Origin: a virus
IMG/VR virus record: IMGVR_UViG_3300010354_000269
Span: 1 to 35,267 of that record
DNA: 35,267 bases
Direction: 5' to 3' (one strand)
Every line of letters begins with the position of its first letter. Positions within the stretch are counted from its first letter, which is position 1. Shown here in pieces: positions 1 through 35,267 of the stretch. The notes beneath the pieces were generated by a model. That model had not been told where the DNA came from. It did not search any database and worked only from the letters and a program-made list of their open reading frames with translations. The translations under genes were made by a program, and so were the position numbers.

Positions 1-24
1 GACAAAATTTTTGTTAATTGCCAT
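1..24 (-). CDS. Start of a virion structural protein, cut by window edge
   Basis: Only eight codons are inside the window, reading MAINKNFV from an ATG at 24-22, preceded by a purine-rich stretch (AGGGGAAAGGG) that could act as a ribosome binding site. From memory, structural proteins of T4-like cyanophages often begin with this peptide followed by VKNGLEV. The gene lies directly downstream of the glycine-rich protein in the same direction, so a further fibre or baseplate-associated protein is likely. The call rests on the start context and eight residues only. Confidence 0.55.
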
Positions 25-63
25 GAGGTTCCCTTTCCCCTCTTTTATGAGATTACTTTTTTA

Positions 64-70
64 TATTTAG
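64..70 (-). promoter_or_regulatory. Possible late-type box (CTAAATA) at a stop codon
   Basis: The minus strand reads CTAAATA, where TAA is the stop codon of the glycine-rich gene. It lies about 40 bases upstream of the ATG at 24. The motif is a weak variant of the T4-late box TATAAATA, so this is tentative. Confidence 0.25.
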
Positions 71-957
71 ACGAATATCAGTCTTCCTGTTCCAGATGTC
101 CATTTATAATATCTGTAAGAAGCGTCGGTAGTATAAGTCACACTTCCAGTTGTAATTGCTGGTAGATATGCAATTGAATACTTAATAATAATAACTCCAG
201 ATCCACCTCTTTGACCATTTTGATTATTTCCTGCTGCTCCACCACCTCCACCTAAACCATCAGTTCCTGGTGTTGGAGATCTATAAGCAGTTCCAGTAAC
301 TCCTATTTGAATTCCACCATCTCCTCCACCACCAGATCCTCCAAGTCCACCACCAACTAAACCTTGACCCGTATCGTAATATTGACCGCCACCACCTCCT
401 CCAGCATAGATTACTGAAGATCCAGTAAAATTCGAGGTTACTCCACTACCACCATTTCCTGCAGCAGCAAATGCTGAAGTTTTATCAGTGCCTGCTCCGC
501 CAGCACCACCTCCTCCTCCACCACCAGGATATGAAGGTGATCCTCTATTTCCATATCCACCAGAATATCCCTGTCCAGAAGTTCCAGATCCACCAGATGT
601 AGTATAAGGAGGATTATCTGTAGGAGATCCACCTCCACCAGATCCTCCACTAGAACCATTAGATCCGTAGTTGGATCCAGCACCACCACCAATTGCAGTG
701 ACACTTAAATTAATGCCAGTAATTATAGAGTTTCCCCCATTGGTTGGACTTGTACTTTCTCCAATAGTTCCACTACCACCATTACCAACACTTATATCAA
801 TGATGGGGATGTAACCTGAAAAACTTCCAGTGAGAAATCCTCCTGCTCCCCCACCACCACCTAAGTAACCTCCACCTCCACCTCCTCCTACAAGGAGATA
901 TTCGATAGGAGGAACTTGAGATGGTCCCTGAGTAAGTAATGTTTGAATAATAGCCAT
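67..957 (-). CDS. Glycine-rich virion protein, probable fibre tip or adhesin
   Basis: A 296-aa protein dominated by polyglycine runs separated by Ser, Thr, Asn and Tyr. It begins MAIIQTLLTQGPSQVPPIEY and ends with a conserved-looking module (YRYYKWTSGTGRLIFV). Glycine-rich segments of this kind form polyglycine-II sandwich lattices in receptor-binding tips of T4-like phages, for example gp38-type adhesins. The start codon overlaps the stop of the 2004-aa fibre-like gene by one base (TAATG), so the two are translationally coupled and probably work together. Function as a tip or adhesin is inferred from composition and position. It could also be a general glycine-rich structural protein. Confidence 0.6.
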   Translation of the reverse strand: MAIIQTLLTQGPSQVPPIEYLLVGGGGGGGYLGGGGGAGGFLTGSFSGYIPIIDISVGNGGSGTIGESTSPTNGGNSIITGINLSVTAIGGGAGSNYGSNGSSGGSGGGGSPTDNPPYTTSGGSGTSGQGYSGGYGNRGSPSYPGGGGGGGAGGAGTDKTSAFAAAGNGGSGVTSNFTGSSVIYAGGGGGGQYYDTGQGLVGGGLGGSGGGGDGGIQIGVTGTAYRSPTPGTDGLGGGGGAAGNNQNGQRGGSGVIIIKYSIAYLPAITTGSVTYTTDASYRYYKWTSGTGRLIFV

Positions 958-3900
958 TAGGTTAATCCTGCTCCACTAACTATAAAGTCATTTGATCCAA
1001 TACAGACAACTGTACATAGACCTTTTGCTAAAAGAGTTCTACTTCCAGTGCTTCCAGTAACTACTTGAGTAAGTGTAACTCCAGAAGGAGAAATGCTCAT
1101 GCTACCACTGTGCTTATTGTAAATTGTAATCACATCTCCAACATTGAATACGTTAGAAGGAATTGTAATTGTTCCACCACCAGTGCTAGTTACGATCTTT
1201 CCAGCATCCGTTGCAAGTAATGTATATGGGAAAGTTTGATCATTTGTAGGAACAGATCTTACACTTCCTTTAGAGTCAAATACTGAAGATCCTGCACTTA
1301 CGTTTCCAGAAATTGTAGCACTTGCACCAGTAATTGCTCCAGAAATTGAAGCACTTGCTGCAGTCAGAATACCAACAACATTAACATTATTTGAAAGTGT
1401 TACATCACCCCTAAAGGTAACAGTATTGCTATTTCTTGGATATGAGAATACAACTTCATCAGTTCCACTGACTCTTCTGTAGAATGATACCGTATCTGCA
1501 GTTTCTCCAGTAGCAAACGAAGGAGATAGGTCTCCATTATAGAATACACCACCACCATTTGTAGAACTGTCACCTACAAACAAATAACCAGTTCCATTTG
1601 CATTTCCATATGCTTCAAATCCTGCTTCGTAGTTATCACCTGCAAGAGCTCTTACAAATGTATTTGCTGCTCTTACATCACTTCCAACTACAATGTCTCC
1701 GTTGAAAGTTGAAATTCCTGCAGAGAATGTATTAATGTTCGCAGTAGGAATATTTGCACTTGTGATGTTTGCAGCAGCTGCTGTTAAACCACCACTAATG
1801 TCAACTGCTGCATTAATATCAACAGTTGAGTTGAATGTTGAGATTCCAGTATTAACAATAATTCCATTATCAATGTCAATTCCTTGATTAATATAAACAA
1901 GTGAATTAAAGGTTGCAATTCCAGAAACTTGCAGAGAACTTGGAGTTGAAGCACCAGCAAATTCTAGATTAATAGTTGAAATTCCACTAGTGTTATCAAA
2001 GGTCTTGGTAATATCAATTGTCGAAGAACTGAAGTTGACTGCAGTTGAAATGCTGAATGCACCACCACCCGTTGCAATACCGATAGCATTTGTTGGAACT
2101 GCACCTCCAGAAGCAATTGCACCGAATTGTTCCCAAACATTATTAGTAGTATAGACCCAACCAAGTGAACCATTTGATGATGGGTTTGCTCTATAAACAA
2201 CGTCCCCAGGATTTCCCGCAAGTGTTGGTTGCGTATTACTTACACTATATTTTCTAGAAACAGTTACATCGCCTTGTAAGAACAGTGAGTTTGCTTCAAT
2301 ACCTTTATCCGATGTTGAAGTTAACTTATTGTTGAAGACAACAGGACCATCAAACTCGGAGATGATATTATTATCAGTTCCACCTTCAACTCTTATCGAA
2401 CGACTAATGGAAATTTCAAGTGGTGTAAGAACGTCAAAACCAATATTAAATGCGCCAGTGGTTGGATCTTCACCAGTTACTGAAGGAACAGGTGCATCAA
2501 AAACTTCCTCCTGGCCAGTATTAGAACTTACTCTCTTATTACCAACATAGAAGTCACCATCAGCATTCATACCAGTGAATACAACTACACCACCATCTTG
2601 CTTATTAGATTGTGCAAGAAGTTCTTCTTGAGCTGTAATTGTACGATCTTGTCTTTCTGGGAATGCAGTTGAATAATTACCAGGACCGAAACCAAGATAT
2701 TCAAAGGTATGTCCAGAAGCACGAATCAATGAGTTTCTGCGTAATTCAACTGGTAGGGGTTTAATTCTTCTTACAACTGCTCCAGATAAGTGAGTTTGTG
2801 TTGGTGAACCAAGAACACCTCTGAAGATAGAAACTGGGTTTCCTGATACAGTGGTCTTAATTCTTACAATCTCATCATCAATTTGTAGGTAGTCGCCAAT
2901 CTGAAGGTCCAGATTGTCTACATCAGTAATGCTACAGATTCCTACAGTTCTTGTTGCGATTGGTGCGAGTAATGTTGTTGTAATTCCGGAGTAAATATAC
3001 TCCAGTCTTCCGCCGATGTTTTCAGTTGCATCAGTGAGATTACCTGCATTTGAAGTAAATCCAGGATCATAAACATAGATTGTTCCAGTAGTTGATGGAG
3101 AATTTGTATTAACACCAATGTTTGCAATAAAGGTAGTTAATCCAACTACAGTGTTTACAATAAAGTCTCCATTATAAAGAGAGTTGTCTGCACCACCAAT
3201 TCTTACCTTGTTGAATACGTTAAGTCCGTGATTCTGACTGGTTGTAATTGTTGCTAGTCCAACAACATTATCATAAACAAACGAAGATACGTTTAGAGCT
3301 TTTCCAGATACATATGCTACTGCATTTGACGTAATTGTAGATCCAAGACCAGTAGTGTTAGAAACCGAAATGGTGGATGCCGATGCAACTTGTATTTGAT
3401 TGTGAGTCGAAATGCCAGTGATTCTATATGATGTATTGAATGATTCGTTACTGAAGTTTGATACTCCAAGAACATTAACTGTATCACCAACGTTATTATA
3501 TACTTGAGTTACACTTACGATACCAACAATGTGACTTGCTGTAGTAGCAACGCCAACAACAGAGAATGAATGTCCAACCCCATAAGCACTACCACCATCC
3601 ATAATGACAACATTAGTAAGTTGTCCAGAACTATCAAAACTAATTCTTGCAGTAGCATTAACACCCTGTTCAGTTCCTGCATATCCAACAAGTCTTGCAT
3701 TATAAAGAGTTCCAGCAGTTCCGGAACCATAACCAAATCCAGTGCTTACAATACCGACTTTAGTAACTCTGTTAAGTCCATGATCAATCGTAGTATATAA
3801 AGTATGTGCAGTTCCTACAGAGTTGGAAATAATGTTTGTGAGTGCAATACCAACCCCAGTTGATCTGATTTGCTTCTCAAGAGTTTCTTTTGTAATACTT

Positions 3901-6900
3901 CTTTGAGGTTCGTTAATTACAACTTGACCAATTGGATCTGCGACAGCAAATGAACTTGCAGTCTTTGAATCTGATGTTGGATTATCTCTATTAACTTGGG
4001 GATAAAGATTTATAATTGGTTGTAGATAACTTAAACTATTAAAAGGAGTTACTGATGGAGAGTTTGATGCGTTAACAAGAAGTAGATGATAGATGCCATC
4101 TTGATCACCTGGTACATACTTTTGAATTTCTTGAGATCTGTAAACTACAAATGTATGTGTGTATTTTTTTCTCTTGAACGTTGGCAATGATGTTGTTCTC
4201 GTGGAAACATTATTTTGGAAAGTTCCCGGATTTGTTGTAATACCAACACTAAACTGTTTTGTGCTACTGATTCCAGCAACTGTAAATGTTCCATTGTATG
4301 CAGAGTTTGCAATACCAGTTGTATTGTTTGAACTGATAATGTTTATAATTTCAACTTGATCATTTACTTTCAGATTGTGTGGGAGTTCAGTATCAATTCT
4401 TGCAGTTCCACTAGACCAAGATGCTCCAGAAATAATTCTTGGGTTTCTGAGTTGTGATGAGTTTGTAAGTGTAACTGATCCTGGATTGAATTGATATGCA
4501 ACTTCAGTATTTGATACTCCAAGAACACTACTTGATTCTTGAATTACATAACCATCAAGAGGTGGTCTTGCAGTGACTGAAGAATCTGCAGGAAGAACGA
4601 ATCGTGCTCTATAGACAGTATCAATTAAACCACGAGTATCGGGTTTCCTAGTAATAAACGTTCTGGGAGTCGCTGCGCCTAGAGATCCAGTTCCAAGAGA
4701 AACAATCGTTGAGTAAATGTTATTTTCTGTAGATGCAGTAGCAACATTTACATACCACTGATTGTTTGTAGAATCATATTGAACTGGATGTCCAATATCT
4801 CCAGACTTCTTATCAGATACTCTACTTACAACATGAAGAATTCCACCCTTATCATTGATATTAATTTCAGAATCATTAACTGCATCATTAAGTGTCTTTG
4901 CAATCTTAATTTGATTTGCACTTACAATGTTAGTGCCACTTGTAATTGCATAGTAAACTTGATTGCTATCAAGACCATCAGGAAGTTCACCACTTTCACT
5001 AATGACTCTAATTGTTTCTCCGTTAATAAAAGTGTGATTTTGAGTCAGAGTAAGAACATTGGTTGAAATACTATTGATTCCGACTTGTCTTCCTACCGTG
5101 TAGTCTTTTTCTGATGTAATTTCATTTGCTGTAAATTGAGTATTTGGCATGACAATTCGTGCCGAATACTGTGTTGATACTCCAGCATTTGAAATGAGAA
5201 CATTTAAATTATCATTTACTTTTGCACCAATGCGATATCCTTCAATAACACCTTCTGGAGCAACACTCTCATTAGAGTACTCGTAAAGGAATAGTTTACT
5301 TGTGTTTCCGACAGATACTGTTTTTGCTACGTCAATAGAAATATATTCAATACTTGTCTCTTCAGATTCAAGATGCTTTGGAGGAATAATGTGAGTAATA
5401 TATCCAACATCATCTCTTGGGAATGCAGAACTTCTGAATCCAGATGCACTAAGTGCCTTTGCTCCAAAGTTTGAGTTGGAGTTATTAATTGATTGATCAC
5501 CACCAGAATTTGCTATGAAATGATTTGCATATCCAATCGCAAATACAGAAACAATCTGCAGATATGCATCATTATCACACTTAATGTGGAAGTTTTCATA
5601 TTCAGGCTTAAATCGTGCTCTGGAATCTGAGTGAATATTTTCGTTTCCTGCAGCAGTATAATCCTGATAAGTTCCTGTAGTAGTATCGTATTTTACAAAT
5701 GCTTTGTCATCTTTTTGCAGTCCAATACCAGTGAACTGCGCAACAACCATTGACTTAAATCCATCTGCTTTATTACCATCGGCATGAAGACCACACATAC
5801 CAAAAACAGATCTCAATGAGATATTGAAGATATATGGTGATGCGGACGTGACGGTATCAACAGAGATATTGAGTGTTGCTCCAGATACTGTTGGAAGTGG
5901 ATTTACTGGTGCATTTTGAACTTGATATCCAACTTCAGGATTTGCACCAGTTACATAAACTTCAGATACAACATATTGACCATCATAACCAGGAGCACCA
6001 ACTCCATTAATACGAATTGGAGTATCTACATCAAGACCTTCTAGTTCACCTGATAGAGTAACTCTAATGACGTTGCTTGAAGTTACACCATCTCCTGCAC
6101 GGATGCTGCTGATACCAACTTCAGCACCTCTTGAACCAACAATACGATATTCATCAACTTTGGTTTGAATATCAAGTGAAGATGAAGGATAATCTGGAGA
6201 AATAGGTCTGCCACTTGATGTTCCATAAGCAAGACCTACTTTCTCATAATACATATCCAGATCAGTACGATTTGTCGTATAGGTCTGGAAAGTATCTGAA
6301 ATGCTTACGCCATTAACACCATCTGCATATTCAAAAGCAGTGAGTTTATGGTGTGAAAAATTGGGAACGAATGTATTTGTAGTATAATCCTTGAAGCATA
6401 CTCCATTAGGATCTGCGTCTAAGAAAGTAAACTGCCAGAAGTAACAAGATCCAGTTACACGAAAGACCGCAGATCTTTCAATATTACTATTTTCTGGATT
6501 GGGAACATAAGTTGGACGGATTCTTGTTTTGCGAAGATCCATACCAATAATTGATGTTCCCCTTGGAACAATCACACCACCATAAACACTATTCAACTTA
6601 TAAAGTGCATTACTTTCACTTTCTACACTGAAGTTAGTTGTTAAGTCAAATGGTGGGAAGTCTGATGAGGTTTGACCACTTCTAAGTCTATAATTATTTG
6701 ATCCATCAGGAATCCATCCTGGACGGTTATCAACAATGTGCTCTCCAGGATAGAGCATAATTGTTGTTTTGGCAAATCTATCGTTATCAAGTCCCGCTTG
6801 ATAAGAGAATCGTGCTGCCTCAACAAGTGCTCTTTGAATTGTTTTAAAAGGTCTCGCAAGTGAGTTCCCCTGATTTAAAATACTATCAGTTGAATCAATA

Positions 6901-6971
6901 TTTGAGGGATCTACATAAAGAATTTCTCCACGGGAATTCTTTAAAAAATTATCCAGACGACTTAGACCCAT
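957..6971 (-). CDS. Large virion structural protein, tail-fibre-like (2004 aa)
   Basis: The largest gene in the window. The N-terminal third (from MGLSRLDNFLKNSRGEILYV to about residue 600) reads like a beta-helix or pectate-lyase-type region with PFKTIQRALVEAARFS near the start. The middle is made of many short beta-rich repeats of Val, Thr, Gly and Asn. From about residue 1600 come fibre-like segments with repeated GISTFN motifs. The last hundred residues (TLLATDAGKIVTSTGGGTI to FIVSGAGLT) match a C-terminal domain common in phage fibres. Homologues in cyanomyoviruses are annotated as virion structural or tail-fibre-like proteins. A late-type box lies 32 bases upstream. A role in host contact is likely, but which appendage it builds cannot be told from sequence. 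Confidence 0.75.
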   Translation of the reverse strand: MGLSRLDNFLKNSRGEILYVDPSNIDSTDSILNQGNSLARPFKTIQRALVEAARFSYQAGLDNDRFAKTTIMLYPGEHIVDNRPGWIPDGSNNYRLRSGQTSSDFPPFDLTTNFSVESESNALYKLNSVYGGVIVPRGTSIIGMDLRKTRIRPTYVPNPENSNIERSAVFRVTGSCYFWQFTFLDADPNGVCFKDYTTNTFVPNFSHHKLTAFEYADGVNGVSISDTFQTYTTNRTDLDMYYEKVGLAYGTSSGRPISPDYPSSSLDIQTKVDEYRIVGSRGAEVGISSIRAGDGVTSSNVIRVTLSGELEGLDVDTPIRINGVGAPGYDGQYVVSEVYVTGANPEVGYQVQNAPVNPLPTVSGATLNISVDTVTSASPYIFNISLRSVFGMCGLHADGNKADGFKSMVVAQFTGIGLQKDDKAFVKYDTTTGTYQDYTAAGNENIHSDSRARFKPEYENFHIKCDNDAYLQIVSVFAIGYANHFIANSGGDQSINNSNSNFGAKALSASGFRSSAFPRDDVGYITHIIPPKHLESEETSIEYISIDVAKTVSVGNTSKLFLYEYSNESVAPEGVIEGYRIGAKVNDNLNVLISNAGVSTQYSARIVMPNTQFTANEITSEKDYTVGRQVGINSISTNVLTLTQNHTFINGETIRVISESGELPDGLDSNQVYYAITSGTNIVSANQIKIAKTLNDAVNDSEININDKGGILHVVSRVSDKKSGDIGHPVQYDSTNNQWYVNVATASTENNIYSTIVSLGTGSLGAATPRTFITRKPDTRGLIDTVYRARFVLPADSSVTARPPLDGYVIQESSSVLGVSNTEVAYQFNPGSVTLTNSSQLRNPRIISGASWSSGTARIDTELPHNLKVNDQVEIINIISSNNTTGIANSAYNGTFTVAGISSTKQFSVGITTNPGTFQNNVSTRTTSLPTFKRKKYTHTFVVYRSQEIQKYVPGDQDGIYHLLLVNASNSPSVTPFNSLSYLQPIINLYPQVNRDNPTSDSKTASSFAVADPIGQVVINEPQRSITKETLEKQIRSTGVGIALTNIISNSVGTAHTLYTTIDHGLNRVTKVGIVSTGFGYGSGTAGTLYNARLVGYAGTEQGVNATARISFDSSGQLTNVVIMDGGSAYGVGHSFSVVGVATTASHIVGIVSVTQVYNNVGDTVNVLGVSNFSNESFNTSYRITGISTHNQIQVASASTISVSNTTGLGSTITSNAVAYVSGKALNVSSFVYDNVVGLATITTSQNHGLNVFNKVRIGGADNSLYNGDFIVNTVVGLTTFIANIGVNTNSPSTTGTIYVYDPGFTSNAGNLTDATENIGGRLEYIYSGITTTLLAPIATRTVGICSITDVDNLDLQIGDYLQIDDEIVRIKTTVSGNPVSIFRGVLGSPTQTHLSGAVVRRIKPLPVELRRNSLIRASGHTFEYLGFGPGNYSTAFPERQDRTITAQEELLAQSNKQDGGVVVFTGMNADGDFYVGNKRVSSNTGQEEVFDAPVPSVTGEDPTTGAFNIGFDVLTPLEISISRSIRVEGGTDNNIISEFDGPVVFNNKLTSTSDKGIEANSLFLQGDVTVSRKYSVSNTQPTLAGNPGDVVYRANPSSNGSLGWVYTTNNVWEQFGAIASGGAVPTNAIGIATGGGAFSISTAVNFSSSTIDITKTFDNTSGISTINLEFAGASTPSSLQVSGIATFNSLVYINQGIDIDNGIIVNTGISTFNSTVDINAAVDISGGLTAAAANITSANIPTANINTFSAGISTFNGDIVVGSDVRAANTFVRALAGDNYEAGFEAYGNANGTGYLFVGDSSTNGGGVFYNGDLSPSFATGETADTVSFYRRVSGTDEVVFSYPRNSNTVTFRGDVTLSNNVNVVGILTAASASISGAITGASATISGNVSAGSSVFDSKGSVRSVPTNDQTFPYTLLATDAGKIVTSTGGGTITIPSNVFNVGDVITIYNKHSGSMSISPSGVTLTQVVTGSTGSRTLLAKGLCTVVCIGSNDFIVSGAGLT

Positions 6972-7002
6972 TGTATTAGTTCTTATAGTTTCCGTTATGG
7001 AT

Positions 7003-7010
7003 TATTTATC
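7003..7010 (-). promoter_or_regulatory. Late promoter box GATAAATA
   Basis: The minus strand reads GATAAATA, one base from the T4 late consensus TATAAATA. It ends 32 bases upstream of the ATG of the 2004-aa structural gene and follows a terminator hairpin. The placement suits late transcription by sigma gp55 with co-activator gp33, which is encoded in this window. Confidence 0.6.
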
Positions 7011-7016
7011 ATACAA

Positions 7017-7044
7017 CAAAACCTCCTACAAAGAGGAGGTTTTG
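7017..7044 (-). terminator. Rho-independent terminator after the Mom-like gene
   Basis: A perfect inverted repeat: AAAACCTCC at 7018-7026 pairs with GGAGGTTTT at 7035-7043, with an extra T-A pair closing a six-base loop. Four Us follow on the minus strand, and the hairpin is nearly symmetrical, so it could act in both directions. It separates the Mom-like gene from the downstream structural gene, which has its own late box. Confidence 0.75.
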
Positions 7045-7061
7045 AAGTCACACTTTTTGGG

Positions 7062-7703
7062 TCACTGTAACGAAATAGTATCGTCTTGATTATTATACCA
7101 CTTTTCTTCCTTCCATGTCAATCGTTTTTTAAGTTCTTTATCAAATACCATCAAGTATCTATGCTTTCTACTTCTTTCTCTCCATTCACCCTCAGAACCT
7201 TTAACACTTCCTCTTGAGTGTTTGGTTCCGTCAGCATAATAAAAATCTTTTTTGGGTGCTGTTAGACCGTAGTATTGAAAATTGCAAGCTCGGTATATAA
7301 CTCCAGTGTGGTGATTAGAGTCAGCGTAACTAAGAATAGCACGAACTGTGGCATCTTTTCTAAATCTCCTTATACAACGACTGACGAACCAAGACGTGAT
7401 ATTATATTCTTCTTTCTGAAGATCTGGATGAATACAAAGTCGTGAGAGTTCATAGATACCTTCCTGCTCATGTCTTTGTAGTCCAAAGGCCCCTACTGCT
7501 ACTTCTGGGACGGGGAGACCAGTAAAGATACAAGCACCCAAGCACCCACCAACCCTAAGAATATCAGAAACCGAGGATCTGAAAAGCCCATAGTTAAAAC
7601 CAGATTTGAAATCTTTTGATTCGTCTTTAAGATAGTGATAGGTATAAAGAAGTTCTTTGATTTCTTCTTTACCCACTCTATCTATGTAAAAATCCGATTT
7701 CAT
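7062..7703 (-). CDS. Mom-like adenine-modification protein (GNAT-type fold)
   Basis: A 213-aa protein resembling phage Mu Mom, which converts adenine in phage DNA to an N6-methylcarbamoyl form and so blocks restriction. Visible features are GACIFTGLPVPEVAVGAFGL (about 56-75), YELSRLCIHPD (84-94), a helix SWFVSRCIRRFRK (104-116), then AILSYADSNHHTGVIYRACN (122-141) followed by FQYYGLT. The SYADxxxxHTGxIYRACNxxYxG signature is what I recognise as the Mom family. The C-terminal part is very basic. Small genes lie just upstream and a terminator follows, so it closes its transcription unit. Family assignment is fairly secure; the actual base modification is inferred from Mu. A general acetyltransferase is the alternative. 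Confidence 0.7.
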   Translation of the reverse strand: MKSDFYIDRVGKEEIKELLYTYHYLKDESKDFKSGFNYGLFRSSVSDILRVGGCLGACIFTGLPVPEVAVGAFGLQRHEQEGIYELSRLCIHPDLQKEEYNITSWFVSRCIRRFRKDATVRAILSYADSNHHTGVIYRACNFQYYGLTAPKKDFYYADGTKHSRGSVKGSEGEWRERSRKHRYLMVFDKELKKRLTWKEEKWYNNQDDTISLQ

Positions 7704-7713
7704 CTAAGTATTT

Positions 7714-7887
7714 TTACTCACTTTGTTTGCATTCTAACATATATTCTACAGTATTTGCTACATCATTCATAGCATCACGAAGATGTGGTTGTTGACCAGA
7801 TTCTTGTTTGAGAATAGGACGTGAATCGTCGGTAAGAATCCAACGCCACTGTCTCATCGAATCACAATACCAAAGATTAATTTTCAT
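7714..7887 (-). CDS. Conserved small protein, 57 aa, unknown function
   Basis: Begins MKINLWYCDSMRQWRWILTD and ends in a helix with EYMLECKQSE. A longer reading in this frame is open upstream, but that part is out of frame with the real upstream gene (7877-8035), so the ATG at 7887 is the better start. It overlaps the upstream gene by 11 bases and lies 10 bases before the Mom-like gene, which suggests one operon. The Trp- and Cys-containing N-terminus looks like a short beta hairpin, possibly a small binding domain. I recognise no family. Confidence 0.65.
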   Translation of the reverse strand: MKINLWYCDSMRQWRWILTDDSRPILKQESGQQPHLRDAMNDVANTVEYMLECKQSE

Positions 7888-8035
7888 GCTTGAAATGCTC
7901 CAATTCAACCCAGTTAAGGAGGGTTTGGAATGCACTGATTGATGCTGGAGTGCAGTTATCTTCTTTAAGTTTTTTAACATAGTATTCAAGTGCTTCAATG
8001 ACCATCTGACGGTCTGTTTGGGAAATAAGTGACAT
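7877..8035 (-). CDS. Small protein, 52 aa, unknown function
   Basis: Reads MSLISQTDRQMVIEALEYYV, then KKLKEDNCTPASISAFQTLL, then NWVELEHFKHEN. It is predicted to be mostly helical with no membrane segment. Its ATG lies one base after the stop of the oxygenase-like gene upstream, and its 3' end overlaps the 57-aa gene by 11 bases. The tight packing and plausible composition argue that it is real. No function is apparent. Confidence 0.6.
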   Translation of the reverse strand: MSLISQTDRQMVIEALEYYVKKLKEDNCTPASISAFQTLLNWVELEHFKHEN

Positions 8036-8036
8036 T

Positions 8037-8531
8037 TTAATAGTACTCAAAATCAGCAGCTATAGTATATCTATTTCTAAAAGATTTTATTGCTGGTGGT
8101 TTATGTAAAAGAAATGATGGATATATGTACCAGGTATATTGTTCGGGTATTACATTAAAATCTTTAAATTGTGTTCCCTCATTTCTTAAATTTTTTAAAT
8201 AATATAATCCAGAAATTTTATTCATCTTTCCTTTGGAATGTTCATGCCATCGATTTGATGGATTCTTTTTTTTGTTATCAAACCTATTATCTCTATAAAC
8301 CCACATATCTAATTTATAATTCGATTTAAAATTCAAGTATTGGAAGCAAGAATTTATAAATGTATCTGTAAATATTTTAAATTCTTCATATTCATATAAA
8401 TCAGGCCATGTTTGAAACTTTGGGGCATTAGGGCACCAATCTCCAGATTTAATTAAATTATCTACAAGATTTATTGCTCTTTTATTATCATTTTTTGATA
8501 TAATGTGAGAATAATTATAATTTTTAATCAT
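8037..8531 (-). CDS. 2OG-Fe(II) oxygenase-like protein (first of two)
   Basis: A 164-aa protein with the outline of the small Fe(II)/2-oxoglutarate oxygenases common in cyanophages. WHEH at 95-98 would give the proximal metal histidines and is followed by a beta strand (ISGLYYL, 106-112). The distal part (YPSFLLHKPP, His143) would give the second metal histidine, and RNRYTIAADF (152-161) carries the arginine that binds 2-oxoglutarate. The same pattern occurs in the gene at 33716-34216. The gene is notably A/T- and Asn/Lys-rich compared with the structural genes, and it sits between a tRNA and small genes, which suggests recent gain. The substrate is unknown; protein or sugar hydroxylation are possibilities. 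Confidence 0.6.
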   Translation of the reverse strand: MIKNYNYSHIISKNDNKRAINLVDNLIKSGDWCPNAPKFQTWPDLYEYEEFKIFTDTFINSCFQYLNFKSNYKLDMWVYRDNRFDNKKKNPSNRWHEHSKGKMNKISGLYYLKNLRNEGTQFKDFNVIPEQYTWYIYPSFLLHKPPAIKSFRNRYTIAADFEYY

Positions 8532-8550
8532 AGCAATTGTATCAATAGAA

Positions 8551-8622
8551 AGCCCCCGATCTGATTCGAACAGACGACCAATGGTTTACAAAACCATTGC
8601 TCTACCACTGAGCTACAAGGGC
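8551..8622 (-). tRNA. tRNA-Thr (anticodon TGT)
   Basis: A 72-base cloverleaf. The acceptor is GCCCTTG paired with CGGGGGC using G-U pairs, the D arm is GCTC/GAGC, the anticodon arm is ATGGT-TTTGTAA-ACCAT giving TGT, and the T arm has the loop TTCGAAT. The discriminator is T and CCA is not encoded. It reads ACA, a codon favoured in AT-rich phage DNA. It starts three bases after the stop of the 89-aa gene. Confidence 0.93.
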
Positions 8623-8625
8623 AAA

Positions 8626-8895
8626 TTAATCAACAGGTAACATTTCTGGATTTTCCAGTTCAAGTTCAAACATAAGAGGATGACACTCTTCATCAATTAA
8701 GTAAAAAGACGAATAATATAAATCCTCAGGTTCAAATCTTCTTTCGTTATCTGCTAATTTTATAAGTTCCAGATCATACATAGATTCATCGGGAAGTTCA
8801 TCAAAAGTAAATGGAACTTGATTTATGAAATACATCAGAACAATCATTGTTCCTTTATTGTACCAACAATATCTGGCATCAATACGGTATTTCAT
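8626..8895 (-). CDS. Small acidic protein, 89 aa, between two tRNA genes
   Basis: Begins MKYRIDARYCWYNKGTMIVL and continues with an acidic, aromatic-rich body (DESMYDLELI, EPEDLYYSSFYLIDEE). The frame is open further upstream, but that extension is the tRNA-Leu gene read as protein, so the ATG at 8895 is chosen. A CTAAATACAC element lies just upstream at about 8913-8922. No family recognised. It is probably cytoplasmic, with no signal peptide or membrane segment. Confidence 0.6.
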   Translation of the reverse strand: MKYRIDARYCWYNKGTMIVLMYFINQVPFTFDELPDESMYDLELIKLADNERRFEPEDLYYSSFYLIDEECHPLMFELELENPEMLPVD

Positions 8896-8935
8896 AAAGG
8901 TTCCGTACTTTTGTGTATTTAGAGGGTGAACCTCA

Positions 8936-9018
8936 TGGGCATGGCGGGACTCGAACCCGCATGAGCAATGCTCGACAAATTTTAAGTTTGTTGTGGATAC
9001 CAATTTCACCACACGCCC
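8936..9018 (-). tRNA. tRNA-Leu (anticodon TAA)
   Basis: An 83-base class II tRNA with a long variable arm (CGAGCATTGCTCAT). The acceptor GGGCGTG pairs with CATGCCC, the anticodon arm ACAAA-CTTAAAA-TTTGT gives TAA, and the T loop is TTCGAGT. The discriminator is A and CCA is not encoded. It reads UUA. It begins only two bases after the U-tract of a terminator hairpin. Confidence 0.94.
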
Positions 9019-9020
9019 AT

Positions 9021-9043
9021 AAAAACTCAGAGAAGACTGAGTT
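9021..9043 (-). terminator. Terminator hairpin overlapping a gene end, next to tRNA-Leu
   Basis: AACTCAG at 9037-9043 (minus-strand reading) pairs perfectly with CTGAGTT at 9024-9030 around a six-base loop, followed by TTT. The stop codon of the 59-aa gene is inside the stem. It may end the early transcript or mark the 5' side of the tRNA for processing. Confidence 0.65.
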
Positions 9044-9206
9044 GATCACTAGATTCTACCACATATGTTGCTGAATGCAACCTACAATATTCGTTGAATG
9101 TAATTTTCATTTCCTTATTCGTAAGACCACAATTTTCTGCAGCCTTAGGAACATTCCACTTTGCTGAAAACAGCATTTCCATCGATTGTCTTGTTTCTGG
9201 TCTCAT
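9027..9206 (-). CDS. Small protein, 59 aa, unknown function
   Basis: Reads MRPETRQSMEMLFSAKWNVP, KAAENCGLTNKEMKITFNEY, then CRLHSATYVVESSDQLSLL. The pattern AKWNVPKAAENCGLTNKEMKxxF resembles a helix-turn-helix of the resolvase or terminase-small-subunit type, so DNA binding is possible. The start overlaps the stop of the 60-aa gene by four bases (ATGA), which indicates coupled translation. Similar short proteins occur in other T4-like cyanophages as far as I recall. It is part of a two-gene early unit under the promoter at 9411-9439. Confidence 0.65.
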   Translation of the reverse strand: MRPETRQSMEMLFSAKWNVPKAAENCGLTNKEMKITFNEYCRLHSATYVVESSDQLSLL

Positions 9207-9385
9207 AGAGGATTTGCGTATGAAAGAGTTTCTTCATCCACTGTAGCACGAACGAATTCTAGCACGTTCATAAACTCTTCTACTGTATCACAGGTCACTT
9301 GCTTCTCATCACCTTCACTAGAATAAAGATACACAGTTCGTTTGACTGGATCTACAACACATCGTGTCAGGTATTCATCTTGCAT
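9203..9385 (-). CDS. Small early protein, 60 aa, unknown function
   Basis: Begins MQDEYLTRCVVDPVKRTVYL and continues with an acidic helix (VEEFMNVLEFVRATVDEETL). The short beta strands at the N-terminus followed by a helix suggest a compact alpha/beta domain. A textbook sigma70 promoter lies directly upstream, so it should be expressed early by host RNA polymerase. It is translationally coupled to the 59-aa helix-turn-helix-like protein. No family recognised. Confidence 0.65.
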   Translation of the reverse strand: MQDEYLTRCVVDPVKRTVYLYSSEGDEKQVTCDTVEEFMNVLEFVRATVDEETLSYANPL

Positions 9386-9410
9386 TCAGTCATCCGTTGA
9401 TTACCCTACT

Positions 9411-9439
9411 AATATAGCAGGTCGGTCACTAGGTGTCAA
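9411..9439 (-). promoter_or_regulatory. Early sigma70 promoter, TTGACA-17-TATATT
   Basis: The minus strand carries TTGACA (9434-9439), exactly 17 bases, then TATATT (9411-9416). Transcription would start near 9404, about 20 bases before the ATG at 9385. The -35 box lies inside the last codons of the upstream structural gene. This allows early expression of the small genes and tRNAs while the structural operon is silent. Confidence 0.85.
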
Positions 9440-10229
9440 GGGTTGGGGTGTTGATTTTGTAACTATAATTTGAATCTTGATATGTTGGGTCTGGATAATC
9501 TTTCCACGAATTTCCTGAGTATTCTACTACCAAACCATTTACATCCTTTCTTTCAGCATAAACGTGGAAGAAACAATCAATTGGCATTCCACCCTTCGAT
9601 TGTAAATAGATTTTTTCTTCATCCCATCTTTTAACAATAACATCTTGATGAGAACCAATCGGTTGAATTTGAACAGAAATACTTTGAGTATGAACTAAAT
9701 CTTTCCAATACCAAGGAAGTTCAATTTCAGTTTTACTTGTTACTCTACCTCTAAAATATACACCAACTTCCGGTCCTTCGATACAAGCATAACGAAGTCG
9801 CATTCCCTCTTGGGATGGATGCTTCATGTCAAATGGTTTTGGTCTTGAGTCTGCTGTGTTAAATCTATCAGACAAATCTCCAATGTTTGGATGATCAAAA
9901 TACGCATTTCCACCAACATAAAGTGGATAGTCAGTTGGACCTTCTACTTTTAATGCATTATCAGTTTTTCCATCACCTTCAATAATCACGTCTCCGGTAA
10001 CATGCAATGTTCTATCCGGAGTTTCTGTTTGATTATTGGTAAGTTCCCCAAGCATCACAGTAGCCTTTACACTTGAGAACTCTTCTCCAACATTAAAAGG
10101 TCCTTGAAAATAAGATGACCCAGTAACTGGTCTTCCATTATCATCTCTACAACAGTTTGGAGTAGATTCAACACTAGTAACATAAAGTGGTCCAGACATT
10201 AACTCTGGACTATTACAAACTGAACTCAT
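9429..10229 (-). CDS. Virion structural protein, 266 aa
   Basis: The N-terminal half has short beta-rich segments typical of fibre shafts (TLHVTGDVIIEGDG, PLYVGGNAYF). The C-terminal half holds a block RLRYACIEGPEVGVYFRGRV (about 143-162) followed by ELPWYWKDLV, then a long beta domain. This block recurs at the end of many phage fibre and structural proteins. The gene is last in the baseplate hub operon, 14 bases after the beta-helix protein, so a small baseplate- or fibre-attached component is likely. The exact role is unknown. Confidence 0.65.
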   Translation of the reverse strand: MSSVCNSPELMSGPLYVTSVESTPNCCRDDNGRPVTGSSYFQGPFNVGEEFSSVKATVMLGELTNNQTETPDRTLHVTGDVIIEGDGKTDNALKVEGPTDYPLYVGGNAYFDHPNIGDLSDRFNTADSRPKPFDMKHPSQEGMRLRYACIEGPEVGVYFRGRVTSKTEIELPWYWKDLVHTQSISVQIQPIGSHQDVIVKRWDEEKIYLQSKGGMPIDCFFHVYAERKDVNGLVVEYSGNSWKDYPDPTYQDSNYSYKINTPTLDT

Positions 10230-10243
10230 ACCAATCTCCTAAA

Positions 10244-10813
10244 TTATGTTTTAAATGGCAAATTAAGTGTGGATGGGAATGTGGTTGTTTTCAGCAGTTT
10301 TGTACCAACACCTGTCAACTTTTCTATTGACCCACCATACATTTTCATAATATTTATTGCTGACATTTGAAGTGTCCCATCAGTTATTATATTGCAAACT
10401 TCATCTGCTGTCACATCAATCTTTTTAGAAATTAAATTAATACTTTCATTTCCATCTAAGGTTATATTCCCATTACTATTATCAGAACCTTTCGCAATCA
10501 TATCAATATTTTCTGCTTCAATACGAATACGACCTTTTGTTTTAATTACAATATCACCACTTGCAGCATCAAAATACATTCCAGGTTGCCCTTTAGGAAT
10601 GTTATCTCCACATACTACTTGATATCTACCTCTTGCTCTTGTACTAATCCAACCTTTTCTTGGTTCTGTTTGATCTAGTGTAATATACTCAAGTCCACCT
10701 TGTCCCTGGAGCATTACGGAGGATTTTACTTGATCTTGATGAATGTGCCCATATCTAATGGCACCATCTTTTGTTTGTACAACTTTTGATTCGTTATTTA
10801 CTGACTTTGCCAT
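10244..10813 (-). CDS. Beta-helix-like structural protein, candidate hub spike (189 aa)
   Basis: The centre is a series of short alternating strands (GDIVIKTKGRIRIEAENIDM, NGNITLDGNESINLISKKID) of the kind seen in triple-stranded beta-helices of T4 gp5 and VgrG spikes. The N-terminus (MAKSVNNESKVVQTKDGAIR) looks like an attachment segment. The gene overlaps the 341-aa gene by one base (TAATG) and lies two genes downstream of the gp5-like OB-fold hub protein, which itself has no such helix. I infer that it is the separate membrane-piercing spike. An alternative is a general baseplate decoration protein. Confidence 0.55.
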   Translation of the reverse strand: MAKSVNNESKVVQTKDGAIRYGHIHQDQVKSSVMLQGQGGLEYITLDQTEPRKGWISTRARGRYQVVCGDNIPKGQPGMYFDAASGDIVIKTKGRIRIEAENIDMIAKGSDNSNGNITLDGNESINLISKKIDVTADEVCNIITDGTLQMSAINIMKMYGGSIEKLTGVGTKLLKTTTFPSTLNLPFKT

Positions 10814-11838
10814 TAGAACTTACCTACACAATCTACGACTTTAACAACAGTTGCGGTAGCTGGTATTGATATAACTTGCTCTGGTTCAACAACTCTAAAA
10901 ATTGGAGAAAACTCTGCATTATATCCAGTGTCAGAAATAACCTCAATCTCAGGAATATCATCAAATCCCAATCCAGGTTTTATTACATTTACTCCAACTA
11001 CTTGCCCACCTTGAATGATTGGTTTTAAAACAGCACCTTTATCCGGAGTAACTTGAATTGTATCAGTTGGTTGATACCCAAAACCACCATCTAAAATTAC
11101 AACTTCCTCAATTTCAAGAAGAACTGGATATACATTTGGAGGGGCAGTTATTGGAGTGGGTGGAATATAAGTGCTATTTGGAGGAGGATTTACTCCTGAG
11201 GGAACGACATAATATCTACCATCGTCCGTTATCGCATACCCCTCATCAACTTCTTTCCAAACTCTACCATCACCACCCAAACTACCATCGGGTGTTGAAA
11301 TATAACCATCACCAACAGATTCTATGGTTATATTTTTAATTTGCAATTCTCCACCTGCAGTTGTTGTTCCAACTCCAACTGTTTTCATATTTGCTTTTAC
11401 CTTAGATCCATTTCCCTTACCACATTCATCTATCAATTCAATAAATGGAGCTTCTGTGTAATTTCTACCTGGATTTACAAGATCAAACCCAATTACAGAA
11501 TTGGAATTTGGACTAATAATAGCATTAGCAACTGCACCAAATCCACCACCACCAAATATTTTTACTTTTGGTGGACCGCATTGTTGTGGGGCAGTTGGGC
11601 AAGATGGTGCAGTTGGTAAAAGATTTTTTGGTTGCAATTCCAAAACTTGAGTTATATTTAACTCTTTTTGGACACCATCACCATCTTGAAAATAAAACTT
11701 GGTTCCTGGGCGAAGTTTTTCAACTTGTTTTGCTTGTTCTTGAGTAATATTATCTACTCTTTTACCATCATTATCAAAGTAAGATACTTTGATAGATTGT
11801 TTTGGTAAATTTTTATCTAGATTTAATTTTCCTGCCAT
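10813..11838 (-). CDS. Virion structural protein with Gly-Phe-Gly-Tyr-type repeats (341 aa)
   Basis: Contains a proline-rich stretch (about 73-92) and several copies of a short module with consensus G-x-G-Y/F-x-x-x-P-x-I-x-V, for example GFGYQPTDTIQV, GLGFDDIPEIEV and GRNYTEAPFIEL. Related modules occur in the 2004-aa fibre-like protein (GFGYGSG...). Each probably forms a beta hairpin. It sits between the gp5-like hub gene (five bases away) and the spike candidate. A tail or baseplate role is inferred from the operon; it is not assigned to a T4 gene. Confidence 0.65.
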   Translation of the reverse strand: MAGKLNLDKNLPKQSIKVSYFDNDGKRVDNITQEQAKQVEKLRPGTKFYFQDGDGVQKELNITQVLELQPKNLLPTAPSCPTAPQQCGPPKVKIFGGGGFGAVANAIISPNSNSVIGFDLVNPGRNYTEAPFIELIDECGKGNGSKVKANMKTVGVGTTTAGGELQIKNITIESVGDGYISTPDGSLGGDGRVWKEVDEGYAITDDGRYYVVPSGVNPPPNSTYIPPTPITAPPNVYPVLLEIEEVVILDGGFGYQPTDTIQVTPDKGAVLKPIIQGGQVVGVNVIKPGLGFDDIPEIEVISDTGYNAEFSPIFRVVEPEQVISIPATATVVKVVDCVGKF

Positions 11839-11843
11839 ATCAA

Positions 11844-13385
11844 TTAAAAGAAGGTAACATTCCCAGATTGAACTGCTTGTCTAGCCTGCTCAGTAGTTCC
11901 AAATTCTTCATCAACTTGCTCTCTCTTAGCACCTTGCTCTCGAATAAGATTTTGTTCTTGTGCAGCAACTGATTGAGTTTCGACATTTGATTGTCCAACA
12001 GAAAGTTGTTCCGTAGATGCCTCTGCTGCATTATTAGTTATGCTAGCAGAAACTGGACCATCCGCACTTCCATTACCTTGACCTGTTGCTTGTTCCGTTG
12101 TTGGATTTCCTGGAGTTGCCGCAGTATCTCCGCCATTTGTAGAACCTTTTGATTGAGTAATTTCATCATACTCTGAACATGATGGTTCTTCATCACATGA
12201 AAAGAAGGATAAAATTCCAGATATAAAATCTAATGCAGTAAATAAATTCATAATAAGATTTAGTGCTTTTCCAGTGATAGCACTGATCAATGCAATTATT
12301 GGAGTTAAAGCAGCATTAACAGCATTCAATACGGTATTGAGAATTGTATCAATAAGTTTACCAATAATATTCTCTACAGCACACATTGGTGCATTGATAA
12401 ACTTATCTAGAATATCTTTCAAAAGTGATTCAAATTGTTGCTGTAGTGCCTTTACAACTTTTCCAAATACACAAGAAATAGTATTCAGTGATTTAGATTT
12501 CTCCTTATTAAATTTTGCAATTTGAGTTGGAAATAAAAATGGAACTGCTTTGCGTATTCCTTTTTCTATAGTACTAAGAATATATCCACGAACACCACCA
12601 ATAATGGTTTTCATAAAAGAAGCAGCCTCAGATGCTGCGGATGAAATATATGGTTGAATTTGATTTGCTAATGATTGAGCATCCGCAATAAAACCTTGAG
12701 CTTTTGTTGTTTCTTTTTTTATTCTCTCAATATCACCAAGAAGATTTTTAATTGTCCTCTGAATTCCTTTCATTTCAGAGTTATTTTTCTTGCACTTTCT
12801 TGTAGATGCAAGGGGTTTAATTACATTCTTATCTTGCTGTTGAGTTTTCCAAGCATACGTATTAATATGATAAGTATCAAAAGTATTCAAAACTTTATCA
12901 TTAAGAAGTCTCAAATTATCTGGAACTTTTGCTTTTGGATTATATAAATCAGTGTAAATATCAAATCCAGATGTTGGCCCTTCACTTCTTTTTTTAGGAA
13001 CTTCATTCTGCGAATTACCAAGAACTCCATCAATGTAAGGTTCTTGACCTCCCATACCATCCATAAAAAAACCAGTCACCATCGTACCAGCTGCAAGAGA
13101 TGGAGTTTCTCCATATCCACCGATACCACTACCAGAAGTAACTGGCAAAACTACATTTGCCATAACCATTTCTTCTGGTTTCAGTTCAGTTTTATTGCCA
13201 CTATGCCAACCAACAATCCTAACTTTATAACGATATCCCCAACCTTTGATAGAACTTCTGTCCTCAAAAGTAGTTGAAGCAGCATTATTTTGCCAGGTTT
13301 TGCTTTCTTCAATTCTCCCAAACCAACGAGGAAGAATTGAAGCAAATCCAGAATCGAATAATGAACCAGAAGTTGCCTCAGACAT
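11844..13385 (-). CDS. 5: Baseplate hub subunit, gp5-like OB-fold protein without lysozyme
   Basis: The N-terminal 130 residues match the T4 gp5 OB-fold: YKVRIVGWHSGNKTELKPEE (about 53-72), VVLPVTSGSGIGGYGETPSL, and GTMVTGFFMDGMGGQEPYID (99-118). The T4 protein (575 aa) then has a T4-type lysozyme and a beta-helix. Here residues 150-400 are instead a long, mostly helical, hydrophobic region rich in Ile and Leu, and the tail is low-complexity Ser/Thr/Gln/Glu. No lysozyme motif is visible. It lies two bases from the small upstream gene and downstream of the gp27-like hub gene, as expected for partners in the hub. Confidence 0.8.
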   Translation of the reverse strand: MSEATSGSLFDSGFASILPRWFGRIEESKTWQNNAASTTFEDRSSIKGWGYRYKVRIVGWHSGNKTELKPEEMVMANVVLPVTSGSGIGGYGETPSLAAGTMVTGFFMDGMGGQEPYIDGVLGNSQNEVPKKRSEGPTSGFDIYTDLYNPKAKVPDNLRLLNDKVLNTFDTYHINTYAWKTQQQDKNVIKPLASTRKCKKNNSEMKGIQRTIKNLLGDIERIKKETTKAQGFIADAQSLANQIQPYISSAASEAASFMKTIIGGVRGYILSTIEKGIRKAVPFLFPTQIAKFNKEKSKSLNTISCVFGKVVKALQQQFESLLKDILDKFINAPMCAVENIIGKLIDTILNTVLNAVNAALTPIIALISAITGKALNLIMNLFTALDFISGILSFFSCDEEPSCSEYDEITQSKGSTNGGDTAATPGNPTTEQATGQGNGSADGPVSASITNNAAEASTEQLSVGQSNVETQSVAAQEQNLIREQGAKREQVDEEFGTTEQARQAVQSGNVTFF

Positions 13386-13387
13386 GA

Positions 13388-13603
13388 TTAATCTTCATAA
13401 ATTCTACACTCAAGTGCATTTGGATTTTCATCACAGAACATTTCAAATCCTGTTGGATCATGATCAGTATCTGGATGATTTGCTTGATATTTTTCTAAAT
13501 GCTCCAATTCATCTTCTAAGTGACGACGGCGTTGACCACTAGTATTAGGATCATCTAGTTGATCTTTGTCATCATTTATATGTTGTTGAAGTGTCTTGTC
13601 CAT
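13388..13603 (-). CDS. Small charged protein, 71 aa, in the hub operon
   Basis: Reads MDKTLQQHINDDKDQLDDPN and continues with a His/Glu-rich coiled helix (RRRHLEDELEHLEKY). The end, CDENPNALECRIYED, contains two cysteines. It fits exactly between the gp27-like and gp5-like genes, with two bases before the latter. It could be a hub assembly factor, but no T4 counterpart is recognised. The ATG at 13603 is preferred over an upstream TTG. Confidence 0.6.
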   Translation of the reverse strand: MDKTLQQHINDDKDQLDDPNTSGQRRRHLEDELEHLEKYQANHPDTDHDPTGFEMFCDENPNALECRIYED

Positions 13604-13624
13604 ATGACACAAAATAGTTGATAT

Positions 13625-13633
13625 TATTTATTA
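13625..13633 (-). promoter_or_regulatory. Late promoter box TAATAAATA fused to a stop codon
   Basis: The minus strand reads TAATAAATA, where the first TAA is the stop codon of the gp27-like gene. It lies 22 bases upstream of the ATG at 13603 and so could start a late transcript for the small gene and gp5. It matches the NATAAATA late pattern. Confidence 0.5.
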
Positions 13634-14968
13634 CCTTACTATAGGCTTTCTGCCATAAGAATCACGAATTAATTCAAGATATGTATAAGTTTCGTTTGGT
13701 TTAATATGATGACATAGACTGGATATTAGATAAACTCCACCCAGTCTCTTATTTGTGGATTGATTTGGTTTGGATGATTGTTCTGGAAAATCGCAAAAAA
13801 TAAGATCTCCTGCTCTTAAATCAAAATCTCCAGGTATTGTAATGTTTAGTTTTAAAGTAAACACTTGATTATATCTCATAGCAGCTTGATTCATTATCTG
13901 AGACTTATCCATGTCTAATTCAGAAGATCTTTTCAATTGTTCTTGAAGATTTTTTCCATCTGGCAAAAATCCAACAGAATCAAAACTATAAGAAATTCTA
14001 GATGGATTTTGAATAAACAATGAATTGACAAAATTAAAATCCAATCCAGCTAAGGTAACTCCACTTTCTTGTGTATTAATATCAATTGGATTTTCTCTAT
14101 AAGAACTTTCCTTTGAATTAAATCCTTTATTGCTGGAATTGTAAGTCCCCATCATTAAGTTACTCTGAAAATCCCCACCACTTGAAGACTCAAATTTTAA
14201 TATTTTTCCATCATAACCAACTGGAACAACGGATGATGTTGTATTATTGAAGATATATTTTTTAATTGGGATGCGATCAAATAATCCATCAACTGATTTA
14301 AACTTAAACCCGTCATAATTTTCAAAGAAAAAGTATCCAGCACTTTTTCCAACAGAACCTTGTTTTTGTGGTATGGATTTTTTACATAACCAAAGAATTG
14401 TCCAATATGGTTTTTTATTTGTTCCAATGAAATTAAATTTGTTTTCGGTAACTTCAATATCAAGTTGCTTTTCAGTTTTTATTACATCCTTTAAAATTTT
14501 ATTTACAGAATCTGATATTCTGCCATCATACCTTTTAACGACTCTAGAAGTTTCATTAACTAAAAATTCTTTTGAGACAAGTTCAATAGAATACATTGTT
14601 TTCTGAGTATGCTCAGATATTTTCTGTCTTTTATTCAAGTATAATGCTTTACTATCGGTCGTAAAGGAAAGTTTATTTGGAGTCTTATTTCCATCTTCAA
14701 AAGAAAGTAATACTTTTTCACCATTGCCCATTTTTAAAGCATCATCTAAACCAATTTTTCCACCAGTCCCATCATCAGCAGGCGCAGCGTTTCCAGTATC
14801 AATAACAACTGCTGTTAATTTTACAGTTTCTGATAATATATTTTCATAATAATTTAATTCTAAAACACCTTGAGAAACATCGCAAGAGTCTCCTCCAGCA
14901 TTTGGAAAAATTTCAAATCTTGTAATATTATTATCTGATTTTTTGGTCGATTCTACTCTTGTTGGCAT
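13631..14968 (-). CDS. 27: Baseplate hub subunit, gp27-like
   Basis: A 445-aa protein (T4 gp27 is 391 aa) placed between the tape-measure-region genes and gp5, as in other contractile tails. Recognisable parts are an N-terminal beta domain (FEIFPNAGGDSCDVSQGVLE), a central region YWTILWLCKKSIPQ typical of the gp27/gpD/VgrG hub domain, and a C-terminal beta barrel (LRAGDLIFCDFPEQ, GGVYLISSLCHHIKPNETYT, LELIRDSYGRKP). Proteins of this fold form the trimeric hub ring that carries gp5. The start ATG is four bases after the upstream stop. Confidence 0.75.
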   Translation of the reverse strand: MPTRVESTKKSDNNITRFEIFPNAGGDSCDVSQGVLELNYYENILSETVKLTAVVIDTGNAAPADDGTGGKIGLDDALKMGNGEKVLLSFEDGNKTPNKLSFTTDSKALYLNKRQKISEHTQKTMYSIELVSKEFLVNETSRVVKRYDGRISDSVNKILKDVIKTEKQLDIEVTENKFNFIGTNKKPYWTILWLCKKSIPQKQGSVGKSAGYFFFENYDGFKFKSVDGLFDRIPIKKYIFNNTTSSVVPVGYDGKILKFESSSGGDFQSNLMMGTYNSSNKGFNSKESSYRENPIDINTQESGVTLAGLDFNFVNSLFIQNPSRISYSFDSVGFLPDGKNLQEQLKRSSELDMDKSQIMNQAAMRYNQVFTLKLNITIPGDFDLRAGDLIFCDFPEQSSKPNQSTNKRLGGVYLISSLCHHIKPNETYTYLELIRDSYGRKPIVR

Positions 14969-14972
14969 ATAT

Positions 14973-17870
14973 TTATCCGTAGTTTAAACTATCCCACAAA
15001 TCATTATTATTATTTACACCAATAGAAACTGGCAGTATTCCACCACCTTCTCCATAGTTACTACCAACTTCAACAGGAACTTCCACAGGAACCTCGATTA
15101 TGATTGGTTCTGGATCTTCATATGACATATATGATTTGAGAATTGAATCAATTTGTGGTTTATTTTCTGCAATATTCAATTTCTCCAACATTCCAGGAGC
15201 TAATTTGTCCAATACTGCTGTCGTGTCAGCATCAAATACAAACTCAGGTCCATTTTCACCGAGCATGGCAAAAGTTCTTTTCTTAACTCTACCACCTTTT
15301 GCTAGTGCAACGTGAACGTGATGATAATGTTGGGCATTAGTAGAATTTCCCCAATAATCTAATCCAACTCTCTTTCCATTAGCAATACCAAACCCAAGAG
15401 GTGTGTAGATTAATTGGGTAAGTGATGACCCATAGTTTTGTACAAGATGTTTTGCAAATGCCAATTGCTGAGGGGTTCCACTACCTACAGAGTCATTGGA
15501 ATAATCCCTTGCTCTATTTTTTCCATGATAACCCGAATCTCCTGGACGATAATCACTAGTCAATTGTAGTCCGAATTTTTTAGCAATAGAAGTGAATTGA
15601 TCAACAGCACCAACTTTTCCAGTTCCTAATGGACCAGATACTCCAGGTCCAGTTCCTCCAGAAGCAGTTGCTCCAAAGTTAGGAACTGATCCTATTTTAT
15701 TTGCAGTGTAATTATTGTACCATCCAAAATAGTTGTCTCCAGACTTTCTTTGAATTCCTCCAGAAACACCATACCCCCTAAAATCAGTTCTACCTTGAAT
15801 AAAGTCTCTTGCATTTTTTTGAAGAGTTGGATCAAGAAGAGCTGCTGCAACTTTTTTCATTGCATCTGCAGATTGACCTGCTGCTACCCCAGCACTTGCA
15901 GCATCCTTAATTGCATACCATTCTGAATTTGGTTTTCCTGTAGATCCCGGTTTGGGAAATTTCCAAGTTGGTTCATATTGCATTTGACCAAGTATCAAGT
16001 CTTTAATAGTCTTTCCAGAATATGCTCCAGATGCAAGTCTATTATAAATTGATTGTGCAACATCTGCCCAACCTTGAGGATCACCATCTTCTCTAGATGC
16101 TATAGCAACAAGAGTCCAAAAGTCAGCATCTCCACCTTGAATATTAATTAAGTCTTGAGGTCCAGGTGCAGCAGCGCCTGGAACACCTGCTGGTTTTTCT
16201 CCAGGTTTTATGCCAAGTTTTTTCATCAATTCATTTATAGCATCATCAACTTCAGATGAAACACTTTCTTCAAAAGAACGAGCAATGATATTACTCATAT
16301 CATCACCCAATAATAAATTTTTAACGTCAACTTCACCTCCACCAACAAACCCCAAATCAGATTTAAATGTTCTTGACATCCAACTGTTTAAGGACATTCC
16401 TACATTTTTATAATCAAGTTTACTTGGTCTATCTCCTAGCAAAGCTTTAGCTGCAATAGAAAATATTGGACCAAAAAAAGGAGTTCTACCTAGTTTTTTA
16501 TTTTGCTCTTCTATTAATTTTATGTCATCACTCGCATATATTTTTTCTAATTTTTTTGCACCACCAACATCTTTTCCGGGTTTTATTTTTTGAGGTGTGA
16601 TAGTAACAGTTCTTTTTGATTTTGTTTTCTTTACAGTTCTTTTTGCAGGGCCACTAACAAGTTTACCACCACGAGTTACTGAACCTCCACCAGCTTTTTT
16701 GGGAGCATTGTCTTTATTGGTTGGTTTTTTATTCTCGAAAAACATTTCATAAAGTTTTCCACCAACTTCACCACCAACAAATCCACCAATAGCAGCACCT
16801 ATAGGACCACCGATCGCAGTTCCAACAGCACCAACAAGCAAAGATCCAACTCCACGAAATGCTGCCTTTCCAACAGGATCTCCAAGAGCCCAAGATAATG
16901 CAAATTCAGTAAGACCACCAATAATGGGAATGTTTCTGAGAAGTGGTTTTGCTAATCGAAGCAATGCTTTAGTTCCACCTTTACGAAGAGATCCAACTAA
17001 AGCATTTCTGCCAAGTTTAGTTAAAGCACCTCTAGTTGCATCTTTACCAATATTTTTTAAATTTTCTTTTCCAAATCTTTTTAAAAATTGTTCTTTTCCA
17101 TATCTTTTAAAATATCTTTTTTGTGTATCTTTACCAACTCTTCTACCACCTCTATCAAGTCCTCTTTGCCTAACTCCACCCCTACCAAATCCTTCATCAC
17201 TCATTGCACTATCTGCTGCAAGCATTCCTGCAATCACAGCATAATTCATAAAGGTTGTTAATCCAGATGCAAGTTTATCAAAATTTTTAGATCCTTCCTC
17301 ACCTGCAATATTTTTAACAAAACCCTTAGTTGCATCAACTGCTTTATATCCCCAATCAACAAATGTGACTAAACCATTTAGCAATTTGCCACCAATGTCA
17401 ATTATAAAATCAAAGGCAGGTGCTGCAATTTTTAAAAAGTTTAGAATTTGTGGACCATAATCTATTAGTCGATATAGTATAAAACCAGTTAAGGTTTTCA
17501 TTATAAAATCACCTATCCTAGAAAACAGTGTCTTTCCAGGCAACGATGGTAATTTTAAATTTCCTTTTGATTTAGTTTCCTTTGGTTCTTCTAATTTTTC
17601 CTCTTTCTTCTGTCTTTTATCATCTTCTAATTGCTTTTTCTGTATTGCATTCTGATTTTTATTTTGTATTACTAGACTTCCAAGAATTTTATTAACATCA
17701 ATTACCTTTTTATTAATACTGTAAAATACTTCTTTTCTACTTTCAGTAGACTTAATTATAGAAGAATTTCCATTATCAACTTTTTTTGGTGCTAAAAATT
17801 TATCTGCTTTGACAATTGCAGAACTTGATTTTTTAGCAGCAGGTAATAACTTGGATATATTAATAGCCAT
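14973..17870 (-). CDS. Tail tape-measure-like protein with two cell-wall hydrolase-like domains (965 aa)
   Basis: Residues 1-110 are charged and coiled-coil-like. Residues 110-390 are hydrophobic helices with Gly/Ala-rich membrane-like segments (GAVGTAIGGPIGAAIGGFVG). Residues 583-720 resemble the SleB/CwlJ Hydrolase_2 family (WTLVAIASREDGDPQGWADV, YNRLASGAYSG, YFGWYNNY). Residues 755-856 resemble M15 or VanY D-Ala-D-Ala peptidases (SDYRPGDSGYHGKNRARDYS, then HHVHVAL), giving the HxxxxxxD and HxH metal pattern. After this comes LGENGPEFVFDADTTAVLDK, a C-terminal feature of tape measures. The protein starts on the stop of the 737-aa gene (TAATG). I infer an inner-tail or hub protein that opens peptidoglycan during injection, replacing the missing gp5 lysozyme. 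Confidence 0.65.
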   Translation of the reverse strand: MAINISKLLPAAKKSSSAIVKADKFLAPKKVDNGNSSIIKSTESRKEVFYSINKKVIDVNKILGSLVIQNKNQNAIQKKQLEDDKRQKKEEKLEEPKETKSKGNLKLPSLPGKTLFSRIGDFIMKTLTGFILYRLIDYGPQILNFLKIAAPAFDFIIDIGGKLLNGLVTFVDWGYKAVDATKGFVKNIAGEEGSKNFDKLASGLTTFMNYAVIAGMLAADSAMSDEGFGRGGVRQRGLDRGGRRVGKDTQKRYFKRYGKEQFLKRFGKENLKNIGKDATRGALTKLGRNALVGSLRKGGTKALLRLAKPLLRNIPIIGGLTEFALSWALGDPVGKAAFRGVGSLLVGAVGTAIGGPIGAAIGGFVGGEVGGKLYEMFFENKKPTNKDNAPKKAGGGSVTRGGKLVSGPAKRTVKKTKSKRTVTITPQKIKPGKDVGGAKKLEKIYASDDIKLIEEQNKKLGRTPFFGPIFSIAAKALLGDRPSKLDYKNVGMSLNSWMSRTFKSDLGFVGGGEVDVKNLLLGDDMSNIIARSFEESVSSEVDDAINELMKKLGIKPGEKPAGVPGAAAPGPQDLINIQGGDADFWTLVAIASREDGDPQGWADVAQSIYNRLASGAYSGKTIKDLILGQMQYEPTWKFPKPGSTGKPNSEWYAIKDAASAGVAAGQSADAMKKVAAALLDPTLQKNARDFIQGRTDFRGYGVSGGIQRKSGDNYFGWYNNYTANKIGSVPNFGATASGGTGPGVSGPLGTGKVGAVDQFTSIAKKFGLQLTSDYRPGDSGYHGKNRARDYSNDSVGSGTPQQLAFAKHLVQNYGSSLTQLIYTPLGFGIANGKRVGLDYWGNSTNAQHYHHVHVALAKGGRVKKRTFAMLGENGPEFVFDADTTAVLDKLAPGMLEKLNIAENKPQIDSILKSYMSYEDPEPIIIEVPVEVPVEVGSNYGEGGGILPVSIGVNNNNDLWDSLNYG

Positions 17871-20083
17871 TATTTTTTAATCCCCAATGTTGCTTGAGCT
17901 CTACGAGTCCCTCCTGGCATTGATGCACTTCCTGATGGAACATTTTTTGCAGTGCTTGGTTTACTTCCACTTCCTCTAGCACCACCCATTCCACCTCCAG
18001 CAGGACTGTATTTTGGTTTTGATTTTACTGGTGGTTTTACTCCAGATTTTAATCTTTGCTTTTTAGCAAGAACTGCTGCGTTATAGTCTTTATAGTATTT
18101 TCCATCAGAAGAGGAATAATAACGACCAATAGATGCAGCACCTGCTTGCTTTACTCTTGCGGCAGATGCTGCATCTTGTGCAGCAAGTTTCCTTCTCCCC
18201 TCTTCTCCACCAAACATCCTAGTTCCGAGTCTACCGAGTTGACCCATAAATCCACCACGTTTAATATCTTCTCTTGTTTGTGCCTTTGCTTCTGCAGTAT
18301 ATCTAATTCCTCTACCAGTTCTTGGTCCTGCCCCTTGAGAACTTAACTTATCCAATCTTTGTTGAGATGCAAGAGAAGTCATTCTTGATCTTTTTGCTGC
18401 CATTGCATCATTATAATTTCCATAAGTTTTTTGATCTGAGGAAGAATAATACTTTCCTTTCGAAGCAGCATAGTCAATTCTCGCAAGCATCCTTGGTCCA
18501 CCAAACATACCACCTGGACTAAATGGATTTACATATGGTCTAGATCCTCTAATTCTAGATGCTCGTTCATGGGCAATATCTCTTGCCCCCAAAAAACGAG
18601 AAACATATGGTTTATATGATGTATTTGACCTTTTTGCAAGAAATTCTTTTTTAAATTGTGAATAGTTATATGAAGGATCAGAAATTGCCTTATAGTATAA
18701 TGGATGGTCAATATTATTAAAAACATTATTCCATTCTTTTCTAATGGCAGATTCTGAAACTTTACCAGAAACATTAGTACTTGATTTCACCAATCCAGAT
18801 TTAGATTCCAATTTAGATTCGGATTCTTTTGGTTTTAGTCCAACGTACCCACCACCTACGGCATACATTTCATTATCAACTACGGTTGGGACATTTGTTC
18901 CCCCACCGGCAGCATTCATAGATTCTAAAGTATTAATTCCAAACTTTTCAACAGCACCTTTTGACATTACAAATTCACCATTAGTCAACCAAGCTGGAAC
19001 TCTATCAACCCCTCCAGGTCCTCTAACTTGACCACCATTATTAAACTGTTGTCTTGGGAAGACTAAACCACCACCATTAAACATTGCACCAAGTCCACCT
19101 TGTAGAGCCTGCTCTTGTTGCAATTGAGGAACTCCAGGAGTCTTACCAACTTCTTTTGGAGTAACGATAGATGAATCAGTCTTTTTCGATTCGTCTCGAT
19201 ATTCTTCATTTCTTTGAGACATTACATATGCACCTATTCCTGCTGCTGCCGCAGCTGCTGCAGCAAGAACAGGACGTTTTCCAATGAATTTAAGCAAATT
19301 CTTTGTTGCACTCAAAAGCATTGGAACAGAACGAATTACAATTCTACTAATTGTTCTTACAAACTTACCAAACCTAGTTCCAAATAGTATATAAGTTCCA
19401 AGTAAAGCAGGCCACCAATCTTTTAAAAATCTAACAATACTATCAACTTTTTTGTGATTCTCTGGATTACCAAACCACTCAACTATTTTAAATAATACTC
19501 TTCCAAGAATTATTTTACCAATAAAATCAAATAGTCTTTGAAATAGAGACTTTACTGGAGCAATGATTTTATCAGCAATATTTTTAATTGCTTGAAAAGG
19601 TTTTTTCTCTAATTTTTCTTCTCTTTCCTTTCTTTTTTTATCTTCTTTTTCCTTTTTATCTAATTTACTTTTTTCTTTTGCAGATTCATCTAATCCAATA
19701 AGATTGTCTCGGATATCCCTTAAAAGATCATCAATATTCTTTAAAACTTCAGTATCGTCTTCAGAATCTTTTGGCGTAATTGCGGCAGGAGGAAGTGCTA
19801 ATTGTTTTTGAGATATTCTAAAAGACTTTCCAATCCCAAGTTTATCTGCAGTGATGGGACTCTTTTTCTTTACAGAAAATCTACCTTTCTTTCCTCTTAT
19901 TCTTTTTCTTTCATTTGCTAGTAAAGCAAGTTCTTCATCTGGCATTTTATCTTTGCCAAATGAACCTTTAACCATTGCTTCTTTAAGCAGAATCAAATAT
20001 GTATCATAGTCAATATCGAACACATCCTCCAACTCAAGAAGTCGGAGGATTCTTACATCAATTTGTTCGTTACCAACCGCCAT
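17870..20083 (-). CDS. 29: Tape-measure-like tail protein (737 aa)
   Basis: Begins with an acidic helical region (MAVGNEQIDVRILRLLELED), followed by a Lys/Glu coiled coil (about 135-160), hydrophobic helices (180-290, with eight consecutive Ala) and then NGGQVRGPGGVDRVPAWLTN-GEFVMSKGAVEKFG (349-381), a motif found near the end of many tape measures. The C-terminal half is basic, Gly/Ser-rich and holds two copies of a YYSSSD module (543-568, 653-679). Position between the gp26/chaperone ORFs and the hub genes fits a gp29 counterpart (T4 gp29 is 590 aa). The start overlaps the small upstream ORF by 14 bases. Confidence 0.65.
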   Translation of the reverse strand: MAVGNEQIDVRILRLLELEDVFDIDYDTYLILLKEAMVKGSFGKDKMPDEELALLANERKRIRGKKGRFSVKKKSPITADKLGIGKSFRISQKQLALPPAAITPKDSEDDTEVLKNIDDLLRDIRDNLIGLDESAKEKSKLDKKEKEDKKRKEREEKLEKKPFQAIKNIADKIIAPVKSLFQRLFDFIGKIILGRVLFKIVEWFGNPENHKKVDSIVRFLKDWWPALLGTYILFGTRFGKFVRTISRIVIRSVPMLLSATKNLLKFIGKRPVLAAAAAAAAGIGAYVMSQRNEEYRDESKKTDSSIVTPKEVGKTPGVPQLQQEQALQGGLGAMFNGGGLVFPRQQFNNGGQVRGPGGVDRVPAWLTNGEFVMSKGAVEKFGINTLESMNAAGGGTNVPTVVDNEMYAVGGGYVGLKPKESESKLESKSGLVKSSTNVSGKVSESAIRKEWNNVFNNIDHPLYYKAISDPSYNYSQFKKEFLAKRSNTSYKPYVSRFLGARDIAHERASRIRGSRPYVNPFSPGGMFGGPRMLARIDYAASKGKYYSSSDQKTYGNYNDAMAAKRSRMTSLASQQRLDKLSSQGAGPRTGRGIRYTAEAKAQTREDIKRGGFMGQLGRLGTRMFGGEEGRRKLAAQDAASAARVKQAGAASIGRYYSSSDGKYYKDYNAAVLAKKQRLKSGVKPPVKSKPKYSPAGGGMGGARGSGSKPSTAKNVPSGSASMPGGTRRAQATLGIKK

Positions 20084-20240
20084 TCTGTTTCTGCTTAAGT
20101 TCTTCTTCTTCTAAATGATTTTTCAATAAAGAAACATAAATGTCTCTTTCCCATGGCATCATATTTTCAATCTCAGTCAATGAGTATTTATGATACTGCA
20201 TCAAAGAAAAATTTAAGTTAAAATAATTCTCAAGATCCAT
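20070..20240 (-). CDS. Tail assembly chaperone C-part, 56-aa ORF reached by frameshift
   Basis: Reads MDLENYFNLNFSLMQYHKYS, LTEIENMMPWERDIYVSLLK, then NHLEEEELKQKQNGGW. The MPWERDIY motif is of the type found in the T portion of tail-assembly chaperones, where a short domain binds the tape measure. No ribosome binding site precedes its possible starts (ATG at 20249 or 20240). Its frame is exactly the -1 frame of gp26, open from the slippery site onward, so the main product is probably a gp26 fusion. It overlaps the tape-measure gene by 14 bases, like lambda T and H. If translated alone it would be an independent small hub protein. Confidence 0.65.
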   Translation of the reverse strand: MDLENYFNLNFSLMQYHKYSLTEIENMMPWERDIYVSLLKNHLEEEELKQKQNGGW

Positions 20241-20247
20241 ATGGATC
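20234..20247 (-). other. Palindrome downstream of the slippery site
   Basis: GATCCATATGGATC is a perfect 14-base palindrome that can fold as a five-pair stem with an ATAT loop. It begins ten bases after the slippery heptamer. It could help pause ribosomes, although it is short and the spacing is at the long end. Confidence 0.35.
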
Positions 20248-20251
20248 ATGC

Positions 20252-20971
20252 CTATGCGAAAAAACTTGAAAGACCCTCCAAGACAACTTCACTTTCAACT
20301 TGTGTTACTGGATTTTTTACTTTAACTTTATGAGAAAGTTTGGGCATGGTTTCGAAGAACTTTTCAATTTCTTTAAACTGTGAAGAATTCATCTGTTCTA
20401 AAAACTCAAGAAGTTCTTTTTTAGTTACATCATTAGCACTCCAAACTTCTTCTTCATTATAAATCTTATCAATACACGATGCAACAAGATCAAAAGATTG
20501 TTCCATCGTATTCTGAGATGCGAAATCAAAATTATTCTTAATAAATTGCTCTAGAGATGGATATCTCATCTCCATTATAAGAGAATCATCAAGTTTAATT
20601 CTCTTATCATGTTCTTCATTCTTTTGAATCTTAATATCATCCAAAAGGATACTTACACTTGCTGTGGTTTCTTCATCATCAGGGCAAATTAAATTAACTT
20701 CAATCTCTTCCCCAACAGACTTACCCCTAATGTTTAGAAAAAGAAACTCAATATCAAAAGTTGGCAAACTTTCAACTTTGATATTTTTAGTTTGAATGCA
20801 ATTCTTAATTACTGTTTTAATTGCAGTTGTAATCTGTTTAGTATCTTCAGATTCTAATGCAATTAAAAGAAGTTTTTCTTCTTTAACTAAGAAAGGTCTG
20901 TATTGAATTGTTTGTCCTGTAGATGGCAACTCAAGTTCATAAGTTGGCGTAGAAATCTTTGGTAATGGCAT
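20252..20971 (-). CDS. 26: Baseplate hub subunit/assembly protein gp26
   Basis: A 239-aa protein (T4 gp26 is 208 aa) that starts MPLPKISTPTYELELPSTGQ and continues with a strand-helix pattern YRPFLVKEEKLLLIALESED and FLFLNIRGKSVGEEIEVNLI, which I recognise as the T4_baseplate (gp26) family. The middle is a beta domain (CPDDEETTASVSI) and the end is helical, finishing LEGLSSFFA. It is followed by the frameshift site and precedes the tape-measure gene, so a chaperone role in tape-measure and hub assembly fits. A TAATAAATA late box lies 29 bases before the ATG. Confidence 0.8.
   Translation of the reverse strand: MPLPKISTPTYELELPSTGQTIQYRPFLVKEEKLLLIALESEDTKQITTAIKTVIKNCIQTKNIKVESLPTFDIEFLFLNIRGKSVGEEIEVNLICPDDEETTASVSILLDDIKIQKNEEHDKRIKLDDSLIMEMRYPSLEQFIKNNFDFASQNTMEQSFDLVASCIDKIYNEEEVWSANDVTKKELLEFLEQMNSSQFKEIEKFFETMPKLSHKVKVKNPVTQVESEVVLEGLSSFFA
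20258..20264 (-). other. Putative -1 ribosomal frameshift site T_TTT_TTC
   Basis: The last codons of gp26 are AGT TTT TTC GCA TAG, so the heptamer is T_TTT_TTC in the zero frame, matching the X_XXY_YYZ rule. After a -1 slip, reading continues CGC ATA GGC ATG ATC CAT ATG GAT without a stop into the 56-aa ORF. Phage P2 uses the close relative T_TTT_TTG for its E+E' chaperone. Confidence 0.65.
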
Positions 20972-20999
20972 AATAACCTATAGATAATTTCAGATACCT

Positions 21000-21008
21000 T
21001 ATTTATTA
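21000..21008 (-). promoter_or_regulatory. Late promoter box TAATAAATA fused to a stop codon
   Basis: The minus strand reads TAATAAATA starting with the TAA stop of the tube-initiator gene and ends 29 bases before the gp26 ATG at 20971. It has the same sequence and architecture as the box at 13625-13633. Confidence 0.55.
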
Positions 21009-21815
21009 AGCAATATTAGAATTGATTTGATTCAATTCCAATTGTGTTCCTGCTCCAATATTGAATTGAGAGTTTCCTTGGTTTGGTGCAATATTTAAAG
21101 GCAATCCATTGCCAGTAGATAATGCACCAGTTCCACTGAGTCCTGGTAAATCGGGTGCTCCTACTGCAGAAAATTGAGAAGGTTCTGCTGGTTTGGAAAT
21201 TTCCGTTAAATTATCTGAGAAATATCTATCGTAAGTAAAAGCTACTGTGCATTTTAACAACTGAGAACTATCATAAGAAACTGGCATTGAATTTATTGAT
21301 ATTGGAAAAGCATTGACAAACGTATATGTCATCTTACCTTTCATATCTCGTTCGAATTTTGTAATGTAAATTGTAGTTTTATAGTCTTTTGGATATCTTA
21401 CTCGATAATTATTATTGGTTTTTGGACCAGATGACAATTCTCCAGATATTTGTTCACCAACTGCATATCTTATCCATGCTTCAAATGCTCTAATTATCGT
21501 GTAGTTTGAATCAACATAGAATGTAAAGTCTGCTCTATCATCATAGAGTCTTCTGTAAGCGTGTCTTTGAGTCACTCCAGTAAAATCATTATTAAGTTCA
21601 TGTGTTGCAATAGATGATCCTGGAAGATTTGCTTCAGAACAAGATAATATTAGTAATTCATCAATCAAAGTTTTACTAATACCATTATACCCCATCTGAT
21701 CTTTGATAGTATCTTTCAACGCAAAACTACACTCAAAATGCGAAGTAAGAGCTGGTTGAAGTATTTTACTTTTAATATTATCAATGGATCTTTTTGTAGG
21801 ACTTGGGGCTCCCAT
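21006..21815 (-). CDS. 54: Tail tube-family protein, probable baseplate tube initiator (gp54/gp19 family)
   Basis: A 269-aa protein with the tail-tube fold signature: FECSFALKDT near the start, GSSIATHELNNDFTGVTQRH, YDDRADFTFYVDSNYTIIRA-FEAWIRYAVG, then YRVRYPKDYKTTIYITKFER and YTFVNAFPISINSMPVSYDS, ending with the strand LLKCTVAFTYDRYFSD. After this comes a Gly/Ala/Asn/Pro-rich tail (about 215-269). T4 gp54 (320 aa) and gp19 (163 aa) share this fold. Next to gp26 and divergent from gp4/gp48/gp53, it is more likely gp54 than the major tube protein. The gp19 alternative is not excluded. Confidence 0.65.
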   Translation of the reverse strand: MGAPSPTKRSIDNIKSKILQPALTSHFECSFALKDTIKDQMGYNGISKTLIDELLILSCSEANLPGSSIATHELNNDFTGVTQRHAYRRLYDDRADFTFYVDSNYTIIRAFEAWIRYAVGEQISGELSSGPKTNNNYRVRYPKDYKTTIYITKFERDMKGKMTYTFVNAFPISINSMPVSYDSSQLLKCTVAFTYDRYFSDNLTEISKPAEPSQFSAVGAPDLPGLSGTGALSTGNGLPLNIAPNQGNSQFNIGAGTQLELNQINSNIA

Positions 21816-21816
21816 C

Positions 21817-21824
21817 TATAAATA
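21817..21824 (+). promoter_or_regulatory. Late promoter box TATAAATA for gp4-gp53
   Basis: A perfect T4 late box TATAAATA on the plus strand, 24 bases upstream of the gp4 ATG at 21848. It is the only late box seen for the four plus-strand genes, so it likely drives the whole unit. Confidence 0.8.
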
Positions 21825-21847
21825 TTTCTACCGATATATTATGTATA

Positions 21848-22294
21848 ATGGCAGAGAGTATAAAGAGTCGTTATAAACCTGAGTATCCAAATAAGTATAA
21901 AGGTGATCCAAATAATATCATTTGTCGCAGTAGTTGGGAACGTATTTTCTGTAGGTGGTGCGATTTAAATGAAAACATCTTGGAATGGGGCAGTGAGGAG
22001 TTCTTCATACCTTACTTTGATCCAACTACTAGTAAAGTGAGAAGATATTTTCCAGACTTTATAATTAAAGTTCGTGAGCAATCTGGTGAGATTAAAAAGT
22101 ATGTTATTGAGATTAAACCAAAAAGACAAACAATGCCTCCTGTTCAGACAAGTAAGAAAAGGACAAGAACCTTTATTAATGAAGTTAAAACTTACGCAGT
22201 AAATGAGGCAAAGTGGAAAGCTGCTCGTGAATTTTGTGCAGATAGAATGCTTGAATTTCGTATTATAACAGAAAACGAACTAGGTATCGGTTAA
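21848..22294 (+). CDS. 4: Head completion protein gp4 (PD-(D/E)XK nuclease-like)
   Basis: A 148-aa protein, almost the same length as T4 gp4 (150 aa). It begins MAESIKSRYKPEYPNKYKGD. Motifs of the PD-(D/E)XK fold are visible: Glu31 in SSWERIFCRW, Asp70 in RRYFPDFIIKV and the E-x-K of VIEIKPK (Glu88, Lys90), much like TnsA. T4 gp4 acts with gp50/gp65 on packaged heads before tail joining. The frame is open upstream to 21803, but the late box and the initiation site place the start at 21848. Its stop overlaps the next ATG by one base (TAATG). Confidence 0.85.
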   Translation: MAESIKSRYKPEYPNKYKGDPNNIICRSSWERIFCRWCDLNENILEWGSEEFFIPYFDPTTSKVRRYFPDFIIKVREQSGEIKKYVIEIKPKRQTMPPVQTSKKRTRTFINEVKTYAVNEAKWKAAREFCADRMLEFRIITENELGIG

Positions 22295-22674
22295 TGGCAA
22301 AAGGTTTCGGACAAGATGTTCAAAGACAATCTTTAAGAGTATCTCAACTCAAAAGAAAAATTGATGGTTCCGAAGATGCCGATACAATCATGATGAATAT
22401 TCTAGAAGTATTTCGTGAATCTGAGTTTATTCCGGATGTTGGAAATTATTATACATTCATATACATACCAAAAACTCCAGAAATAACTTACGATGAACAC
22501 CCATTAGTTGCAGTTACTGAAGTTCAAAGATGGGGATTTAGAGGATTCAATTACCACTGGAGAATGGTAAGAAACTATACATGGCAAGAAGTTGCAGGAA
22601 AACTTCATGTCATTAGATCGAATGAAATCGATTATCTTCAATCATTGCCATATGGAAAAATCAGGACTAAATAA
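22294..22674 (+). CDS. Conserved phage protein, 126 aa, between gp4 and gp48
   Basis: Reads MAKGFGQDVQRQSLRVSQLK at the start, then an alpha/beta core with YYTFIYIPKTPEITYDEHPL (about 49-68) and WGFRGFNYHWRMVRNYTWQE (78-97). The pattern TPxxxYDxHPL followed by GFxGxNxHW appears conserved in T4-like cyanophages. It is translationally coupled to gp4 by TAATG overlap, so a head- or tail-completion role is reasonable. No T4 gene number can be given. Confidence 0.65.
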   Translation: MAKGFGQDVQRQSLRVSQLKRKIDGSEDADTIMMNILEVFRESEFIPDVGNYYTFIYIPKTPEITYDEHPLVAVTEVQRWGFRGFNYHWRMVRNYTWQEVAGKLHVIRSNEIDYLQSLPYGKIRTK

Positions 22675-22688
22675 CTAAAAAGTCTATA

Positions 22689-22751
22689 ATGTCTCATACT
22701 CTACAAAAAATTGAGATGATTAATCCGCCTTTAATTAAGGAGGAATTCTGA
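22689..22751 (+). CDS. Possible 20-aa leader peptide before gp48
   Basis: An open frame reads MSHTLQKIEMINPPLIKEEF and ends TGA, overlapping the gp48 ATG by one base (TGATG). The strong gp48 ribosome binding site (AAGGAGG) lies inside it. It could be a coupling peptide or chance. No good ribosome binding site precedes its own start. Confidence 0.3.
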   Translation: MSHTLQKIEMINPPLIKEEF

Positions 22752-24112
22752 TGGCATTCGTTGGACCGTTGGATGCATTCAATAGCAATCCAATACAGAC
22801 TAAAGTTGGAACTAGTCAAACAAATATTTTTACAGCAACTTCAACGAAAGTCACTAAAGATAGTAGTGGAAAAATATCTGGAGCAACAACAACAGTATAT
22901 TATTCCGCAAATTCCGGAAGTTATGTTCCTGCGGCTACAACTACTGATGGCGGCAAAACTTGGACATATTTAAAAGATTCCAATGGAAAAGAAATTCTTG
23001 GATCTGATGCTAAGAATTCTTTACAAAAAGGTGCTCTAAAAAATAACACTAGACAACAAATTGTAGCAGCAACAACAAAACCTTTAGGTGGTGGACTCAG
23101 TAAAGAAGAACAAAAAGTAGTTGCATCAGGTACTGAAAATAATGCGACAACTCAAGATACTGCAGATACAAATGGATCCGTTCCCCAGGAGTTCACTAAA
23201 GAAAATCAAGAAAAAACCGATAAAGTATTAAATGATCTTCAAGGTGGAATTAAATCAAAAGGAAGAAGTGTTGGTAGTTATGGTAATGAAACTTATCCAA
23301 TAGATCTGGATATATCTACACAAGATTCTATACAATTCACAATTGTAGAACATGCTCCAAGAAAAATAGGGACTTCGGGATTTGCATCTGGAGACTTTTT
23401 TGGAGAAAGAAATAGAGATAGTATAAAAAGTAGAGGTGGAACTGTTACCTTACCCATCCAACCATCAATTACTGACACTAATGCAGTAAATTGGGGAGGA
23501 GTAGATGTAGATGCTCTTGCAGCGATGGCAGGTATTACAGCCGCAACTGCAATTGGATCTGGTTCTGAAGGGGTTGCTTCTGCTTTATCTGGTGGTGCAG
23601 AACTTTTAAAAAGTAAGGCTGGAAGTGACTCATTAAAATCTGCAATTGCTCTTGGATTTGTATCGGACAATAAGAACTTTCTCACAAAAACAACTGGAGC
23701 AATAGTAAATCCAAACTTAGAACTTCTATTCCAAGGACCAACATTGAGACAATTTACATTTACTTTTGTATTGTCAGCAAGAGAAAAGTCCGAATCGGAA
23801 TCAATAAGAAGAATTATTCGTTTCTTTAAGCAAGGAATGTCTGTGAAAAGAGCAGACACTGGATTGTTCTTAAAGTCTCCACATACGTTTAATATTAAAT
23901 ATATGCATAAGTCTACGACGGAACACCCATACTTAAATTTAATTAAAGAATGTGCATTATTAAATTTTACAGTTGATTATACTCCAGCAGGAAATTATTC
24001 CACTTATGAAGATGGTTCAATGACAATGTATGCACTCTCAATGACATTCCAAGAACTTGATCCAATTTATGATGATGATTATCCAGAAATTAAGGACGCA
24101 ATAGGTTACTAA
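22751..24112 (+). CDS. 48: Baseplate tail tube cap gp48
   Basis: A 453-aa protein (T4 gp48 is 364 aa). The N-terminal 190 residues are Ser/Thr/Gly-rich and low in hydrophobics. The core begins near DLDISTQDSIQFTIVEHAPR and the C-terminus has the recognisable block KSPHTFNIKYMHKSTTEHPY, LLNFTVDYTPAGNYSTYEDG, SMTMYALSMTFQELDPIYDD. This end is typical of gp48/tube-fold proteins, which cap the baseplate and start the tube with gp54. The ribosome binding site AAGGAGG is eight bases before the ATG. An Ala/Gly-rich hydrophobic stretch occurs at about 255-300. Confidence 0.75.
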   Translation: MAFVGPLDAFNSNPIQTKVGTSQTNIFTATSTKVTKDSSGKISGATTTVYYSANSGSYVPAATTTDGGKTWTYLKDSNGKEILGSDAKNSLQKGALKNNTRQQIVAATTKPLGGGLSKEEQKVVASGTENNATTQDTADTNGSVPQEFTKENQEKTDKVLNDLQGGIKSKGRSVGSYGNETYPIDLDISTQDSIQFTIVEHAPRKIGTSGFASGDFFGERNRDSIKSRGGTVTLPIQPSITDTNAVNWGGVDVDALAAMAGITAATAIGSGSEGVASALSGGAELLKSKAGSDSLKSAIALGFVSDNKNFLTKTTGAIVNPNLELLFQGPTLRQFTFTFVLSAREKSESESIRRIIRFFKQGMSVKRADTGLFLKSPHTFNIKYMHKSTTEHPYLNLIKECALLNFTVDYTPAGNYSTYEDGSMTMYALSMTFQELDPIYDDDYPEIKDAIGY

Positions 24113-24113
24113 A

Positions 24114-24782
24114 ATGGCATCATACTTTAGACAGGTTCCAAATTTCGATTATGTTAGCAGGACTGCAGAAAACAAAGCAATCTCTGATTATGTTCCTGTA
24201 AAAAATCTTTTCAAACGAGGAAAACTTCGTGATGACATTTTTGGAAATCTTAGTTTCTTCACGAAGTATAAAATCATAGGTGATGAAAGACCAGATAACG
24301 TTGCTTTCAATATTTACAATGATGAAACATTGGATTGGGTAATTCTTATTTCAAACAATATTCTTAATATTCAAACTGAGTGGCCTTTACCACAAACTTC
24401 ATTTGATGCAATAATGCTAGAAAAGTATGGATCATATACAAATCTAAATGCAGTTCGTCACTATGAAACAGTTGAAGTTAAAAATGTTTCTGGGGTAATC
24501 ATCGTTCCAGAGGGTCTTCAAGTTCCACAAAACTTTAGTGTAACTTACTACGATTACTCATTAGAACAAGAAGTTACAAAATCATCAATTACAGTTCCAG
24601 TCACTAATCTTCAATATGAAGAGAAAATTGAAAATGATAAAAGAAATATATTTGTTCTTAAACCACAATACTTAAATGTTGTATTCAATGATCTTGATAA
24701 TATTATGCCATATAAAAAAGGCACCACTCAATATGTGAGTGATACCTTGAAGAGAGGAGATAATATTAGAATCTATCAGTGA
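24114..24782 (+). CDS. 53: Baseplate wedge subunit gp53
   Basis: A 222-aa protein (T4 gp53 is 196 aa). It starts MASYFRQVPNFDYVSRTAEN and has the gp53 family core FFTKYKIIGDERPDNVAFNI-YNDETLDWVILISNNILN and TEWPLPQTSFDAIMLEKYGS with YTNLNAVRHYET. In T4 it joins wedges to the hub during baseplate assembly. It begins one base after the gp48 stop. Its own stop is the first half of a TGATCA palindrome shared with the convergent gp32 stop. Confidence 0.85.
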   Translation: MASYFRQVPNFDYVSRTAENKAISDYVPVKNLFKRGKLRDDIFGNLSFFTKYKIIGDERPDNVAFNIYNDETLDWVILISNNILNIQTEWPLPQTSFDAIMLEKYGSYTNLNAVRHYETVEVKNVSGVIIVPEGLQVPQNFSVTYYDYSLEQEVTKSSITVPVTNLQYEEKIENDKRNIFVLKPQYLNVVFNDLDNIMPYKKGTTQYVSDTLKRGDNIRIYQ

Positions 24783-25718
24783 TCATTCTTCAGCAAGACG
24801 CTGAAAATAACTTAGAGCATCGTCTTCTTCCTCATTATTATCAAATGTAGGAAGAGAAGGAGTTGATTTGCTACGAGCAAAAGACTCTTCCAGTTCAGCA
24901 ATCACACTATCCTCTTTAGAAGGGGTTTGAACATAAGATTCATACTGATCTTCTTGTTCTTGCACAGCTGCACGAGCAGATTTCTGACCAAGAACATATT
25001 TCAGACGTTTTTCAAGATCTTCATAAGACTTGAACTGATCAGGAGCAATAATAGCAGACAGAGAATATTCTTTCTTCCAAACTGCTTCAAGTGCATCATC
25101 ATCATTCAACAGTGCTGAAGGAGAATCAAACTCGGATTTATCATAATTCCAATAACCTTCAACCTTACGAATCTTCAGACGGAAATTAGCACCAGTCCAA
25201 AAGTCAAAAGGATTAATGGGTTCTTCATCTTCAAATTCAGGTTGCATAGCATTCAGGATCTTGTCAAAGATCTTCTTACCAAACTTGAATAGGAATACTT
25301 TACCTTCGTTTTCAGGATGAGCGGGATCCTTTACGACATAGATGTTACTATAGTAAGACAGTTTGCGCTTCTGCTTACGAACAGTTTCTTTATCTTTTTC
25401 ACTACCACTGTTCCAGAGTTCACGATTGTGCTCAGAAACAGGATCTTTTTGACCGATAGTAGTTAGAGAATTTTCAATATACCAACCACCAGGACCTTGG
25501 AAAGCATGTGAATAAATTTTCACCCAAGGAACATCATCACCTTCAGGTGCAGGAAGGAAACGAATGATTGCAGAACCGACTCCAGTTTTATCCATTTCAG
25601 GTTTCCAGAATCGATCATCAGCACCATTACTACCAGTGCTCATTTTCTCAACTTCTTTCACCAGTTTTTCGGTGAGAGAACCAAGTTTAGATTGCTTTTT
25701 CAGATTTTCAAAAGACAT
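24783..25718 (-). CDS. 32: Single-stranded DNA-binding protein gp32, cysteine-free
   Basis: A 311-aa protein (T4 gp32 is 301 aa). The basic N-terminus (MSFENLKKQSKLGSLTEKLV) is the cooperativity domain, the core includes GPGGWYIENSLTTIG, RKLSYYSNIYVVKDPAHPEN and EGKVFLFKFGKKIFDKILNA, and the C-terminus is acidic (DNNEEEDDALSYFQRLAEE) as in T4, where it recruits partners. The T4 zinc ligands (three Cys and one His) are not present: I see no cysteine in the protein at all. A GAGG ribosome binding site is eight bases upstream, and a second GAGGTACAC in the 48-base leader repeats it, perhaps part of an autoregulatory operator. It follows DUF1825 and gp59 in one operon. Confidence 0.92.
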   Translation of the reverse strand: MSFENLKKQSKLGSLTEKLVKEVEKMSTGSNGADDRFWKPEMDKTGVGSAIIRFLPAPEGDDVPWVKIYSHAFQGPGGWYIENSLTTIGQKDPVSEHNRELWNSGSEKDKETVRKQKRKLSYYSNIYVVKDPAHPENEGKVFLFKFGKKIFDKILNAMQPEFEDEEPINPFDFWTGANFRLKIRKVEGYWNYDKSEFDSPSALLNDDDALEAVWKKEYSLSAIIAPDQFKSYEDLEKRLKYVLGQKSARAAVQEQEDQYESYVQTPSKEDSVIAELEESFARSKSTPSLPTFDNNEEEDDALSYFQRLAEE

Positions 25719-25766
25719 TTGTATACCTCGTATTTGTTGGATTTGGCCTGTGTGTACCTCATCAGT

Positions 25767-26111
25767 TTACATGTCGGAACCAGTATTGTCAATACGTTCC
25801 TTCATGGTCTCAAGCAGTTTAGTCATGTTGTTGAATATGACGTTCATATCAACGTTGGAGGGCATTCCCATCATTCTTGCGGATTCCTGAATTCGTTGTT
25901 TCATTTGAATTGCTTCAGGATCTTCTGAAAGTTTTAATCGAGTATATAGAATTTGCTGTTTGCTCAAAAGTTTTTCCAAAAGAGAAACATGAAACAGCTT
26001 TTCCTCTTTAGACATTCGAGGAAATTCAAAAACATTTCTATAGATATCTTCTTGGAGATCAGATATCTCGGCCATTTCAGCACGAACAACCTCAGAATCA
26101 AAAAAACTCAT
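25767..26111 (-). CDS. DUF1825-like protein between gp59 and gp32
   Basis: A 114-aa helical protein beginning MSFFDSEVVRAEMAEISDLQ, with EEKLFHVSLLEKLLSKQQIL-YTRLKLSEDPEAIQMKQRI in the middle. The opening MxFFDSExV and the LxLSEDPEA block are what I recognise as DUF1825, also found in cyanobacterial genomes. The start overlaps the gp59 stop by four bases (ATGA). Constant neighbours gp59 and gp32 suggest a replication- or recombination-related role, but none is known to me. No membrane segment is visible. Confidence 0.75.
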   Translation of the reverse strand: MSFFDSEVVRAEMAEISDLQEDIYRNVFEFPRMSKEEKLFHVSLLEKLLSKQQILYTRLKLSEDPEAIQMKQRIQESARMMGMPSNVDMNVIFNNMTKLLETMKERIDNTGSDM

Positions 26112-26698
26112 GTTCCTCCAACAATTTGCTTGAGTATCTTTTTGTAGTGAAATACATCTATATGTAGGAAGGGAGAATATTTTTTAATTCTCATACTGAC
26201 GGTTTCCCACACAGGATCTTTTAATTTTTTATCAAAATCTTTCCCGAACAGGAATATTCTATCATAAATGACTAGAGTTTCTAGACTAACTTTCCCGATC
26301 AGGAACATCTTTAAAAGGAGTGGATGACCCTTAGAACAGTCAAAAACTTCTTCAAATTTATTATCAAATAGTTGTTGAGATTCTTCCTTAAACAAGTAAG
26401 AAAGAGATTGTATTTTCTTTTGCCAGGACTTATAACGTGTTTCCCCTTCTTTAATCATTTCCCCAATCCATATAGTTTGGGGATCAGAACATGTTGTAAA
26501 GTTTGCAACAAAGAAATCAATTACTTCTTTATCTTCCTTTTGTCTCGATAACTTTTCAAACCAATATCGATCCTTCCTTTTATAAAAAGATTGCAAGGAC
26601 GCACGACTTTTACCTTGATATTTGTGATAGTCATAAGAATCTTTCGTGAAGTGATTCTTCAGAGCAAGGTAAGTCTTGTAAGTATCAAAAGGCACCAT
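26108..26698 (-). CDS. 59: Helicase loader gp59
   Basis: A 196-aa basic, helical protein (T4 gp59 is 217 aa). Matching segments to T4 are YKTYLALKNHFTKDSYDYHK near the start, the block KRKDRYWFEKLSRQ (T4 KRRDKYFFQKLSE), FFVANFTTCSDPQTIWIGEM (T4 FISNLVANQDAWIGD), and LLLKMFLIGKVSLETLVIYD in the second domain. gp59 loads gp41 helicase on gp32-coated forks. It lies between gp33 and gp32, as in T4 where gene 59 is next to 32. The ribosome binding site is poor; the leader contains runs of A and G. Confidence 0.88.
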   Translation of the reverse strand: MVPFDTYKTYLALKNHFTKDSYDYHKYQGKSRASLQSFYKRKDRYWFEKLSRQKEDKEVIDFFVANFTTCSDPQTIWIGEMIKEGETRYKSWQKKIQSLSYLFKEESQQLFDNKFEEVFDCSKGHPLLLKMFLIGKVSLETLVIYDRIFLFGKDFDKKLKDPVWETVSMRIKKYSPFLHIDVFHYKKILKQIVGGT

Positions 26699-26753
26699 TC
26701 AAAAAAAGTAATATGGGAATTTTTGCCGGGAAAATTTTTCCCCCTAAAATGGA

Positions 26754-27011
26754 TTAAAAGATCAATTTTGCTCTGGAAGTCTTCTTAAGGAAGTTTAACT
26801 CCATAGCTTCATACTTAATCTTTTCTTTGAGTGGTTTTGAAATAAGTTTTGGAACAGACTCAATATCAATACTATTTTTTTCACAAAAGTGAATGATGGC
26901 ATCAATATAATTCATATCCTCATTATGCTGCACAAGATTTTCAATCTCTTGAGCAAACCGAGAAGGACAAAAAAACTTTGATTCCAGTACCTTTTCTAAT
27001 TCATTTTCCAT
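26754..27011 (-). CDS. 33: Late transcription co-activator gp33
   Basis: An 85-aa protein from the ATG at 27011, which follows an AGGA ribosome binding site; an upstream TTG would add eight residues. The region IENLVQHNEDMNYIDAIIHF-CEKNSIDIESVPKLISKPLK-EKIKYEAMELNFL aligns with T4 gp33 (EKMVEEFGMSYLEATTAFLE-ENSIPETQFAKFI). T4 gp33 links RNA polymerase to the gp45 clamp and activates late promoters. The C-terminus ends in KLIF; in T4 the C-terminal hydrophobic motif binds the clamp. It is the first gene after a strong early promoter, which fits its need before late transcription. Confidence 0.82.
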   Translation of the reverse strand: MENELEKVLESKFFCPSRFAQEIENLVQHNEDMNYIDAIIHFCEKNSIDIESVPKLISKPLKEKIKYEAMELNFLKKTSRAKLIF

Positions 27012-27059
27012 TTGTCCTAACACGGTGATGTACAATCTTTTTCCTCAACTTAGATACTC

Positions 27060-27088
27060 ATTATAATAGAAAAGAACGAACAAGTCAA
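27060..27088 (-). promoter_or_regulatory. Early sigma70 promoter TTGACT-17-TATAAT for gp33-gp59-gp32
   Basis: The minus strand carries TTGACT (27083-27088), 17 bases, then TATAAT (27060-27065). Transcription would start near 27053, about 42 bases before the gp33 ATG. The -35 box contains the TGA stop of the upstream nuclease gene. Confidence 0.88.
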
Positions 27089-27759
27089 GAAATCTGCTGA
27101 AGTTTATCATCAACAAATTTCTTAATATATTGTGTAAGTAATTTGATATATTTTACCTTATCATATTCTTCGTAGACTTCAACTTCACCATTCTCGCAGG
27201 TCATTATAATCACAAATTTTTTAACCGAAAGTCCGGTGAGTTCATGGAGCATACATGCATATGCACAACACTGAACAAAATATCCATCAATCCAATCTCT
27301 TGGTTTTGGTTGCTTTGATGTTTTAAAGTCGATGATCGATAATTCACCATCAAACTCAGCAATACAATCAACAGTTCCAGCAATACCAAAGTATTCGCTA
27401 TAAAGAGAACCTTCAAGAGTGTAAATATTATTTATACGTTTTAATGCAGGTTTTGCAATATTAAATAAATGCTCTGAGATAGGTTGTACAGTTGGAAGAT
27501 CTGAGTTCTTTAAGTGATGCTCAATCAAAGTATGAACATCAGTTCCACGACTAGTTGCCCTACGAGTAATTCGATCTGCTTCTTCGTCACCAACTTTTCT
27601 ACGCCATGCAGCAAACTTTTCTTTGCTGTAATGACTAATAACAGAAGTAATTGATACAAACTTGTGGAGTTCGTTATTATTTGGAACTTTGTAATAACGA
27701 ACTCCATCAATCATCTCCCTTTCAAGACAAGGGAGATTTAATTCAACATGATTAAACAT
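27085..27759 (-). CDS. PD-(D/E)XK exonuclease-family protein
   Basis: A 224-aa protein with RecB/Cas4/MGME1-like nuclease motifs: SRGTDVHTLIEHHL (about 70-83, His76), YSEYFGIAGTVDCIAE (Asp131), LSIIDFKTSKQPK (Asp144, Lys146) and YFVQCCAYACML (the Gln helix, about 160-171). These positions give the full metal and catalytic set. Cyanophages usually annotate this gene as an exonuclease next to phoH, and DNA degradation or recombination is likely. It overlaps the phoH stop by one base (TGATG). No Fe-S cysteine cluster as in Cas4 is apparent. Confidence 0.78.
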   Translation of the reverse strand: MFNHVELNLPCLEREMIDGVRYYKVPNNNELHKFVSITSVISHYSKEKFAAWRRKVGDEEADRITRRATSRGTDVHTLIEHHLKNSDLPTVQPISEHLFNIAKPALKRINNIYTLEGSLYSEYFGIAGTVDCIAEFDGELSIIDFKTSKQPKPRDWIDGYFVQCCAYACMLHELTGLSVKKFVIIMTCENGEVEVYEEYDKVKYIKLLTQYIKKFVDDKLQQIS

Positions 27760-28508
27760 CAGAGATTCAATTCCATCTTAGCAATAATATATTCCTTACA
27801 GAGACCGGAACGAACAATATCTTCTGCACCAAATTCAATCATATCAAATGATGGCATAACTCTAAGAATTCTCATAAAGTCAACAATACCATTTCGTTCA
27901 TTAGTTTTCACAAGATCTGATTGTGTTGCATCACCACAAAACATAATCTTAGAATTTTCACCAACACGAGTGATGATTGAATCGAGTTCGTGGAAATTCA
28001 AATTCTGAAATTCATCTACAATAATGATTGCATTATCCAGAGTAGTTCCTCTAATAAAAGAAGTACTCCAAAAACTAATCGTTCCTTGAGTTTTGAGGTT
28101 TCCATAGAGCATTTCAAATGCAGAGTCATCTGGCATCTCAAACATGTACTTCACCATATTCTTATAAGGAATCTGATAAAGAGATGATTTGTCTTCATGA
28201 TCTCCAGGCAAAAATCCAATCTCCCTTGTAGCAACCAAAGACCTTACAAGGTAAATTTTTTCATATGGAGTTTTTTCATCAAGAACATCACGCAATGCAT
28301 TGTAAAGAGTGATAAAAGTCTTACCAGTACCAGCAGCACCATATGCAACTAGGTTCTGTTCGAGTTTATATGCCTTAAACAATGCCTCTTGATTATCAGT
28401 AAGAGGTTCAATCGTCTTCATTATGTCGAGATTGATTGGCTTCTTTCTTTTCATTTGTCTGTTGCTCATACCAAATGGTACTGGATTAGATACTCTTTTT
28501 CTTGCCAT
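27759..28508 (-). CDS. phoH: PhoH-like P-loop ATPase
   Basis: A 249-aa protein with Walker A GAAGTGKT at 57-64, Walker B IIIVDEFQN at 161-169, and the sensor-like GDATQSDL at 192-199. The region SLVATREIGFLPGDHEDKSS is a PhoH signature. PhoH is a common cyanophage gene whose bacterial homologue is induced by phosphate starvation; its role in phage is unsettled and may concern RNA or nucleotide metabolism. It lies in an operon with the nuclease downstream and an FmdB-like small gene nine bases upstream. Confidence 0.93.
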   Translation of the reverse strand: MARKRVSNPVPFGMSNRQMKRKKPINLDIMKTIEPLTDNQEALFKAYKLEQNLVAYGAAGTGKTFITLYNALRDVLDEKTPYEKIYLVRSLVATREIGFLPGDHEDKSSLYQIPYKNMVKYMFEMPDDSAFEMLYGNLKTQGTISFWSTSFIRGTTLDNAIIIVDEFQNLNFHELDSIITRVGENSKIMFCGDATQSDLVKTNERNGIVDFMRILRVMPSFDMIEFGAEDIVRSGLCKEYIIAKMELNL

Positions 28509-28517
28509 GTAAAATTA

Positions 28518-28760
28518 CTATAGTGGTTTAACTCGTGATCCTGGTGCTTGAGATGCTTTTCTAAGAACGTCATTCCATCCAGGATTTTTAGAAATTAGTT
28601 TATTCTGCCAATCACCAACTTCTCCTGGTGTCGCACATCCTTCAGACCAATCTCTTTTCCATTCTGGATTATCCTTATACCATTGAGTGATCTCATGAAC
28701 ACTCATCTCGATAACTTTTTTTTCTCCAGTTTCCTTATGAATAATAGGATAGATTGCCAA
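28518..28760 (-). CDS. FmdB-like small protein without zinc cysteines, TTG start
   Basis: An 80-aa protein beginning with a TTG start codon (MAIYPIIHKETGEKKVIEMS) preceded by GGAGG at seven bases. It then has a helix VHEITQWYKDNPEWKRDWSE and ends NPGWNDVLRKASQAPGSRVK. The layout (short beta hairpin, then an end GFxDVLxKxxxxxPGS) is that of phage FmdB-like regulatory proteins, but the CxxC zinc ribbon is replaced by the hairpin. It precedes phoH by nine bases. Function unknown. Confidence 0.65.
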   Translation of the reverse strand: MAIYPIIHKETGEKKVIEMSVHEITQWYKDNPEWKRDWSEGCATPGEVGDWQNKLISKNPGWNDVLRKASQAPGSRVKPL

Positions 28761-28786
28761 ATTTAAACCTCCATCTTATGTACGGG

Positions 28787-28794
28787 TATTTATT
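28787..28794 (-). promoter_or_regulatory. Late-type box AATAAATA at the thyX stop
   Basis: The minus strand reads AATAAATA; the inner TAA is the thyX stop codon. It ends 27 bases before the TTG start at 28760, in the distance range of other late boxes here. Confidence 0.4.
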
Positions 28795-29506
28795 CAATGG
28801 TGATAGATGGTGCATCATTACACTCAGAGCAACCTTCACGATTCCATCCAAGTGCTTCAGATACTGCGGGGAACTGGCAGGTAAAGATGCAACGAACAAG
28901 TTCTGCAATCTCCATATGTTCCTTCTGAGTCCCGTGTGATGAACGCAAATCAATGTAATGTATCCACGACCTTACAGAACCGGTCATATAGAGTCTTGTG
29001 GGGGTCGCCAATGGTAGTACAAACCTCGCACACTCCTTTGCCACACCCTTTTCTAGAAGACGGTTGTAGAGTCTCAAACCCTGCTCAAAATGAACTCGAA
29101 TATCCTCAGTCAAAGTCAGTTTCAAATAATCGGGAATGTCATCAATACTATTTTGACGATTCTTATTATCCTGACGACGTAGTTCAGGAAGAGGAATAGT
29201 CTTATTCAGAAGGTTAGTATCAGCATATCGTTGTGAAAATTCTTGATATGTGAAGGACCTATGACGCAAAATCTGAGCTGCGATACCTCTTGTAGTATTA
29301 ATCTCTACAGTCATCGAAGCTTGTTCGAAGATACTCCAGTGTTGATGTTGAATACAATACTTGAGCAGTCCTGAGAACTTTTCATTCTCTTGGTTAGCAG
29401 GATTACTTACCCGAGCACAATAAGCCATATGCTTTTCTGCGTCAGGAGTAACACTAACAAGTTTTACTTCTGGTTTCATAAACTCAAACTCAGTCGGGAT
29501 ATCCAT
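28790..29506 (-). CDS. thyX: Flavin-dependent thymidylate synthase ThyX
   Basis: Converts dUMP to dTMP with FAD and methylenetetrahydrofolate, giving thymidine for AT-rich phage DNA. The ThyX signature RHR-x7-S is present as RHRSFTYQEFSQRY (about 81-94). Other matches are YCARVSNPANQENEKFSGLL, HWSIFEQASMTVEI and the C-terminal SWIHYIDLRSSHGTQKEHME. I chose the ATG at 29506 because GGAG lies six bases upstream; 29521 and 29479 are alternatives. This makes 238 aa. It overlaps the upstream 59-aa gene by 17 bases. The C-terminal end has two Cys (EGCSEC). Confidence 0.92.
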   Translation of the reverse strand: MDIPTEFEFMKPEVKLVSVTPDAEKHMAYCARVSNPANQENEKFSGLLKYCIQHQHWSIFEQASMTVEINTTRGIAAQILRHRSFTYQEFSQRYADTNLLNKTIPLPELRRQDNKNRQNSIDDIPDYLKLTLTEDIRVHFEQGLRLYNRLLEKGVAKECARFVLPLATPTRLYMTGSVRSWIHYIDLRSSHGTQKEHMEIAELVRCIFTCQFPAVSEALGWNREGCSECNDAPSITIE

Positions 29507-29669
29507 CATCATCTCCATCATAAAATACTTCGTCGTAATCGGTAATGTAAGGTGCTACTTCTTCATAGCTTGTTTTATAGGAATCTATATCAGAGTAAAC
29601 TTCTGATTTTAAGCATTCTACAAGAGACTCAAGATTCCTTACAATTAACTTAAGCTTTTCTCTATCCAT
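29490..29669 (-). CDS. Small acidic protein, 59 aa, upstream of thyX
   Basis: Reads MDREKLKLIVRNLESLVECL, KSEVYSDIDSYKTSYEEVAP, then YITDYDEVFYDGDDDGYPD. A helix is followed by an acidic Tyr/Asp-rich tail. It is the first gene after the early promoter at 29692-29720, and its end overlaps the thyX start region, so the two are coupled. No family recognised; the acidic tail could mimic DNA or bind metal, but that is speculative. Confidence 0.6.
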   Translation of the reverse strand: MDREKLKLIVRNLESLVECLKSEVYSDIDSYKTSYEEVAPYITDYDEVFYDGDDDGYPD

Positions 29670-29691
29670 TCAATTGAACGCTGACAAAGGT

Positions 29692-29720
29692 ATTATACAC
29701 AAAAAAAGAGGGGTAGTCAA
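29692..29720 (-). promoter_or_regulatory. Early sigma70 promoter TTGACT-17-TATAAT for thyX unit
   Basis: TTGACT (29715-29720), 17 bases, TATAAT (29692-29697) on the minus strand, with a TG one base before the -10 (extended -10). Start near 29685, 16 bases before the 59-aa gene. The -35 lies in the loop of the upstream terminator and the U-tract forms the spacer. Confidence 0.88.
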
Positions 29721-29726
29721 CCCCTC
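29701..29726 (-). terminator. Strong terminator overlapping the thyX-unit promoter
   Basis: GAGGGGT (29720-29726 read on the minus strand) pairs perfectly with ACCCCTC around TGACT, followed by seven Us. It ends the transcript of the 60-aa gene, and the same bases hold the next promoter's -35 and spacer. Confidence 0.88.
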
Positions 29727-29733
29727 ACAACGA

Positions 29734-29916
29734 CTATTCTAGAATTCTCCTACATATCTTCTTACAAGTTCCCCAATCATCATTACACTCAATTATGCAG
29801 TTATAATAATCATTTAGCAAATCAGATTCATCTGACACATTATCTAAACTATGATTTAAACTATTAATACTTTGTTGCCATCCAGCCAGTTGATTGTAAG
29901 ACACAAGGTTGTGCAT
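29734..29916 (-). CDS. Small Cys-containing protein, 60 aa
   Basis: Starts MHNLVSYNQLAGWQQSINSL at an ATG preceded by GGAGG at six bases; an upstream TTG in frame is rejected. The end DDWGTCKKICRRILE, together with NCIIEC, gives four cysteines that could form two disulfides or a metal site. It has its own early promoter (29985-30013) and a strong terminator directly after, so it is a single-gene unit. Unknown function. Confidence 0.65.
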   Translation of the reverse strand: MHNLVSYNQLAGWQQSINSLNHSLDNVSDESDLLNDYYNCIIECNDDWGTCKKICRRILE

Positions 29917-29984
29917 AATAACCTCCACGCACAAGGACAATCATAATAAAGATTTGATTTTTAGATCACTTTTCTCACCTCTTT

Positions 29985-30013
29985 ATTCTACCACTATCTA
30001 TACAAATTGTCAG
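29985..30013 (-). promoter_or_regulatory. Early sigma70 promoter CTGACA-17-TAGAAT
   Basis: CTGACA (30008-30013), 17 bases, TAGAAT (29985-29990) on the minus strand, with a TG before the -10. It would give a leader of about 60 bases before the 60-aa gene. The -35 overlaps one arm of a long inverted repeat. Confidence 0.7.
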
Positions 30014-30054
30014 GGATCCTTAACAAAAATTTATGCCTACTAGTTTATACCCAT

Positions 30055-30076
30055 AAAAAAAGGATCGTTAAGATCC
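30055..30076 (-). terminator. Terminator at the end of the micro-gene operon
   Basis: GGATC pairs with GATCC around a five-base loop (TTAAC) and is followed by seven Us. The stop codon of the 51-aa gene is in the loop. A competing pairing exists between 30068-30079 and 30012-30024. Confidence 0.65.
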
Positions 30077-30223
30077 CTCTGACTTAAACATTTTTTCGAA
30101 CCACTCTCGCAAGTGTATTCTATAGCAGGACCAATACTTACATCCACGATATGTTAGTTGATAACAAGCAGGTCCTCTACTATCCTTATCCGCATCATCA
30201 TAATGATAATGATAGTCTTTCAT
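30068..30223 (-). CDS. Small YRG-motif protein, 51 aa
   Basis: Reads MKDYHYHYDDADKDSRGPAC, YQLTYRGCKYWSCYRIHLRE, then WFEKMFKSEGS. The LTYRGxxY segment resembles the short strand of DUF4278 proteins, like the 45-aa gene upstream. A His/Asp-rich start and three Cys could bind metal. The start overlaps the 27-aa gene's stop by four bases (ATGA). It is last in a four-gene unit of tiny genes. Confidence 0.6.
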   Translation of the reverse strand: MKDYHYHYDDADKDSRGPACYQLTYRGCKYWSCYRIHLREWFEKMFKSEGS

Positions 30224-30303
30224 TTACATAACCATTGAATGTATGCAGATAAAAAGACTATGAATGCTGCTGATGCTACAGTGATTTGAGCAATGATTAA
30301 CAT
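30220..30303 (-). CDS. Tiny single-span membrane peptide, 27 aa
   Basis: Reads MLIIAQITVASAAFIVFLSA then YIQWLCK. About 20 hydrophobic residues form one membrane helix with a positive end, like small photosystem or cytochrome subunits or a phage inner-membrane effector. Coding is supported by one-base overlap with the upstream gene (TAATG) and four-base overlap with the downstream gene (ATGA). The target is unknown; I do not assign a photosystem subunit. Confidence 0.55.
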   Translation of the reverse strand: MLIIAQITVASAAFIVFLSAYIQWLCK

Positions 30304-30398
30304 TACTTTGATCCTGCGTTTACAAGCAGTGCTTGGTAACGACGTTGTTCTTTTTGCTTTTGCTCTTTAATGAGTTGAAGTACATTGAGTTTTTTCAT
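30303..30398 (-). CDS. Tiny basic protein, 31 aa
   Basis: Reads MKKLNVLQLIKEQKQKEQRR then YQALLVNAGSK, a single amphipathic, basic helix. The ribosome binding site AGGAGG is clear. It overlaps the 45-aa gene by four bases (ATGA) and the membrane peptide gene by one base. Nucleic-acid or membrane binding is possible, but no family is recognised. Confidence 0.55.
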   Translation of the reverse strand: MKKLNVLQLIKEQKQKEQRRYQALLVNAGSK

Positions 30399-30532
30399 TT
30401 GTGTCCCTCCTTTACAAACTTAACACCACGATAGGTTTCGTTGTATTGTTGGGGTTGCTGCATCATCTGCTGTTGATACTCAAGACGTTTTTGAGTATCA
30501 TATTCGATACCACGATATACTACTTTAGACAT
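30395..30532 (-). CDS. DUF4278-like small protein, 45 aa
   Basis: Reads MSKVVYRGIEYDTQKRLEYQ, then QQMMQQPQQYNETYRGVKFV and KEGHK. The two YRGxxY/F elements separated by a Gln-rich linker are the DUF4278 pattern seen in cyanobacteria and cyanophages. The gene is first in the micro-gene unit; its ribosome binding site AAGGAG is partly inside a small hairpin (30545-30561). Function unknown. Confidence 0.65.
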   Translation of the reverse strand: MSKVVYRGIEYDTQKRLEYQQQMMQQPQQYNETYRGVKFVKEGHK

Positions 30533-30544
30533 TAGGATTTGCTC

Positions 30545-30561
30545 CTTTACTAATTGTAAAG
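30545..30561 (-). promoter_or_regulatory. Hairpin overlapping the DUF4278 ribosome binding site
   Basis: CTTTAC pairs with GTAAAG around a five-base loop; the second arm runs into the AAGGAG of the 45-aa gene. It could dampen translation initiation. Upstream, TATAAATC at 30606-30613 is a possible late box, but it is far from the start. Confidence 0.35.
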
Positions 30562-30646
30562 TGCGTTCCTTCGGTTTCCCTACTTCCGTCCCATAGGATG
30601 AACGTGATTTATATAGTAAGGATTTTTTGTATTTTTTGATACGGTT

Positions 30647-30964
30647 TTAATCTCTTTGCCTCCAGTCATCTGGCTTATCTCCAGTAAAAAAGTCAATAAT
30701 ATCATCAGCACTATTAAATCTATTTCTATGATTTGACGGATCAGGATCTCCAAGATCCAAAGCATTCATAAAACCATCAAGACTATCTTCCTGCATATCA
30801 GGATTAGCAGCACGTCGGCGCGCTTGTCTTAGAATAGTTGCAGCAGATCGATTTGATTTAGCAAGTTTTTCTGCCCAGATCATATCACTTAACTCTACAG
30901 ATTCACCTTTTACAATTCGTTCACAGATTGCTTCAAGACGAAGACGGTATTGTGTAGAGAGCAT
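30647..30964 (-). CDS. Conserved cyanophage protein, 105 aa
   Basis: Starts MLSTQYRLRLEAICERIVKG at an ATG with GGAG eight bases upstream; the frame is open further up only from a TTG. A helical, Arg/Ala-rich part (WAEKLAKSNRSAATILRQAR) is followed by an acidic end (DDIIDFFTGDKPDDWRQRD). The composition recalls DNA- or nucleoprotein-binding helices with an acidic tail. It directly follows speD, 28 bases away. No function assigned. Confidence 0.65.
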   Translation of the reverse strand: MLSTQYRLRLEAICERIVKGESVELSDMIWAEKLAKSNRSAATILRQARRRAANPDMQEDSLDGFMNALDLGDPDPSNHRNRFNSADDIIDFFTGDKPDDWRQRD

Positions 30965-30992
30965 ATACTTCTCCAGATATAGTGTATTTAGT

Positions 30993-31319
30993 TCAACGTT
31001 CAATGTAACTCAGTGTATGATTCTGAGCATAAAGTTGATGGATAATCATATCACATCCAATTTTAGGATTACAATCTCCGCAGGTATAAACATCAACTGC
31101 TGCCTTACCTTCTTCAGGCCAAGTATGAATACTAATATGACTTTCTGATAATAAACAAATTACAGTGACTCCCTGTGGTTCAAACTTCTTAGAAATAGTT
31201 TGAACCACAGTAGCACCACTTGCTATTGCAGCGTTTTCTAGTAGATCTATAAGACAACGTTCGTCGTCCAAAAGAACAAACGAGCATCCATATAGATTAA
31301 GTAAATAATGCTTACCCAT
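30993..31319 (-). CDS. speD: S-adenosylmethionine decarboxylase proenzyme SpeD
   Basis: Makes decarboxylated AdoMet for spermidine synthesis. The self-cleavage site is clear: LLSESHISIHTWPEEG (56-71), with cleavage expected between Glu59 and Ser60 to yield the pyruvoyl group, and His65 plus Cys80 (DVYTCGDC) as processing and catalytic residues. At 108 aa it has the length of the short bacterial type. Polyamines may help pack DNA or support host photosynthesis. The start overlaps the upstream gene by eight bases. It is a known cyanophage auxiliary metabolic gene. Confidence 0.93.
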   Translation of the reverse strand: MGKHYLLNLYGCSFVLLDDERCLIDLLENAAIASGATVVQTISKKFEPQGVTVICLLSESHISIHTWPEEGKAAVDVYTCGDCNPKIGCDMIIHQLYAQNHTLSYIER

Positions 31320-31494
31320 TTTCCACTTCCTTTAGCAGATCACTGACAATTTTTTCAGTACCATCAATATTTTTTACTGCAAAAAGTGGAGATCTCATAT
31401 ATTTTTTGATCTTTTTATATTTTTTAAGAAGTTTACTTACTTCATTGGTATTGATTGCTACTTCAATCTTTTCTTCACTAAATCCTTCACTCAT
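31312..31494 (-). CDS. Small Lys-rich protein, 60 aa
   Basis: Reads MSEGFSEEKIEVAINTNEVS, then a basic helix (KLLKKYKKIKKYMRS) and a short alpha/beta end. It is linked by overlaps on both sides: four bases with the upstream gene (ATGA) and eight with speD. No family recognised; the basic helix could bind nucleic acid. Confidence 0.6.
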   Translation of the reverse strand: MSEGFSEEKIEVAINTNEVSKLLKKYKKIKKYMRSPLFAVKNIDGTEKIVSDLLKEVENG

Positions 31495-31799
31495 CTTCTT
31501 TTCTTTTTTTCTGGTGCTTTATATCCCCACAGTTTTGGGTTTACTCTTCCATACCCAAAATCAATTTTATGAACTGATCCGGGACCATACTTGTCGTAAT
31601 AGAAATCAAATAAATCAACTCTTTTTCTACAACGAGTTATATCCATAAAAGTATCACCATCTATGTTATACCAAATAAGATACGCATCATTTGGTAAAGA
31701 TGAATCCTTTGCCTGACTCATTGTTGCTCTTTCAAATAGAATTTCGCAACCATACTCATGAGGCAGAAAAATATTCGATTGTGTTTCTTTTTCTGCCAT
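31491..31799 (-). CDS. Conserved hypothetical, 102 aa
   Basis: From the ATG at 31799, preceded by GAGAAG; an alternative ATG at 31838 would add 13 residues. It reads MAEKETQSNIFLPHEYGCEI, then AYLIWYNIDGDTFMDITRCR-KRVDLFDFYYDKYGPGSVHK, and ends in a basic tail (KAPEKKKRR). The YDKYGPGSVHKIDFGYGRVN block with many Gly/Tyr looks conserved. Possibly a cytoplasmic beta protein. Unknown function. Confidence 0.65.
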   Translation of the reverse strand: MAEKETQSNIFLPHEYGCEILFERATMSQAKDSSLPNDAYLIWYNIDGDTFMDITRCRKRVDLFDFYYDKYGPGSVHKIDFGYGRVNPKLWGYKAPEKKKRR

Positions 31800-31819
31800 T
31801 TCTTCTCTCACAATTGTCC

Positions 31820-32329
31820 TCACGAACGATTTCCCCATACAATATCAGGATAAGCTTCCTTTACAATATCAAAACTGATTTTATATTTTGTTGTGAGTTG
31901 CTTATCTTTAACAAGACAAATAATTTCTGCTTCTTTTGGATGAAGTCCTTCCAATAGTTGAATAAACATTGTCTCTTTTCGTAGAGAAGACAATGAATCA
32001 TTACCACCTTTTACAAAATGGTAAAGGTTTTTATATTCTCTGCGAAGTGATGTGTGATCCGTACCTACAGGAACTTCATTTTCTTTATAAGGTACAGGAC
32101 CTTCTGGAACTACAGATTGAACTGATTCGTCAAAATTCCAAATAAAGATTGCCTTGATTGAAGGATCTTCATATTCTTTTAGAATATTAATTTTATCTTG
32201 TCTGGTTCTTTGTTTAATTACCAACTCAAAAACTTCATGAATGAATGGATTGGGAGGTAATTTAACCCTTTTTTGAGGAGGATTATTATTCGTCGTCGTC
32301 TTCTTCTTCGTAGTCGTAGTTGTAGTCAT
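31820..32329 (-). CDS. DUF6433-like phage protein, 169 aa
   Basis: From the ATG at 32329 (a TTG two codons earlier also exists). The first 20 residues are runs of Thr, Lys and Asn, then PNPFIHEVFELVIKQRTRQD-KINILKEYEDPSIKAIFIWN, and near the end SLSSLRKETMFIQLLEGLHP-KEAEIICLVKDKQL, the block I associate with DUF6433 in T4-like phages. The start overlaps the upstream gene by 44 bases in a triplet-repeat stretch. Function unknown; cytoplasmic. Confidence 0.7.
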   Translation of the reverse strand: MTTTTTTKKKTTTNNNPPQKRVKLPPNPFIHEVFELVIKQRTRQDKINILKEYEDPSIKAIFIWNFDESVQSVVPEGPVPYKENEVPVGTDHTSLRREYKNLYHFVKGGNDSLSSLRKETMFIQLLEGLHPKEAEIICLVKDKQLTTKYKISFDIVKEAYPDIVWGNRS

Positions 32330-32516
32330 TTTCAAATCTCACTGCTAAAATTTCGTCTGGAATAACATTTCCGTTTTCATCAAACATTTCGGGGTGTGTA
32401 TAAGCAACTAAATTCTTTTCAAACAAATATTGTTTTGCTGTCCATCCTATTACACCTCCAATAAAAAAGAACATAATTGAAATTAATGTTCCTAAGGTGA
32501 GAGTTACTGCTAGCAT
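32286..32516 (-). CDS. Single-span membrane protein with acidic tail, 76 aa
   Basis: Residues 5-30 (VTLTLGTLISIMFFFIGGVI-GWTAK) form one membrane helix. The rest is soluble and ends in a very acidic tail (NDYNYDYEEEDDDE). Similar short membrane proteins with HPEMFDENGNVIPDE-like segments occur in cyanophages as far as I recall. The tail's codons overlap the Thr/Lys-coding start of the DUF6433 gene in another frame. Orientation would leave the acidic tail in the cytoplasm or lumen; this cannot be decided here. Confidence 0.7.
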   Translation of the reverse strand: MLAVTLTLGTLISIMFFFIGGVIGWTAKQYLFEKNLVAYTHPEMFDENGNVIPDEILAVRFENDYNYDYEEEDDDE

Positions 32517-32517
32517 T

Positions 32518-32739
32518 TTACTTCTCCCGAGAGTTGATTTTCATAATATCCAAAGAGAACTCTAGATTAAAATGAATTTCTCGTTTGAAGAGAGAAACCA
32601 TTTTGCCAAACCTAAGTTCAAAAGTCTTTGGTCTTTGAGGCTTCTTTCTCCTTTTTCTTAACAATAACTCAAACCCACGATTAATGTGGGGATCACTTTT
32701 ATTTAGATCCTTTCTTTTTCCTTCCTGGTTTTTTGTCAT
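32518..32739 (-). CDS. Small basic protein, 73 aa (moderate support)
   Basis: Starts MTKNQEGKRKDLNKSDPHIN inside the end of the upstream gene (41-base overlap). It has a basic centre (LLLRKRRKKPQRPKTFELRF) and ends LEFSLDIMKINSREK. The alternating hydrophobic pattern at the C-terminus suggests strands. It ends one base before the membrane protein's ATG, which supports coding, but the start is uncertain. Confidence 0.5.
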   Translation of the reverse strand: MTKNQEGKRKDLNKSDPHINRGFELLLRKRRKKPQRPKTFELRFGKMVSLFKREIHFNLEFSLDIMKINSREK

Positions 32740-33058
32740 TATTATATTTCCATGCATCTTCTAAGATGCCATAAAGATAATTTCTTATTTTTCTTGCTTC
32801 TGGTTTTGGAATATGTCCATAACCTTCACGAAGTTGCTTATGCATTTCATCAGAACCACCTTCAAGATAGTCATCGAGATCCATTACAAGATTACTGAGT
32901 TCATTTGCAGTAGAACTTTCAATAAACTGCTCAACTTCAAACTTTCTAACACCTTTTATTTTAAGATAATCATAAAATTTTAAAACAAACTTTCCTTCAA
33001 AAGCAAAATCAATTGCTTTTTCAACATCATTGTAGACTTCGTGAAAATTAGTTTCCAT
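32699..33058 (-). CDS. Conserved helical protein, 119 aa
   Basis: Begins METNFHEVYNDVEKAIDFAF. The central segment (KFEVEQFIESSTANELSNLV, MDLDDYLEGGSDEMHKQLRE) is helical and acidic, and the end is a poly-Lys/Gly tail (KKPGRKKKGSK). It overlaps the glutaredoxin stop by one base. No family recognised; the basic tail suggests nucleic-acid contact. Confidence 0.65.
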   Translation of the reverse strand: METNFHEVYNDVEKAIDFAFEGKFVLKFYDYLKIKGVRKFEVEQFIESSTANELSNLVMDLDDYLEGGSDEMHKQLREGYGHIPKPEARKIRNYLYGILEDAWKYNNDKKPGRKKKGSK

Positions 33059-33294
33059 TAAACTAGATTTTGCTCCTTAAGATATTGAACAGTATCTGTA
33101 CATCCACCGATGTGTTGATCGTTTACAATTACTTGTGGAAAGGTAGAACCATCTCCAAATTCTGCATAGAATTCTTCGCGAGTAAAATCACTATTCAATT
33201 TATAGACTACATGTTGTAGTTGTGCCAACTCTAGCACTTGCTGGACTTTTGTGCAATATGGGCAACCGTCTTTTGAATAAACTGTAAACTTCAT
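33058..33294 (-). CDS. grx: Glutaredoxin
   Basis: A 78-aa thioredoxin-fold protein with the redox motif CPYC at 11-14 (YSKDGCPYCTKVQQVL), the cis-proline in TFPQVIVNDQHIGGCTD (Pro53) and the GG motif after it. It reduces disulfides with glutathione, typically supplying ribonucleotide reductase in T4-like phages. It lies in a packed operon and is coupled to the downstream gene (stop/start overlap). Confidence 0.93.
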   Translation of the reverse strand: MKFTVYSKDGCPYCTKVQQVLELAQLQHVVYKLNSDFTREEFYAEFGDGSTFPQVIVNDQHIGGCTDTVQYLKEQNLV

Positions 33295-33314
33295 AATTCT
33301 TATAAAACTGAAAG

Positions 33315-33599
33315 TTATTTAGCGTTAACTGGAACTCCTTGTCCTTCAGGTAACCATACTTGTTGTTGAAGTTCTATTGGAGGAAGTTCTTCTTTAGCAG
33401 CAGGTAATCCTTGTTGACCGGGAAGTTGTTTATCTGTTGTTGATGTTACGGTAATGACTTGATCCAGAATGAACTTCTGTTTACGATAACTTCTTTTATC
33501 TTTATCAAATCCAACTAACATCAATGCATCTCTCTCATCTCCACAATGAGCAATTACTCTACCTGTGGTTTTGTCAGTAACCACCCAATAATCATACAT
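33315..33599 (-). CDS. Conserved small protein, 94 aa
   Basis: Starts MYDYWVVTDKTTGRVIAHCG, a clear beta hairpin, followed by DERDALMLVGFDKDKRSYRK and a Pro/Gln-rich C-terminus (LPGQQGLPAAKEELPPIELQ). The end looks unfolded and may be a linker or binding tail. The start overlaps the 39-aa gene by eight bases. Function unknown. Confidence 0.6.
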   Translation of the reverse strand: MYDYWVVTDKTTGRVIAHCGDERDALMLVGFDKDKRSYRKQKFILDQVITVTSTTDKQLPGQQGLPAAKEELPPIELQQQVWLPEGQGVPVNAK

Positions 33600-33711
33600 T
33601 CTTTTCTTGTGCTTTTGATTGATTATAACTCTTTGCTGGTGGTCTGTAAAGTCCAGGCCAAGTATCTCTAATAATTTCTGCGAGTTTGTATGGTGTTGTA
33701 GAAGTTATCAT
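33592..33711 (-). CDS. Tiny protein, 39 aa
   Basis: Reads MITSTTPYKLAEIIRDTWPG then LYRPPAKSYNQSKAQEKNV. An N-terminal helix is followed by a Pro-rich basic end. It fits between the oxygenase-like gene (four-base gap) and the 94-aa gene (eight-base overlap), which supports coding. No family recognised. Confidence 0.5.
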   Translation of the reverse strand: MITSTTPYKLAEIIRDTWPGLYRPPAKSYNQSKAQEKNV

Positions 33712-33715
33712 ATAT

Positions 33716-34216
33716 TTACATGAAATCTATTGCTAAACTATATCTTGGTTTTTTAATGTCATAAGGAACCGAATGTGTTAAATGATTTGGAAATAAAATT
33801 AAAGAATTTGTTGGGCATTTAACTTTATAAATTTGATCTTCAATTAAAAACCATGTCCCAATTTTTTCAGGATTTTCTAACATATAAACACATATTTTAT
33901 CACATGGCGATAACATATGATCGTGCCAAGAAAGATATTTTAATTTAGAATCTGTATAATTCACCCAAGATTTATGAATTGGATTTGAAATTTTTATTCT
34001 CTCTTTTATTTTTACAAATGGATCAAACATACAAGAATTACTATTACAAATAGTATGTAAATTTGAGTCAGTTTGAAGTCCCGGACAACAATCAATCTTA
34101 TACAATAAAGGTTTAAACTGTTCTAAGATTTTCAATCTTTCTTTTTTTGAAAAAACATTATAAAAGATTTTTATTCCGTATTTTAATTCTTTACTAGTTT
34201 TAAATAATATATTCAT
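33716..34216 (-). CDS. 2OG-Fe(II) oxygenase-like protein (second of two)
   Basis: A 166-aa protein with the same plan as the gene at 8037-8531: WHDH at 97-100, a strand with KICVYMLE (107-114), the distal histidine in LILFPNHLTHSVPY (His148) and the 2-oxoglutarate arginine in KKPRYSLAIDF (Arg158). The ILFPxxLxHxVxP...RxSLxxDF pattern is the one used by small phage and marine bacterial oxygenases. It also has clustered Cys (CC at 43-44, CNSNSC near 57-62). AT-rich, Asn/Lys-rich codons set it apart from neighbours. It is coupled by ATGA overlap to a 24-aa peptide. Confidence 0.6.
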   Translation of the reverse strand: MNILFKTSKELKYGIKIFYNVFSKKERLKILEQFKPLLYKIDCCPGLQTDSNLHTICNSNSCMFDPFVKIKERIKISNPIHKSWVNYTDSKLKYLSWHDHMLSPCDKICVYMLENPEKIGTWFLIEDQIYKVKCPTNSLILFPNHLTHSVPYDIKKPRYSLAIDFM

Positions 34217-34287
34217 AGATCCTGCAATACCGATAATATAAACATTAGAAATCCAAATGCTATGAATGAGAAGAGGATGAAAAACAT
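34213..34287 (-). CDS. Possible 24-aa membrane peptide
   Basis: Reads MFFILFSFIAFGFLMFILSV then LQDL, a single hydrophobic helix. It is inside the 3' end of the HNH gene in another frame and overlaps the oxygenase-like start by ATGA. The same frame stays open upstream (PGRKPK before the Met) without another ATG, so it may be the remnant of a longer small membrane gene displaced by the endonuclease. Confidence 0.4.
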   Translation of the reverse strand: MFFILFSFIAFGFLMFILSVLQDL

Positions 34288-34835
34288 TTTAGGTTTTCTA
34301 CCAGGAGTTCTAGTTCTTGTAGGGTGGCGTCGTTTTTGAGTGTATTTGCTCTATTACTTATGACCCATACATTACCTTTTATGTATCCTTTCTCTGGAAT
34401 GATTTTATCTAGTGAAGGGTTATTTGGAGAGTTTCTAAAATTATTACTTTCTATTTTTATACCTAATAAAGGACATCTCTCTGGAATAGCAATATCATCA
34501 AGTTCAAGATTAAAAGGAAGATTGTTCTTCTTTGCTCTACTCTTTGCCCTTGCTAGCATTTTATATTCAACTGTCTTTGATACTGCGTTTGGGTCAAATC
34601 TTTTTTTATTTGTCTCAACAGATCTTTCAGTCCTCAAACATCCGCAAGATTGAGTTTTACCACTCAATAAACACTCTCTTCTTGTAGATTTAGTTTTACC
34701 ACCACAAGAGCAAGAACACTCACATAAAATATATTTTGGTCCAGAACGATATTCATTTTCAACAGTTAATCTTCCAAAAGTTTTTCCAACTAAACCACCA
34801 CAAGGAATTGATTTTTTATTTAAGGACATACTCAT
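34260..34835 (-). CDS. HNH homing-type endonuclease next to psbD
   Basis: A 191-aa protein. The N-terminal part (VGKTFGRLTVENEYRSGPKY-ILCECSCSCGGKTKSTRREC-LLSGKTQSCGCL) is the Cys-rich DNA-binding type seen in phage HNH and AP2 endonucleases. The C-terminal part has the nuclease region CPLLGIKI, NSPNNPSLDKIIPEKGYIKG-NVWVISNRANTLKNDAT (about 121-171), typical of free-standing HNH homing enzymes. It has an early and a late promoter and lies just after psbD, the kind of conserved target such enzymes use. Whether it is active, and its cut site, cannot be told here. Confidence 0.8.
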   Translation of the reverse strand: MSMSLNKKSIPCGGLVGKTFGRLTVENEYRSGPKYILCECSCSCGGKTKSTRRECLLSGKTQSCGCLRTERSVETNKKRFDPNAVSKTVEYKMLARAKSRAKKNNLPFNLELDDIAIPERCPLLGIKIESNNFRNSPNNPSLDKIIPEKGYIKGNVWVISNRANTLKNDATLQELELLVENLKCFSSSSHS

Positions 34836-34850
34836 TTACTACTCTATTAT

Positions 34851-34858
34851 TATTTATA
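34851..34858 (-). promoter_or_regulatory. Late promoter box TATAAATA before the HNH gene
   Basis: A perfect T4 late box on the minus strand, 16 bases before the ATG at 34835 (22 before 34829). It abuts the -10 box of an early promoter. Confidence 0.6.
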
Positions 34859-34886
34859 TAATACCATAGTTAGGGTCATAAGTCAA
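34858..34886 (-). promoter_or_regulatory. Early sigma70 promoter TTGACT-17-TATTAT before the HNH gene
   Basis: TTGACT (34881-34886), 17 bases, TATTAT (34858-34863) on the minus strand, with TG before the -10. It follows directly after the psbD terminator and would start transcripts running into the HNH, oxygenase and glutaredoxin genes. Confidence 0.82.
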
Positions 34887-34889
34887 TAA

Positions 34890-34909
34890 AAAGACCCCGA
34901 AGGGTCTTT
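34890..34909 (-). terminator. psbD terminator with a UUCG tetraloop
   Basis: AAAGACCC and GGGTCTTT form a perfect eight-pair stem closed by C(UUCG)G, followed by U-rich TTATT on the minus strand. This is a strong Rho-independent terminator 27 bases after the psbD stop. Confidence 0.92.
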
Positions 34910-34936
34910 GCGTTTCCGCAGGGCATTATATTTTTA

Positions 34937-35267
34937 TCACAAGGCGTTCCCACGAGGCAACACCTCTTCTGGAAAGACAAAATTCTCATGAATCTGATCC
35001 ACAGGAGCCATCCAGGCACGTAAGCCTTCGTTTAATAATATGTTCTTTGTATAGAACGTCTCAAATTCGGGATCTTCAGCAGCACGAATCTCCTGACTTA
35101 CAAAATCATAAGCTCTCAAATTCAATGCCAAACCAATAATCCCGATAGAAGAAGTCCAGAGGCCCATAACTGGAACGAAAAGCATAAAAAAGTGCAACCA
35201 ACGTTTATTACTGAAAGCAATACCAAAGATCTGAGACCAGAATCTGTTAGCCGTAACCATAGAATAA
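34937..35267 (-). CDS. psbD: Photosystem II D2 protein PsbD, C-terminal part
   Basis: The last 109 residues of D2, from [20 protein letters not shown] to the conserved end [14 protein letters not shown]; the 5' part (about 240 residues) lies beyond the window edge. The Met at 35260 is internal, since YS precede it in the same pattern as cyanobacterial D2. [10 protein letters not shown] carries the histidine that binds the non-heme iron (His268 in cyanobacterial numbering). Cyanophages express psbA and psbD to keep photosystem II working during infection. Differences from host D2 are seen in [13 protein letters not shown] and in [11 protein letters not shown]. It ends in its own UUCG terminator. 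Confidence 0.97.

Follow-up and report, generated by a model that had tools for sequence, protein, structure and literature searches.

The window (the whole stretch of 35,267 nucleotides analysed here) is DNA of a T4-like marine cyanophage. On its minus strand, gp26 is followed by a small open reading frame, annotated as "gp51" in relatives, and then by a long ORF. The gp26 product and its extension into the small ORF are best read as the two forms of a tail assembly chaperone (TAC), TAC-N and TAC-NC, as in the G/GT pair of phage lambda. The features of the region, with the evidence for each in brackets, are as follows.

21006-21815, minus strand: tail tube-like protein upstream of gp26 (PF23849, E 3.4e-18; phrog_45, E 2.2e-38)
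20252-20971, minus strand: gp26, read as the short form TAC-N, 239 aa (PF12322, phrog_150, predicted N-terminal domain)
20274-20279, minus strand: Shine-Dalgarno-like GGAGGG, 9 nt 5' of the heptamer, or 10 nt from the end of its GGAGG core (4-mer conservation, codon bias)
20258-20264, minus strand: slippery heptamer T_TTT_TTC in the zero-frame register (T_TTT_TTN in 214/214 non-redundant junctions)
20252-20254, minus strand: zero-frame TAG stop codon of gp26, 3 nt past the heptamer (sequence)
20070-20258, minus strand: -1 extension, read as TAC-C ("gp51" of relatives), RIGMIHMDLENYF...NGGW (phrog_634, C-terminal end of phrog_150; open in relatives)
20234-20247, minus strand: short hairpin GATCC-ATAT-GGATC (GATCCATATGGATC), 10 nt 3' of the heptamer, a candidate stimulator (compensatory changes, folding z)
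17870-20083, minus strand: 737-aa ORF, probable tape measure protein, with its ATG at 20083 and a 14-nt overlap with the -1 extension (weak tape-measure PHROG matches; position)

The gp26 gene ends in AGT TTT TTC GCA TAG. The first-pass annotation had proposed a -1 slip at this heptamer, with a frame that stays open to 20070 and adds the small ORF segment. The minus-strand sequence bears out both the zero-frame register and the open frame: slippage would yield ...SSFF followed by RIGMIHMDLENYF..., up to the TAA at 20070-20072, and the whole fusion has 300 aa. The short form is predicted to end in ...SSFFA and the frameshift product to read ...SSFFR at the junction; the corresponding predicted tryptic marker peptides are NPVTQVESEVVLEGLSSFFA and NPVTQVESEVVLEGLSSFFR. 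Over the 9,578 codons of its 28 main ORFs, the window contains five in-register T_TTT_TTN sites, one of which, at the end of gp26, is T_TTT_TTC. Only this site is close to a stop codon past which the -1 frame is open.

The 14-base overlap between the small ORF and the next gene was also found as described. That gene had been called the tape measure gene; the adjacency holds, and the identity is probable only, given the weak PHROG matches. Two consecutive long ORFs of the minus strand, 14973-17870 (965 aa) and 17870-20083 (737 aa), both have tape-measure-like matches, and at 0.15 nm per residue their predicted lengths are about 145 nm and 111 nm, respectively; the tape measure function may lie in either ORF or be divided between them. 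The 737-aa ORF has matches in 18 phage records, none of them covering 80% of the ORF, and its relatives are annotated as lysozyme, endolysin or transmembrane protein; gp26 has matches in 679 records.

The gp26 protein matches PF12322 (T4_baseplate) with E 5.4e-74 and 249 bits (family cut-off 24.5) and phrog_150 with E 2.5e-79. The matches of the small ORF are phrog_634 (gp51, 'baseplate hub assembly catalyst'), with E 2.7e-28, and also the C-terminal end of phrog_150 (positions 242-280 of 282). The gp26 protein was modelled with AlphaFold2 (mean pLDDT 85), and the model was set against solved structures. The top three VIA-align 2 matches were the HK97 tail assembly chaperone 2ob9 (Z 7.9, 84 residues), 3fgx (Z 7.8) and YqbN 3klu (Z 7.3), the latter two of which we take to be prophage chaperone relatives; values of Z below 8 are not decisive alone. 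The top matches all fall on the N-terminal 86-96 residues of gp26, and the next row has Z 4.9. A Foldseek search of the model against the PDB gave no match at E <0.001, and the highest probability was that of the HK97 TAC. The gp26 sequence profile retrieved nothing relevant from PDB chains, and an NCBIfam search produced nothing useful. The structure comparison supports the chaperone assignment made in the first-pass annotation.

The names used in T4 and cyanophage annotation suggest instead that gp26 and gp51 are parts of the baseplate hub, the frameshift then producing a hub variant, and a review of T4 mentions a degree of genetic evidence that places gp26 in the hub (PMC3004832). However, that review classes both proteins among the chaperones of hub assembly and states that gp51 is missing from the particle. 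The structural match to the HK97 TAC, the position before the probable tape measure ORF, and a prior TAC assignment, known to us through papers citing Vladimirov et al. 2022, also speak against hub parts, which we consider unlikely.

For comparison with relatives, viral contigs were scanned with the gp26 proteins of the window, pf16, Cr30, S-PM2, Melnitz-2, S-N03 and KVP40 (the Cr30 and KVP40 scans gave two loci each), and annotated regions from eleven named phages and T4 were added. This resulted in 339 usable junctions, 214 of them non-redundant once near duplicates were removed, from cyanophages, marine relatives, KVP40, PX29, Moby, Cr30 and pf16. As expected for the proposed frameshift, T_TTT_TTN is in register in all 339 junctions and thus in 214/214 of the non-redundant set, and the -1 frame is open 158-203 nt beyond the gp26 stop in 212/212 complete extensions. 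The heptamer is T_TTT_TTC in 171 non-redundant loci, T_TTT_TTT in 29, T_TTT_TTA in 13 and T_TTT_TTG in one. The window itself encodes tRNA-Thr(TGT) and tRNA-Leu(TAA) on the minus strand, at 8551-8622 and 8935-9019; the tRNA-Leu, by its TAA anticodon, would decode the TTA that ends the T_TTT_TTA variant of some relatives.

Codon choice at the junction is narrow. In the clade of the window the Phe codons are TTT and TTC in 75/75 loci, and the preceding residue is serine in 73 of the 75, encoded only by AGT or TCT. At other xFF sites within gp26, T_TTT_TTN occurs in 4/244 cases; codon usage is a fairer baseline, because the residues preceding those sites are different. It predicts NNT TTT with a chance of about 0.42 at each locus, and the product over the loci, about 10^-81, is a guide and no true probability, since the loci are related. 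A simple chance origin of the heptamer was rejected on the ORF count over the window and the conservation data. Judged by this conservation, the frameshift signal is under selection.

The small ORF could instead be a gene of its own, whose translation begins by reinitiation or coupling past the gp26 stop. It is annotated as such in S-PM2, S-N03, PX29, KVP40 and others, and the start given in the KVP40 and Moby annotations overlaps the gp26 stop. The window has two ATG codons here, at 20249 (59 aa) and 20240 (56 aa). As the first-pass annotation had stated, neither has a ribosome binding site: the nearest Shine-Dalgarno-like element is GGAGGG (20279-20274), some 25 nt ahead of the first ATG, and its spacing is that of a frameshift stimulator, too distant for normal initiation at either codon. 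The relatives point in the same direction. No ATG is present within the first 11 codons after the slip in 85 of the 214 non-redundant loci, and 59 of them have no ATG, GTG or TTG there, so that a separate "gp51" cannot start in this region; the residues are conserved nonetheless. An ATG with a Shine-Dalgarno-like 4-mer 5-14 nt upstream occurs in only 11/214 loci. Moreover, separate translation leaves the invariant slippery heptamer unexplained. Some separate "gp51" may be made, as an ATG is present in the extension of 129/214 loci; as an account of the locus, however, a separate gene is very unlikely.

Two further elements flank the heptamer. Firstly, a Shine-Dalgarno-like 4-mer (GAGG or AAGG) is found 9-10 nt upstream of it in most of the 214 loci, and just 5' of the heptamer the predicted pairing to the tail of the 16S rRNA is at its strongest, about -6.4 kcal/mol, compared to about 0 further upstream. 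At Glu-Gly sites before the heptamer, GAG is used in 114/166 cases, compared to 30% elsewhere, and where GAA is used the next codon is GGG or GGA in 48/52. This codon choice indicates selection on the Shine-Dalgarno-like element.

Secondly, the palindrome at 20234-20247 does lie ten bases past the heptamer, as had been noted, and may fold into a hairpin. Its 5-bp stem occurs in the window clade as GATCC/GGATC, GGTCC/GGACC and GGTTC/GAACC. The mean number of paired positions in this clade is 4.29 of 5; swapping arms among the loci gives 3.96, and synonymous redraws give 4.04; the observed value was reached by 0 of 2,000 arm swaps, and the top redraw gave 4.25. The hairpin is imperfect in 30/75 loci of the clade. 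Over the 214 loci, the 14 codons after the slip have stronger predicted folding than recodings that preserve the protein (mean z -2.41), compared to -0.50 and -0.85 in two windows further downstream. The value is -2.95 in the window clade and -0.63 in the Melnitz-2 group. The S-PM2-like and S-N03-like loci and one marine group have different stems near the same place; for instance, marine loci (L114-L172) have a GCCTCT...AGAGGC stem starting about 6 nt past T_TTT_TTC, which takes the form GCCTGT...ACAGGC in one of them (L158).

Runs of T are also sites where the polymerase might slip, resulting in some mRNAs with one U more or fewer. Melnitz-2, Cr30, pf16 and others do have runs of 7-8 T. However, the run is exactly T6 followed by C in 171/214 loci, which is short for polymerase slippage, and this mechanism gives no reason to expect a Shine-Dalgarno-like element spaced like a ribosomal stimulator; as a general explanation we regard it as extremely unlikely. 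Within the Melnitz-2 group, one locus (L083) and its relatives have runs of eight T at the junction and little downstream structure. The combination of 8-T runs and weak structure may therefore reflect a different stimulator or some transcriptional slippage in this group.

Taken together, these sequence data make it very probable that gp26 and the "gp51" ORF form a single gene that is read with a programmed ribosomal frameshift of -1. From the elements described above we infer that slippage occurs, at a low rate, and that it serves tail assembly. Most ribosomes would read gp26 to the TAG codon and produce TAC-N. A minority would pause at T_TTT_TTC; 9-10 nt behind, the Shine-Dalgarno-like element would be paired to the tail of the 16S rRNA, and most lineages would also have a small hairpin ahead. 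Both Phe-tRNAs would then re-pair one base back, and the ribosome would run on to 20070, producing the 300-aa TAC-NC. If the parallel with lambda G/GT holds, the tape measure protein would be coated by many copies of TAC-N and few of TAC-NC, the latter recruiting tail tube subunits through its C-terminal part. A more specific proposal is that the frameshift in T4-like TAC genes is driven by a three-part signal of the dnaX type, consisting of a Shine-Dalgarno-like element under selection (9-10 nt upstream), an invariant poly-T heptamer and, at a common position, hairpins that differ between lineages, and that in many marine lineages "gp51" has no start codon at all and exists as a frameshift product only. 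We give this proposal an even chance.

The situation in T4 is different. Genes 26 and 51 are separate and lie on opposite strands. T4 gp51 covers positions 13-280 of 282 in phrog_150 and thus joins, within a single frame, a gp26-like domain to the gp51 tail; the match of T4 gp26 is limited to positions 14-235 and, judged by this profile, T4 gp26 is the short form. A BLASTP comparison of the window gp26 with T4 gp51 was uninformative (E 0.03), and the relation was settled by the PHROG profile. T4 gene 26 ends in GAG TTC TTT GAG; it no longer has the heptamer, and its -1 frame is closed. Vladimirov and colleagues reportedly found frameshifting conserved in several T4-like groups, T4 using genes 26 and 51. 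Papers citing Vladimirov et al. 2022 ascribe to it short and long chaperone forms in T4-like phages, T4 26 and 51 among them. In the PRFect paper it is cited for some T4-like phages in which a short TAC gene and a long, fused one take the place of frameshifting, and in the Adele paper (PMC12846349) it is credited with poly-T slippery sequences in T4-like TAC-N genes. G/GT frameshifting has been described as widely conserved 'except T4' (Atkins et al. 2016, PMC5009743). The T4 data fit the published view that T4 replaced the frameshift by two separate genes.

The TAC frameshift in T4-like phages is thus already reported, at least as the citing papers describe it, and the present case is not new in kind. 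The first-pass annotation had known of no described frameshift for gp26 in this phage group, which does not hold for T4-like phages at large; for cyanophages, our searches of a collection of open-access papers found none on a TAC frameshift. The anatomy of the stimulators and the loss of start codons may be fresh detail. Annotation treats gp26 and gp51 as two distinct hub genes in hundreds of cyanophage records. The conserved stimulators offer a ready-made set of variants in which to measure how signals of this kind control the proportion between two products.

The locus can be compared with several known systems. The likeness to lambda gpG/gpGT is one of layout: a short form with a rare -1 extension, and an ORF directly before the tape measure gene; in the window, the extension is predicted and the tape measure gene probable. 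The slippery site of lambda differs from the T_TTT_TTC of the cyanophage. The likeness to E/E+E' of P2 is in the type of site, a poly-T slippery heptamer in a myovirus TAC gene, T_TTT_TTG in P2, whereas gp26 of the window belongs to PF12322. E. coli dnaX has the same order of elements, a Shine-Dalgarno-like element about 10 nt upstream, a heptamer and a downstream hairpin; however, its heptamer is A_AAA_AAG, and its product and purpose are unrelated. Finally, the TAC locus of phage Adele (Vandenendeviridae, Andersonviridae; PMC12846349), compared here by motif and frame, also has an open -1 frame and a conserved poly-T motif at the 3' end of TAC-N, although the motif is given there as GTTTTT.
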